NCBI RefSeq assembly: GCF_901933205.1
Contig: NC_044590.1
Span: 12,179,501 to 12,243,500 of the forward strand
Length of the DNA stretch: 64,000 bases
Reading direction: 5' to 3'
Origin: Camarhynchus parvulus
Taxonomy: Eukaryota; Chordata; Aves; Passeriformes; Thraupidae
A program made the position numbers and the translations under genes. Below, piece after piece: positions 1 through 64,000 of this stretch. The notes below the pieces were generated by a model. That model was given only the letters and a program-made list of their open reading frames with translations, did not search any database and was not told the origin of the DNA. Each line of letters begins with the position of its first letter. Within the stretch, counting starts at the first letter, position 1.

Positions 1-553
1 CTGAAGAAGAAGATGGGATTCCTTGGCTCTTGTTCTCAAGGTTGTTTATTTTCTCTTATCTAATACATTGCCTGTCTGACCTGCTGAGGTCTGTCCAGCA
101 GGTCAGGTTGAGGCCCACTGACCACCCTCAGGACGGTGTTATCTTTTTATACTAAAAACTAGGTGTACTTTATTTACAATAATTTTCCAATATCTGTCAC
201 CTATGTTAGACAGTCTGTCTCTACTCTAAACCAATCCAAAAGTGCCACCATCACAGCAGAAGATGGAGGACAAGAAGAAGAAGGAGAAGGACAGAACATG
301 CCCAGACTCCTCCATCTTGCCTCTTGAACCCCCATTCTAAAACCCCAAAAATCTACTTTTTCACCCAGTGATAAATTCACTGTCATTCTACTCAAACTCT
401 TGTGGCTTGTAAATCTTCACACAAAGTTGGTAATTGTTTCCATGGGTTAAAATGGAAGGCACAGGTGTCTTTGACACCGTACCAAGGTCTCTGAGCCCCT
501 GCCAGGGTCTCCAATCACCCAGAGCAGCCAGAGGAATGTCCTGGGTCCTGACA
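1..553 (-). repeat. Endogenous retrovirus solo LTR, cut by the window edge
   Basis: This segment aligns throughout with the complete LTR at 14643-15270: shared runs include the ggttgtttatt poly(A)-signal region, the purine tract agaagaagaaggag near 270, and the ending ggtcctgaca. The TTTATT near 45 is the complement of AATAAA, so the element reads on the minus strand, antisense to TOX2. By comparison with the complete copy, roughly the first 70 bases lie outside the window. Short ORFs here are chance. Confidence 0.8.
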
Positions 554-965
554 CTTCTCCACAAGGGAAGCTTGGGGTCCCCAGGTGCTGGTGTGCCTGG
601 CACATGGAGTGATGCCCCTCAGTGGGGCTGCCCTGCTGCCCACTCCTGCTCATCTTGGCCATTGTCTTTTGCACATCTCTTTATCTCGGGGGAATGCAGT
701 GCAGTGCTGTGTGCCAAACTCCAGCCAGATTTCTCCTTCCGCTGCTCCTTGGGCAGCAGCACTCGTGGTTTGGCACGGATCCCACCCAGGAGTGCAGCCC
801 AGGCAAGCAGGGCTGGGGAATTCGGGGCATCACTGCTCCCAGGGCAGAGCACACCATGGGGGAGCCACACAGAACTGCTGGGGCTGTTGTTCTGCCTCCT
901 GAGCATGGGGCTTGGCTTGTTCAGGGTGTGCCTGAGACCAAGGAAGGTGAGAGGAGGAGGAGGAG

Positions 966-1740
966 TGTCTGATGAAGCCCTTTCCTGACCCAGAGATGGG
1001 GCAACTGAGAGGTGTTTCAAAAACTTTTATTCCATTTCCAGTCTCATGTGAAGGGTGAGACAATACAAATGTTATAATTCAGGATGATTATATATATATG
1101 TGTATATATATATAATTATTATAAAGGATTCAGCCCTTTCCTGACCCAGAGATGGGGCAAAACTTTTATTCCATTTCCAGTCTCATGTGAAGGGTGAGAC
1201 AATACAGATGTTATAATTCAGGCCATCACAATCAGAAGCTAATTATTTACAATACACTATAAGCATTTCTTGGCTTATGATCTTTTGATCATCTAACATC
1301 TAAAATTACTCTTTATATATCCTACTACAATATAATTATATTATAATATAAAATTGTATCATGATATTATAATTATATAATAATTTATAATATTTATACT
1401 ATTTTAATATTTATAATTTATAAATATAATAGTTTATAATGTTTTTAATGTTTATATATAGTTTATAATTTTTAATATTTTAAATATTTTAATATTATAG
1501 TTCTGTTTTATAATTATAACTTTGATTATATTTAAGTTGTATTTACAATTATATTCCTCTAAATTATCTAATCTTATTTGTAAAACTATCTTTTAAAACT
1601 GATTTCTAGTTCTAGTTCCCTTTTAACAATATCTACCTTATTCTATAATATTTCTAAGTTAAAATTTCTTATCTCAAAGTTTACATACAAATACATACTA
1701 TATAATCTTTCTATCAAACGTTAAGAATTCTTTACAAATC
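966..1740 (-). repeat. Direct duplication followed by an AT-rich tract, probably a degraded LTR
   Basis: About 90-100 bp beginning cctttcctgacccagagatgg occurs at roughly 976-1082 and again at 1135-1223, separated by a (TA)n stretch at 1087-1115. It is followed by about 500 bp of very AT-rich DNA (1230-1740). TTTTATTCC near the left end of each copy resembles a complemented poly(A) signal, so a minus-strand LTR is likely. GAGGAG motifs flank both sides (about 950-965 and 1751-1760), but I could not define a clean target-site duplication. Confidence 0.4.
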
Positions 1741-3185
1741 CATTTCCCAGAGAGGAGGAGAAAAACCCCATGGACAGCAAAGGCAGAAGGTGGTTCTAGG
1801 GGTGGGACCTGCCTCAGGTCAGGATTGTACAGGAGGCCATTCCATGGCATCCATCCCTGCCAGGTACTGGGACCTGAGCCCTGCTGGCTGCTGCTCCACC
1901 CCAAGAGCTGCTTTTCACATTGGAATTTTGGGGAACAGTGCACTTGAAGCTGAGCTTGACACGTTTGAAGCATCATCTATGTTAGCAGAGCACCCCAGTC
2001 CCCAGCTGGGCTGTTCCTCATGGCATTTGTCACTCCTGCATTCCCCTTCTCCCCAGAACAGGGAACGTGGACCATGTGCTGTTTGTCTGCCTGCTTTTCT
2101 CTCCTTCTCCGGATAAACTGGAGCATTTATGGGCCTGATATGCATATTCATTAAAAGAATTGAAATATTGTGGGGAAAAAAGGAGCTGTCTTTGAGTTAG
2201 CACAGCCTTTGGGAATCTGCTAAGTAAGATGCACTTAATTACTTTAGCTATGACTGCATCACATTGCACTCTGGGTTTCCTCTGAGATGCAAAACATGAA
2301 AGATGTTTGCAGCACAGGCTGCAAACCCATCCTGGGCCTTTTGCAGCACCTCGTGGTGAGCTTGCAGTGCTGAATTCCTGGGATGGAGGGGGGTTCTCAC
2401 CTGCCTCTCCCAGCCTGTGCTCCTGGGGAAGGAGCTGATCACATTTCTGAGGGATATTTCATCCCACTGCATTTCCATCTATGGGTCTGCTGAGTGCTTT
2501 GGGGCAGGGCAAGGCATGGGACAGCCCCACTGAGCCCAGGGCTGGGACTGCATCCCACAGGAGCAGGTTGTTTTCTATCACACAGCATTCATTACCTCCT
2601 TTCACTTTGGTTTGCCATGATCACAGTTTCATTCATCATTTCCTTGCCTAATTAGGCAGTTTGCTGCAGGGAATCATATCAAAATCCTGCTCCTGGAGGT
2701 CTCTTTTTCCTTGGATCTTTTTTGCGGGGGATCACCTGCTTTGGGTGCCTCGGAAATAGCTCAGAGTCCGCAGGATCCCGCAGTGGGAAGCAGGAATAAC
2801 CCTTTCCCTGCCTTTGATGCTATTTAAGAAGCTCCAGTGCTGCACACAAACAACTCACCTTCATTTTCACTCCAAATATTTCACAGCTGAAAAACTCAAG
2901 TGGCTTTTCCACCACTCCTGGGGACACCAGGAGCCGTCACCAGGAGTGATGGGGAGGTGGCAGCCTGGCATGCTGCTTACAAAATTGCATTTTAAAAAAT
3001 AGATAAATAAAGGGAAGTGGAGAGAAATGCAGTGAGTGCCAAATGGTGGGGGCAGTTCCTGGTCAGCAGGGTGCATGTGAGGAGCTGTGCATGTCCTGCA
3101 GAGCCTCCTGGATGGGGGAGAAGAGATGGAGATGTGGGAGAGGGAGAGAAGGACCAACAATATTCACTTTAAAGCACTTTTTATC
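1741..3185. other. TOX2 intron, no feature recognised
   Basis: Single-copy-looking intronic DNA. No exon, RNA gene or repeat family recognised. The short stretch around 2130-2160 (catattcattaaaagaattg) is AT-rich and could be part of a conserved noncoding element, but nothing shows it directly. Confidence 0.5.
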
Positions 3186-3475
3186 GTACAATTGTAGAAT
3201 GCTTTGGGTAGGGAGGGACCTTTAAAGCCCATCCAGTGTGACCCCCTGCCATGGGCAGGGACACCTTCCACTGTCCCAGGCTGCTCCAAGCCCTGTCCAA
3301 CCTGGCCTTGGACACTGCCAGGGATCCAGGGGCAGCCCCAGCTGCTCTGGAAAATCTGTGTCAGTGTTTTACCACCTCCATTGTAAAAATCTCCTACATT
3401 ATATCTAACCTAAACCAACCCTCTTTTAGTCTAGAACCATTGTCTCTTATCCTATCACCTGAATAAAGGTCTGTC
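3186..3475 (-). mobile_element. CR1 LINE 3' fragment
   Basis: Typical CR1 3' text read as the complement: gtagaatgctttgggtagggagggacc, then the gccatgggcagggacaccttcc block, then gatccaggggcagccccagc. The 3' end of the LINE lies on the left, so the element is on the minus strand. The right part (3370-3470) is diverged. Truncated at its 5' end, as is normal for CR1. Confidence 0.85.
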
Positions 3476-5095
3476 CCCATCCTTCTTATGAGGTCCCTTC
3501 AGTGATGTAAAGAAGTTGGGAGGAGGCATCTGGGCTAAGATATCCTTGGAGAAGAATGTGCCAGGAAAAATGCTGTGTCTGCTACCTAAAAGGGTTCTGT
3601 GATGGGGTTGCTGTGAGCATGGTGCTTCTGGAGGGGCTCTCTGAGCCAGGCTCAGGCTCCTGGTTTTTCTACAAATTTTCAGAGGCATTTACAGCATGTG
3701 GCCCATATCCATAATTGCACTCCTGGCCTTGTTCTGCTCTGATGCATAAATAACATGCACTGTAAAGAAAAATGTGTGATTACATATTTAATGGATAAAC
3801 AGAGCTGTTGTGGTCTATTGGCCACATAATAAAAGTTTCAAAAAAATTGTCTTAATACAGTATTTCCTCAGGAGACTACTGTGGCTGAAACGTGAGCAAG
3901 CTATTTTAAATTTCAGAATTTTTTAAGCCACATCTCATAGCCTGCCCCATTTCTCCAACACTGGTCTTCTAAACTTTCCCTTCATTTAAATTTAAAATGA
4001 GGACAATAAATTATTCTTTTCCTTAGCAGCTGGCAGATCTTCTCCAACATGAAAGGTCTGGATTAAACTGACAAAACCCAAGACAAATGTACATTTTTTT
4101 GGCTGGGGTTTGGGAATGGCTGGCTGCTCAGCAGATGGGAGCTGCGTCCCCACTTTGCACAGTCCCTGTCTCACCCAGGCCATTCCCATGACTTTTGCAA
4201 ATTTGGTTTAAATGCAAAATTTGCATCTCTGGTGCCTCCTGTGCTGGCCAAGCCTGGTGTCTGTCTCCATGGCTGCATCATCCTCGATGTCTTTATGGCC
4301 AGGACAGCCAGAGTTCTGCAGTAAGACACATAATAAGGTTTCAAGGGCACATTTATAAGGTTTTAAGGGCACACAAAATTTGCCATAGTTAATCTCTATG
4401 CCCCTAACCAAAGCATAATTAAGCTCTGTGCCCTTTTGCCTCTAAGCAAAGCCAGCCCTGCTGCCTCCTTGACACCACCAAAGCCAAGGGCAGCAATTCA
4501 GTGTGGCCCCTAAATCAGCCTCAGTGAGACTCTGCTGTTGAAATGCAGGAATAGATTTAATTCCTGTGAGTTCAATCCCTTCACAGTTAATACAGGAAAA
4601 GGGCAGATCCAGGGAAAGCTGTTCTGCTGACACTGCTGGAGAGTCCAAAGGAGAGCAGAACATTCTGTCTGTGTAAAAGTGGGGTGTAAAGCTCTTGATT
4701 CCTGACCTGCAGCAGTAAGTCTGGGTTTGTGTTTGGATTTATGTCCTCTGAAGCCTTTGGAGGCCTCACAGGTCTTCCCTGGGTTTCCTTGTGTGTGTGC
4801 TGCTGATGGAGCTGGCGAAGCTCCCCTGGTAACGAGGGATTGTACCTCCATGGCCTGATCAGGAGCTCAGGCCTTTAAACTCGTGTTAGCATTAATCAGA
4901 TTGATGTAAAAGGGAAAAGTCTGGCAAGTGTTTCAGGCAGGGTTTGCCTCCCTCCCACTCCGTGGCTGGATGAGGCTGTGCAGGAACCAGGCTCTACTGG
5001 ATCAGCAAGGATGGATCCTGGGGGAAAATGAGGTTTTGGGGAAAATGATTGAAACTGGGAATGGGGTCTTGATGGAGAAAACAGGAGGGTTTGTC
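3476..5095. other. TOX2 intron, no feature recognised
   Basis: No repeat family or coding signal recognised. ORFs of 60-113 codons on the minus strand near 4440-4850 show no domain and no splice context consistent with TOX2. Confidence 0.5.
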
Positions 5096-5158
5096 CTCAT
5101 CTCATCTCATTCCTCATCTCATCTCATCTCATCTCATCTCATCTCATCTCATCTCATC
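5096..5158. repeat. (CTCAT)n pentanucleotide microsatellite
   Basis: About twelve near-perfect units of ctcat/atctc, immediately upstream of a CR1 copy. Confidence 0.9.
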
Positions 5159-5175
5159 TGCTTCTTGGTGTAGAG

Positions 5176-5553
5176 GGGCTGGACCTTTGGAATGAGTCCA
5201 GAGGAGGCCATGAAGATGCTCCAAGGGCTGGATCCCCTCTGCTCTGGAGCCAGGCTGGGAGAGCTGGGGAATGTTCACCTGGGGAAGAGAAGGCTCTGGG
5301 GAAACATTAGAGCCCCTTCCAGTGCCTAAAGGGGCTCCAGGAGAGCTGGAGAGGGACTTGGGACAAGGGATGGAGGGACAGGACAAGGGGGAATGATTTT
5401 AATTTATAGGAGGGTAGGTTTAGATGGGATATTAGGAAGAAATTCTTCTCTGTGAAGGTGGTGAAGCCCTGGCACAGGGTGCCCAGAGAAGCTGTGGCTG
5501 TCCCTAGATCCCTGGAAGTGTCCAAGGCCAGGTTGGATGAGGCTTGGAGGAGC
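5176..5553 (+). mobile_element. CR1 LINE fragment
   Basis: Reads in CR1 sense: ggaggccatgaagatgctcc, then gggacaggacaagggggaatg, then ggcacagggtgcccagagaagc and gatccctggaagtgtccaag. It stops at about 5553 before the usual 3' terminus, so the 3' end is missing. Confidence 0.85.
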
Positions 5554-5898
5554 TTCCCTTCTCCTGGTCATTTTGCCATAAATCACTTGCTTATGAACCT
5601 TTTTTTTCAGACCCCTGATAGGTGCCAGCCACCAGCAGTCCCTGAGGCAGTCAGGGGCACCTTCTGGGCACACAGCCCCACACACAAAGCTGATTTAGCT
5701 CCTCCCTTGTCGGGCTCATGGGCACAGCAATGGGTGCAGAGTGCTCAGCTCTCGCCTCTTTTGGAAGCAAGCTCAAGGAAGACTTTCCCAGCCATGTAGA
5801 GCAATTTAAACCAAAAATCAGCCTTTAAGTGATTTGGCAGTATGGCAAATAAATGAAGGAATGAATTTTGTAGTGACAATGATCTCCTCCTCCCTCAG

Positions 5899-6138
5899 AT
5901 CCAGGAGATGGTGCACTCGGACGCCGCGTCCTACGAGTCCAACCGCCAAGTGCCGCTGCTCAACCGGCCCGGCATGCTGGGCGGCCCCATGGGCGCCCTC
6001 AGCCAGTCCCAGCTCATCTCCCAGATGGGCATCCGGAGCAGGGTCACCCACGGCTCCCCCTCACCTCCGGGAAGCAAGTCTGCCACCCCATCTCCCTCCA
6101 GCTCCACTCAGGAAGAGGAGACCGAGTCGCATTACAAG
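5899..6138 (+). CDS. TOX2: TOX2 internal coding exon A (pre-HMG region)
   Basis: This exon encodes 80 residues of TOX2, a nuclear HMG-box transcription factor of the TOX subfamily. It begins IQEMVHSD after the acceptor tccctcag and ends ESHYK before the donor gtacgc. Visible blocks are LLNRPGMLGGPMGALSQSQL, the invariant SQMGIRS motif, and a Ser/Pro-rich stretch (SPSPPGSKSATPSPSSSTQEEE), a low-complexity linker of the kind that precedes the nuclear localisation signal in this family. The exon is 240 bp with phase 0 at both ends. It is CpG-rich compared with its flanks. The first ATG inside it (5908) is not a start: the reading frame is open to the acceptor, and family knowledge places further N-terminal exons upstream, outside the window. 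TOX2 rather than TOX or TOX3 is inferred mainly from the C-terminus encoded at 28217-36398. Confidence 0.95.
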
Positions 6139-6185
6139 GTACGCGCGGTCGCGCCGCGTTTGGCGCCTTTCAGGGAGGGGTAAAT

Positions 6186-6335
6186 TGTGCTAAATAAAAT
6201 CACAGATTTCTGGTCTTGTGTGGAAACCCACGGCACTGGAATATTTCTCTGTCTGTTCTGGGGTGCCCTGACCCCCAGGGGAGCACTGACTTTGACCCTC
6301 ATTCATGGAGAAAGTTTCCCAGACTTCAAGATAGA
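6186..6335 (+). repeat. Retroviral R-U5-like fragment
   Basis: About 145 bp from gctaaataaaatcacag to ggagaaagtttcc is roughly 85-90 percent identical to 8848-8982. An AATAAA followed by a short TG-rich stretch (ttctggtcttgtgtgg) fits the R-U5 part of an LTR. The sequence continuing to about 6900 may be more of the same element. The fragment begins only about 50 bp beyond the exon A donor. Confidence 0.5.
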
Positions 6336-8806
6336 CTGGAATCCACAAAAGTGTGAAACAGATTGTACAGAGTAGTGCAGGTGTATCACTTGGTGAGAAA
6401 TTGAGGGTTTGGGATTTTTAGTGTGTTGTGGATGGAAGCAAGATGGAGGGCACAGGGTGTCATCCTGGGTTTCTTCTTAATGCTTCTTCTTCCTTTTTCT
6501 CCATGGGTGGTGGCATTTTGTAATTGGGCAGAAAAGTCTGCATTGGGGGCTGTTTGGGATCAGTTATTGGGTTAAAAGGGGAAACAATCCAGGTGTCAGT
6601 TCTTAATTGGATAGTTTAGCCTTAAGAGACCTTGTAACAAGAGATTGTTGGCCATTTTGTGCCTTCCAATGAAAAGCTGCCAAACTCACAATAATGAGAC
6701 TGTTTTACTGATAAGGAATAACAAACACCTGAGTCTGAACATGAACTACTGCTTCAAGTGCCTTCAATCCAGACCCAGAGAAACCCACAACTGGCACCCT
6801 CACAGTCTTGTTTTGACGTTTACAGTGGGAGACTTTCCCAAGGATGAGGGCACTGTTCCCAGCCTAGGGTGAGTCCAGCATAGCACTCACCCAGCAGGTT
6901 TGGAGATCAGAGTTGTTCTTCTGCCCCCAGGTTTTACCAGTTCCATCAGGCCACAGGACTTCCTGGGATGATGATCACGATGAGCAAAGCAGCTTCAGGG
7001 CTAAGAGTCTGCAGATGCTTGGAGCTAAATTAGATTTCTGGTGGTGGGTAGAAGAGACTGAAATGGGGAAGGAAAATAACTCATGGTTGGATTTAACTGA
7101 GCTCATTGGACACGGCTTGCTAAGGAAAGCAAACAGGAATTCAAAGAATCTTCTGCCTTTTAGTTCACCAAGGTGGTGTTTTCATTAGTCAGCAGTGTCC
7201 CAAATGGTCTCTACAGCCAACACAACTGCTGCTGAGTGTGGCACCAACAAACCCAAGGAATTCCTGGGAGTTTGGGCACATCTTGGTTGTTGTCCATCTC
7301 TCTCCAAGTGCACCAGCAAAGCCAAACAGCACCTGCCGTGTTCCAGGAATCTGTGGCTGTTATTTACTGATGGCAAACTGCAATCACAGCGCCTCTGTGC
7401 CTGCAGGTGAATTGCTGGGCTCCCTGGGGACTTTGGTTAAAGCCTTCCATGGAAAACCTTCTCCTGAAGGCACTGGTATTGTAACTTTGTCCCACCCAAA
7501 CAGACTGTTGTGACAGGCTTTGAATGTATAACCAGAGCAGCAAACAGGGCACGGGCTGGAAAACTAGGAAAAATGATAGGACTGAGCAAAAACCTTCCCC
7601 TTTTCATGGAAAACAGGAAAATGGAATCCCATCAGTCCTATAGTTTTTTCATCCATTGACAAATTTCACTTCAGATTGGGGCATTTCAAAGCAGAGTGCT
7701 CATGTGGGTGGAAAAACAGCTTCAGTGGATAAAACTGTACAAAAAAGGGATACATGAGGTTAAAAACAAATGGAATTTTTCCAACTCTGTGATTCCATGT
7801 TGAGGGAACACTGTGGGAGGGGTTGTGCTGCTGGATCCCACAGCCTGCCATCTCCCAAAGCCTGCGTCACAAAGCTCCAGGCTTTGTGCACCTGGGAGCT
7901 GAAATCTTTCATGTCAGGAGAAAATGAGTTCCAGTGTAGTGACACACCAGCTCCTGTCTCTCTGCCTCCACCAGCATCACCCAGCTTCCCTGGCAGCCAT
8001 CCAGGAGTCCCTGAGCAGGGCGCAGCTTTGGGCTTGGATCTTCTGCTTTCCTGAGCCAGAGGTGCCCATGGGGTAGGAAGCTGGGAGATGTCCAGATGAT
8101 GACAGCTTGCAGAGATTAGAATTTTTCCTAATCCTTCAGGCAATCCCTGTCATTGTTCTGCCCTGTAAACCCCCCAGGCAGGTGGGAGTGATGTTTGAGG
8201 GAGGAGGAGATGCTGAGTGTGAGGAAAGCAGCAGACCCACGCTGTGGCCTGCAGGTTTCTGTTTGCTTTCTCTGTCTGCACAGCTGCTCTCTTCACCCAT
8301 CAGTCACTTTTCCACGTGACCATTAAGGGCTTTTCTGCATCAAAACAACATCTAACAAGCAGAAAATAGTCTTGTGAGCTAGAAGGTCACAGGTTAAAGA
8401 AATGAGTCCTTCAGGTCCCCTGAGCCAGGGAGCTTTTGAATTTCAGAGGTCTTTGAGCCTCACTGGCGTATTCACCTGCTTCATAGCTGGGGGGTGGGTG
8501 CACATGAATGGGAGGGACAGGTGGGTACAGCCCAAATTCCAGCTGGGTTAGTGGCCACTCTCCATGGTTATTAAAATCACGGTGTCCATGAGGTTCCAGC
8601 TCTTCCTGGGTTCAGCATCTAAGAAGGCACCAAGTTTTGGGATCACATCCTTGCCCCAGTCCACATCTGCCACCAAACAGACCTTCTGCTGCCTCTCCAG
8701 GGCAGGTCCAATGCCAGTGGCCCCCATGGGCAGGTGGCCAAGCTCTTCCTCCCCCTGCCCAGCCTCCCTGGTCCCTTTGACCATGGGGATGCTCTGGGGC
8801 AGTGAG
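6336..8806. other. TOX2 intron, no gene recognised
   Basis: No exon or named repeat can be supported. The left part (6336-6900) has LTR-internal character (gatggaagcaagatggaggg, poly-pyrimidine cttcttcttcc) and may belong to the R-U5 fragment before it. The rest is apparently single copy. Confidence 0.45.
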
Positions 8807-9031
8807 GCACTGGCTCTCTGGGGCGTTGACTTCAGCCATGAACATGGTTTGCTAAATAAACCCACAAACTTCTGGTCTTGTGTGCAAACCCAGGGCACAG
8901 GGAATATTTCTCTGTCTGCTCTGGGGTGCCCTGACCCCCAGGGGAGCACTGACTTTGATCCTCATTCATGGAGAAAGTTTCCTGCACTGGCTCTCTGGGG
9001 GTTGACTTCAGCCATGAACGTGGTTTGGGTT
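8807..9031. repeat. 177-bp tandem duplication containing the R-U5-like fragment
   Basis: gcactggctctctgggg followed by gttgacttcagccatgaac occurs at 8807 and again at 8984, a period of 177 bp. The second copy runs to about 9031. Between them lies the AATAAA-containing R-U5-like segment shared with 6186-6335. Confidence 0.7.
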
Positions 9032-9601
9032 GGTCAGAACTCCTCTGAGGTCCCAGCCCAGGCTGTTGTCTCATCCCACATGTGTCACAACTGGAAAACC
9101 CCATGAATACCAAATCCTGCTCTGCTCCCTGCTGCTGTTTTCCTTAAATCCCATGTGCTCTGTGGCGCTGCCTGAGCTGTAAATGCAGCTGGGGTTGTGC
9201 TGTTCCAGCTCCTTGGCTTGGCCAGTGGCTGTGTGGGAGCAGGTTCCCCACAGCACTCCACTGAGTCAAATGGGATCACAGTTAGTTAAAATACCATCTC
9301 ACTTCCTAATGGGCTGAAACCCTGTCATGCTTTTTTTTTCCTCCTAATAAGCTGGCCTTTCACCTCCAGGCCTCCCATTCAAGCCCAGTTGGGCAATTTT
9401 AAATTAAATGCAATTTTTGTGGTCTCTCTGCTCATTCACTAATGGTCACTGTCTGTTTGACAAATGTCACTGCGCTGATACTGAAATTAATGATCAGTCA
9501 AGAGCTACAGAGTGGAGAGCAGGAACGCTGCTGCCCTTTTCCTCCCCATGCCTGGCCTTTGCCAGCTGGAGGGAAGCCTCTTAAATCCTGGCACTGCCAA
9601 G

Positions 9602-9682
9602 CACATGCTCAAATTGACCAATGGCACATACTCAAATTGGCCAAAATGGCCAAGGCTCATGCTCAAATTGACCAATCCATCA
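9602..9682. repeat. Short degenerate tandem repeat (gctcaaattgaccaat)
   Basis: Three imperfect copies of tgctcaaattgaccaa, at about 9606, 9628 and 9659. Surrounding intron (9032-10062) otherwise shows nothing recognised. Confidence 0.6.
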
Positions 9683-10062
9683 GGAGAAGGGGCTGTTTCT
9701 CCCCAGCTCAGCTGGAATCATTGTTTTCACAAGCTCTTGATGTTTTGAGCTGTGTCTTTCCAAGTAACTCAACCACCTGTGCAGCTGATGGTGGTGCCTT
9801 GAGCTCAGGGCTGCAGGTGGAGGGGCTGGTGTGCTCTTTGCCCTCAAGGATGCAGAGATCCAGCCAGTGCTTCCATTCTCTGCCATCTGGTGTATTTAGG
9901 TTTTCCCTCACTATGAAATGAGAGTAATGGTGCTTCCCTGTAGTGCAAGCTTCCACTGGCCACAGTTAATGCCAGTTGAGAGCTTTGATGGGTAACCAGG
10001 TGTTTTCCAGGGGTCTTTTCCTTTGCACATCCTCACATGGAGCCTTCCGCAGTCCCCTGTAT

Positions 10063-10265
10063 TCACGGAATCATGGAATATCATGAGTTGGACCCCCAGG
10101 ATCACCCAGGGCAGCCCCAGCCCTGCCCAGACACCCCAACAGCCCCACCCTGGGCATCCCTGGCAGCTCCTGGAGCTCTGGCAGCCTCGGGGCCGTGCCC
10201 ATTCCCTGGGGAGCCTGGGCAGTGCCAGCACCCTCTGGGGAAGAACTTTTTCCTAACACACTGCA
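10063..10265 (-). mobile_element. CR1-like LINE 3' fragment
   Basis: Begins acggaatcatggaatatcatg (complement of the CR1 3' terminal repeat), followed by gttggacccccaggatcacc, and ends near gaagaactttttcctaac. It differs from the main CR1 copies in the window, suggesting another subfamily. Confidence 0.7.
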
Positions 10266-10479
10266 CAGGGCATCCCAAGGGAGAGTGATACATGCTGCCT
10301 TCAGTGGAAGCATCCCCGTTTCCAGCTGTGCTGTTTCACTGCCCAGCCCTGTGGCAGCATCCTGTGCTGAGCAGCACAAAGGGCAGCTCCTGTTCCCTGT
10401 GCCCTGCTCCCCTGAGCTCCAACACCCCCTGGGCACTGGGTGTGACACAGCCATTCCTGCTCACCCAGCTGTGCCCAGA

Positions 10480-11013
10480 TGTGGTGTTTGTGAGGGTCCC
10501 CAGGACGAGGGAAGAGATGAATCTGACTCCATGTTCTCAGAAGGCTGATTATATTATATTATATTATATTATATTATATTATATTATATTATATTATATT
10601 ATATTATATTATATTATATTATATTATATTATATTATATTATATTATATTATATTATATTATATTATATTATATTATATTATATTATATTATTCTATCAT
10701 ATTATATTATGCTATACTAAAACTATGCCAAAGAAAAAGGATACATCAGAAGGCTTCACAAGAATGATAAAAAACCCATGACTGACTCAGAGTCCATCAC
10801 AGCTGACCATGACTGACCATTAATTAAAAACAATTCACATGGAACCAACCAAACATTCACCTGTTGGTAAACCATGTCCAAGCCACATTCCAAAGCAGCA
10901 AACACAGGAGCAGCAATCAGATAATTATTGTTTTCATTGCTCTCTGAGGCTTCTCATCTTCCCAGGAGAAAATCCTGGGCAAAGAGGATTTTTCAGAAAA
11001 TGTCATGGTGACA
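10480..11013 (-). repeat. Solo LTR, 6-bp target-site duplication, internal ATATT expansion
   Basis: Element runs tgtggtgttt...ggtgaca, flanked by the direct repeat cccaga at 10474-10479 and 11014-11019. It shares body blocks (gactccatgttctcagaaggc, accattaatta, gaggcttctc) with nine or more other LTRs in the window. A 6-bp duplication is typical of class II (betaretrovirus-like) elements. The complemented poly(A) site seen in sister copies has been replaced by about 145 bp of ATATT repeats. Confidence 0.9.
10549..10691. repeat. (ATATT)n pentanucleotide array inside the LTR
   Basis: About 28 nearly perfect units. Sister LTRs at the same place have only a short AT-rich stretch around the poly(A) signal, so the array grew within the LTR. 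ORFs through it (repeated Tyr-Ile-Ile-Leu) are not genes. Confidence 0.95.
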
Positions 11014-11438
11014 CCCAGATCCATCAGAGGAGTGAACAGCACAGGCAAAGCATTTAATTGGTGTGAATAAAATAGTTCAATTCCTGGATGTTTTTCTGGA
11101 TAGGGGTACATATATGCTAGCAGGATGGAGCAAATTTTGGATGGCCCTGATGTGATGTTTAATGTGATGCTGGTGCTGCTTGGTCAGTGCTCAGAACCCT
11201 CCTGGAGTGGGGAGGTGAGGGAAGTGAGGAGCAGATGCAAAGGGGGCTCAGTGGGGTGGAAATCAGAAACCATGTGGAAGCCAAGTCTGGAAAATCCACG
11301 GACTGCTAAGGCAACCTAGCTGGGAAAGCGAGGCATGTGGAGGGGTTCCAGAAAAGGATCAAGGAGTGAGTGAGATGGGGAGCAGAGTGGGGAAGGAGAG
11401 TGACTGAGGACTGGAAAGCCCCAGGTTTGGAGCAGGGA

Positions 11439-11731
11439 TGTCTCAATAGGACACAAAATGAACGATACGCACACGCTGAAACGTCCGAGGTAAAAAGAGC
11501 ATAGTTTATTTCTGAATCCAATATTTATAGACTTTCAAAAGTGACCATGGATTGGAGGATGAAATTGCCACCTCTCCAACCACACTGGTCAAACCAACAG
11601 TCCATCAATTCTCTCCTCCTCCAGAAAGGAATGCAAACCAATCATTATTTACATGAAAAGTGCGTGAGAAACTCCATTACAAAAATGTAACATCAGAAGG
11701 CTTAGAAGAAATTTAGAAGAACAGGGTGACA
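11439..11731 (-). repeat. Short solo LTR with perfect 6-bp target-site duplication
   Basis: Runs tgtctcaatagg...agggtgaca, flanked by caggga at 11433-11438 and 11732-11737. A complemented AATAAA sits at about 11504. It differs in sequence from the main 6-bp family. It ends about 250 bp before the exon B acceptor and is antisense to TOX2. Confidence 0.85.
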
Positions 11732-11983
11732 CAGGGACAAAGGGATGAACCCAAGCTATGAGCTGGTCTGAGAGGAGACACCACAGCAGGCTCAGGCACC
11801 CACCAGCATTTTGTGCAATGGTCCAAGAGGCTCCTGGGGGACAAAGAGACCCCCAGAGCTGCTGACCCCCTCTCCACGCTGGGACATCTCCACTTCCCAT
11901 TCCCTCTCTCATCTCCTTGGCTCAGTAGCTGTAGCAGGGGCTGGTATCAGACCTTAGCTAAGCTTCATCTCTTGCTTTTGCAG

Positions 11984-12211
11984 GCTACTGGAGAGAAAAG
12001 ACCCTCAACAGACCTGGGCAAAAAGCCCAAAAGCCAAAAGAAGAAGAAGAAGAAGGACCCCAATGAGCCCCAGAAGCCCGTGTCAGCCTATGCCCTGTTT
12101 TTCAGAGACACACAAGCAGCCATCAAAGGGCAAAACCCCAACGCCACCTTCGGGGACGTGTCGAAAATCGTGGCATCCATGTGGGACAGCCTGGGAGAAG
12201 AGCAAAAGCAA
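11984..12211 (+). CDS. TOX2: TOX2 internal coding exon B (NLS and first part of HMG box)
   Basis: Encodes 76 residues, from ATGEKRP after the acceptor tgcag to EEQKQ before gtgagt. It contains the lysine-rich nuclear localisation segment ([12 protein letters not shown]) directly followed by the start of the single HMG box: [20 protein letters not shown], then [20 protein letters not shown] and SMWDSLG. HMG boxes of this family bend DNA in a structure-dependent way. This exon supplies helices 1 and 2. Phase 0 on both sides, 228 bp. The very high conservation of this region across the TOX family makes the family call certain. Upstream ORF extension to 11813 is intron. Confidence 0.98.
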
Positions 12212-12800
12212 GTGAGTTACTGAGTTATTTATTTTTGTCTTTCAGCTGTTGAAATGTGTATTTTCATGGTGCAGGAATGTTCAGGGCATGGCCAGGGGCT
12301 TCCACAGGCTAAAAAGCTGTTTTTAGGAGCAGTGCTGAAGTGCCCAGTGTGCAGAATTGCTGTTGTTGCATGGGGAAGAGCAAAATTTTTATGACAACTA
12401 ATTATTCTTGGTAAGCTCATACTCTGCACAGCCATCAGTGGCCTTTCCCTGACGTGGGGTTTTACAGCTTGAGATGGGAGATGGGTTTGTATTTGCTTAT
12501 TTACTTACAAGGAGTGACAGCCAACAGGCTAAACACTATTAACTCCCTGTGCTGCTGGCTCCAAACCCAGCAGTCAGGCTTTAAAAGCTTCAGAAGGACA
12601 TGTCTGAAGTGGCCTCACAGAGGAAACCTTGCTGCCCCAAAGCTGTCAGCCACTTTGTCTGCTTCACGTGGAGAATTCCAGCTCCTGCTTTCCCTCTTTG
12701 GCTGCTGCTGAGTCAGTCACAAAAGCCTGTAATTGCTCATTTCCTATGGAGAGAACCCCAGGGAGCACTTCCCAGAGCAAGGAGGGCTGTTTGTCAGGCA

Positions 12801-12900
12801 GAGTGAGACCTGACACGGTGTGTGATGTGTCCTGCCCCCAAACAGGAGCACTTCATGTCACAGTGAGATCTGACACGGTGTGTGATGTGTCCTGCCCCCA
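12801..12900. repeat. 60-bp tandem duplication
   Basis: gtgaga(c/t)ctgacacggtg followed by tgtgatgtgtcctgccccca occurs twice with a period of exactly 60 bp, ending at 12840 and 12900. Confidence 0.85.
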
Positions 12901-12944
12901 AACACACTTTAACTGGGAGCACTTCTGGCCACAGCTCCAGCTGG

Positions 12945-13700
12945 GTGTCCATGGCCAGCACTGGAAGCAGCTCCCTCTGGGGAGAGAGCAGCAGGGAGGG
13001 AAAAAACCATTTAACTGGAAGTTCTGCTGGGATAGAACCTTGATTTCCACCCCACAGTGATCTCCAGGCATGAAAGCTCTTTTGCTGCTCCCTTTTCTCC
13101 TCTTTGGGTGGGTCACTGTAGGATCATGCAGGCAGAAATCTGAAAGAAAAATCTGAAGAGGGGAGGAAGGTCAGGAGGGTGACCCCAGCCCTGGGGAGCT
13201 GCAGGACAGGGGATTGGTTTCTGCTGTTGCTTCAGGATGTGGGGGGTTCAGCAGTGTGGAAAAGCTTTGTGTCACTGGGTGTCCCTGGCCAGCACTGGGA
13301 GCAGCAGGGAGGGAAAAAGCCATTTAACTGGAAGTTCTGCTGGGATAGAGCCTTGATTTCCACCCCACACTGAGTCAGGAGTAAGAGCAGAGGATGAAAG
13401 CTCTTTTCCTTCTCCCTTTTCTCCTCTTTGGGGTGATCAGTGTAGGATCGTGCAAGCAGAAATTCCTCATCTGAAGAGGGGAGGAAGGTCAGGAGGGTGA
13501 CCACAGCAGGACAGGGACTTGGTTTTTGCTGTTGCTTCAACAGCAGGCAGAAATCTGAAAGAGAAGAGAAATCTGAAGAGGGAAGGAAGGTCAGGAGGGT
13601 GACCCCAGCCCTGGGAAGCTGCAGGATAGGGGCTTGGTTTTTGCTGTTGCTTCAGGATGTGGGAGGTTCAGGAGTGTGGAAAAGCTTTGTGTCACCTCTT
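12945..13700. repeat. Complex tandem duplication (unit about 335 bp plus partial third copy)
   Basis: Blocks recur in order: ggccagcactgg (12952, 13289), ccatttaactggaagttctg (about 13007, 13320), cttttctcctctttggg, ctgaagaggggaggaaggtc and gctgttgcttcaggatgtg. The last blocks occur a third time at 13560-13690. The duplicated ORFs are not coding: they carry no splice sites or domain. Confidence 0.75.
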
Positions 13701-13779
13701 TCTCCTGCCTGCATCCCCCCAGCATCTCAGCCTATGCCTCCCTTACTGCTCCTGGTTCCAAATATCAGCCCAGCTCGGG

Positions 13780-14030
13780 GAGCGCTGCTGCCGCCCTGAC
13801 TCAGCGCAGCGCAAACGCTCAGCTCTTAATTACCAGCCGGGATTAACCCAGCCCGTTTATCTTCCCTGCTAACTCTCCCTCCTCCCTCTCCTCCATGAGC
13901 TCGCAGCAGCCTCCCCGTCTCTTTACACACGCTTTCTAAGTGGCTCCATTTCTCCCGCTGTAATTGATTTAATTAAGTCATTTGTTCCTTGTCTGAATGC
14001 TTAAATATTAACTTCCTGCTTTTGTCTCCA
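13780..14030. other. Candidate conserved noncoding element
   Basis: CpG-containing start (agcgcagcgcaaacgctcag) followed by homeodomain-like AT cores (gtaattgatttaattaagtc). This composition differs from the surrounding repeats. It is a guess from composition only. Confidence 0.25.
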
Positions 14031-14642
14031 GCTGGATACTTCTCTCCCACGGCAGTTACCTCCCTGCCCGGGACTCTGGCTGCAGGGACACGATTTCTCC
14101 TTGGCTCTGGCAGCCTGGGGCTGGTTTGTGTGATGTGGCACGTTCACTCTGCAACTGTCTGGCTGCAGGAGAGTTTATTTAGCCCCTGTTTGCTTTCCTC
14201 TGCCAATACCCCCGGTGAAGCTTTTTTTTTTTTTAGATTTGTGAGGCAACGCAATGGAAAGGGGAAAAGGAAAAGAAAGTTTTGAAATGCCTGTAATGAG
14301 CGAAAACAAGTGCCTGGGCTGTCCTGTAGGTGTTTCCTGCAGGATGTGGTGCACACATTCCTTGTGATGAAGGCAAGCAGGCATCCCAGGGGCTCTCTCC
14401 TGGCACATCTGGAGAGGGGATGGTGTCCAAGAAGCGCAGCCAGCATCCTGCTGCAGCCTGGGGGTCCAGCCTGCCACATGGCTGCAGCAGCCCATCAGCA
14501 GGCAGAACTGTGCTCTGGGAAGGGGTGGAAAAGCTGGAGAAGGGAATTGTTTCATCAAGGACGCTGCTTTTAGCTTTGTGGACAGCAGTGGCTTCATGTC
14601 CTCACTGCAGAAAGCAACCTGGGGAAAAGACAGCACAGAGGC

Positions 14643-15270
14643 TGTCGGGATCTTTAGCCTGTCAGAGTGACCCCGAGAAAAGTTAGAAAGTCTCTTTTCC
14701 CAGCCCGGTGCTTGAAGAAGCAGTCAGAGCTCTTCATTTCTTGGTCTCAAGGTTGTTTATTGTATCTTATCTATAAAATTCTTTCTCCTGCCCTGCCGAG
14801 GTCCATCCAGCAGGACAGTTCCAGGCACTCTGCCTGCCCCCAGGGCTGTGTTATGTCTTTATACCAAAAACTACATTTACAATGTTTACAATTACTTCCC
14901 AATACCTATCACCTATGTTAGACAGTGAGCTTCTACTCTAAACCAATCTAAAAGTGCCAACATCACAGCAGAAGATGGAGGCCAAGAAGAAGAAGGAGAA
15001 AGGCTGGGCACACCCAGATCCCTCCATCTTGCCCCCTGAACCCCCATACCAAAAACCCCCAAAAATCTACTTTTTCACCCTGTGATAAATTCACTGTCAT
15101 TCTACTTAATTTGTCATGGCTTGCAGATCTCCATATAAGGTTCATGATTTGCTCTATGGGTCATAACCAAAACCACAGGGGCATCTTGGGCTCTGTGCCA
15201 GGGTCTCTGAGCCCCCTGGCAGGGGTCTTGGCTGCTCAGGACAGCCAGAGGGATGTCCTGGGTCCTGACA
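14643..15270 (-). repeat. Complete solo LTR (same family as 1-553)
   Basis: Runs tgtcgggatc...ggtcctgaca. Flanks are agaggc (14637-14642) and agaggt (15271-15276), a 6-bp duplication with one mismatch. Complemented poly(A) signal at about 14756. Purine tract at about 14983-15000. Antisense to TOX2. Confidence 0.85.
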
Positions 15271-18231
15271 AGAGGTGGCACAGCAGGCAAGCAAAAGCCA
15301 AATCTGAGTATTTTGGCTAAATTATGACCAAAGTTTTAGTTAGAGAACAGTTGCCCTCTTCCTGGCTTGAGAAGGGGTGGATGTGAGGCTGTAGGATCTG
15401 CTCTGGAGCTGGTCTCACACTTGGATCCCAGAGGAGCAGAGCCCAGCCCCAAGGTGTCACTGAGCAGTTCTTTATATCCCTGGAGCTCCTCTTCAAAGAT
15501 TTACAAACCTTACCCCTCCAGTGGGCCCAGTCCTGAGGGTGCTTTGGTTCCCACCTTGTGGGAAAGCAGCAGGGAGGGGCTTCCAGGGCAGCTGCTCCAC
15601 AAACCCGGGGCATTTTGTGATTCCCCCACATGTAAGCAGCCCCTGGCACGTCCCTGCTGTGCCTGCCCCGTGTCCATCCATGCCCAGCTCCATCCTGCAC
15701 ACAGATTGGGGCCAAAGGGCTGAGGCAAGCCCAGTGCTGGTGGCTTGTAGCCATGCCAGACAGGGAAGGGTGGTCCTGTGCCCCCTCCACAGACACCTCC
15801 TGGAGCATTTCTGCTGGCAGCAGGGACGTGCCAGCCCTTTGCCAGGCAGTCCTGGCCAGCACACAGGGGGTTAATCCTCTGCCATTTGTGCTGCTAATGA
15901 TTATATGCACTGTAATATCAAAGCTGGAGCTATTTATTTGCCATTGAGCAGGTGCTGCTGCTCCCACAAAGCAAATTTGCTTTCTCCTCCTGATGAAACA
16001 AGGAAAATAAAGGTTGCTCACGTCCCATTTCAGATATGGGTTTTTTTTCCCCTGTGCACCAGCTGAAAGACAAACACAGAAAGGGAAGCAGAATGCATAT
16101 TATGCAAGAAACCATATAATCTAGCAGCATCTTTGATTTGGCTGCTTCTGTCACAGACATGCATTTCACAGAGAAGCTTTTTTCTCCCCCCTTTCTTTTG
16201 TTCTTACTGGTTTATCATTTGTGGCTTTGTCATTTTGTTCCTTCTTCTTCTTCTCTTCTCAGCCTCTTCACAATGAATCTTCATTTTCCCTCTGACACAC
16301 TTGTATCTAAATTTCCTTATTTCCTGCCTTTTTTTATTTATATCTGTTGCCTGGTGATTTGATCATGCTGTGGAATACAGGATTAGCAATCTCCGTGTCC
16401 TTGGGTACTGCTCAAGGACACCTGTTCGGCAAAGCACCATTTTCTTCCCCATTTTAACCCATTCCAGTGTGGCTGTAGAATAGGAATAAATAACAATACC
16501 TTAAATATCCCCAGCGTTGAGTTGGCAGGATGTTGTAATCTTCATTCTTCAACAGCTGCCGTGGCCCTTCCTAAGGAGCTTACACGGGAATCTGAAGAAT
16601 GTGACTCGAGGAAAAAAAAGAAAAATTAATACATCCTCTTTGAACTTTGCAAATAGTTTAGCAGCTGTTCCTGTAGAGATAGCTCCGACTTTGCTGCAGA
16701 GTGAAATGCTAATTCAGCCATTAGCATCCAGTGGGGCCCCTGCCAGAGGAATCCTCCAGGTCCCAGCTCCAGAATCCCGTGCCTCGGTGGGAGTTTTTCC
16801 ATTAGCAGATCTCAAGCAGCGTTCCCCAGCAAGGTTTAAAAGGGCTGCCTGATTTGACAGAAATTAGGAGAAATTGAGCTCTAGATTGGAGCAAAGCTCT
16901 GCTAATTCCCCAGGAGGATTTTCCCCTGGCACAACAGCCTGGTGCCCTTCTGTGCCACCCACAGGGCCACATCTGCCCAAGAGCAGGGGACAGAGCCCTG
17001 GTGACTGCCTCCCTCAGGGGCATTTCCTGGGGGTGGTAAGGCTGGAGACTCTGCAGAGAAGTCACTGGTGGGATTCACTCTGCCAATTTCTGCCCTTCCC
17101 TCTCTGAGCACCTCCCGGTTCCCTGCAATATTTTGGTGAAGAGGAGGTTTGATTGGAGCCAAGCAATGGTGAGATCAATGCCAAGGTGGCAGCTGCAGGA
17201 GTCTCTGGAACCAGCTTCTCTTTGTCAGCAAATCCAGCCACAAAATCAAAGCCCTGGGCAGGTGTTTCCATAGGCCCTGGGAACAGAGAGCAGAGGAACC
17301 AAGGAGCTCCCAAGCAATCTGCTGGGTGATCCCCAGGCTAGCCCAGAGCTTCCCATCTGAAATGAGCAGAGATTGGGCAAACCCAGCATTTTCAGCTGAG
17401 TTTTTGAGCCTGGGACACAAAGGTGCCAGAGATGAGTTCTTGCTCGTGCTTCGCCAGGACCAGTTCAGTAATGCTGAGTGACTCCATGGCCAAACACAAA
17501 TGGGATTTTCTGACACAAATGTACAGCCTGGACAACAACACAGCTCCAGGGATCAAGTCACACTCCAGGCGTAAATTACCCAGCAGAAGGATTGCTCAGC
17601 AGAAAGCAATAGATCACTCATTTAATCAGATCCATCTGCTCATTGAACCTGATCCATCAGCTGCTGACAGCACACTGCAGGGTCTGTGATGGGACAGAGG
17701 CATTGAGAACCAGCTGTAAAGTTGTTTTATGGAAGAGCCACCAGAGGAGAGAGATCCCACAGGAGCAGCCATGCTACAAACTGCCCAGTTCCAGTTTTGC
17801 ACAGAGCTGTCAGCCCCAGAGCCACAGCAGGAGGCACTTTTCTCCTGCAGCCCCAAAGCCCTGGCAGTGAGGGCTGGAAGGGTCCAGCAGTTGCCCTGGC
17901 CTGGAAGGAAGTTTCAGCATCTTCTGGGCATCGAGGAAAGCCATGCACCAGAGAGGGATCAAAGCACCAACCCCAAACAAGGCTTCAAGGGAGGTCTGGT
18001 AGAGAGCAGGATAATGATGGGGAGGATGGGAAAGGTCAGATCTGCTTTTAACAGCTCCACGAGTGTCACTGTCCTTCTTGGAGAGCAAGATCAGAGGTTT
18101 GGAAGGTGAATGGTGTGTGCTTTTCGTTGGAGGTTTGGATTCTTCACCCTCCTGTTCCCTTTGGAATCTTCAGTGGATTGTCCTGGGAATACTCTTGTGC
18201 CCTCACATGGAGTGAGGGATGACTTCCACCC
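15271..18231. other. TOX2 intron, no feature recognised
   Basis: No repeats or exons recognised. A minus-strand ORF of 234 codons (15317-16021) lacks any recognisable domain. The stretch 16620-16730 (aaattaatac, caaatagtttagcagctg, aatgctaattcagccattag) could be a conserved noncoding element on composition alone. Confidence 0.45.
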
Positions 18232-18646
18232 TATTGTATTTGTGGGGTATCCCAACAAAGGCAGGAATGATGAATCTGACTCCATGTTCTCAGAAGGCTC
18301 ATTTATTACTTTATGATACTATAGTATATTAAAGAATACTAAAATATACTAAAGAATACAGAAAGGACACTTACTGAATGCTAAAAAGATAATAATGAAA
18401 ACTGGTGACTCTCTCCAGAGCCCTGACACAGCTTGGCCCTGATTGGCCAAAGAGTGAAAACAACTCCCAGCAGAATGCAATGGAACAATCACCTGTGGGT
18501 AAACAATCTCCAAACACATTGCACATGTGAGCACAACACAGGAGAAGCAAATGACATAAGAATTGTTTTCCTTTTCTTTGAGGCTTCTCAGCTTCCCAGG
18601 GGAAAACCCTGGGTGAAGGAACTTTTCAGAGAATGTGAATGCCACA
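18232..18646 (-). repeat. Solo LTR, tattg-start subfamily
   Basis: More than 90 percent identical by eye to 21965-22379 across gaatgatgaatctgactcc, caaagagtgaaaacaactc and gagcacaacacaggagaagc. Left flank ccaccc (18226-18231) resembles ctcacccc on the right, so the duplication is imperfect and the right boundary is uncertain by a base or two. Confidence 0.8.
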
Positions 18647-19245
18647 CTCACCCCATGAAGTCAAGGCAGTGGAGAGCAGGAACCTCTCAGGATGCTTTAA
18701 CCAATGGCAATTCCTGCTTCATTGCAGGCTCTTCCATTCATTCTCCAAAGGAATTGCTTCCCAGCACTGTCTCCACCAGGATAAAGCAGGAGCTCTCCTG
18801 AAACCATGCAAATAGTTCCCACAGCCAGGTTCTTCCCTGGAGGTACCCTCAGGGATGTTGACCTCAAGACTTACAATCCAGAGCACAGGTTTTATTCTGG
18901 AAGTGTAGCTTGGGTTGGTTGGTTTTAATGGTGGGAGGGACAGAATAAGTCTTGAAGGGCATACAGAATGGGATGCAAGGAGGAAAGGAGGATATGGGGA
19001 CAAATAAGGATAACCTGTCCATGTTTCCTATTTGCCTTTCCAGTGGCTGTGGTAAGCATGTGTGGAGAGAAAGGGGAATGTGGCAGGGAGGATGTGCTTT
19101 GAGACATCTTGAGCATAAGCCATAAGTTATGGTGATCTGAAGACATATCTTGCAGGAAAGTGTATAATAGTTACAAGAAAAACCCTGCAGACTTACAAGC
19201 AGAATAAAAACCAAATTTACACGTTTGGGACAAGAAAAAAACCTG

Positions 19246-19640
19246 TCGTGGAATCATAGAAAGAAGGGCAAGGAGAGACTTAAGAGGTCAACTAGACCAT
19301 ACTGATGCCTGAAGTCAGGATCATCTCTACTTAAGCCATTCCTGATGGATGTGTTCCTAATCTGTTCTTAAACCCTCAGTGGTGGAGATTACACATCTCC
19401 CCAGGCAATGTCTTCCCATGCTTAATTATCCTTACTGCTCCCAAGGCTTCCCAGTGCTTACCGAACATTTCCCTCGGTGCAATTTAAGCCTATTTTCCCC
19501 GTGCCTCCTTTGCTACATCATGGTGGCTCCTCTTGGTCTTCCCCCCCAGCTTTCCTCCTGGACACCTTTCCTGCACTTCCCATCTCTCCTCTCCTGATGT
19601 TTTACCTTTTTTATGAAGCACAACACCCCAAACTCCAGCT
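19246..19640 (-). mobile_element. Old, diverged CR1 fragment
   Basis: Begins tggaatcatagaaagaaggg, then gaggtcaactagacc, gcctgaagtcaggatcatc, aacctcag-type block and caatttaagccta. This order is that of older CR1 subfamilies, complement reading. Much more diverged than the other copies. Confidence 0.7.
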
Positions 19641-19829
19641 GGGATTGCAGCAGAGACCCCCCCACTTGGGGTTAGTGCACCCCTCGATTTTTTGGGGGAG
19701 AGTTTGAGCCCTTCCCCTCGTTCCCCAGGCTCGGGCAGCAGGATTCCTGCTGGGGCAGGAGGGCTGGGATGCAGAGGTGACAGAGAACAGCTCTGGCTGT
19801 CACTCAGTGCCTGCGCGACACGGAGCCGC

Positions 19830-20260
19830 TCGTGGGCGTCAGCGGGGTTTGCAATAATTGTCTTCTCTAATTAACTTGTTATCAAACAAGAACATTTCAT
19901 TATGGTACAATTACTGGCTGCTTTGCTGAGACACAGAGGTGTCAGGATTACAATCCCGACATATGCTTCTTACAGCTCTGATTTTTTTTTTTGTTTTCAT
20001 AATCACTAACCATTTTTATTTCCTACCCCCCCCTCCTCCCTCCAACCCACCCACTCACTTAATGACTAATGAATCCTCCTGCTAATGAATGAGGAAAATA
20101 AATCAGTGGGCATGGTAGGTTAGGAAGAAAAACATGCAAAATGTTTTGAGGATCCTTAAATCTGATAAATTACTTCAAAATTAAAATCCCTGGGAGAAAA
20201 TGGGATTTAATTAGAAAGTAACATGGTTTTGTCAATGTTTAAATTAAAATTTTAAAGGTT
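19830..20260. other. Candidate conserved noncoding element
   Basis: AT-rich, repeat-free, with homeodomain-like cores: gcaataattgtcttctctaattaac, catttcattatggtac, cactaacc and ctaatgaatgagg. Not similar to any repeat in the window. Evidence is composition only. Confidence 0.3.
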
Positions 20261-20424
20261 ATAAATGCTGCACTAGAGCTGCCTTTACACAGAGGATTTG
20301 TGAGGAGCTTTGTTCAGATCTCACATCAGTGTGGTGATTCCCAGGAGACAGGCAGCTCAATGTCCTTGCTAGAGCCCTGTGTGGGTGCAGGGCAGGACTG
20401 CAAAATTCCCACCAGGAGACCCTT

Positions 20425-20668
20425 AGAGATGGTTCTTTGCAATGAGGGTGGTGGCACAGGTCACCCAGAGAAGCTATGGCTGTCCCTGGATCCCTGGAAG
20501 TGTCCAAGGCCAGGCTGGATGGGGCTTGGAGCAGCCTGGGATAGTGGAATAACCAATTCCATCGAATGGTGGAGTAGACCATGGTTAGACACCATGGAAG
20601 GTGTCCCTGCCATGGGTGGATCAAAAGAGTGCCTTCAACACAAACCATTCTGGGTTTCTATGATTAAA
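20425..20668 (+). mobile_element. CR1 LINE 3' fragment with 3' terminus
   Basis: cacccagagaagctatggctg, gatccctggaagtgtccaag, ggcttggagcagcctggga, then the 3' end cattctgggtttctatgatt. Slightly rearranged near 20560-20600. Confidence 0.8.
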
Positions 20669-21354
20669 ACCCAGATAATCCGCCAGGAATCTTCCAGAAC
20701 TTGCAGCTCACCAGAGAAACACCAGGGAGCACAATCCCTGAGCTCACCTTTCTGGTGGCCAGGCTTGAGCCAGGGCTGGCCCAGGGAGCACAGAGGCTCC
20801 TGCCTGGAGCAGAATGAGCCACTGGCTGCCCCTGCCCAGTCCTGCACCAGACCCCATCCAGCAGCACATCCCAACACCAGACCTCTAAAAGAGACAAGAA
20901 CAGATGAAGAGTGGCATTAAAAAAAAAGAGTTTAGCAGGAAAATCAAGTGATGGGGATGAAGATAGGCACAGACTTTATTGGTTATTTATTTATTTGCAT
21001 TTAGTATTAGGAAGTCTCATTTACCTGTCCTCTCACTGTCCAGAAATTGCAGGTTTTGCTCCAGGCAAGTCTTGCTATAATTAAATTTATCTCTGCATAG
21101 CTCTGAATACTTTGTTTTCCTTCCATATTGGGAAAAAAAAAAGTAAAACCACTCTTGTATTTTGCTGTTATAGAGGAAAAATAATTAAAAATGTTCTCCA
21201 TAGGGCAGCATCCAGCTGTGCCCTCTCTTACACACTGGGATACAGGAATTCCTATTTCATTGCTGTGAGGGCATCAGGCACCATCTTTAAGAGCATCCAC
21301 CAGCTCTGCTGCTGAACACAATAAATCCTGTGGTGCTGTGATGGGCACAAACCT
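20669..21354. other. TOX2 intron, no feature recognised
   Basis: Apparently single-copy intron. Minor A-run at 20919-20928. Nothing recognised. Confidence 0.5.
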
Positions 21355-21448
21355 CCCCCAGTGGAAGGTGTCCCTGCCCATGTCAGGGGGATGGAACTGG
21401 AAGAGTTTTAAGGTCCCTTCCAACCCAAACCACTCTTTGATTCTATAA
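21355..21448 (+). mobile_element. CR1 LINE 3' end, short
   Basis: gtggaaggtgtccctgccca, then aaggtcccttccaacccaaa and the terminus tttgattctata. Confidence 0.75.
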
Positions 21449-21880
21449 TAAAAGATGTGGAGATTGTAGAGAAAGGTAATAGCTTTTATTAAGGGAACCG
21501 ATACTGTTTGAAGAAATAGTTACTTTTCACAGGCAAACTCTTCTTCAGGCTGACATTTTGAAAAGTAATTTTGTTCTGAATGGAGCAAATGTAATATTTC
21601 CTGAATGCCATAAAGCCAAAGACAAACGTAGAGAAATGCTCCATTTCAGAAAATTGCCATCTGAGACCTCCAGTGTGTCAAGTCAAAACGTTTCATTACA
21701 GGACTCACTGTGATTTAGCAATGAAAATAAGGCTTTCAATCCATTTTTAATAGAATTTATCTGTACTGATTTTAAACTCACATTCAGTTCAACTGCTGGA
21801 AGGTTGCTCTCCCTTCAGAGGTCAGTGTTGGGAGGGAGTCTGCCATGGCCATGGAAATTTGCAGGGGAAATAAGCTAAAT
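21449..21880. other. TOX2 intron, no feature recognised
   Basis: Repeat-poor AT-rich intron. Nothing recognised. Confidence 0.5.
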
Positions 21881-22530
21881 CATAGAATTGTGGGATTGTT
21901 TTGGTTGGAAAATACCTTCAGGATCATCCTGTCCAACTGTCAGCCCAGCACTGCCACAGCCACCTATTATATTTAGGTACCCCCAGACAAAGGCAGGAAT
22001 GATGAATCTGACTCCATGTTCTCAGAAGGCTCATTTATTATTTTATGATACTATATTATATTAAAGAATACTATACTATACTAAAGAATACAGAAAGGAT
22101 ACTTACTGAATGCTAAAAAGATAATAATGAAAACTGGTGACTCTCTCCAGAGTCCTGACACAGCTTGGCCCTGATTGGCCAAAGAGTGAAAACAACTCAC
22201 AGCAGAATGCAATGGAACAATCACCTGTGGGTAAACAATCTCCAAACACATTGCACATGTGAGCACAACACAGGAGAAGCAAATGAGATAAGAATTGTTT
22301 TCCTTTTCTCTGAGGCTCCTCAGCTTCCCAGGAGAAAAACCCTGGGTGAAGGGATTTTTCAGAGAATGTGAATGCCACGGCCACCATGTCCCCAAGTGCC
22401 ACATCCATAGGTCTTTTATACACCTCCAGCAATGGTGGCTCCACCACTTCCCTGGGCAAACTGCTCCAGCGCTGGGCAACCCTTTCCATGGAGAAATTTT
22501 TCCCAATATCCAACCTAAATCATCCTGAAC
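21881..22530 (-). mobile_element. CR1 LINE fragment split by an LTR insertion
   Basis: Left part 21881-21964: aatcatagaattgtgggatt, ggttggaaaataccttcagg, cctgtccaactgtcagccc. Right part 22386-22530 resumes with ccccaagtgccacatccata, cacctccagcaatggtggc, caatatccaacctaaat. The break at gccacc is exactly the target-site duplication of the LTR at 21965-22379. Confidence 0.8.
21965..22379 (-). repeat. Solo LTR nested in CR1, perfect 6-bp duplication
   Basis: Runs tattatattt...gaatgccacg, flanked by gccacc at 21959-21964 and 22380-22385. Nearly identical to the LTR at 18232. Complemented poly(A) signal (tttattattttatg) at about 22034. The last base appears mutated from the usual CA end. Confidence 0.9.
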
Positions 22531-23200
22531 ACAGAATGTGCCCACCAGGCTTCAGCATTTCAACTGCTGAAAGCTGTTGTTGGTTTTAAAGCTGAATTAA
22601 ATACATGCAAATCTCTTCTAATTGAAATCAACTTTCAGTTCATCACTTGAGGAAGGCTTTGGGTTTCCAGTGGAGAAGAGGGTTGGTGGGTATTTTTCCT
22701 GGGAGTTCCTGCTTTTATCCTGAAATTTTCATTCCGTTTTAAAATGCTCCTTTGCTCAGTTTAATCTGTGTAGTCCCATGGGGACTCACTGCTGGGGGCA
22801 GAGTGGATCACACCATTATTTATTGAAGGTCTTCACCTGCATATGGAGGACCAGGATCCAGGCAGGATGGGGACCAGCACTGACATGATCAAGAGGCATC
22901 TCTCATTATGGGAAAAAATGGAAAAATAAGCCATAATTCACTCTTCCACATATTTTATTTTTTCCTTAGGGAAGCAAACTCTCCTGGTACTTGCTGCTTC
23001 CCTGAAAGCTCCAGCTCACCAAGTCATAACACGAGGCAAAAATCTCAGTTTTTGTAAGATCAGGAAGCAGTTCCCAGCTGTCCAGACTACAGGGAAGAGC
23101 TGGAGTTTTAAGCTATAAAGGATTAATATTGGGAAAGCCAAGAAAAAAAATGGATAATTTCGTAATTCTGACTGTCTCACCTGTTTTTAAGCTGGTCATC
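22531..23200. other. TOX2 intron, no feature recognised
   Basis: No repeat or exon recognised. Confidence 0.5.
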
Positions 23201-23252
23201 ATCACAGAATCATAGAATGGATTGAGTTGGAAGGGACTTTAAAGATAGTGAT
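23201..23252 (-). mobile_element. CR1 LINE 3' tip
   Basis: cacagaatcatagaatggatt followed by gagttggaagggactttaaa, the complement of a CR1 3' terminus, about 50 bp only. Confidence 0.75.
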
Positions 23253-23622
23253 GTCATTTGAGGATTTGGGCTTTTGTCCTGCTCTCCCAAGAGCCTGGAT
23301 CACTCTTTACTCTGCTTCCTGTTGGGAAGGGATTTCACTGTGTTCACCTCATAAAATCAGACTGTGTCTCACAGATACCTGTCTAAACACACAGACCACT
23401 CTGACCAGAGATCCCAGCACAGGATCATATGAAAAATCCCAGCATGGTCCAACCCAGGGGCTTCATTTTCTTGGTTTGGTGTAAATTCCCCTGCATCAGA
23501 ATTGAGTTTTTCATGCACACAGCCCCACTGAAGGGGCTTCCCACTGAGCAGGTGGGGTGCAGCCAAGCCCAGCAGCCCCCTGTTCCCTCTACTAATGATT
23601 TTCCATCCTTTGGTCCTTCCAG

Positions 23623-23703
23623 GCATACAAGAGGAAAACAGAAGCTGCCAAGAAGGAGTACCTGAAAGCCCTGGCTGCATACAGGGCCAGCCTCGTCTCC
23701 AAG
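23623..23703 (+). CDS. TOX2: TOX2 internal coding exon C (end of HMG box)
   Basis: 27 residues: [20 protein letters not shown] then RASLVSK, between the acceptor tccttccag and the donor gtacag. This is helix 3 of the HMG box, completing the box begun in exon B. 81 bp, phase 0 both sides, so skipping it would keep the frame while deleting helix 3 of the DNA-binding domain. An LTR with its primer binding site starts about 200 bp downstream. Confidence 0.98.
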
Positions 23704-23899
23704 GTACAGCCATGCTCACAGACAGGGTACAACTCACAGCAGCCTCCAGGGAGGAGCACAATTATCAGAAATGCTGTGTAATTGTGATATCAGAGCTGAT
23801 CAAAGCATTGGCACCTTCCCAAGGGGCTGAAAGAGGGGTTCTGGGGCACGGTGAGAGCAGGAGCTGGGCTGTCATCTGCCTTTAGAGCCCTGCAGTGAG

Positions 23900-23917
23900 G
23901 CCCCATGTAGGGCGCCA
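23900..23917 (-). other. Retroviral primer binding site, tRNA-Lys type
   Basis: On the minus strand the 18 bases read tggcgccctacatggggc. From general knowledge the lysine-1,2 tRNA primer site of betaretroviruses starts tggcgcccaacgtggggc, so 16 of 18 positions agree. It lies one base beyond the 3' end of the LTR at 23919-24528 in that element's reading direction, exactly where a primer site belongs. The leader beyond it is lost within about 200 bp, before exon C. Confidence 0.75.
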
Positions 23918-23918
23918 G

Positions 23919-24528
23919 TGTGTAGGAGCAACGGGGGTAGCACGGTCAGGACAGATGGACACGAGAGATCTCTGCAGCCAGGGCTGGAATTTGGGGTTTA
24001 TTGCAAAGGGCCTGGGGGCAGGGCCCTGCTGGGAGCTGCCAGCCACAGCTCAGAGCAGGCTGAGAGAAGAGAGGGGGAGAGAGGATGAGAGGGTGAGAGA
24101 GTAAGGGAGTAAAGGGGTAAGAGATAGAAGTTCCCATTACAATACAACAAATCTTCTGTGTTGAATATTCTAATTCTCACTAACCAATCTAGTACAAGAT
24201 ACAAATCCTACAGCATTTCCATACAGCCTATAAGAATCATTACATTACCATACTGTGTTCCATTTTAAACCCTAAAAACTCCTCTTTGGGCCCCTTCTGC
24301 CAAGCTGTAGGGTCTGCTCTGACCCTTGGGCCTGTCTGCAAGCAGAGGGTGTTGTTCCATCAAAAGGGGATCACCTTCAGTGGCCACACCATTGTTTTCC
24401 AGTTGTTCAGTAACTGAGGTATCTCAAAGCTTGCTTTCATTTCAATCTCACTTATAGTTTCCATATTCTCAAAGTCTTTTGCCAGACAATCATATTGATA
24501 AGGCTTTCCTGTTTCATCTTCCGCAACA
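23919..24528 (-). repeat. 5' LTR remnant of a class II-like provirus
   Basis: On the minus strand the element begins tgttgcggaagatg and ends gctcctacaca, followed by the primer binding site. Complemented AATAAA at about 23999. Ends resemble those of the LTR at 29202-29856 (tgtaggagc and caaca). A purine-rich (gagag) tract occupies 24060-24115. It is a 5' LTR with the rest of the provirus truncated, not a solo LTR. Confidence 0.8.
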
Positions 24529-25484
24529 CCCACTTTGGATGGGTTCAGCAGCAGGGGGTTTCATCAGTGTCCCTGTGTGGGGTGCCCCTGCTGCTTGTCC
24601 CCACTGTTCCTTGCCTGCTTTTGGGGTGTGAGTGCAGCAAAGGGGTCAGGAGGACAAGGTGGCACCAGGGACTGGCCCAGGGGAAGGTGACACCCAGTAC
24701 TGGGCTCACTGGTGCCAGTGTCCTGCTGCACCCTGCTCCATGCACTTGGACTGTCCCACCTGCTCAGGACCCCACGTGTTGCTTCTCCTGTGCATGCTCA
24801 GCCTAGACCAGATTTTTAGGGAGTTTTAGGGAAGTTTTTAGAGAGTTTTATGGAGTTTATCAACCCCATAATTATGGGTTGATGAGATGTAGGCACATGA
24901 GTACTGACCACACTGCAGCCAGACCAAACCCAGAGAGCCCATTCCAGTGTCAGTGACATTTCAGAGCCTTTTCAGGCTCAGAGAGGAGCTCCCAGAGCTG
25001 CAAGACCACCCTGGGGAGCAGTGATGGGCCCAGTCTCCTAGATGTGGATGTCCCACCTAAGAGACCTCACAGTTTGCCCTCCTCCACTCCTCCAGAAAGG
25101 GGACACAGCATTTGCTGCCTGGGAGTTTGGGGGGCTCCTGTGGAGCTCAAAACCTTCCTGGCTCAGGGGTAATGCTGCCCTTGGGTAGTGGGTAGCTTCA
25201 AAGCTACTCCTTGGTACTACACCACATCCTCAGAGCTTAAACATCACATTCAGGTGCCTTGGGAAATAAAGTGATCTCCCAAACCACCCCTCACCTGCAG
25301 GATTCGTGTGCTGATGGGGAGCTGGAAAAGTTCAGAGCCCCTGTGCAGACCAGGAGCTGCCAACTTCTCAACAGAACAGCAGCAAGGACAGAAGAGGGAA
25401 TCAGTGGGTAAAGCCTGCTAGGATTGCAAATACTGCTCCTATAGACAGTACGTAGTGGAAGTGGGCTCCCACGTAGTAGGTGTG
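24529..25484. other. TOX2 intron, no feature recognised
   Basis: No repeat family recognised. Contains a small inverted repeat (tcaaccc...gggttga) at 24860-24882. Confidence 0.5.
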
Positions 25485-25490
25485 GTGTAG

Positions 25491-25872
25491 TATGACACTG
25501 TTCACAGAGGTCTGAGGATGAGGGAAGAGATGAGGATCTGACTCCATGTTTCAGAAGGCTTGATTTATTATTTTATCATATATATTACATTAGAACTATA
25601 CTAAAAGAGTAAAAGAAAGGATTTCCTCAGAAGGCTAGCTAAGAATAGAATAACAAAGAATGATAACAAAGGTTTGTGGCTCAGAGAGCCCAAGCCAGCT
25701 GGGCTGTGATTGGCCATTAATTACAAACATCCAACATGGGCCAATCACAGATCCACCTGTTGCATTCCACAGCAGCAGATAATCATTGTTTACATTTTGT
25801 TCCTGAGGCCTCTCAGCTTCTCAGGAGGAAAAATTCTAAGGAAAGGATTTTCCATAAAAGATGTCTGTGACA
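25491..25872 (-). repeat. Solo LTR with perfect 6-bp duplication
   Basis: Runs tatgacactgttcacag...tgtctgtgaca, flanked by gtgtag at 25485-25490 and 25873-25878. Complemented poly(A) signal at about 25563. Same subfamily as 37791 and 57448. Ends 150 bp before the exon D acceptor, antisense to TOX2. Confidence 0.92.
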
Positions 25873-26022
25873 GTGTAGGGCAATGTCTAGTGAGGAGTTT
25901 GCTAAGACGATCCCTGGTGGGGATAGCCCATGGGGGGCTATCTGCACTGATGGATATCTCAGGATGCATATCACTGTTTCCTCTTTCCCTTCCTCACCAC
26001 CTCCCCCTCTGTTTCCCCACAG

Positions 26023-26430
26023 AGCTCTGCCGACCAGGGGGAGACGAAAAGCACCCAGAGCAACCCCCCATCCAAGATGATCCCTCCCAAGCAGCCCATG
26101 TACCCCATGCCTCCTCAGGCATCCTCTCCCTACCCTGGCCTGGGCTCCTTCCTGTCCCCATCCGAGCTGCAGAGCTACCGTGGGCACCCTCACGCGGGGC
26201 TGTCCCGCACGCTGCCCTCCAAGCCCCTGCTGCCCAGCATCAGTGCCTCCCCTCCACCCTCCTTCCAGATCAGCCCCCCGCTCCACCAGCAGCTGTCCTT
26301 GCACCACCCGCAGAGCTCGCTCCTGCCCCAGCCCCTCAGCATGCAGCAGGTCCCCCAGCAGCCCCTCCTGTCCCCCCCCATGGCACTACAGGTACAGCCC
26401 CCCATCAACGCCTCGCCGCCCGGCCAGCAG
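26023..26430 (+). CDS. TOX2: TOX2 internal coding exon D (Pro/Gln-rich C-terminal region)
   Basis: 136 residues from SSADQGETKSTQSNPPSK after acceptor ccccacag to INASPPGQQ before donor gtcagt. Rich in Pro, Ser, Gln and Leu, with blocks MIPPKQPMYPMPPQ, SPYPGLGSFLSPSEL, FQISPPLHQQLSLHH and MALQVQPP. These match the known layout of the TOX2 C-terminal region, thought to be activating and disordered. 408 bp, phase 0 both sides. The true frame is the one with ATG at 26077. The longer ORF from 25710 in another frame crosses an LTR and is spurious. A CR1 element begins only about 20 bp after the donor. Confidence 0.97.
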
Positions 26431-26452
26431 GTCAGTGCTGGGGATGGGGGGG

Positions 26453-27450
26453 ATGGAGCACCAGGAAGGGATGAGGGAGCTGGGAAAGGGGTTCAGCATG
26501 GAGAAAAGGAGGCTCAGGGGGGAACTTGTGTGTGAAAAATGCCAATCGCTTGTTTTTTTAAAATTTTGAAAGTTTCATGGTAATAAAATGGTTATAAATA
26601 ACGGTCATAAAAATAATGGTTATAAAAAGAACTCTAATATAATTAGAGTAATAATAATTTGGACAATTTGGATTAGGGCAATGTGAGACAATAAAAACAA
26701 AGAGTTATGGATGGTCTGGGTGCCTTTTTCTGGGCAAAATAAGCCCGAAAAGGGACCCACATTAACAGAGGATTAACCCTTAAAAGCAGCAGCCTGTTGC
26801 ATATTCATACACCTCATACATGATGCATAAATTCCATTCAAACACAGGATTCTGTCTGGTCATCTTCTTCCTCTTAATCCTAACTCAGCTGAGTGAGGCA
26901 GGAAGAAGTTCGTTTCTCCTGATAATGGAGCAATAAATTCTCTTTCTCTGAAAGATTCAGGTGTCCTGTGGCTGCTATCTCAGTGCGAGTCCTTTCTTTA
27001 AAAAAGTATCTTACATAGCATAGTTTCTATTTTAACATTATGTTATAACCTAAAACTATATTTAACACACTACTAAAAAAAATTAATACAGCGTAACTTT
27101 CTAACACGACGCATACAATATTAATTTTAATATTTTCTAAAAGCCAATCATAAAATACACATTTTTCACATTGTGACTCCCTGACAGGAGGGGACAGCCC
27201 CAGGTTGGGCTGTGCTCACAGGGAGCAGGGACAGCACAAGAGATGGCCTCAAGTTGTGTCAGAGAATGCTTAGATTGAAAATTAAATAAAATGTCTCTGT
27301 TGAAAGGGTTATCAGGCAGTGGAACAGCTGCCCAGAGAAGTTGTGGAGTCACCATTCCTGGAAGCTTTAAAAAATGTGTAAATGTGGCACTTGGGGACAG
27401 GGTTTAGTGGTGGGGTGGCAGTGTTGGGTTAATGTCTGTACTCAATGATC
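26453..27450 (+). mobile_element. CR1 LINE fragment split by an LTR insertion
   Basis: Left piece 26453-26530 (ggagcaccaggaagggatg, gagaaaaggaggctcagggg) continues at 27171-27450 (gactccctgacaggagggg, cagccccaggttgggctg, cccagagaagttgtggag). The uninterrupted equivalent is at 54885-55290, where ggaattgtggctctg bridges the break. Sense orientation relative to TOX2. Confidence 0.85.
26531..27170 (+). repeat. Solo LTR with 5-bp duplication, nested in CR1
   Basis: Runs tgtgaaaaatgcc...catttttcaca, an imperfect inverted terminal repeat, flanked by ttgtg at 26526-26530 and 27171-27175. A 5-bp duplication fits ERVL-like elements. AATAAA at 26932-26937 suggests plus orientation, which would put a poly(A) signal in sense inside TOX2. 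Orientation is less certain than for the other LTRs. Confidence 0.85.
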
Positions 27451-28216
27451 CTGACTTCTCCAGCACGGGAGTTGGGCTTTGGCTCTGCACTGCCAAAGTG
27501 GCTTCTGTAATTTGGTGAGAGCATTATAGGGGATCCTCACACTCACTCATTGGGGTAGGAGCTGTTGCTGAGGGCAGCATTTTGTGAAACTTCATTCCAC
27601 ATAGTTTGTGAACAAAATATAAAAATTTAAAAAAAAAAACCTCCCATTGCCCTAATTTGGATATTTTGGAAAAAAATCATGTTCTTTGCCAGGTAACTAT
27701 CATGGATCTGGTTTATATACATTGCCTAATGGATGTAAATTTAATTAAACTCACCCCAAAAAAATAGGGAAAATTATCAGCTTTCAGCTGGAGCAGCCCC
27801 TCAGTGTCCTTGCAGAGTTGCCAGTGGTGGCAGCTCGTGGGGACAGTGTTGATTGTGTGGCTGTCCCTTGTTCCTGAGCACTGGAGTGGGAACTCAGCAC
27901 TGCACTGGACACTGCTTTGGTGACCAGACTGCAAAAACCCAAAGGCTTTTGTGGCTGTGTGCCCTCCACAGCCATTGCCAGCCCCCAGGAGGGAGGTCCT
28001 GACAAAAAGAGCAGGGAAAAGGGATGTCAAATGTGCTGCTGCACTGGCACCATGTCTGGGCTTGGACCCCCCTCTGTCCCTGGGGCTCCTCCTGTGCTCT
28101 GAACTGACAGGTTTTGGGGGACAATGCCTGTAAATGTGATTATGCACTCTTATTAAATCTGCACTTCTCCTGCTTTGTATGCCCCTGTAACCCTCCTTTT
28201 CCTCTCCACCCTGCAG
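27451..28216. other. TOX2 intron, no feature recognised
   Basis: A-run near 27630. A minus-strand ORF of 171 codons (27713-28228) overlaps exon E on the opposite strand and has no recognisable domain. Confidence 0.5.
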
Positions 28217-28347
28217 GACTTCTCCCATATTTCGTCTGAGTTTCAGAACAGTGTTGGACCCCGTTCTCCTGGTGCATCAAACCCCCCAGGAAGCACTGAG
28301 TGGGACAGCGACTACCCCAGCAGGGAGTGTGGGGTCAACCACTGCAG
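28217..28347 (+). CDS. TOX2: TOX2 penultimate visible coding exon E, ending at a GC donor
   Basis: Encodes DFSHISSEFQNSVGPRSP, then GASNPPGSTEWDSDYPS and RECGVNHC plus two bases of a split Ser codon, after acceptor ccctgcag. The end resembles the TOX2 block Trp-Asp-Ser-x-Tyr-Pro-Ser-x-Glu-Cys-Gly. For the frame to join the last exon at 36362, the exon must end at CAG with donor gccagt, a GC-AG intron. The GT four bases further (28352) would shift the frame. Without splicing, the frame stays open for 17 more codons to a TGA at 28397-28399. Confidence 0.9.
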
Positions 28348-28353
28348 GCCAGT
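28348..28353 (+). other. TOX2: Non-canonical GC splice donor of the last TOX2 intron
   Basis: Context CAG|gccagt. Upstream CAG and +4 to +6 (agt) match the donor consensus; +2 is C and +3 is C. It is required because only this cut gives the AG + C split codon and the Met-Leu-Pro-Arg-Asp-Lys-Ala-Leu-Tyr-Leu-Thr end. The intron is 8,014 bp if the fourth acceptor is used. Confidence 0.75.
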
Positions 28354-28734
28354 AGACAAAACAGCTCCTTGCTCATGCACATCTGGGCTGGGACAGTGAC
28401 AGTGCCCCACAGCTCACTGCCTGCCCTAAAATGTGTGGCCAGTTGTGCTCAGGGGAGCTCAAGGCTCCCTCAGCTCTGTAGGCTCACTGAAGTGATGCTG
28501 TGGAAGCAGGTAGCTTAAAAATCATGGATAAATTCTTCATTGGATATGAAAAGTTGTCTTCCCCCTCCCCCCTTTTTTTTTTATTTCCATTCCATGGAAG
28601 GGTTAGACACATTTTTTTATGAAGCAATCCCCCCAGCAGAGTTCCTGGAGGTTTGAAAGCAGCCATGTCCATAAGGGCAGGCCTCAGTGTGGCCTTCCAG
28701 TGCTTAAAGAGTCTTAGTAAAAAGTTGGAGAACA
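28354..28734. other. TOX2 intron, no feature recognised
   Basis: Contains the short frame extension noted for exon E and a T-run at 28572-28581. Nothing else recognised. Confidence 0.5.
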
Positions 28735-29027
28735 ACTAATTGCAAAGGCAGATAGTTATAGGACAAGGGGGGGATGGTTTTAAACTAAAAGAGAAGAAAT
28801 TTAGATCATATGTGAAGAAGAAATTCTTCCCTGTGAGGGTGGGCAGGCCCTGGCACAGAGTGCCCAGAGAAGCTGTGGCTGCCCCTGAATCCCTGGAAGT
28901 GTCCAAGGACAGGGACAGGGCTTGGAGCACCCTGGGACAGTGGAAAGTGTCCTTGTCCATGGCAGGGGATGGATTGAGATGGGCTTTAAGTCCCCTTCCA
29001 ACCCAGACTATTCTGTGGTTCTATGAC
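28735..29027 (+). mobile_element. CR1 LINE 3' fragment with intact terminus
   Basis: gttataggacaaggggggatgg, ccctgtgagggtgggcagg, gatccctggaagtgtccaag and the terminus attctgtggttctatgac. Confidence 0.9.
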
Positions 29028-29201
29028 AAGCAATGTTCTTCTGTTCCTAAAGCAATTGCTCTTATCACTGAGGCCACAACCTCCCAGAATTGTCTCTACC
29101 AGCAGGACCCTTACCATTCCTGGGGCTGGTGTACAAATCCTCCATCCTCCCCAGAGCCACACAATGCTCCATCCCCCTGCACCATGCAGGAAAGCCCCAC
29201 T

Positions 29202-29856
29202 TGTAGGAGCCTAAATGAGGGATGCAGGACTCCAGGGGCTCTCCAAAATGCAGTTTATTGTACCCAAGATGTTACAGCAGTCCAGGGTGGTGGGTGACAG
29301 AGCTGTGCCTACAGCTGTCAGCTCCAGCTGCAGGCAGGCCTGGAGACCCTTTGGTTTAAGTTACAATGCATTATTTACTTTTCTTTGCTGAGCATCTTAA
29401 CACAGTAGAACCAATCTATACCTAAACTATTATCTATAGCCTATCATAACTACTGTAATTACCATATTCATGTTACTGTTCTCCAATCACTAAAAGTCAG
29501 TACATTACAGTTTAAGCTAGAAGTTGTTTTTCAGTTTTCTTGCAGTGGAAAATTCTGAGACCTTTTTTCTGCTTACCACATTTGCTGACTTGTTTGCCTG
29601 TGCTATCTTCATGCTTGGTAAAAACATCTTCTTGTTTGGGGTGGGTTTATCCTTTGCTCTAAGCCATAAAAACCCCTTCTAACCAACACACCCTTTGCCT
29701 CCTTGGTTATCCAGTAAGACTGGCTCAGCAATTCTTTTCTTCTATATCAAAACTTGCTTCCATCTCTATTCCTTCACAGACTCTACATTTAAAAATCTTT
29801 CTGCTAAGCACACATATCTGTGAGACTTTCTTGTCAAACTTTCATCCTTCCCAACA
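29202..29856 (-). repeat. Solo LTR, 6-bp duplication with one mismatch
   Basis: Runs tgtaggagcctaaatg...ccttcccaaca, flanked by cccact (29196-29201) and cccagt (29857-29862). Complemented poly(A) signal at about 29255. Antisense to TOX2. Confidence 0.8.
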
Positions 29857-31319
29857 CCCAGTGATATCTGCACACGTCTTCCCCTCATGCCCTACAAGCT
29901 CTGACATGAATGTGCCAGCGTGAAGGTCTGGAAATCCCCAATAAATGAAAATTATATATCAGGGTAGTCTTAAGCTGGGCAGCAGGGAGTGTGTGGAAGC
30001 CATTTCCAACCTCTGCCTAGCCCACTGCTCTTGGCTCATGGTTTGGAGGCTCTGTTGTGCTCTAGAACATTCCTGGGGTTCTCTGTGGGAGCAGGCTGGG
30101 AAAGAGGCTGGATATGGTCGGAGTATTGATTTCCTTCAAGTGCTGGAACGCAGTGCTTTCACCAGAAATAATAAAACCAGCTCCCAGGCTTTTCAGAGCA
30201 CAGCTCTGTCTGTGCCAGCAGAGCACTCACAACTGCTGGGCAGGGCACAGAGCGTACAGACATTTATTTCTTCCAGGGCAATAAATAACTGCCTGATCCA
30301 TTAGAATATCCCTGCTGTCTGCCTGCCCCAGGGGCTCAGGGACATGGATAGCTCTGACCTTTGCATGCTCCTTCCTGAAGTCTCTGCAGACAGCCTGGAA
30401 GAGCAAACATGACCAGGACCTGATTGTAAAAGTCACTTCACATGTCATAGGCAAAATGCTGAAGGTGCTTGCGGGGCTGTGGCACATGGATCCCAATTTC
30501 TGGTGCTGGGCAGATCCCAGGAATGAATTCCCCTAGAAATAAGCATCACTTCTCAAGGGATCAGCTGGGAAAACATTTGATTCCTTCTGCAAATCCCACT
30601 GCCTGGGTCGCATGCAGAAAGCCCAGGGCACTCCAGAAACAGGTGAAATGTTCCCACAGCCATGGGGACTGAGTCCTGCGTTGCTAAAACAAGCTCTGTG
30701 ACATCTGGCTGCAGTACCACACTGTAAGCAGAGGGCCCATGCAATTCATGATCAAAGCTCATGCATTTCATGCCTTTGTCACAGCAGAAATATCAAATTT
30801 CATGGGTTTATTGCAGCTTCCTGGAAAAAAAAAAAAAAGAAGTCATTCTAAAACCAGACAGATTATGCAGAGACTTCCAGATAATGATTAGAGTAGATAA
30901 CAGCAAGGAACTCAGATGGATAGAGATCAGTCCTGCAGAAAGTGCTTAGTGCACTGAAAATGTCATAGTGTCTGCTGAGAAGGAGCCATCTCCTGTGACT
31001 AAAGGCAGCCAGTGCCCAAAGCTGGATTGTTCTCATTTATTGTAAAGCCTGGTGTGCCAGCAGCACCCTCACCTCCTGCTTCTGCTGCCCTGGGATTTGC
31101 AGCCTCAGTGCCCCTTCTGCATCACCTGGAGCAGTCCCAGGCATCTGCAGCTCCCTGTGCCTCAAGGCTGCTCACAAGCCAAGAGATGATCTGGATCTCC
31201 TCACCCAGAGCATGGAAAGATGGGGCAAGGGGGAATGGCTTCCTGTTGTCATTATATTGCAAAGGTTCCACATTGTTGTCTCCTTATTGCAGGAGTTTCA
31301 TACCCCCTTGATATTTCTC
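29857..31319. other. TOX2 intron, no feature recognised
   Basis: A-run at 30824-30838. No repeat family or exon recognised. Confidence 0.5.
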
Positions 31320-31560
31320 ATAGGCAGCTCCTCTAAGCACCACCTCTTCCTTCTTCTCACAGTAGCCAAGTAATTCCAATTCCCTTCTCAACCAGCCACT
31401 CCACTCTTTTTTAACACTCTTCTTCTTATTGGCTACAGCTGTGGCCTGTTAAGGTCAGGCCTGCTCCTAATCTTTGATAATTGGCCAAGCTGCAACTCCT
31501 TGGGGGTGAGATTACTTTCTACACTGTCTTTATTTTCTTATATTCTATCCCCCTACAGCT
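31320..31560 (-). repeat. LTR fragment, inverted partner of 53100-53330
   Basis: cagtagccaagtaattccaa, acactcttcttcttattggc, taaggtcaggcctgctcctaatc and gcaactccttgggg are the complement of sequences at 53145-53285. No flanking duplication found because the partner ends are unclear. Confidence 0.6.
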
Positions 31561-31564
31561 TCCC

Positions 31565-31782
31565 ACTGCCAGGGCAGGGTTAGATGGGATATTGAGAAGG
31601 AATTGTTCCCTGTGAGGATGGGCAGGCCCTGGCACAGGATGCCCAGAGCAGCTGGGGCTGCCCCTGGATCCCTGGCACTGCCCAAGGCCAGGCTGGACAG
31701 GGCTTGGAGCACCCTGGGATGGTGGAACAAGATGAGCTTTAAGGCCCATTCTCACCCAGTGCACTCTAGGATTCCATGATCT
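31565..31782 (+). mobile_element. CR1 LINE 3' fragment
   Basis: gttagatgggatattgagaag, ccctgtgaggatgggcagg, gatccctggcactgcccaag and ending aggattccatgat. Confidence 0.85.
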
Positions 31783-34243
31783 TCCTGACTCTTCTCCTTT
31801 GCGCTAATTTCCAAGTGACATTCAAAGTTGGCATTGGGCTCCTCCACAGCACCTTTCATTAGCTGAGTGGGTCCAACCCTCAGCAGATCTTGGGCACAGC
31901 AGTGATAAAGTGATGTTGTCTCCATGGGTTTGGTCCATCAGTGCTGCCCTAGGAATATCTGGGAAGTCTCTGGACCATGTAATGGCCCATTTCAACCTTC
32001 AGCTTAGTTGCAATTAAAGCAGCACTGTGAGAAGCAAAACCTGGCTGGAAAGAGAAGGATTGTTCCTTGATGGGATGGGACTCAGCTGCAGAGCCCCAGA
32101 TTCCTGGCAGAGGGGATTGTCCCAGCCTCCCCAGCACACAGCCCTGTTGGGTTATGAATTTTATTTCATATCTAACCTTGATATTTCTTTAGCTTCCAAC
32201 ATCTGTTGGCACTGGGTTAGCTGGGGTGAAAGCTCCCAAGCCTCCTTTTCTTTTGTGTTTGTCATCCAGATAACTTCAGAACAACTGACAAGGTTGTCTT
32301 TTTCTCTGTCCTTCTCTATCTAATAAGGGAACTGCTGTAGGGATTTTTGTTTCCCGGCCTATGCTTGCTAGTTAAAATGCCATCAAATGACACTTCTTCC
32401 CTCATGCCCTGCAAATTCTGGGATCCTGTGAGCAGACACTCCTTAATTCATAACTCAGCCATGCTGGAGAGTTTTAAATGTTCCTTACCTCCTGCTCTCC
32501 CTATTCTTAATGACTTTGTGTTTACTGACTTCCATCCAATTTTCCTGGCTCTTTCTGGGCTGAAGCCCAAGCTGTCCTAGATTGTGAGCAAAGACATGGG
32601 AGCATTTCTCAGCTCCTGCTTGGTGTTTGACTATCACTTCCCACAAGTGACTGCAGCACACAATTTCAATGCTTTTTCACCACCACATCACCAACTCCTT
32701 TCCCAGTCCCCTGTCTCCCTCACCTGACAGCCTGATTCTGGCACTTGCTCTTTCCCAGGCACTGAATTCCTCTGTTCCACAGGGATTTTCTCAAGGGAGC
32801 TGCCTCACCACCACCAGAGGTGCAGCTTGGTTTACAATACTTGCAAAAGTTTCTTAATCCTTAATTCAACCTTAACCCCTCAAAGCATCTCCCTTGTTTT
32901 TTCTGCCTTGTTTTCTGATTACAAATCTCTCCACAATCTCTTCTCTGATTACAAATCTCTCCAAAAAAAACTTTCTCCAGGGGCTGTGTCCTTTTCATCC
33001 TAAAACATTCTGTGATTTACCTTTGTCTCCTCACACTTAGATATTTTGGGATAACACTGAACTGGATTCATCTTTCTATGTCCTTCCTCTTGTTTTAAGG
33101 CATGGATTAGGTTCTTTTTGTCATCCTTTTGCAACTTTTCCCCCCTCTTCCCACTCTTATTTAGGCTAAAACATGGGGCACTGTCCATTACACCTTGTCC
33201 AGGCACAAAAACCAATGTACAGCCACTAGATCCAGACATTTATAACCTCCCTAATTCCTTCCAACAATGAACTGATCCTCTCCAAAGGGGAGAATTTTCC
33301 AAATCAGCAGCTAAATGAGCAAACACTATAAAAAGGCAAAGATAACCCATCTCAACTGCACTTAGTTTGGATTCAATTATTTATGGTAATACTTTGTAAT
33401 GAACTGGGAAATGCTCTGCAGCATGCTGTGTAAAATTAATGAAGTTTTAGGACTGGAATACCTCGCTGCTGCTCAGTGGCATTAAATCTTTTCTGAGTGC
33501 AGGAGGGAAGACTGTGCATTTTAAATGCAGATTATAAAATGTGGAGATTAGCAGAGGGGGGGCTCTTGACTCTATCAGAAGACAGCTCTATCAACACCAG
33601 CCCTGCTCTGCTGTCTGCCCCTTCCCTATTATTCCACTCACAAACACACCCACACCAGAACCTCCCAAGACTTTTAACTTTAACTTTTCGCACTTTTTAA
33701 GGCCAAGATGTCTTTATGGAGCTGGTGATGTTTCCACTGTGTATGTCCCATTGAAAGTCCTGAATCTCAGAGCAAAATCCCCACAGATCATCAGCCAGGG
33801 GAGAGGGACTTCAGCCACTTCTCTCCCTATTATGTCCCAAAAAAAAAAAGAGTGTCTGGGCTCCCTCTTTGGGCTCTCCTTATGTAGTGTGAGAATGAGC
33901 GCATTTGATGCAAAATTAACTCTCTAAACCTGCTTGGCTCAGCCTCAGGTGTGGTGAAGCAGGGGATGGTGGCCCTGGGGCTGATCCCAGGCAGAGCATT
34001 CCAACATCCTGCTGGTGGGATCTGCAGGGACCCCCAGAGCTGGCCCTGCCCTGCAGCCCCACCAAGCCACAGGAAGAAACTGATGATGTAGCCTTTAGAG
34101 CTGAAATTCAGGAAAAAATAAAATTGCATCCAACTCTCAGGGGGACCTTCTCACTCTCTACAACTACAGCCTGAAATTTAGGGTTGGAGTTAGTGTTACC
34201 CTCTAGGGTTAGGTCAGGGCTACCCCCTGGTAGAGGTGTAGCC
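31783..34243. other. TOX2 intron, no feature recognised
   Basis: Pyrimidine-rich but without recognised repeats. A small direct duplication (ctctgattacaaatctctcc) occurs at about 32914 and 32944. No exon recognised. Confidence 0.5.
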
Positions 34244-34525
34244 AGGTGAAGGTTGAGCTCTTCTCCCAGGTAACAAGGGACAGGACAAGATGAAACAGCC
34301 TCAAGTTGCACCAGGGGAGGTTTAGATTGGGTATTTGGGAAAAAAATCTGCAGGAAAAGAGTGGTCAAGCATTGGAAGAGCTGCCCAGGGCAGTGGTGGA
34401 GACACCACCATCCCTGGGGGCTTTAAAAGCCATGTGGATGTGACACCTGGGGACATGGTTTGGCAGTGCTGGGAGAATGGTTGGATTGATCTTAGAGGGA
34501 TTTTCCAACCTCAATGATCCTGCTG
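34244..34525 (+). mobile_element. CR1 LINE fragment
   Basis: gggacaggacaagatgaaac, gcctcaagttgcaccagggg, gagctgcccagggcagtggtgg, ending ttttccaacctcaatgatcc. Same subfamily as 26453-27450. Confidence 0.8.
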
Positions 34526-35027
34526 TGGTCCCTCTGTGTGCAGCCCACCCTGTGTTTTGTGCCCTGGTGATGCCTTCACAACCTGTAAATGAAACACTCA
34601 CATTTGAGATGGTATTAGTACAGGAGGTGGTATGAAAGCTGGTCTTTGTTGGAGGCCTTCAGGGGCAGTTATGGAAAAATGTCCACAAAAGCCCACCCCC
34701 ATGGGGGTGCAGGCAGTTTGATAAATTTGGTAAATTAGCATAATTGACAAGAAGCACCAATTAGGAGCTCAAGTGGTGATGCAATTCCCACCCATGGGTC
34801 AATCCCCTTCTAAGTCTCCCCCCCCCCCAACATGGTCTGGTACTTTGTTGATGAAAATGTCTCTGAAGAGCTGTTTTTCCACCTTGGTTGCCAGGGAGAA
34901 CCAAGATAGGACAGGGGCTTTGGAATATGTTTTATCTTCTACCTAGGGAAAGGGCATGGAAAACTACAGGGAAAACTGACCACCAATACAACGGGTGACA
35001 AATATATGTGTAAAGAATACAGAGAAC
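34526..35027. other. TOX2 intron, no feature recognised
   Basis: C-run at 34820-34829. Nothing recognised. Confidence 0.45.
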
Positions 35028-35031
35028 ATAT

Positions 35032-35459
35032 TGATGCCCTGGAGAGGCTACCTAGAACAGAGGCTAGGCAGAGTTAAAGGAATAAAGTAGGTATTTATTG
35101 AAAGCCTTCAATGGATATGCGTTAGGCAGTGCAAGAGCCTGGCAGAGGCTACACCCAAGATAGATAAAAGTCACGAGTTTTTCAGATATAAGTTTGGTCT
35201 AATTGCATATCACGGGTTAATTTTCCAATTACAGCTTCAGGTAATGAAGTCACATTCCCCCGGTTTGCTCCTCCCCAATTCACTTTTGTTTATACTTTTT
35301 GGGCCTGAGGCTGCAATGATGCCCTTGGTTCCCATCTGGAAAAGGATTGTTCTGTCTGACCAAAATGTGAAGAGAGCTTACTGACACTCTGTGTGGAGTT
35401 CAGAGTTAGACACTAATGCAGGATCTGGAAAAGAGAAAAGCTAAAACCTTAAGGCATCG
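35032..35459 (-). repeat. Solo LTR with 4-bp duplication, adjacent to last exon
   Basis: Runs tgatgccctgg...aaggcatcg, flanked by atat at 35028-35031 and 35460-35463. Homologous to the LTRs at 53962 and 62531, which share the TGATGCC/GGCATCA inverted ends. A 4-bp duplication fits class I (gammaretrovirus-like) elements. The right 124 bp (from 35336) is also the left part of each long unit in the following array. Confidence 0.85.
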
Positions 35460-35580
35460 ATATGAAAGAATAAAAATGAAAACGGCATCACCCTGAAAGA
35501 CACGGGGTGGCACAAACGGTGTGCCAGCTGTGCCAGCTGTGCCTTCCCTGCTGTCTCACTGCCTCTGCTCTCTCTTACAG

Positions 35581-35653
35581 CATGCTGCCAGGGGACAAGA
35601 CACTCTGGAAAAGGATTGTTCTGTCTGACCAAAATGTGAAGAGAGCTTACTGA
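35581..35653 (+). other. TOX2: Decoy terminal exon 1 (duplicate acceptor)
   Basis: Preceded by the intact acceptor ctctcttacag. If joined to exon E it would encode Ser-Met-Leu-Pro-Gly-Asp-Lys-Thr-Leu, then Trp and fifteen further residues of LTR-derived sequence before TGA at 35651-35653. Compared with the true exon, Arg is Gly and Ala is Thr. Use in mRNA is unknown. Confidence 0.6.
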
Positions 35654-35857
35654 CACACTACATGGAGTGTCACTACAGTTATACACTAGTGCAGTACAGG
35701 GTCTGGGAAATAGAAAAGCTAAAAACTTAAGGCATCGATATGAAAGAATGAAAATGAAAACGGCATCACCCTGAAAGCCGCAGGGTGGCACAAACAGTGT
35801 GCCAACTGTCCAGCTGTGCCTTTCCTGCTGTCTCACCGCCTCTGCTCTCTCTTACAG

Positions 35858-35900
35858 CATGCTGCCAAGGGACAAGGCACTCTACAAGGAGTGTCACTAG
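35858..35900 (+). other. TOX2: Decoy terminal exon 2 (duplicate acceptor)
   Basis: Intact acceptor. Would encode Ser-MLPRDKALY as in the true exon, then Lys-Glu-Cys-His and TAG at 35898-35900, losing only the final Leu-Thr. Closest in product to the normal end. Confidence 0.6.
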
Positions 35901-36082
35901 AGTTATACACTAGCGCAGTACAGGGTCTAGAAAATATAAAAGCTAAAAACTTAAGGCATCATTATGAAAGAATAAAAATGAAAATGGCATCACCCTGAAA
36001 GACACGGGGTGGCACAAACAATGTGCCAGCTGTGCCAGCTGTGCCTTCCCTGCTGTCTCACCGCCTCTGCTCTCTCTTACAG

Positions 36083-36155
36083 CATGCTGCCAGGGGACAA
36101 GACACTCTGGAAAAGGATTGTTCTGTCTGACCAAAATGTGAAGAGAGCTTACTGA
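36083..36155 (+). other. TOX2: Decoy terminal exon 3 (duplicate acceptor)
   Basis: Identical to decoy 1 over the coding part, with TGA at 36153-36155. Acceptor intact. Confidence 0.6.
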
Positions 36156-36361
36156 CACACTACATGGAGTGTCACTACAGTTATACACTAGTGCAGTACA
36201 GGGTCTGGGAAATAGAAAAGCTAAAAACTTAAGGCATCAATATGAAAGAATGAAAATGAAAACGGCATCACCCTGAAAGCCGCAGGGTGGCACAAGCACA
36301 GTGTGCCAACTGTCCAGCTGTGCCTTCCCTGCTGTCTCACCGCCTCTGCTCTCTCTTACAG

Positions 36362-36398
36362 CATGCTGCCAAGGGACAAGGCACTCTACCTCACCTAA
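36362..36398 (+). CDS. TOX2: TOX2 terminal coding exon F and stop
   Basis: Completes a split Ser codon (AG+C) and encodes MLPRDKALYLT followed by TAA at 36396-36398. The Arg-Asp-Lys-x-Leu-Tyr-Leu-Thr end is the family's conserved C-terminus, and the Cys-Ser-x-Leu-Pro lead-in is that of TOX2. Only 12 coding codons including the stop, with 37 coding bases in the exon. It is the fourth acceptor of the tandem array and the only one that preserves the conserved end. Confidence 0.93.
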
Positions 36399-37565
36399 GG
36401 CTCAGCACCCTTTGGAGGAGGCTCACAAGAAGGACACTTGAGAGGGTCAATGCTCCAGCCCCCGGGAGGCACGAGAGGGTCGGATGGGCGGCGCGGCTCC
36501 ACCGCACCTCGGCGCTGGCTTCGTTTCCAGGCTCTAAGAGCAGTTTTCTTTTTTTTTTTTTTCCCTTTTCTTTTTGAACTCTAAAAAAAAAAGAATAAGT
36601 CTACTTTCTGTGGAAGTTTCCCCCTTCCCCACCCCCAAAAAAAAAAAAAAATACCCCACCTCATAAATTGCAAAGAACAAAAAAAGAAATAAAGAGAGAA
36701 AATTCAAATAAAAATAATAAAACAAGCGCAAAACCAACAAAAAAATGATGAAGTTAAACTAAGGACACCGTTTTTCTGCTTGCCATCAGCTTAGCTATGG
36801 ACTATTTTCCTAGTGAACTGCTTTTAGACGCAGCATAAACCCAGGTCTGGTGTCCTGCAGCATTAGGCCAGCTCAGTAGGAGGATGCACTCTTTTGACTT
36901 GCTAACAGCACTAAACTTTGTGCAAGAAAATGTGAAGTTTGTGTGAATATTGTACATGCAAAGGCCTTGGACGGTCTGGCGAAAAAAAAAATTACAAAAA
37001 TAAATAAAAACTATTGCTAGGTAGGTGGGGGAGAGAGCAGAAGGCAAACTATGAGAGGACAAATGTGAAAGAGATCATGAAAATATAATTTGTTGGATAG
37101 TTGTAAGTAGTTTACTAAGTGTTTTAGAGCTGTGCTAAAGACATCTTTAAGATTTTTTTGTGAAAGAAATTAGTAGTTTACTTTATAGTAAAAGCATTTT
37201 ATATTAATTGTAGCACATTTTTTAGTTATACATAGAAGGGAGATGTGTATAAAAAAACAACAAAAAAAGCCTGCCAAACTTGTTTCTATTATTTGTACAG
37301 CAAAAATGGACAATTTATATCCATGTTGTATGGCATTATTATTTTTTTCCGGCCATATGTCCATCTATTTAAAAAATTGCTGACAATGATTTTTGTCTAT
37401 TTATGAAAAATTAGAGAGCATAATTACAGTTTCTCATAAGGTGCATTTTTGGGGTTTTTTTTATTTTTTATTTTGTTTGAGGGCGCTGCTTTGGCAGCAC
37501 CTGGCACATTCGGTTCACAATGCTTATCTTACCTTTCTTTATAATAAAACATATGAAAAGTAGAG
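36399..37565 (+). other. TOX2: TOX2 3' untranslated region
   Basis: Continuous repeat-free sequence after the stop. It starts GC-rich, then has long pyrimidine and A runs (36542-36600, 36638-36652), and becomes AT-rich with ATTTA-type motifs (for example ctatttatg near 37400). Candidate proximal signals AATAAA lie at 36688, 36707, 36999 and 37003. The likely main signal is at 37543, giving a 3' UTR of about 1.15 kb. Ending is inferred, not observed. Confidence 0.7.
37543..37548 (+). terminator. TOX2: Poly(A) signal AATAAA, probable distal TOX2 end
   Basis: AATAAA in tttataataaaacat, the last such signal before repeats begin at 37791. Cleavage would fall around 37560-37570. Confidence 0.6.
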
Positions 37566-37790
37566 CTGAAGCAGTCTCTCCTTTTTCTGGGGGACATCCT
37601 GGATGTGGCCTCTGCCTTGTCCTCCCCAGCTTTCCAACCTTCTCTCCTCTCCCAACCACATCCTCACCTGCTGCACCACTTCTCACTCTGCAATATCAAA
37701 GTAATTAATTTCATAATAAATACACAGTGATTAAAATAAGGGGGGAAAATTGAATATGATGAAAACCTTTCTGGAGTTATCATGGCAAGG

Positions 37791-38175
37791 TGTGACCATG
37801 TTCACAGGGGTCTCAGGCTGAGGGAAGAGACAAGGATTTGACTCCATGCTTCAGAAGGCTGATTTATTATTTTATTATATATAATATATTAAAACTATAC
37901 TAAAAGAATAGAAGAAAGGATTTCATCAGAAGGCTAGCTAAGAATAGAATAGGAAAGAATGATAACAAAGATTTGTGTCTCAGACTCTCTGTCCGAGACA
38001 GCTGGACTGTGATTGGCCATTAATCACAAACATCCAACATGGGCCAATTACAGATCCACCTGTTGCATTCCACAGCAGCAGATAATCATTGTTTACATTT
38101 TGTTCCTGAGGCCTCTCAGCTTCTCAGGAGGAAAAATCCTAAGGAAAGGATTTTTCATAAAAGATGTCTGTGACA
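37791..38175 (-). repeat. Solo LTR with perfect 6-bp duplication
   Basis: Runs tgtgaccatgttcacagg...tgtctgtgaca, flanked by gcaagg at 37785-37790 and 38176-38181. Same subfamily as 25491 and 57448. Confidence 0.93.
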
Positions 38176-38885
38176 GCAAGGAGACAGGATTTTCTCCAGG
38201 GAGAGCTTCTGAGATTTATTCTTTGTGTGTGTGGCAGGTCAGTGGCCCTGAGACTCTGAAATCTCAGAGAGGAGGTTTCCAGCCCTGGGAGAAGGTCTGC
38301 AAGGGATCATCACAGGGGGTTTTGGTGCCACCAGGTGCCTGTGGTTTGTCCCCTCTGAAGGAAGGTGCCACCCATGTTGTCCGTCCCCTGATGTCCAGCC
38401 CCAGCTCTGTCACCTTTGGGTCGCTGTGGCCGTGGATTTGGAGCCCTTTGGAAGCCTCCCCTGAGAAGGTTTGTGGGGCAGCACTGCAGGGAGCCACTGA
38501 AAGGTGACCTTGCCAATTTAGGGGCAGCTGTGCAAAGCAATCACCACATTTTGACAGCTTTCTGGCCACCTCCCTACATTTCTGCAGGGTGCCTCTGCTT
38601 CTCTCCAAGGGCTGGTGGCTGCTCTGGGGCACCATGAGGGCACAGTGACCCATCTCCAGCCCTGGGCATGTGGGGCCATCTGGGGAATGGAGGCCAGTTG
38701 GCTATTAGAGAGCCCAGAGCATTAATGAGAAATTGTGGGGCTTTCCAAACCACTTTAATCCCTACTAATCTCTAAATTTGCATGATGGCAGCTGTGCTTA
38801 AATGGTATTCCAGCTGTTGGCTAATTGTCATGGAGCTGGAATTGCTCCAGGGAGGTGGCAGGGAGCTGAGCCTGCCATCCACCAT
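38176..38885. other. Intergenic, no feature recognised
   Basis: Nothing recognised. A 164-codon ORF beginning in the LTR (38013-38507) is chance. Confidence 0.5.
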
Positions 38886-39600
38886 CACAGAGACAGAGTG
38901 GTTTGGGATGAAGGGACCCTAAAGCCCATCTCAACCCATCCCTGTGCTGGTGTTCACAGGGGTCCCAGGACAAGGGAAGAGATGAGAATCTTGACTCCAT
39001 GTTTCAGAAGGCTGATTTATTATTCTATGATGTACATTATATTAAAACTATACTAAAAGAATAGAAGAAAGGATTTCATCAGAAGGCTAGCAAGGAAAGG
39101 AATGGAATGGAATGGAATGGAATGGAATGATAATAAAATCTTGTGACTGATCAGAGAGTCCCAGACAGCTGGGCTGTGATTGGCCATTAATTAGAAACAA
39201 CCACATGAGACCAATCACAGATGCACCTGTTGCATTCCACAGCAGCAGATAAGCATTGTTTTTCTTTTCCTCTGAGGCTTCTCAGCTTCTCAGGAGAAAA
39301 AATCCTAACGAAAGGATTTTTCATAAAATATGTCTGTGATGATGTTTTCATAAAATACATCCATGGGCAGGGACACCTTCCACTATCCCAAGTTGCTCCA
39401 GCCTGGCCTTGGACACTTCCAGGGATCCAGGGGCAGCCACAGCTGCTCTGGGCACCCTGTGCCAGGGCCTCAGCACCCTCACAAGGAAAAAATCCTTCCC
39501 AATATCCTAAATTTCTTCTCTTTCAGTTTAAATCCATTCCCACTTGTCCTGTCACTCTCTGCCTTTGCAATTAGCTGTTCTCCATTTCTACCTGCCTCTT
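38886..39600 (-). mobile_element. CR1 LINE fragment split by an LTR insertion
   Basis: Left piece 38886-38942 (acagagtggtttgggatgaa, gggaccctaaagcccatc) resumes at 39358 (catgggcagggacaccttcc, gatccaggggcagccacagc, tttcttctctttcagttt). The intact equivalent at 60690 reads atccatccccatgggcagg across the break. Confidence 0.85.
38943..39357 (-). repeat. Solo LTR nested in CR1
   Basis: Starts tgtgctggtgttcacagg. Flanks catccc (38937-38942) and catcca (39358-39363) agree at five of six bases. The right end carries a small internal duplication (ttttcataaaata twice), so the normal tgtctgtgaca end is displaced. Contains a (GGAAT)n run at 39101-39129. Confidence 0.8.
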
Positions 39601-40709
39601 CAACTGCTGGAAGGGCACATCCAGTTCAGCAAAGGGCTTCAGCCCAGCCTGGAGGGTCAGGACTCGGGGCCTTGGGCCAGGCAGGGCTGGTGGGGCTGGG
39701 GGAGCTTCCCCCTGCTCTGAACCCTTGGTCTGTTATTAACAGCACTGGAAAATTCAGTAGCAGCGTCTCAAGAAGCCTCAGGGCAGGGTGAGCTCTCCCT
39801 AAACCCTGCCTGTGTGCCTAACCTCCCTTTAAAAACCTTTAAATTCCAGGCAGATAATCTAAATCTCTCTCCCTACAAAGCAAATCCCTTGCTTTTGAAC
39901 GTGGGGAGGAATTTATTGCTTCCTTGTCATGGTAATTTTTTCCATATTTGAAGAAGGATATTGGCTCCCCTTCACCTCCTCTCGAGCTGCCCCAAAGGCA
40001 GGGTGGTGTTCTGGGGCAGGATGAGCTGTGGAGCTCCCAGTTCAAGTCAAAGGGCACTGGTTGGGTCCTCAAAAGGCTCTGGAACAGCTCTGGGGGCAGG
40101 GTTTGCAGGGCAGGACCAGGGCGGGCATTCCCAGACTTTGGGCTAATGATGGGCAGGGAGAGCCCTGGCTAATTGACTTTGGTTAATGAACACATAATTA
40201 GCAGTGCTGCGGGTGTAATAAGGGGTTTAACAAAGCCCAGCAGCAGCATCTCAGCGCTGTTAACCCTTCGAGCACCGCCCCAGGGGGATGCCATGCCTGG
40301 CTCCCACAGAAATGGGGAATATCCATAACATCCCACAGCCCCAGCAGGACACAGCCCCCACACAGGCAGGGTGTGTGGGGAGAGTCTGCCCCTCACCTGT
40401 GGATCCTCCTGTGGCACCACCCTGAGCTGTGGGGCCATGAATGCCCCAGCAGGGCTGGGAGGGCACTTTGCTGCATCTGTGTTATCATTGCTGAGGTGAT
40501 GGAATGGAAGGGAAAACAGCCCTGATGAGCAATACTGAGAGAAGGATCAAAGGAAAGGAAAGGACAAACCCCAGGTAGGTCCCTGACAGCTGCAGCCCTT
40601 GTGCCAGCCTTGGGGAGGTCCTGGTGCCCACCCAGGACAGACCTGAACCTTGGCAGGTGTCCCTGTTCCCAAAGGTGCTGGGGTCTGGATGCAGAGCGAG
40701 TCCATGGTG
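39601..40709. other. Intergenic, no gene recognised
   Basis: No repeats recognised. 40165-40265 (ctaattgactttggttaatg, cataattagcagtgctgcgg) has the look of a conserved element, on composition only. Confidence 0.4.
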
Positions 40710-40715
40710 AAGGAC

Positions 40716-41094
40716 TGTCACAGACACATTTGATGAAAAATCCTTTCCTTAGGATTTTTCCTCCTGAGAGGCTGAGAGGCCTCAGGAATAAAATGTAAAC
40801 ATTGATTATCTGCTGCTGTGGAATGCAACAGGTGCATCTGTGATTGGTCTCATGTGGTTGTTTCTAATTAATGGCCAATCACAGCCCAGCTGGCTCAGAC
40901 TCTGGTCAGTCACAAGATTATTATCATTCTTTTCCTGCCTTTCCTTGCTAGGCTTCTGATGAAATCCTTTCTTCTATTCTTTTAGTATAGTTTTAATATA
41001 ACATATATAATAAAATAATAAATCAGCCTTCTGAAACATGGAGTCAGATCCTCATCTCTTCCCTCATCCTGGGACCCCTGTGAACACCACCACA
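40716..41094 (+). repeat. Solo LTR, plus strand, 6-bp duplication with one mismatch
   Basis: Runs tgtcacagacac...gaacaccaccaca, the complement orientation of 25491. Flanks aaggac (40710-40715) and agggac (41095-41100). AATAAA present in sense near 41020. Confidence 0.88.
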
Positions 41095-41298
41095 AGGGAC
41101 ATGGGCTGCAGCCCTGCGAGCTGGCTCTGGGCACCAGGACCCTCAGGCTGGGCAGGGCCAGGCACAGGTTGGGTGTCAGACCCAGCACGGGCTGCACAGC
41201 ACCTCCAGCTCCTCCTCCTCCTGTGCCTGACCAAGGTGGGGCCACCAGAACATCCACACTGCCACCGTGGCACGGCCCAGCCCAGAGACAAGCATGGG

Positions 41299-41860
41299 AT
41301 CATGGAGTCACTGAATGGTTTGGGCTGGGAGGGACTTTACAGCTCGTCATTGAAAGCTCACCTTGCACTGTCCCAGGCTGCTCCAAGCCCTGCCCAGCCT
41401 GGCCTTGGGCACTGCCAGGGATCCAGGGGCAGCCCCAGCTGCTCTGGGCACCCTGTGCCAGGGCCTCCCCACCCTCACAGGGAACAATCCCTTCCTAACA
41501 TATGATCTAAATTTCCCCTCTTTCAGTTTGATCCCATTCCCCTTGTCCTGTCACTGCAGTTGCTGAGGAAGAGTTGCTCTCCCATTCCCTGTAGCTCCTT
41601 CACACCCTGGGGAGGTGCTGGGAGGTCTCCACACAACCTTCTCTCCCCCAGGTTGAGCAGCCCCAGCTCTCTCAGCCTCTCTCCACAGGGAAGGTGCTCC
41701 AGTGCCCCCAGCAACTCCATGGCCTCCTCTGGACTTCTCCAACAGCTCCACATCCTCCTTATCCAGGCACCAGAGCTGCACCCAGTGCTCCAGGAACAAG
41801 GGCTGGGATGGGAACCTCCTCAGCAGGACCAGCTGTGCTTCTCCTGCCCTCTGCCCACTG
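41299..41860 (-). mobile_element. CR1 LINE fragment, longest in the window
   Basis: gggatcatggagtcactgaatgg, ccaggctgctccaagccctg, gatccaggggcagccccagc, then 5'-ward text gagcagccccagctctctca, ctccatggcctcctctggac and ccagagctgcacccagtgct. About 560 bp retained. Confidence 0.88.
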
Positions 41861-43343
41861 CTGTCCCCAGGGGCTGGAAGGGCTCTGCCCGCCAAGCAAA
41901 CATGACAGGAGGCACCTTTGCCATCCTTCTGCACACTGGAGAGTCCAAAAAGGAGCCTGTGTCTCACAGGGGTGAAGCACAGGCAGTTTGCTTTCCCTCC
42001 ATGTGCTCCACCCTGCAGCAGGAGTCCCAAAATCTCAGCATCCCCTTGGCAGCTCATCAGAGAGCAGGCAAAACACGAGGAGTGCAAAATTCCCAGTTTG
42101 AGTGATGATTTTTGAAGATGAAGAGAGGAATAACAATTGCTCTGGATGAAATACTGCGCTGGCCAGGAGGGTAATTGAGAGTCAGAGTTGAGATCAGATG
42201 TTTTATCACTGTCTCCTCAACTCTTCTTGACTTTCAACTGCAATTTGATCAATCAGCACAATACCTGGCACGGTAATTGCTGGACATTTTATTCCTAGTG
42301 GGGTTACTTTATTCCAGCTGCAGGCACATCAGAGAACTTTCTGTTGCTCTGCCATTGTTATTGTGGGGACAGAGGTCGGATAAAGGAGGTGGTGTTTGTG
42401 CAGATGAGACTGGTGAGCTCATTTCAGGTGTTTGTGCAGCTGAGTGCCTTCAGCAGAGCTCAGCCTCCCCCTCTGCACCTCCAGGGCTCCTGCCCACACC
42501 CTGCCTTGCTCCTCTCCCTGTGTTCATGCTCCCATTGCGGCTCTGAGGCACCAAAACCTGGGAACACCCAGAGACAGCAGCAAGGACGGGGAGATGCTGC
42601 AGTGCTCTCCCTCCTCATGGCTTTTATGGCCAGCCAGGTGGGGACCTGCCTGTGCCTGAAGTCACTGCCAGCACTCAGTCACAGAGGCAAAATGCAATTC
42701 CTCAGCCTGTGATCCCATTGAAATTTTATGATGAATGAACCTTCTTGCACTGTGAGTCTGTGGGAGAGAGGAGCACTTCCACTGCTCTTCAATGTGTAAT
42801 TAATGCACATTTCATTGCTTCCAGAGGAATTTTTGGTCACGGCAGGTGGGTATGGCTATAAAATGACACTTATTTTAGATGGGATACAGACCAAAGGTCA
42901 GTGCCTTGTGCAAAGCCAGGACAGCCATGCGTGCCCTGGGCCGTCCATCTCCCTCAGAGCTGCTGCTTGCGGAGGGAAGGCAGATGGAAAATGTGGATCC
43001 ATCTGTCCTAGAGGGTGTGCTGGAGTCTGGTGTGACTTCACCCTCCTCTCACACCCCCCTGTCCCATGGCTGAGCATCCCTGTCCACATTGCCATCAGGA
43101 CACCCTTCAGCCAAGCAGCCACTCCACAACCAGGTTCCTTCAGCTCCTCAGCCCTTCCTGTGGCTCCTGGCAAAGGGGCAAATTAAAAATGCCACCTGAT
43201 AGCAATAAACAGGCTGAAAATCCTGTTGGTGTCTGAGAAATTCCCAGGCAAAACCAGCAATTCCCCTTTGGATTCCCTCCTGATCACCCACAGGCTGGTC
43301 ACAGCTCACTGTGGGCACCTCTGGGGGATGTGGCTCCTGCTCC
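41861..43343. other. Intergenic, no gene recognised
   Basis: No repeats recognised. 42115-42300 (gaggaataacaattgctctgg, ctgcaatttgatcaatcagc, ggcacggtaattgctggac) is AT-balanced, repeat-free and has homeodomain-like cores; it may be a conserved noncoding element. Confidence 0.35.
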
Positions 43344-44036
43344 CTGTCCTGGTTTGAACAGCCAGGTGTCTGCTAAGGAAGGCAGGAGCCTCCCCTGAAA
43401 TGGAAAATGTAAACCCCCTCCTTCTGATTACTGTAATTTTGAAATTAAGGGGTTCTCAGGCATATATGGGAGCAGGAATAACAGTTCTTTATTAGGGAAA
43501 AAATAAAAATAAAATAAACAATGCAGCAATACAAACCAACCCTGCCAGAGTGAGAGCAGGCCCTGCCCCCTGTGTGTCAGGGGGTGGCACAGCCCCATCC
43601 CATGGGGGCTCAGCCCTCCTGCAGTGCCAGCTGTGCTGCTGCTGGAGCAGGGATCCTGCACAAGGGGGGAGTTTTCCTCTGCAGCTCCAGGGCTGCTGCA
43701 GATGGGCCTGGGCTCCCTCTGGCAATGCAGGGCAGCAGAAAGCTGCTCCTCTGGCAATGCAGTGGGCAAAGGCTGCTGTGCTGCTCCAGGCTCAGATAGG
43801 ATCCAGGTAGGAATGCTTGGCTCCTCCCCTGGGCGCAGCATCTCCCCATGGGATGCTGGAATTGGATCAGCCCTGCAGGGACACTCAGTGGCCATGGACA
43901 GCAGAGATCTCCTGGAGGGAGGATTGGCTGTGGGAGAGAGAAAAACTGCCCCATCAACCGCAGAGAACTGCCCCAGCTCTGACACATGGGGACAGAACAC
44001 ACAGCCCCAGCCACATCTTGCATTTCCAGCCCAAGA
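43344..44036 (-). repeat. Probable LTR
   Basis: Starts tgtcctggtttgaacagcc, with a complemented AATAAA (ctttatta) at about 43489 and an A-rich run after it. No other copy in the window. The right boundary and the flanking duplication were not found. Confidence 0.5.
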
Positions 44037-44040
44037 CAAC

Positions 44041-44115
44041 CCCTAATTTAATCCCTCCATCCCTGATTTAATCCCCCCAACCCTGATTTAATCCCTCCAT
44101 CCCTGATTTAATCCA
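44041..44115. repeat. 20-bp tandem repeat (ccctgatttaatccctccat)
   Basis: Nearly four copies at a constant 20-bp period. Confidence 0.9.
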
Positions 44116-44394
44116 GCACTACAGCTCCATAGGGAGCAGCAGGACCATTGGATGGAGAGAGCCACCTGGGTCCCCTCAATTGCAGCCAACTTCACCCGTC
44201 CCTGTGGGCTCCATGCAGCAGGAACACCCAGAGTCAGACTGCCTCTCTCCATCCCCTTGGGCACATGGAGCGTGTCATCATTTCTGTCTCTGAGTAGGAG
44301 CTTGTAACTCCCACAATCCAGAGGAGGCCTGGAAGAAGTCCCAGGGATTTGGAATTTCTCCAGGAGACAGACTGGCTTGGGGGAAGTTAGCGGA

Positions 44395-44522
44395 GAAACA
44401 GGATAAAGGCATTTCAGACCATATTGAGCCCTTTTCTTTTTCTCTTTCTGGAGTGCACAGAAACAGGATAAAGGAATTTCAGACCATATTGAACCCTTTT
44501 TTTCTCTTTCTGGAGTGCACAG
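44395..44522. repeat. 65-bp tandem duplication
   Basis: gaaacaggataaagg(c/a)atttc through ctctttctggagtgcacag occurs at 44395 and 44460, with few differences. Confidence 0.9.
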
Positions 44523-46157
44523 ACTGTCAGAACATGAGATCCCATCTCCAGAAGCACTACACTGCAAGGAGATTTATTGGCTTGGAGCACAGTTTATACT
44601 AAATTTTTTTCTCAAGCAATTTACACCAAATATTTCAGTAGTTATGCAGGGGAGTTTTTATAATTAGAGCTTTATTTGAGTGCTTTAATTGTGGCTGATC
44701 TTTTGAGTAGTCCTACCCTTTAGGAAGCTCATCCTGTCTCCCACTCACCTCAATGAATGTGGGATACAGAGGGAGAAAGGCCACAGGCACTCCCCCAGTT
44801 TTCCTACCAACACTCTGGAAATGGCCCGTGGGGAGGCTCTTCCAGCTTCTAAAATCATCCGAGGAAAAAGGTGGGGCAGGATGGATTTGAAGGCCTTTTC
44901 CACCCTCAGATCTCATCTCCTGGGAGTTCCTCATTTCACCTCTCTCATGGATTTGTCCCCCTTGCTGATGTCACCCAGGTGGGCAAGTCCCAGCTTCCTC
45001 CTGGAGCTGCAGCAGTGCCCACAGGAACTGTCCCCTGCCATGGAAATCAGAGGGAAATAAAAGCCAGCCACAAAAAAAACTCTAAATTTTTGAGGGTATT
45101 TCTGCCAAAGCACCACGGGCACTCAGGGCTTCTCTCAGTACTCAGTAATCCCATTGGGAACATTCACAACATCTACACCAGATTTGGGCTCCAAATGTGA
45201 AGAGGAAAAAAGCAGCTAAATATCTTATTTTGAATAATTGAACAGCAATCTAAAGTCATGTTGCAAAACAAATGCACAGTTCCCATTTTACAGATTAGAA
45301 AAATTTGATTTCTTGACACGCCCCACCTCCAGCAAGTCAAGCTCTCAATCAAAAGTTTCATGGGTTTATGTTGTTTTTATTTCCTTTGACCTCTTCAAAA
45401 CACTGAATTCATTAAACCAAAAAATGCCCAAGAACTGATTTCTTTTCTTTCCTCTGCACTGAAATGTCTCAACACTTCACTTTTTTCCCTTTCAAGTTGC
45501 CATTTTTACACAGTTTCAGGCATTATTTAGAGCTATAGAGTTGAAAAAAAACTCAAAAACCTGAGAGAGTACATCTCCTCTTCCCTATAAACATTTGCCA
45601 TCCATCCCTTTGTATTCTCATTTTTGGCACAGAGGAAGAGAAACAGAGAAACAAGCGAGAGCGAGGGCAGGAACTGGAGACATGAATAATTTCTTCTTTC
45701 TCAAAACCCAAAATGAAAGGAATACAGAATGAGACATAAACTTTAAATTTCTTTCTTTCATCTAGGAATTTCCCATGAAAAGATAATAACACACCTCCAC
45801 TGTATCCTTTTCTTCAGCTCCTCTGACACACAGATCCCTGGCAGGAAGGCAGGGGAATATCTGGGCTCCCAGGGGAGTGACCAAAACCCTTTTGGGGTGT
45901 CTCTGAATTTGCAGAGACAGCAGCACCCTGGAGATCTGGGCTTTGCAGGATGTTCCAGGAAGAGCCATGCAAATAATCAGAGCAGCTCTGTGAGGGTGGG
46001 GTGAGCACAAAATGGGGCATTTCTGCCATGGCTGGACGCTCTCCTTGGGGACACTCGGCTGCACTGGAGTGAGCTGTGGAGTGTTTCCTTTTGGAGGGGG
46101 AAACAGCCACATTCTGCTGGATGTCAGAGCAGAAAGATGTGTTCCTGAAGGGATTAG
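44523..46157. other. Intergenic, no feature recognised
   Basis: No repeat or gene recognised. Confidence 0.5.
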
Positions 46158-46545
46158 CACAGAGAATGGTTTGGGTTGGGAGGGACCTTAAAGCTCAGCC
46201 CATCCTTCCCCTGCCATGGCAGGGACACCTTCCACTGTCCCAGGCTGCTCCCAGCCCTGTCCAGCCTGGCCTTGGGCACTGCCAGGGATCCAGGGGCAGC
46301 CGTCCTGTGCCAGTGAACACCCTCTGAGTAAAGAATTTCCTCCTAACTGCTAACCTAAGTCTCCCCTCCTTTCATTTCAAACTCTTCTCCCTTGTCCTGT
46401 CCCTGCTGGTATAAAGAGCTGCTCTCCCTCTTTTCCACAAACCTTCTTCAAGGCTGCTCGATGGTGTCCCCAGAGTCTTCTCTGCTCTGTGCTGAGCCAC
46501 TCCAGCTCTTTCAGCCTTTGCAGGACCATCAATAAAAGCAAGCGA
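46158..46545 (-). mobile_element. CR1 LINE fragment
   Basis: cacagagaatggtttgggttgg, gccatggcagggacaccttcc, gatccaggggcagccg, cttctcccttgtcctgtccc, then ctgtgctgagccactccagc. A short deletion removes part of the block after 46300. Confidence 0.85.
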
Positions 46546-46678
46546 GGGTTTTATCAAAGTGCCCCAGAAGGAACAGCTGATCCTTAATGCTTTTGGAGGG
46601 CTTACATCAAGCCAGCTTTATGGTGTAGCATGATGAGGCCTTGTTTGACTCTGTTTTTTTAACCACCAGGCAGGTTTA

Positions 46679-47267
46679 TGTCACCACAGGCCCCCAGCTG
46701 GGTAATAATTAGCATTGAGTCCATGATTGCAGAAGGCTGATCAATTGTGATATTATATTATATTATATTATATTATATTATATTATATTATATTATATTA
46801 TATTATATTATATTATATTATATTATATTATATTATATTATATTATATTATATTATATTATATTATATTATATTATATTATATTATATTATGCTGTACAT
46901 ACACTATACATACATATATTGTTATATACTATATGTTATACTATTATAATAGTATAGTTATTATACTATTATAATATATGTTATACTACTATATCATTAA
47001 GAAACTCATCCCGTTACAGATAGGCCAATTCACACATGGATCCAATTGGTCCTTGAAATCCAAACACTATCACCATTGGCCAATTAAGAAATCACCCTTT
47101 GGTAAACAATTCCCCATAACACATTCCACATGTGCACAACACCAGGTGCAGCAAGTGGAAATTAAGAATTGTTTCTCATTCTTTTCTCTGATTTTCTCAC
47201 AGCCTTCCCCGGGGCAATGCCTGGGGAAGTTGTGTTTTCTCTCTGTGGCCAGAGAGCTGCTGCCACA
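46679..47267 (-). repeat. Solo LTR with perfect 6-bp duplication and ATATT expansion
   Basis: Runs tgtcaccacaggcc...gctgccaca, flanked by ggttta at 46673-46678 and 47268-47273. Shares agtccatgattgcagaaggc and aacaccaggtgcagcaagt-type blocks with the 6-bp family. More diverged than the others. Confidence 0.85.
46750..46891. repeat. (TATTA)n pentanucleotide array inside the LTR
   Basis: About 28 units at the same LTR position as the array at 10549. Confidence 0.95.
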
Positions 47268-47273
47268 GGTTTA

Positions 47274-47771
47274 TTCACCTGGTTACAGAGTAGGTCAACC
47301 CTTGATCAACCCACACTCAACCTACCAAAGCCCGCTGGTGTGTGGGGGTGTCTGGGCTTGGTTTCGTGGCAGTCCTGGCTCCTGGAACTGAGCAGTGCTC
47401 AGCATCAGCTCATCCCAGCACTCAGGGCAGGCCATGGCATGGGATACTGTTTGGCCTCCATGCCCACAGCTGAGTTCTGCAGCTCCCCTTGGCATTTCTG
47501 CACAGCACTTGAGGAGAACCAGCGCGTTTGGGGAGCAGGAGTTTGTCTTGTCAAACTGGCAGCTGGGCTGACAGCTCCCCCTGAATTCTGTGTCCCCAGG
47601 AGGGAGCTGGTGTGGTGATGGTGCCATAGCAGGGTTAAAAAGGGTTTAAAGGCGCTCCTGGACAGCACCCCATAATGCACGCTGAGAGGAGCAGCACATC
47701 CATGCTCAGCACTGTGCTGGGGCTGCAGGATCCAGCCAGGCTCACAGCCAGGCTGTCCCAAAGCAGCAGCA
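47274..47771. other. Intergenic, no feature recognised
   Basis: Nothing recognised. The 149-codon ORF at 47169-47618 starts inside the LTR. Confidence 0.5.
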
Positions 47772-47777
47772 TCACCC

Positions 47778-48194
47778 TGTGGTCTTTTCAGGGTCCCCAG
47801 GACGAAGGAGGAATTGATGGATCTGACTCCCATGTTCTTAGAAGGCTAATTTATTATTTTATGTACTTATATACATTATATTAAAGAATGCTATATATTA
47901 AAGAATGCTATACTAAACTATACTGAATAATAGAGAAAGGATACAGACAGAAGGTTTAACAAGATACTAATGAAAAACCTGTAACTCTCCAGAGTCTGAC
48001 ACAGCCTGACTGTGATTGGTCATTAAGTCAAAACAATCCACATGTTGGATAAACAATGTCCAACCACATTCCAAAGCAGCGAAACACAGAAGTGAATCAG
48101 ATACTTTTTGTTTTCATTTTTCTCAGAGGCTTCTCAGCTTCCCAAGAGAAGAATCCTGGGCAAAGAGGATTTTTCAGCAAATATGACAGTGGCA
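47778..48194 (-). repeat. Solo LTR with perfect 6-bp duplication
   Basis: Runs tgtggtcttttcaggg...gacagtggca, flanked by tcaccc at 47772-47777 and 48195-48200. Close to 10480 but without the pentanucleotide expansion. Confidence 0.92.
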
Positions 48195-48200
48195 TCACCC

Positions 48201-48807
48201 AGCCCTGCTCCTGGGGACAGCCCATGGCCCTGACCCTGCACAGAGAGCTCCAGAGGCACTCCAAGCTCCTTGGGAGCCCCTTTAAGTCTTATCAGCACCT
48301 AAGTGTTTGCCCTGGGATAACCTCCAAGAACCAGATCCCATTAAGAGCTGCCTGTCTGGGAGCTGGTTTGACTTTGCCAGGCACAGGGGAAGAGTTTGGC
48401 TGTGAGAACCCAGCAGGAGTGAAGGTTTTCCTCGAAGCTGAGCGATACAAAGCTCAGCTACAGTTCCTGGAGAGCCACGAGAGCCTTCTGTTCTTGCAGC
48501 TTTTCACCATTCCTCCTAATTATGATGTTTTAGGCATGAAATCTGCTCTGGGGTTTGAAGCAGCAGTGAGTATCATCCACTGCCAGCATGACACTGAATG
48601 CACAGCAGGACAGGGCTGGGGGACATGTGGGACAGGGCTGTCACAGGAGCGTTGGGTAACACAGCCCAGCAGATGTTTTATCCCCACGTCCCTCCCTTGC
48701 TGATGGTGGGGCAGGGCTACATTTCCAAACCCCAGCAGCGCATGTGGAGACACCCAGAGCACCTGGTGTGACCTCAGCAGGGTTTGTTGTGTGTTTATAG
48801 AACCATG
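48201..48807. other. Intergenic, no feature recognised
   Basis: ORF 48056-48703 (215 codons) starts in the LTR; the remainder has no recognised domain or supporting splice signals. Confidence 0.45.
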
Positions 48808-48912
48808 TCCCACAATCACAGAAGCGTTTAGCTTGGAAGGACATTAAAGCTCAGCTGATCTCACCTCTGCCATGGGCAGGGACACCTTCCACTATCCCAG
48901 GATGCTCCAAGG
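48808..48912 (-). mobile_element. CR1 LINE 3' fragment
   Basis: cacaatcacagaagcgtttag, gccatgggcagggacaccttcc, catctgccatggg-type end. Short copy. Confidence 0.8.
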
Positions 48913-49192
48913 GCAAGAGTGGCCATCCCTGTCTGGTGGCTGTCCAGGCCACAGCATGTTGGGGCTGGGAGAGCCATGTTTTGCACATCTGTGCACATCT
49001 GCAACACTCTCAGCATGAGGCCTGGGAGATGCGTTCAGCTTTTTTGTTTGGGCCTTGTCTCTGTGAAAACCCTGAGGAGTTTGTGAGGCTGCTCTTAATG
49101 CTCTTCCTTCCTCACAGGATGGAGAGGGAGCAGAGGAGCACAGAGACAAAATGCTTTGGCAGGACACCTGAAAACTGCCAGTGTCCCATCCA

Positions 49193-49307
49193 TGAAGGTG
49201 TCCAAGGCCAGGCTGGACAGGGCTTGGAACAACCTGGCCTGGTGCAAGGTGTTTTCCTAGCCGGGGGAGGCATGAGCTGAGCTTTAGTGTTCCTTTCAAA
49301 CCTGGAT
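49193..49307 (+). mobile_element. CR1 LINE 3' fragment
   Basis: gaaggtgtccaaggccaggctgg, then diverged 3' text to tcctttcaaacctgg. Confidence 0.7.
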
Positions 49308-49554
49308 CAGAGGTGGCCACCAACACCTGGGGGAGAGACAAGACTTTCAGAAACTCAAAAAAAAAAGCTCTTTACTAAAATAAGCACTGGTGAAAACACA
49401 GTGAGGAGCTCCCAGGAGCAGAGCAGCCCCACACCACGGCTCCCACAGTGAGGGCCAGATGACCACAAAAGGCTGGACAGGTTCAGGGCTGCCCTTTGGG
49501 GGTGAGCAGCCCAGGCCGGTTATGCAAGCACAGGACAGAGGTTTCCGGTGATAT

Positions 49555-49700
49555 TTGCAGTGCCCGGGGCGCAGGGCCCGCCTCCCCCCGCAGACCTTTG
49601 CACTCCCGGCTCGGCTGCTCAGTTCATTATCTTGCGGTTTGAAACAATACAGGAAGGATGTAGGTGTTTGCAAGAGGAGGAGGAGGAGGTGGGGGGAAGG
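49555..49700. other. Small CpG-containing, GC-rich patch
   Basis: tgcccggggcgcagggcccg, ctcccggctcggctgctcag, then AT-balanced cattatcttgcggtttgaaac. It could be a regulatory element. No transcript start can be shown. Confidence 0.25.
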
Positions 49701-49871
49701 GAGGGAGGCAGGCTCCAGAGCCACGGCTCCGCTCAGAGCACTCACCCACACACGCTGCTCGAGGGGGTGACATTAATTCGGGGCAGAACAGGGCAGAAAA
49801 GGGTCAGGTTCCCACCAGAGCTGAACTGGGAGGGGCAGAGGTGCCCTCCTGTGTCGCCCACGGGGATGGGT

Positions 49872-50406
49872 TATTGGTGATATTTTAGCCTGGGAGGAAT
49901 GATGCATCTGACTCCACTGATACCAAAAGGCTAATTAATTCCTTTATTCCATTAGATATTATATTATATTATATTATATTATATTTATTATATTATATTA
50001 TGTGATGTTGTATTATATTATATTATATTATATTATATTATATTATATTATATTATATTATATTATATTATATTATATTATATTATATTATATTATATTA
50101 TATTATATTATATTATATTATATTATATTATATTATATTATATTATATTATATTATATTATAATATCTAAACTGAATCTGCACAAGCACCCAGCTCAACT
50201 GCCCAGAATCTTGTGAATGCCTGCTGACCCACAGTCTGCACACACTGGGCCCTGACAGGCCAAGGAAACAAAACCCATCACTGTGGGTAAACAATCTCCA
50301 CATTGCATTCTGCTGTGGCACAACACAGGAGCAGCAAATGAGATAAGAATTGTTTTGATCATTCTCTTCTCTGCTTCTCTCAGGTTCAGAGGATGTGAAT
50401 CCCACA
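49872..50406 (-). repeat. Solo LTR, tattg-start subfamily, with ATATT expansion
   Basis: Runs tattggtgat...gaatcccaca. Flanks atgggt (49866-49871) and atgggg (50407-50412) agree at five of six. Shares ggtaaacaatctcc and cacaacacaggagcagcaaatg with 18232 and 21965. Keeps a complemented AATAAA (ctttatt) just outside the array. Confidence 0.83.
49956..50163. repeat. (TATTA)n pentanucleotide array, interrupted
   Basis: About 200 bp, broken once at 49981-50010 by tgtgatgttg-type sequence. Third independent expansion in this LTR family. Confidence 0.95.
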
Positions 50407-50412
50407 ATGGGG

Positions 50413-50871
50413 ACCTCATGGCACCTCCTGCCACCCTGCAGTTCATTCCTCTGCTGGAGGGATGAACTGGGAATGCAGCAGAGAGGATGGAAGTGAGGAT
50501 GGCTCCGTGGCTCTAATTGAACAGCTGGGAGCAGCATGAGGTGCAGGCAGCCCCCAAGGTCTGTAGGAGGCCCAGCAGTGTGCAGAGAGCCTGAGCAAGA
50601 GGCCAACAGGAGCTCAGCCCCCATGGAATTGCTGTGGAATATCTGATGACAAAGGGATGGATGGACCTGGCTTGTGCAGCCCCACGGGTCCCAGGAGCTG
50701 TGTCTGCCCTGGGCACTCCAGAAGGAGTGGGAGATTCTGAGGAGCAGGCAGATGTGAGCACTGCACCTCACCTGGTAACAGAGCACATCGAGGAACAGCA
50801 GCACAGGGGTGGGAACCAGGAGCGTTCTGCATTTCCCATATACAGCTCTGACATTCCTCCTAAGGCACGAC
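50413..50871. other. Intergenic, no feature recognised
   Basis: Nothing recognised. Confidence 0.5.
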
Positions 50872-51447
50872 TGTCCTGCTTCCAGCTGGGATGGAGTTAA
50901 TTTTCCTCTCAGGAGCTGGTCAGTGCTGTGTTTTGGGCTCGGTATGAGAATAATGCTGATAACACACTGATGTTTTAGTTGTTGCTAAGGAGTGCTTACC
51001 CTAAATCAAGGGCTCTGCGGTGTCTCATGCTCTGCCAGCGAGCAGGAGGAGCCAGGAGGGAGCATGGCCAGGACAGCTGATCCCAAGTGGCCAGAGGGAT
51101 GTTCCATGCCATAGACCATCCTGGCCAGTACAGAAACTGGGGAGGGACTGGCCAGGAGGGGCAATCACTGCTGGGGACTGGGCTGGGCATCAGCCAGCGG
51201 CTGGTGAGTGGCTGTACTGGGCATCACTTGTCTTTCTTGGGGTTTATTCTTGTCTCTGCTTTTGTTATTTCCCTTTTAATTCTTCTTGTTGTTATATTAT
51301 TGTTTTACTTTATTTCAATTATTAAACTCTTTTTATCTCAACCCCTGGGTGTTTTATTTTTCTGGTTCCCCTCCCCATCCCAGGGGTGTGGGGGAATAAG
51401 CAGCAGCTGTGTGGTGCTGAATTACCAGCTGGGGCTAAACCACAACA
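50872..51447 (+). repeat. LTR, plus strand
   Basis: Near the start gggatggagttaattttcc, later attaaactctttttatctcaa with a variant poly(A) signal ATTAAA, ending gctaaaccacaaca. The order and ends match a common avian LTR type. No clear flanking duplication seen. Confidence 0.7.
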
Positions 51448-52861
51448 AGAATAAAGCCAAATATTTGGGGTTGTACAGTTTGTGTACAAGAAGAAACCAC
51501 ACCAGACCAGTGTTATTTTGAAAGCTTCACTTTGGAAAAGTACTGAATTGCTTTGTGGAAAGATACCCTCATTTTAAAAGTATTTGATGGCATTGGCATC
51601 ATGTTGCTATCATATCTAAAGTTGGGCTTGTAGCAGGACAGCAACAAATCAGCAAATGAGTAATTTTTTTTCCATGGAAACCCTTCTGGAGTGCACAGGC
51701 CACTGTGGCTGATCCCCAAAGTGCCAGGCAGGCCATGCAGGCAGCCCCTGTGCCCCCTGCCTGGGAAAGCTGATCCCAGTCTGGGTTTCTGCATGGGGTT
51801 TTGCCCCAGCCCTACAGCAGGATCACAGCACCAGAGCAGAGTCATAGGAGCCTCCTCCAGCCAGGTCTGATAAGCTCTTGCAGGTCTATAACACACCCAA
51901 GATAGCTCAGCTACCTTTGGAGGCATAAAAATCAGCAGGATGGTTTCTGTTGCAGTGTTGGAAATGAAAAGCTTTAATAAAAGGCAAAATAATCAACTTT
52001 ACAGAGAAAAACTGATCCAGGTGCCAGAGGTTCTTGTTCTCTTCTTTTTCTAGTAAATTGCCCAGGTGGAACTTTTTGGCTCCTGTCCAATTAGCTATCA
52101 TTCAGTTTGAGGTGAAGTCCCCCAGGTCCTATGAGATGTCTTTTCACCTCATCGAGGAGAGAAACTTCTGGGCTTCTTTCCTTTTTAAGGGGACAAAGGA
52201 TGGTTTTGTCACCCCATCATAGGGGGCACGTTCCTACAGAGCAGCGCCATGGGACACCCGCAGTGCCTGGGGCCAGCACACAGCCCTGGAAACCAGGGGG
52301 CAGCTCAGCTCTGCCTGGGCATCCCCGGGTGCCCCTGGCTCTGGGGAGGGAGCTGGCAGCAATCCAGAGTGGGATCCAGTGAAAGGTGTGTGCCTGCTGC
52401 ACTGACAGCAAAGCTGTTCTCTTGAGCGGCGTTATCTCATCTATTTTGCAAATACAAATGTGATAGAAATCTGCAAAATAAGGAATATGCATTAACTTCT
52501 GAAAAGTTTTGACTACATATCATTATCTGTAATTTCACTGCTTTGATTTGCATATTCATAAAAGAAACATGCAGCTCGAATGTGTCAAAGGCTTTCAGAT
52601 GAGCACGAACAAAACCAGCAGGCTTGCAGGCTCAGTGCTGAAGTAATTGCCAAGACACCTTTGCTTTCCCTGCTGTCAGGGTGATTTTGTGTCCCTGGGC
52701 TGGCAAAGCCTTTTCTTGGTCCAGTTTGGGTGAGCTCAGCCCCAGGGTGTGAGGAAGAGCTCTGGCTGGGCCTGGTGCTGGTGCCCATGAGAAAGAGAAT
52801 TCTGCTGGAGAACACAGGGGCCACCAGCACCAGGAAAATGGCTCAGAGCCTTTCCAGCCTG
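51448..52861. other. Intergenic, mostly featureless; candidate conserved element at 52410-52600
   Basis: 52410-52600 contains cggcgttatctcatctattttgc, tacatatcattatctgtaa and the octamer-like gatttgcatattc, repeat-free. Composition-only suggestion of an enhancer. The rest shows nothing. Confidence 0.3.
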
Positions 52862-52940
52862 GGTGCTGCTTGCCCAGAGCAGCTGTGGCTGCCCCTGGAT
52901 CCCTGGAAGTGCCCAAGGCCAGGCTGGATGGTGCTTTGCA
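52862..52940 (+). mobile_element. CR1 LINE fragment, short
   Basis: ttgcccagagcagctgtggctg, gatccctggaagtgcccaag, ggctggatggtgctt. Confidence 0.8.
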
Positions 52941-53099
52941 GAGATAAACAAAACTCCACAACTTCTGTGAAAGTTGTAAAGCTGGTATGTTTATTACAGC
53001 ACTGGACACACGTGGGAATCGTTCCCCTAAAATGACACACGTACCTCTGGGAACTCCAGATCCCTTTTTTCTTTCCCTCTCAAATACATATGCATGCAT

Positions 53100-53330
53100 G
53101 TAGGGGAATAGAATATAAATAAATAAAGGTAGTATAGAATGTAATCTTATCCCCTAAGGAGTTGCAGCTGAACCAATTACTAAAGATTAGGAGCAGGCCT
53201 GATGTTAACAGGCTACACCTGTAGCCAATAAGAAGAGTGTTATAAAGGAGTGGATTGGTGGGAACTGGAGTCACTTGGCTACTGTGAGGACAAGGAGGAG
53301 TCAGTGCCTAGAGGAGCTGCCAGGGAAGCT
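53100..53330 (+). repeat. LTR fragment, inverted partner of 31320-31560
   Basis: gttgcagctgaaccaattac, gattaggagcaggcctgatg, ccaataagaagagtgttataaaggag. The last could be a CCAAT plus TATA promoter arrangement of an LTR. Both limits are approximate. Confidence 0.6.
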
Positions 53331-53957
53331 GCAGTGGGATGATGCAGCACCCAGGATCCCACCCGGGCACTTGTACCCAGCTCCAGCAGCACCCACTGGC
53401 TCAGACATTGTCAGGATGCTGGAGCAATGCCAGTTGCTGTGCAAGGAAAGCAGGTGTGGCAGCAGGAAAAAGGGAAAATGTTATTTTTCAATTTCCCTCT
53501 GACATTTTTTCAGGCGAGGAGCAGTGGGGTTTTTTAACAACAGAGAGCAAAGCAGAGCTGACAAGCTCAAATATACCTTGGTCTTCAATGTTGGTTTGGG
53601 TGGAGAGTGTGAAGTTTTGCTTGCAAAAATAAAATGTTCTGGTTTTGAAAGCTTAACCCTTCCCCCCTCCCAGCCAGCAGAGAGTTAACCCTCAGCTTGG
53701 GGCTGAAACGTTCTGGCACTAAAAGCATCTCCTGTCCTAAGGGATCCCAGGTCTGGGGGGAACTGCAGACTCTGGCATCACCTCAGGGAAGTCCCCCTGT
53801 CACCCCCATCCCACTGCAGCCTCCCTGGCAGCCCCAGGAGCAGCTGGTACCCCAAAATCAGCAGCTGAGGGCAAAAAGGTTCCCAGGGGCTGCAGAGCTG
53901 AGTCCTGCAAGGGGAAAGGGCTGAGCTGGACCTGCCCCACTCCAGCTGCAAAGGCTG
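53331..53957. other. Intergenic, no feature recognised
   Basis: Nothing recognised. Confidence 0.5.
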
Positions 53958-53961
53958 AACC

Positions 53962-54448
53962 TGATGCCTCAGGTTTTAGCTTTTCTATTTTCCAGATTCT
54001 GTTTAGTGTGTAATTCTGAGCTTCATATGAGGGGATGGTGAGCTCTGTGCACAGAGCAGGGAGACAAAACAATTCCTGCTCCAGCTGGGCACCAAGGACA
54101 AATGATCCAAATCTCAGGCCCAAGAGCACAAACACCGTGGGCTGGAGAGAGAAAAACAAGCAGGGTGGGACTGCCTGGGCTAAAGCTGGAATTGGACAAT
54201 GAACTGCAAGATGCAAATGGAGCAGAACTGATCCAAGGGAGAGACCCTGTGCCCGGTCGTGCATTTTGGGGCCATTTTGGTTCATCTTGGGTTCATTTTG
54301 GGACCATTTTGGTTCATCTTGGGTGCAGCCCTGGCTGGGCTCTTGTGCTGCCCAAGGTGGATCCATTGAGGAGATCCTTTTAATAAATCCCTGCTTTATT
54401 CTTTAGCTCTGTCCAGGTCTGTTCTAGGGCAGCCCTCACAAGGCATCA
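53962..54448 (+). repeat. Solo LTR with perfect 4-bp duplication
   Basis: Runs tgatgcctcagg...acaaggcatca, flanked by aacc at 53958-53961 and 54449-54452. AATAAA at about 54382 followed by a short U5-like end. Complement of 62531-62991; related to the LTR beside the last TOX2 exon. Confidence 0.9.
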
Positions 54449-54452
54449 AACC

Positions 54453-54884
54453 CATCCTGAACACAGAGGGGCTGCTGCTCCCCTGCCTTACAGGGCTCAG
54501 CACTTTCTTTTTCCAAGCAGCTGCAAAGTCTGTCCTCTGGCCAGTGATCACTTACTTGTGTGAGATGAAAAATAAACCTTTGGTTTTAAAGAGAAGGCTG
54601 AAAATGGAAACTCAGCATGCACTGAAAGCAAAACCAAGCACCCAGAACTGAAGAAGTGTGACTGTAAATACAAGCTTTTCTTGTCATTCACACTATGGGT
54701 GTCACAAGTGAGGATTTCTGAACATTTATCAACTCCAGGGTACCAAGCTCTGCCTAAAACTGCTGGGACCAGGGCCTGGAGGGTCACTGAGCAGTGAGAA
54801 ACTGGGCCAGGGATGTTCCCGGTGCAGTGAGGCATCCCTTGGCTGCAAGACGGAAATTGAGGGGTTGGAGAGTGCCCAGGGAAG
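54453..54884. other. Intergenic, no feature recognised
   Basis: Nothing recognised. Confidence 0.5.
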
Positions 54885-55290
54885 GGAATGGAGCACCAGG
54901 AGGGGCTGAGGGAGCTGGGAAAGGGGCTCAGCCTGGAGAAAAGGAGGCTCAGGGGGGAATTGTGGCTCTGCACAGCTCCTGACAGGAGGGGACAGCCCCA
55001 GGTTGGGCTCTGCTCCAGGGAACAGGGACAGGAGAGGAGGGAACGGCCTCAGGCTGGGCCAGGGCAGGTTTAGACTGGATATTAGGGAACATTTCTTCGT
55101 GGAAAGGGTGGTCAGGCAGTGGAAGAGCTGCACAGGGCAGTGGTGGAGTCCCCATCCCTGGAGGTGCTCAGAAGATGTGTAGATGTGGCCCTGGGGACAT
55201 GGGTTAGTGGTGAACACCCACAGCTGGGTCAGTGCTTGCCTGCATGACCTTGGAGGGCTTTTCCCACCTGGGTGGCTCCATGACTGTGGC
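54885..55290 (+). mobile_element. CR1 LINE fragment, uninterrupted
   Basis: gagcaccaggaggggctgag, gagaaaaggaggctcagggg, acagccccaggttgggctc, gagctgcacagggcagtggtgg. Serves as the undisturbed reference for the split copy at 26453-27450. Confidence 0.85.
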
Positions 55291-55482
55291 ATGCAGTGGG
55301 CAGGATGGGCTACAGGGAGCAACAGCACAAATCTGCCCTCCCTGGCCCTTGGTCCTGTTGGATCTCAGTCCTCCTCCACAGGACAGGATCACCTTCCCCA
55401 ACAGCAGCTGCTGCTGTCCCCCTTTTCTCATCTTCTGTCTTGACCTTTTCACCTCCTCCGGCCCTTGGACAATGCCCAGGTT

Positions 55483-55845
55483 TTGGAATCCAGAACATTC
55501 CTCTGGCTGCCCTGGGTGATTCCAGACCCTGGCAGGGGGCTCAGAGACCTTGGCACGGAGTCACAGACACCTGTGCCTTCCATTTTAACCCATGGAAACA
55601 ATTACCAACTTTGTGTGAAGGATTTACAAACCACAAGAGTTTGAGTAGAATGATAGTGAATTTGTCACAGGGTGAAAATGTAGAATTTGAGGGTTTTAGA
55701 ATGGGGGTTCAAGAGGCAAGATGGAGGAATCTGGGTGTGTCCTGTCCTTCCTCTTCTTCTTCTTCTTCTTATTTTTCTTCTTCCTTTTTCTTCTTCTTCT
55801 TCTTCTTCTTGCCCTCCATCTTCTGCTGTGATGGTGACACCCAGG
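55483..55845 (+). repeat. Partial LTR, complement of the 14643 family
   Basis: gattccagaccctggcaggg, gggtgaaaatgtagaatttg, gttcaagaggcaagatggagg and ccatcttctgctgtgatggtg are the complement of 1-553 and 14643-15270. The right part is missing. Confidence 0.75.
55750..55812. repeat. (TTC)n microsatellite inside the LTR
   Basis: About 60 bp of cttctt units. Sister copies have only a short agaagaag tract here. Confidence 0.9.
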
Positions 55846-56949
55846 TTCTCTAATTCAGTCCCAAGTTTCCACAAGAAGAACCTTTCACCCACTCCTTCCT
55901 TTTCACATGTCCTTGGGGAGCAGCTCCTCCATGGGATCCCAGGTGACAGGGACACTTCCTGACACCCCTGGTAGTCCCAGAGCACAAATCTGGTGCCACA
56001 GGTGCCACATCCAGGTTCTCTGAGTCTGATCCCTGCATCTATTTTGGCCACTCACCTGTTCCCCTTACAAATAATCACATGTGACATTTTGTAATAAATT
56101 GCAAAGAAAAGAATTCAAAAGCTTTTGTTAAAATGAACCATTTATTTCAAATGAAAGAGTGGTGTTTTCACTGAGCTTTTCGACAGCAGAAGGAGAAAAA
56201 AAGCACATTCAAGAGCTTTTGAAACCAAGAAAGTTCATATTAAAGAAGCAAACAGACCAGAGATTGAAAAGTGGCATCAGCTGAGCACCAACCTCCCCTC
56301 CATGGGCCAATTCCAGGACTCCAAAGGCAGAGGAGAGGATCTGATGTGTAGGATTTGATTTCATCCTGCAAGCCAAGGGCTTGGACAGCCAGTGCTCCTC
56401 ATTCCTGCCTGAAACCTGGGTGCACTTTCCAACTATTTTTTTGCTGGTCTTTGTGTTCTCTGAAGCTGCTTGAGCCTCCAGCACTTCCATCCAGGGCTGC
56501 AGTTCATGCAGCAGAAGGAACTGGTCCAGCTGGCAGTGGGAACAATCCAAATTGTCATTTAAAAAATAATTTCCAATTTATTCCCTTCTCTGTGCAGCTC
56601 AGATGGGAGTTAAATTGATTTTTTTACACTGCCTTCATTCAGTGTACACAGCTCTCTCTCCATCAGTGGAAGGAACCTATGAAAATCAGTTAAACAAACA
56701 CATCTGTGCTCAGAGCCCTGCAAACACAGAGTGGGGACTCCCAGGGGAAACCAGGGGGGCTGGCAGAGCCCAGAGCTCCAGCTGTGGAGGGGCTTGAGGA
56801 CATCACACCCAGAGCAAGTGATAATCCAACCCTAATGAGCTCCAGGGATGGATTCCCTCTGGGGAGACAGAGCTGCCTCCAGCTCCGGGGTCCCCAACGC
56901 GAGCAGGACATGGAGCAGTTGGAGCGACCCAGAGGGGGGCACAAGGTTC
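55846..56949. other. Intergenic, no feature recognised
   Basis: No repeat or gene recognised. Confidence 0.45.
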
Positions 56950-57262
56950 ATTAGAGGGATTGCTGTGAAAAAAGGCTGAGGGGATTGAAGTTGGTCAGCC
57001 TGGAAAAGAGATTTTGGGGTAACCTAATTGTGATCTTCCTGTGCCTGCAAGAAAGGGGGAGAGAGACTCTTGACAGGGGCCTGCAGGGACAGGACAAGAG
57101 GGGATGGCTTCACACGGACAGAGAGTGGGTTTAGATTGGATGTTAGGAAGAAATTCCTTACTCAGAGGGTGGTAGAACCCTGGCACAGGGTGCCCAGAGA
57201 AGCTGGGGCTGCCCTTGGATCCCTGGAAGTGTCCAAGGCCAGGTTGGATGGGGTTTTGAGTG
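56950..57262 (+). mobile_element. CR1 LINE fragment
   Basis: ggctgaggggattgaagttgg, gggacaggacaagaggggatgg, ggcacagggtgcccagagaagc, gatccctggaagtgtccaag. 3' terminus missing. Confidence 0.87.
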
Positions 57263-57447
57263 ATGTCAGAGCTCTGATGGTCCTCCTGGAAGAGGATAAT
57301 GCCCGGAACTGCTCCCATTGCCCTGGAGAATCAACCCAAGCTTTCAACCAAAGGTTTAAACCAAAGGCTTATGGACGTTTCTGCTTGGAGAAACACCATG
57401 GCACTTTCTCCATGGGTGCCAGGAAGGGAGGAAGGGAGGAAACAAGG

Positions 57448-57836
57448 TGTCACAGACATCTTTTCATTTAAAATCCTTTCTTAGGATTTTTCTTCCTGAG
57501 AAGCTGAGAGGCTTCAGAAACAAAATGTAAACAATGATTATCTGCTGCTGTGGAGTGCAACAGGTGCATCTGTGATTGGCCCATCTTAGATGTTTATAAT
57601 TAATAGCCAATCACAGCCAGTTAGCTTGGACTCTCTGTCCGAGACACAAACATTTATTATTCATGCCTTTATATTCTTAGCTTAGCTTGCCTTCTGAGAT
57701 GAAACTTTTCCTTCTATTCTTTTAGTATAGTTTCAATGTAATGTATATCATAAAATAATAAATCAAGCCTTCTGAAACATGGAGTCAACATTCTCGTCTC
57801 TTCCCTCGCCTGAAAACCCCTGTGAACACAGTCACA
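57448..57836 (+). repeat. Solo LTR inserted in a GGAA tract, perfect 6-bp duplication
   Basis: Runs tgtcacagacatc...acacagtcaca, flanked by acaagg at 57442-57447 and 57837-57842. Sense AATAAA at about 57757. The target was a ggaa-rich tract (57420-57447), which continues after the element. Confidence 0.93.
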
Positions 57837-57985
57837 ACAAGGAAGGAAGGAAACAGGGAAACAAGGAAGAAAACAAGGAAGGAAGGAAACAAGGAGGGAA
57901 GGAAACAAGGAAACAAGGATGGATGGATGGATGGATGGATGGATGGATGGATGGATGGATGGATGGATGGATGGATGGATGGATG
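57837..57985. repeat. GGAA-type and (GGAT)n microsatellites
   Basis: acaaggaagg/gaaac units to 57918, then about 16 perfect ggat units (57919-57985). Confidence 0.95.
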
Positions 57986-60628
57986 GGTCTGGGTGGTTGT
58001 GGTGACAACATGGCTTGAAAGAAGGTGCACCATCACCAGGGCTGGGGCTGCCCAGACACCATGCAGCCTCCAGGGGAGCTGGAGCAGCAGAAACACCACT
58101 CTGAAGTGGAAATCACCCCTGGATTTGCCCCTCTGGAACTCCAGGAGTTACACAGGCAGCGATGGATGTTTAGAGGGAGTTGGGAAGAACACAAATCTCC
58201 CTTTTTGGGGCTGTTTTCTGTACTGACTCTAAGTGTTTGTTGGATGAAGACCACGCTCCCAGAGGTGTGGACCTAATGGCTCTCAAGGAGCCACCATCTC
58301 TCTGCTGGTGGCTCATTAAACTCAGCTATTCAACCACCAGGAAAACATGAACAGAGGCTTCATAAAGGCACATTTCCAATATACAAAAAAAAAATTAATG
58401 AATTTGTCCGGTCTCCTGCCTGCAAGACACATTAATTTCAATAGACAGCACTCAAGGCTTTAAGAGCCAGTGCTGCAGAGGGTGGACAGAGTGAAAGCAA
58501 AGGAGAGTAAACAGAAGAGAGATTTCTAAGTGCCCATGACATTTGTTCAAATACTTTATTTCAATCAGCTTAAAAGGGAAACCTAAAGCTGAGCTTGCTC
58601 CTAGGAAAGGGAATGAAATTGAAAACCAAGTAATGCACTGAGAGCAATTCAAAGGGAGCCGAGAGGCACCATCTGCTGCAGACAGGGCACAGGCAGCCCC
58701 AACAAGGGCTGGGTTCCGCTCTTCTCATTATATTTTTGTCTCCAAACACCATCTCTCATTGTCTTGTCTGGAGAAGAGAAGCCACTCCAAAAAGCGGTGT
58801 CTGAGCAGCACTTGGGAGAGTTTCACCTGCACAGACTAAGGGATTTCACATTTATTTTGCCAAATCCTTGGGGTGAGGGTCCAGGCCAGACCCTGCTCCT
58901 CAGGAGACCATCCAGCATTCAAGGCTCGTGTTTGATTCAGTTTAGAAACACCAAGACCCATTAGCAGGAAAAATGGAGGGGGGAAAAAGCAAGAACTGAA
59001 ATATCATCTCAGAAAAGGGGTGAAATTCCACTTCAGGGCTAAAAATTCCTCTTTCCCATTCTCCAGCCTCTTCCATGAGCACACTGAGGGGAGGGGCAGT
59101 GGGTGATGGTTGATCTGGGTGCACTTTCCTGGGCAAAACCTTCTGGTTCCACTGGGAAGGAAGATTTGGTGAAAGCTGCTCTGATCCAGTGCAACCCCAC
59201 GATATCCCCTCTCCAATTCCCATCACAGCCCCACCATGTCCAGGCAGGGCTCTGCCTCTAGGGCATCAAACCACTGCTCCAAGGGGGATAATGAGGTGGA
59301 ACAGTGGATTTTGGGGCAAAGTGAAACCTGTGGCTTGGTTTCCAAGGGAAATTGTGATTTTGTTTTGTTTTGTTTTGTTTTGTTTGAAAAATAGAAACCA
59401 GTCAAGCTGATGAAGAGGGAAGGCTTTTTGTGACCACAGTAGCCTGTGGGGTAAAAAGTGTATTTGTTCAGCAATGTAATTTACTTTTAGTAACAGAAGA
59501 GAAAGGTGAGGCTATTGATTTATCATTATTTTCTATTTGTTTGCTCCTTTTTTACATGCATTTCACTCCCTGGGTTTCCTTTATCTGAAAGCTGTCTCTG
59601 ACAGGACCCAATACATCCAGCATTTCTATAAATATGTAAATATAAGATCTGTATGTGTAAACACACCCGCATAAATCAAATGGTAATGATGTGTGTATCT
59701 ATATTTGTGTACATATAAAAGCTAAATTATCTCCAATTTATCCAATGCCCTTTCTATCTCCTATGTGCTTCCTATGTATATACAGTCTTCATATTAATAT
59801 GAAAACAGCACCTATGAGGAATACAGATCAAAGACTAAAGAGCCTTCCTGGTGGATAAGTCACTCCTAATTCCTTAATTTCTTTCTGCTTGTTCCCCAGA
59901 GCAAGCAGTGGAAGGTACATAAATAAGTCTGCAGATGTTTATTTAACCTCCTTGTTCAGCCAGTTTTCGTGGGGTTTGTATCTGACATAGCTGCACTGGT
60001 GCCAGGAGGAGTCTGTGGTTATCCCAGGAGCTTTGGTCCTGATCCAGAGCAAACCTTGGAATCAGGAGCAGGAAAATAAGGATGCACCAGGCAAGGGAAA
60101 GGCTAAGAGGAATTAAAACATCCCGGGGAGAACTTGAGCTGAGTGGTCCTTGAGATGAATTTTCCTTGAGCTGAATTTTTTCCCCTTCCCCCTTGCACAG
60201 AGTTAATGCTCAACCTTCTCTGGCTGTAAGGAAAGTAAAGCAGAGGAGAAAATTCCCCCTCCTTGTTAAAACTGGGAGATTCCCAGCAGTACATTGAGAT
60301 CCAGATTTTGTCCCAAAGGGAGTCTTGGGGTCACCACTGCTCTTGGGGTCTCTGATGCCTGCTCCACCCTCTGCCCATCTCCCAGAAGTTTTTAGTGGAG
60401 CAAAGAGGAAAGCTCCTCCCATAAAGGGTAGCCCAGGGTCTGCGGTGTTTTGTGCCAGCAAACACTCAAAAGGCCAAGTGCTCCTTCTGGAAATGGGCAC
60501 AGCAACCCAATGGGCACAGCCAGGTCAGCTCAGATGGTGCCTGAGCATCTTGAGCCTAAAACCTGCAGCTCATTCTGGCTCTTTTCAGGATTTAGCAGTG
60601 TCCCAACCAGGCTGAAGCTCTGGATTCA
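57986..60628. other. Intergenic, no gene recognised
   Basis: Only a (TTTTG)5 run at 59358-59382 stands out. 59460-59900 is AT-rich and repeat-free. Confidence 0.45.
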
Positions 60629-60965
60629 TCACAGAATTGTCCCAGAATGGTTTGGGTTGGAAGAGACCTTAAAGATCATCCCAATCCATCCCCATGGGCA
60701 GGGACACCTTCCACTGTCCCAGGTGCTCCCAGCCCTGTCCAGCCTGGCCTTGGGCACTTCCAGGGATCCAGGGGCAGCCCCAGCTGCTCTGGGCACCCTG
60801 TGCCAGGGCCTGCCCACCCTCACAGGGAACAATTCCCAATATCTCATCCATCCCTGCCCTCTGGCAGTGGGAGCCATTCCCTGTGTCCTGTCCCTCCAGG
60901 CCTTGTCCCCAGTCCCTCTCCAGCTCTCCTGGAGCCCCTTTAGGCTCTGGAAGGGGCTCTGAGGG
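60629..60965 (-). mobile_element. CR1 LINE 3' fragment
   Basis: atcacagaattgtcccagaatgg, gggttggaagagaccttaaa, catgggcagggacaccttcc, gatccaggggcagccccagc, ending gaggctctggaaggggctctg-type text. Confidence 0.88.
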
Positions 60966-60999
60966 CTCCCTGGAGCCTCCTTTCCTTGAGGCTTTCCCA

Positions 61000-61432
61000 G
61001 CAGCAGAGCAGCAGCAGAGCAGCCGCAGCAGTGCAGAAGAGCAGCAGTGCAGCAGCAGCGGTGCAGCAGCAGTGCAGCAGCAGCAGTGCAGAAGAGCAGC
61101 AGCAGTAGTGCAGAAGAGCAACCACTCAGCAGCAGTGCAGCAGCAGTGCAGCAGATCAGCAGTGCAGCAGTGGCCATGCAGCAGTGCAGCAGCAGCGGTG
61201 CAGCAGCAGAGCATAAGAGCAGTAGCAGAACAGCAGCAGTGCAGCAGCAGCACAGAAGCAGTGCAGAAGAGCAGCAGTGCAGCAGTGGCCATGCAGCAGT
61301 GCAGCAGCAGCACAGAAGCAGTGCAGAAGAGCAGCAGTGCAGCAGCAGCAGTGCAGAAGAGCAGCAGCAGCAGTGCAGAAGAGCAGAAGAGCAGCAGTGC
61401 AGCAGCAGCAGCGCAGCCGTGCAGCAGCAGAT
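61000..61432. repeat. CAG/CTG-rich degenerate minisatellite
   Basis: About 430 bp built from agcagcagtgcag and agaagagcagcagtgcag units in varying order. It creates long open frames on both strands (320 and 381 codons) made of Ala/Cys/Leu or Ser/Gln/Ala runs, which are by-products. Confidence 0.92.
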
Positions 61433-61700
61433 CCCGCGGGATGCGGAGCGCTGGAGCTGCCGCACTCCACGAGCTCCCCCTGCAGCGCCCAGGGCACAGC
61501 GGCTGCGGGACCGAAGCCAGAATCGCCGCTCGGAGCCCAAACCCGCCCCGGCCATTGTCACGGTGCCCGGGTGCCCCGTGCGGCGGCAGGAGACGCTCGG
61601 GGGGTCTCCAGTCCCTCTCTAGCCCATTTGCTGCGCCTGTGTTCAGCAGCATCTGAAGGAACAGCAGCCAGAGCTGCGGGCTCTGCTCAGGGGGTCCCTC
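61433..61700. other. CpG-rich patch after the CAG minisatellite
   Basis: gatcccgcgggatgcggagcg, gaccgaagccagaatcgccgc, cccgtgcggcggcaggag. One of the few CpG-dense stretches outside exon A. It might be a promoter CpG island of an unseen transcript; no exon could be supported. Confidence 0.3.
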
Positions 61701-62526
61701 GGTGAGGTGACAGGGACAGCCCAAGCCCGCACATCCCCTGCTGCCATCCCGCTCCCGCTGTCCTGCCCTGGCCAAGCTGCAGGAGCATTTGGGTAAACTG
61801 GGCTTACTCTGCACTCTGTGTCCATAGAGCTAATGGAAGGGGGAAAACCACTGATATTTTGGGAAGTCTTTTTCAGAAACAGACGTTTCCAAAATTTCCA
61901 GAGCCCTGGGATCATTTTAGCTAGAGAGCTGAACTCTGGCCCATTGCTGGTGGCTTTGGATGCAATTTTGGATTTGCTCTCTAATGGAGAAGGGAGCTAT
62001 TTATGTATTTATACATTTCTAGCTCTACTGGGCTGGGCTGGGCATTAACATCATCCTGGAGCCAAGAGCTTCAATTCCTGCTTTGGGCTAAAATGCCGTG
62101 GATATCATGGACATCAGAGCCACCCCACAAGGGAAGAGGGCAGGCTGAGGAGGTTGGAAATCATGGCCAGAGGAAATCCTCCCTTGGCTGCAGGATGTGG
62201 AGGTGGGGCTGGAGCCCAGGTTATAGGGCTGGGATTTCTCAGCTCCCTGGTCCCAGTGTTTGGGTGGGAATGTGAGCGAAGCCACACCAGCAGAGGGCAT
62301 GCTGGACATGCAGTGGCTCTGCAGGCAATTTGTGCTTCTCTTGCTTCCCTCTAAACATAAAGGTTGTGGGAGTTACCGTCCTTCACCCTCACTGCCCTGA
62401 GCTGGGACAACATCCCTGGGGTGGGGATGGGCAGTACCCAGTCCTGTGCTATCCCTGGCTATCAGGAGATCCAGGATATTTCCTCCAAGATATCCATGGG
62501 ATGAGTTCTCCCTGCTGCAAGGATAT
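61701..62526. other. Intergenic, no feature recognised
   Basis: Nothing recognised. Confidence 0.5.
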
Positions 62527-62530
62527 CCAC

Positions 62531-62991
62531 TGATGCCTTGGGAAGGCTGACCTAGAGCAGAGACCTGGACAGAGTTAAAGAATAAAGCAGGGATTTATTA
62601 AAAGGATCTCCTCAATGGATCCACCTTGGGCAGCACCAGAGCCCAGCCAGGGCTGCACCCAACATGAACCAAAATGGTCCCAAAATGCACGGCCGGGCAC
62701 GGGGTCTCTCCCTTGGATCAGTTCTGCTCCATTTGCATCTTGCAGTTCATTGTCCCATTCCAGCTTTAGCCCAGGCAGTCCCATCCTGCTTGTTTTTCTC
62801 TCTCCAGCCCACGGTGTTTGTGCTCTTGGGCTGAGATTTGGATCATTTGTCCTTGGTGCCCAGCTGGAGCAGGAATTGTTTTGTCTCCCTGCTCTGTGCA
62901 CAGAGCTCACCATCCCCTCATTTGAAGCTCAGAATTACACACTAAAGCAGCACAGAATGTGAAAAATAGAAAAGCTAAACCTGAGGCATGA
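62531..62991 (-). repeat. LTR of the 4-bp-duplication family
   Basis: Runs tgatgccttggg...ctgaggcatga, the complement of 53962-54448 with close identity (gtgcccagctggagcagg, cacagagctcaccatcccctc). No convincing flanking duplication (ccac versus caca). Confidence 0.8.
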
Positions 62992-64000
62992 CACAGAGGT
63001 TTTTCTCTGGGCAGCAGATTACTCCAGCCCCAGGTCTGTGCTCTCCCCTGGATAGAGGGGGCACAGAGTGACAGCAGCACCCAGGGATGCCATCTCCCTT
63101 CCCTCAGCACTCAGGTGAAGCCTGAGAAATATTTTCCAGGTGTTTTTCCAGGAGAGATTTCCTGGGACAGTGCTGTCAGCCTGCCCTGGGTGGGTGTGGG
63201 CATGGCAGGGTCACCACCAGTCCAGCAGCAGCAGGAGGGAGAAATAACAGCTCACAGATTGATAGAATCACAGAACATCCTGAGATGGAAGGGACCCACA
63301 AGGATTATGGAATTCCAGCTCCTAACCCTGCACAAAACTCCAAGGATCCCATTAAGGCATGCCAGCAGCAGAGGTGGCACAGCAGGGAGGATGCAGCCTG
63401 TGGGTTTGGGTCAATTTTTTCCCTTTCTCTCTCCATTCCCAGGTCAGGCTCCCCCCTCCCCAGGGCAGAGAGCACCCACAAGCAGGATTCAGGCTGGGGT
63501 ACCCCAAGGGGGTGTTTTTACCCCACACCTCCGTGCTGTCAGCACGCAGGACCCTGAGATGCCCCAGACTGAACCCCAAAACCCAGAGAGAGCCACGAAA
63601 CAGCCCCAAAGCCCTGAGCAGCCCCAGCGCTCACAGGCTCCTGTGGCTGCCAGGATATCCCTCCCTGCCCTGTGCTCCAGATCTGCTCCTCCCTGGACAG
63701 TCCTGCGGCCACCAGGACACAAACTGTCCCTTGTCTGGGTGTGCCAGGGCATGGGGATATGGACGCCCAGGTGCTCCACACCTGCAGCAAAGTGGTTTTC
63801 CCAGGATATCCCAGCCCTGCCAGGCAGGTTCAGACACCTGGACTTTTCCACTGAGGAGGCCACCCCAGCCTCTTGCTGGGTACAAAACCACGGGTATCTT
63901 GTGGGGAAAATGCAGCTTTTTTCTTCTCTCCCTTTTCCCAAAGTTTTCTGCAAACACATCTCTTTTTCACCACTGGGAAAATGCTGACTCAGCAGCACTG
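62992..64000. other. Intergenic, with one CR1 tip at 63262-63350
   Basis: gatagaatcacagaacatcctg and gagatggaagggacccacaa mark a minus-strand CR1 3' tip. The 290-codon plus-strand ORF from 63115 runs through it, has no recognised domain, and is not supported. Confidence 0.5.

Follow-up and report, generated by a model that had tools for sequence, protein, structure and literature searches.

Alternative 3' splice sites have been surveyed in internal exons, where, according to the excerpts of that survey cited here, upstream sites are favoured overall; this preference is significantly lower when exon definition applies and the sites are nearly equal in strength (664 events), and the conclusion drawn is that exon definition favours the sites that are closest across the exon (PMC9225289). 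These excerpts deal with internal exons and contain no match to "terminal" or "last exon". Tandem repeats at human exon-intron boundaries also alter splicing, and the part of that report cited here includes seven out-of-frame coding repeats, all of them in the last coding exon and possibly exempt from nonsense-mediated decay (NMD) (PMC2812944). In the OGT gene, splicing decoy exons provide additional 3' splice sites within a long intron; as described in the cited sections, they have 5' splice sites of their own, may have weak donors and act via intron retention (PMC12017769).

The arrangement considered here is found at the end of TOX2 in a 64-kb window (i.e., the whole stretch of DNA that was analysed) and consists of a single terminal exon preceded by four acceptors that do not differ between -20 and +10, i.e., a case outside the internal-exon survey as excerpted (PMC9225289). 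It resembles the first-step alternative 3' sites of that survey in that every site comes with a pyrimidine tract and a branch-point-like motif of its own, but differs from the excerpted cases because the sites are four in number, identical by descent and located at a terminal rather than an internal exon. The array shares with the human tandem repeats its position at an exon-intron boundary; those repeats, however, are in the cited part minisatellite expansions in segmental duplications that give rise to novel introns or repeats, whereas in TOX2 the acceptor itself is multiplied together with a piece of a long terminal repeat (LTR) (PMC2812944). Additional 3' splice sites within a long intron are common to the array and the OGT decoy exons as excerpted, but no strong 5' site was found in the array (PMC12017769). 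A first-pass annotation of this DNA knew of no described transcription factor whose conserved end depends on skipping three equal-looking decoys. This claim of novelty was too strong, because splicing changes caused by boundary tandem repeats and frame-shifted last-exon tails derived from repeats were already known, even from the part of the earlier report used here (PMC2812944). No account of such an array or its equal was found among the top-ranked matches of the literature searched, where most subscription journals were outside reach; the nearest precedent was the report on human tandem repeats (PMC2812944). Splice-site sequence is multiplied also in intron gain by tandem genomic duplication, but that model reportedly requires AGGT inside the exon, and at all four acceptors of the array CAG is followed by CAT. 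The array is an unusual arrangement with a known kind of origin.

Four identical acceptors at the end of TOX2

The exons at 5899-6138, 11984-12211, 23623-23703, 26023-26430 and 28217-28347 are joined in a single frame, and the predicted peptide with the acceptor-4 tail is 94% identical to Apus apus TOX2 over its 374 residues. The gene had already been named TOX2, an assignment borne out by the HMG box present in this peptide, by its ...RDKxLYLT end and by the best matches, which are to TOX2 among the matches listed (the best 120 of 1679 in the protein search); the match in a search of solved structures covers the HMG box part of the protein only. The relatives referred to below are 125 cluster representatives at 90% identity among the matches listed, such that isoforms may be hidden. 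The YLT end is found in 79 of these 125, from sharks to birds, and, as had been proposed, only the acceptor at 36362 reads into this family C-terminus, with a tail (SMLPRDKALYLT) common to relatives down to sharks. Residues in common with Pomatorhinus and Malurus point to a probable oscine passerine as the source. The C-terminal domain varies among TOX family members (PMC11519604), and the C-terminal region of TOX is well conserved across vertebrates (PMC12311638), as stated in the TOX passages of these two papers, in which no role is given for the LYLT end.

The last intron is 8 kb long and starts with a GC donor, i.e., the penultimate exon ends with ...CACTGCAG followed by GCCAGT. The position of this donor, after 28347, agrees with the first-pass annotation, to which its type is now added. 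GC donors are enriched in alternatively spliced genes, according to the portion of the source cited (PMC2490688). Read-through tails starting with CRPVD or CRPVH are found in 11/125 retrieved relatives (other birds, a lizard and platypus), which implies, at the level of the protein, similar donor bases in these species.

Table 1. Features at the end of TOX2 (positions in the window).
Feature	Position	Strand	Remarks
Penultimate coding exon of TOX2	28217..28347	+	frame and flanks, protein match; GC donor CAG/GCCAGT follows
Left target-site repeat ATAT	35028..35031	.	flanks
Solo LTR, last intron	35032..35459	.	family copies, ends, repeats
Right target-site repeat ATAT	35460..35463	.	flanks
Old intron 3' end before acceptor 1, about 117 nt	35464..35580	+	whole only in the four units
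Unit U1	35335..35603	+	ends at junction type 1, exon 23 nt
Unit U2	35604..35885	+	ends at junction type 2, exon 28 nt
Unit U3	35886..36105	+	LTR part shorter; ends at junction type 1
Unit U4	36106..36389	+	continues into true exon
Acceptor 1 frame	35581..35653	+	predicted tail MLPGDKTLWKRIVLSDQNVKRAY, stop
Acceptor 2 frame	35858..35900	+	predicted tail MLPRDKALYKECH, stop
Acceptor 3 frame	36083..36155	+	predicted tail MLPGDKTLWKRIVLSDQNVKRAY, stop; same as acceptor 1
Acceptor 4 frame	36362..36398	+	MLPRDKALYLT, stop; conserved TOX2 end; direct reading and relatives
AATAAA, possible early poly(A) signal	35971..35976	+	between acceptors 2 and 3
First AATAAA cluster	36688..36721	+	in single-copy 3'UTR

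The fourfold arrangement at the end of the gene is confirmed. The 21-mer CTCTCTTACAGCATGCTGCCA is found in four copies with no mismatches on the + strand of the window and was absent from 100 shuffles of the window; in a scan of the species' own genome (1.05 Gb, 1343 contigs), in which the window lies at C20:12179501-12243500, the exact 21-mer was confined to the four array copies. This exact search agrees with the annotated exon starts at 35581, 35858, 36083 and 36362, which are separated by 277, 225 and 279 nt. All four acceptors are identical from -20 to +3, an identity that the 21-mer extends to +10, and each copy has a branch-point-like CTCAC at the same distance, with the A at -23. As in first-step alternative 3' splice sites, the competing AGs are separated by 20 nt or more, and a tract and a branch-point-like motif accompany each of them. 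The exon part copied in each unit is 23 or 28 nt, i.e., not the whole exon, as would be seen in mutually exclusive exons. Rfam, at gathering scores, gave no matches in the window.

Direct reading from the first three acceptors gives the predicted tails listed in Table 1. The two at 35581 and 36083 are the same, as had been noted for these LTR-fused ends, and within MLPGDKTLWKRIVLSDQNVKRAY the LTR piece encodes WKRIVLSDQNVKRAY. The tail from 35858 had been described as losing only Leu-Thr, but in the reading LT is replaced by KECH. Protein searches for the acceptor-1 and acceptor-2 tails gave 12 and 25 proteins (90% cluster representatives), respectively, and a decoy tail was present in none of them.

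GT sites were scored with a donor matrix, which gave 3.8, 5.1, 0.1 and 4.6 for the four GT donors of TOX2 and -0.2 for the best GT within the array, AATGTGAAG at 35636 and 36138. These weak donors suggest that all four acceptors should start one and the same terminal exon. Because the decoy stops would then sit in the terminal exon, exon-junction NMD should not remove the mRNAs. Use of the AATGTGAAG GT from acceptor 1 would yield a 55-nt exon and shift the frame of the next tail; such a cassette exon is considered unlikely given the score of -0.2, yet one real donor scores only 0.1. The AATAAA at 35971 is kept in U1 and U3 and is replaced by AATGAA in U2 and U4; it could define a short last exon for acceptors 1 and 2. 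The 3'UTR (36385-36700), into which only the last acceptor reads directly, has, when compared with the genome, one full match, plus one 34-nt match elsewhere.

Predicted use of the four acceptors

We consider it somewhat probable (roughly 0.55) that the four tandem copies of the last 3' splice site, likely made by microhomology-mediated duplications with their left ends in a solo LTR, compete with one another to start a single terminal exon. Acceptor 4, which is closest to the poly(A) signals of the 3'UTR, would likely still be used to give the conserved tail, and acceptors 1-3 would likely give rise to minor mRNAs with tails ending in WKRIVLSDQNVKRAY or KECH. Our best guess from the sequence would be mixed acceptor use with the last site retained. 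Behind acceptors 1 and 3 the conserved coding part differs by two amino acids, whereas behind acceptor 4 it is unchanged, a difference that argues mildly for continued use of the latter.

For equal acceptors in a row, models of splice-site choice diverge, i.e., they predict use of the site nearest to the donor or of that nearest to the far exon end. The first place of the decoys along the transcript does not settle the choice, because upstream preference is, in the excerpted survey, significantly reduced between long introns (PMC9225289) and the TOX2 intron is 8 kb. Should the decoys be in use, TOX2, a conserved regulator of immunity and development, would have acquired new C-termini from an LTR and tandem duplication while keeping the old one. 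Taken further, and only tentatively, four equal 3' splice sites, naturally arrayed before one terminal exon, might split the TOX2 output between conserved and LTR-encoded C-termini. They would then form a lineage-specific isoform switch that could be tuned through the number of copies and whose components are a retroviral LTR, the end of an intron and the start of an exon.

It is also possible, if doubtful, that the upstream three acceptors are silent, such that terminal-exon recognition, with enhancers beyond the duplicated 28 nt, leaves 36362 as the sole productive site and the array as neutral debris. This outcome would be expected from the rule of exon-side proximity for long introns, but it conflicts with the overall preference for upstream 3' sites, both taken from the same excerpts (PMC9225289). 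The conserved coding end is retained behind acceptors 2 and 4 only, and an annotated decoy tail is found in 0/125 relatives among the matches listed (90% clusters), both of which are consistent with silent decoys; the acceptor cores of these decoys, on the other hand, are still identical.

A quite improbable role for the array would be mainly to delay splicing of the 8-kb intron and thereby increase the amount of read-through mRNA with the tail CRPVDK..., as is seen for OGT, where in the cited sections decoy sites promote intron retention (PMC12017769). The GC donor of the last intron and the read-through tails annotated in 11 of the 125 relatives among the matches listed fit this scheme, but the decoys of the OGT type, as described there, own 5' splice sites, whereas those of the array are weak, and the species with read-through tails are not known to carry the array.

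Given that upstream sites are preferred overall among the alternative 3' sites of the excerpted survey, the first acceptor might win, in which case the species would be losing the conserved TOX2 end (PMC9225289). This outcome is very improbable in view of the coding end behind acceptor 4, which is intact roughly 10-23 My after the first split at the general rates used below. Mixed use of the acceptors is the reading retained here.

Origin and age of the array

The element at 35032-35459 (428 bp) is present in at least 39 other genomic places (42 matches listed; 40 of 2010 candidates scored), the other three of the 42 being the element itself and two array units. A solo LTR is characterised by TG...CA ends, target-site repeats, family copies and the absence of an internal part; here the copy in U1 ends with CG and that in U4 with CA. 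Its identification as a solo LTR is based on ATAT on both sides and on 4-bp repeats at 2/3 fetched family copies (GGGA and CCAT; the third is without a clean one). Target-site repeats of 4 bp presumably point to ERV1-type elements. When 35403-35580 was compared with the genome, 16 matches were obtained, of which the four that cover the old intron are the four units and the other 12 reach the LTR end only.

Two further observations concern this LTR family. The tract 35272-35431 agrees at 158/160 positions with a copy about 765 kb off (C20:11449471-11449890), and further upstream the agreement between these two copies is 31/39 to 38/40 per 40-bp step; perhaps gene conversion occurred between them. 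Elsewhere in the window, the same family is found at 53963-54448 (-) and 62531-62662 (+), which are about 77% alike where aligned (54316-54448, 62531-62662), with a 54-nt match at 53963-54016.

Each unit of the array is composed of the 3' part of the LTR, the old intron end and the first 23 or 28 nt of the exon. At junction type 1 (35603/35604 and 36105/36106), ...GACAC is joined to TCTGGAAAAGG and TCT is common to exon and LTR; at junction type 2 (35885/35886), ...CACTCTAC is joined to AAGGAGTG, with an exon/LTR overlap of 4-6 nt, according to which LTR copy is used for comparison. The microhomology of 3 and 4-6 nt suggests microhomology-mediated tandem duplication, in which duplications with their left ends inside the solo LTR would have built the array.

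U1 and U3 agree with each other against U2 and U4 at 5/9 variable upstream-intron columns and at both variable exon columns, a pattern that probably reflects the doubling of a two-unit block. Exon positions 11 and 20 distinguish acceptors 1 and 3 from 2 and 4. A single doubling as the full account is contradicted by the divergences: U2 and U4 differ at 2/282 compared bases (0.7%) and a 2-nt indel, whereas U1 and U3 differ at 5/144 positions outside the LTR part and at 13/67 (19%) inside it. This inequality points to a likely later exchange. U1 and U2 differ at 10/143 positions, and for pairs other than U2-U4 the divergence is 3.5-7% outside the LTR part and higher within it. At substitution rates of 1.5-3.5e-9 per site and year, the rough age of the U1-U2 split would be 10-23 My and that of the U2-U4 split 1-2.4 My. 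The acceptor cores have 2/50 variable columns and the intron part before them 9/70, i.e., in these four units their conservation is not significantly higher (p 0.12) and gives no significant sign of selection for use of the decoys.

The closeness of U2 and U4 is what an assembly artefact would produce, but such an origin is extremely unlikely, because divergence between copies ranges from 0.7% (U2-U4) to 19% (U1-U3, within the LTR part), all other pairs diverge beyond U2-U4, there are two distinct junction types, and no second contig holds the pattern in the own-genome scan.

The window also contains other repeats. AT-rich arrays of 5-bp units (ATTAT or ATATT), with about 28 to 42 copies each, are found at 10548-10710, 46750-46891 and 49956-50166, and an imperfect tandem array of more than 400 bp, rich in CAG/GCAGCA, is located at 60998-61431.
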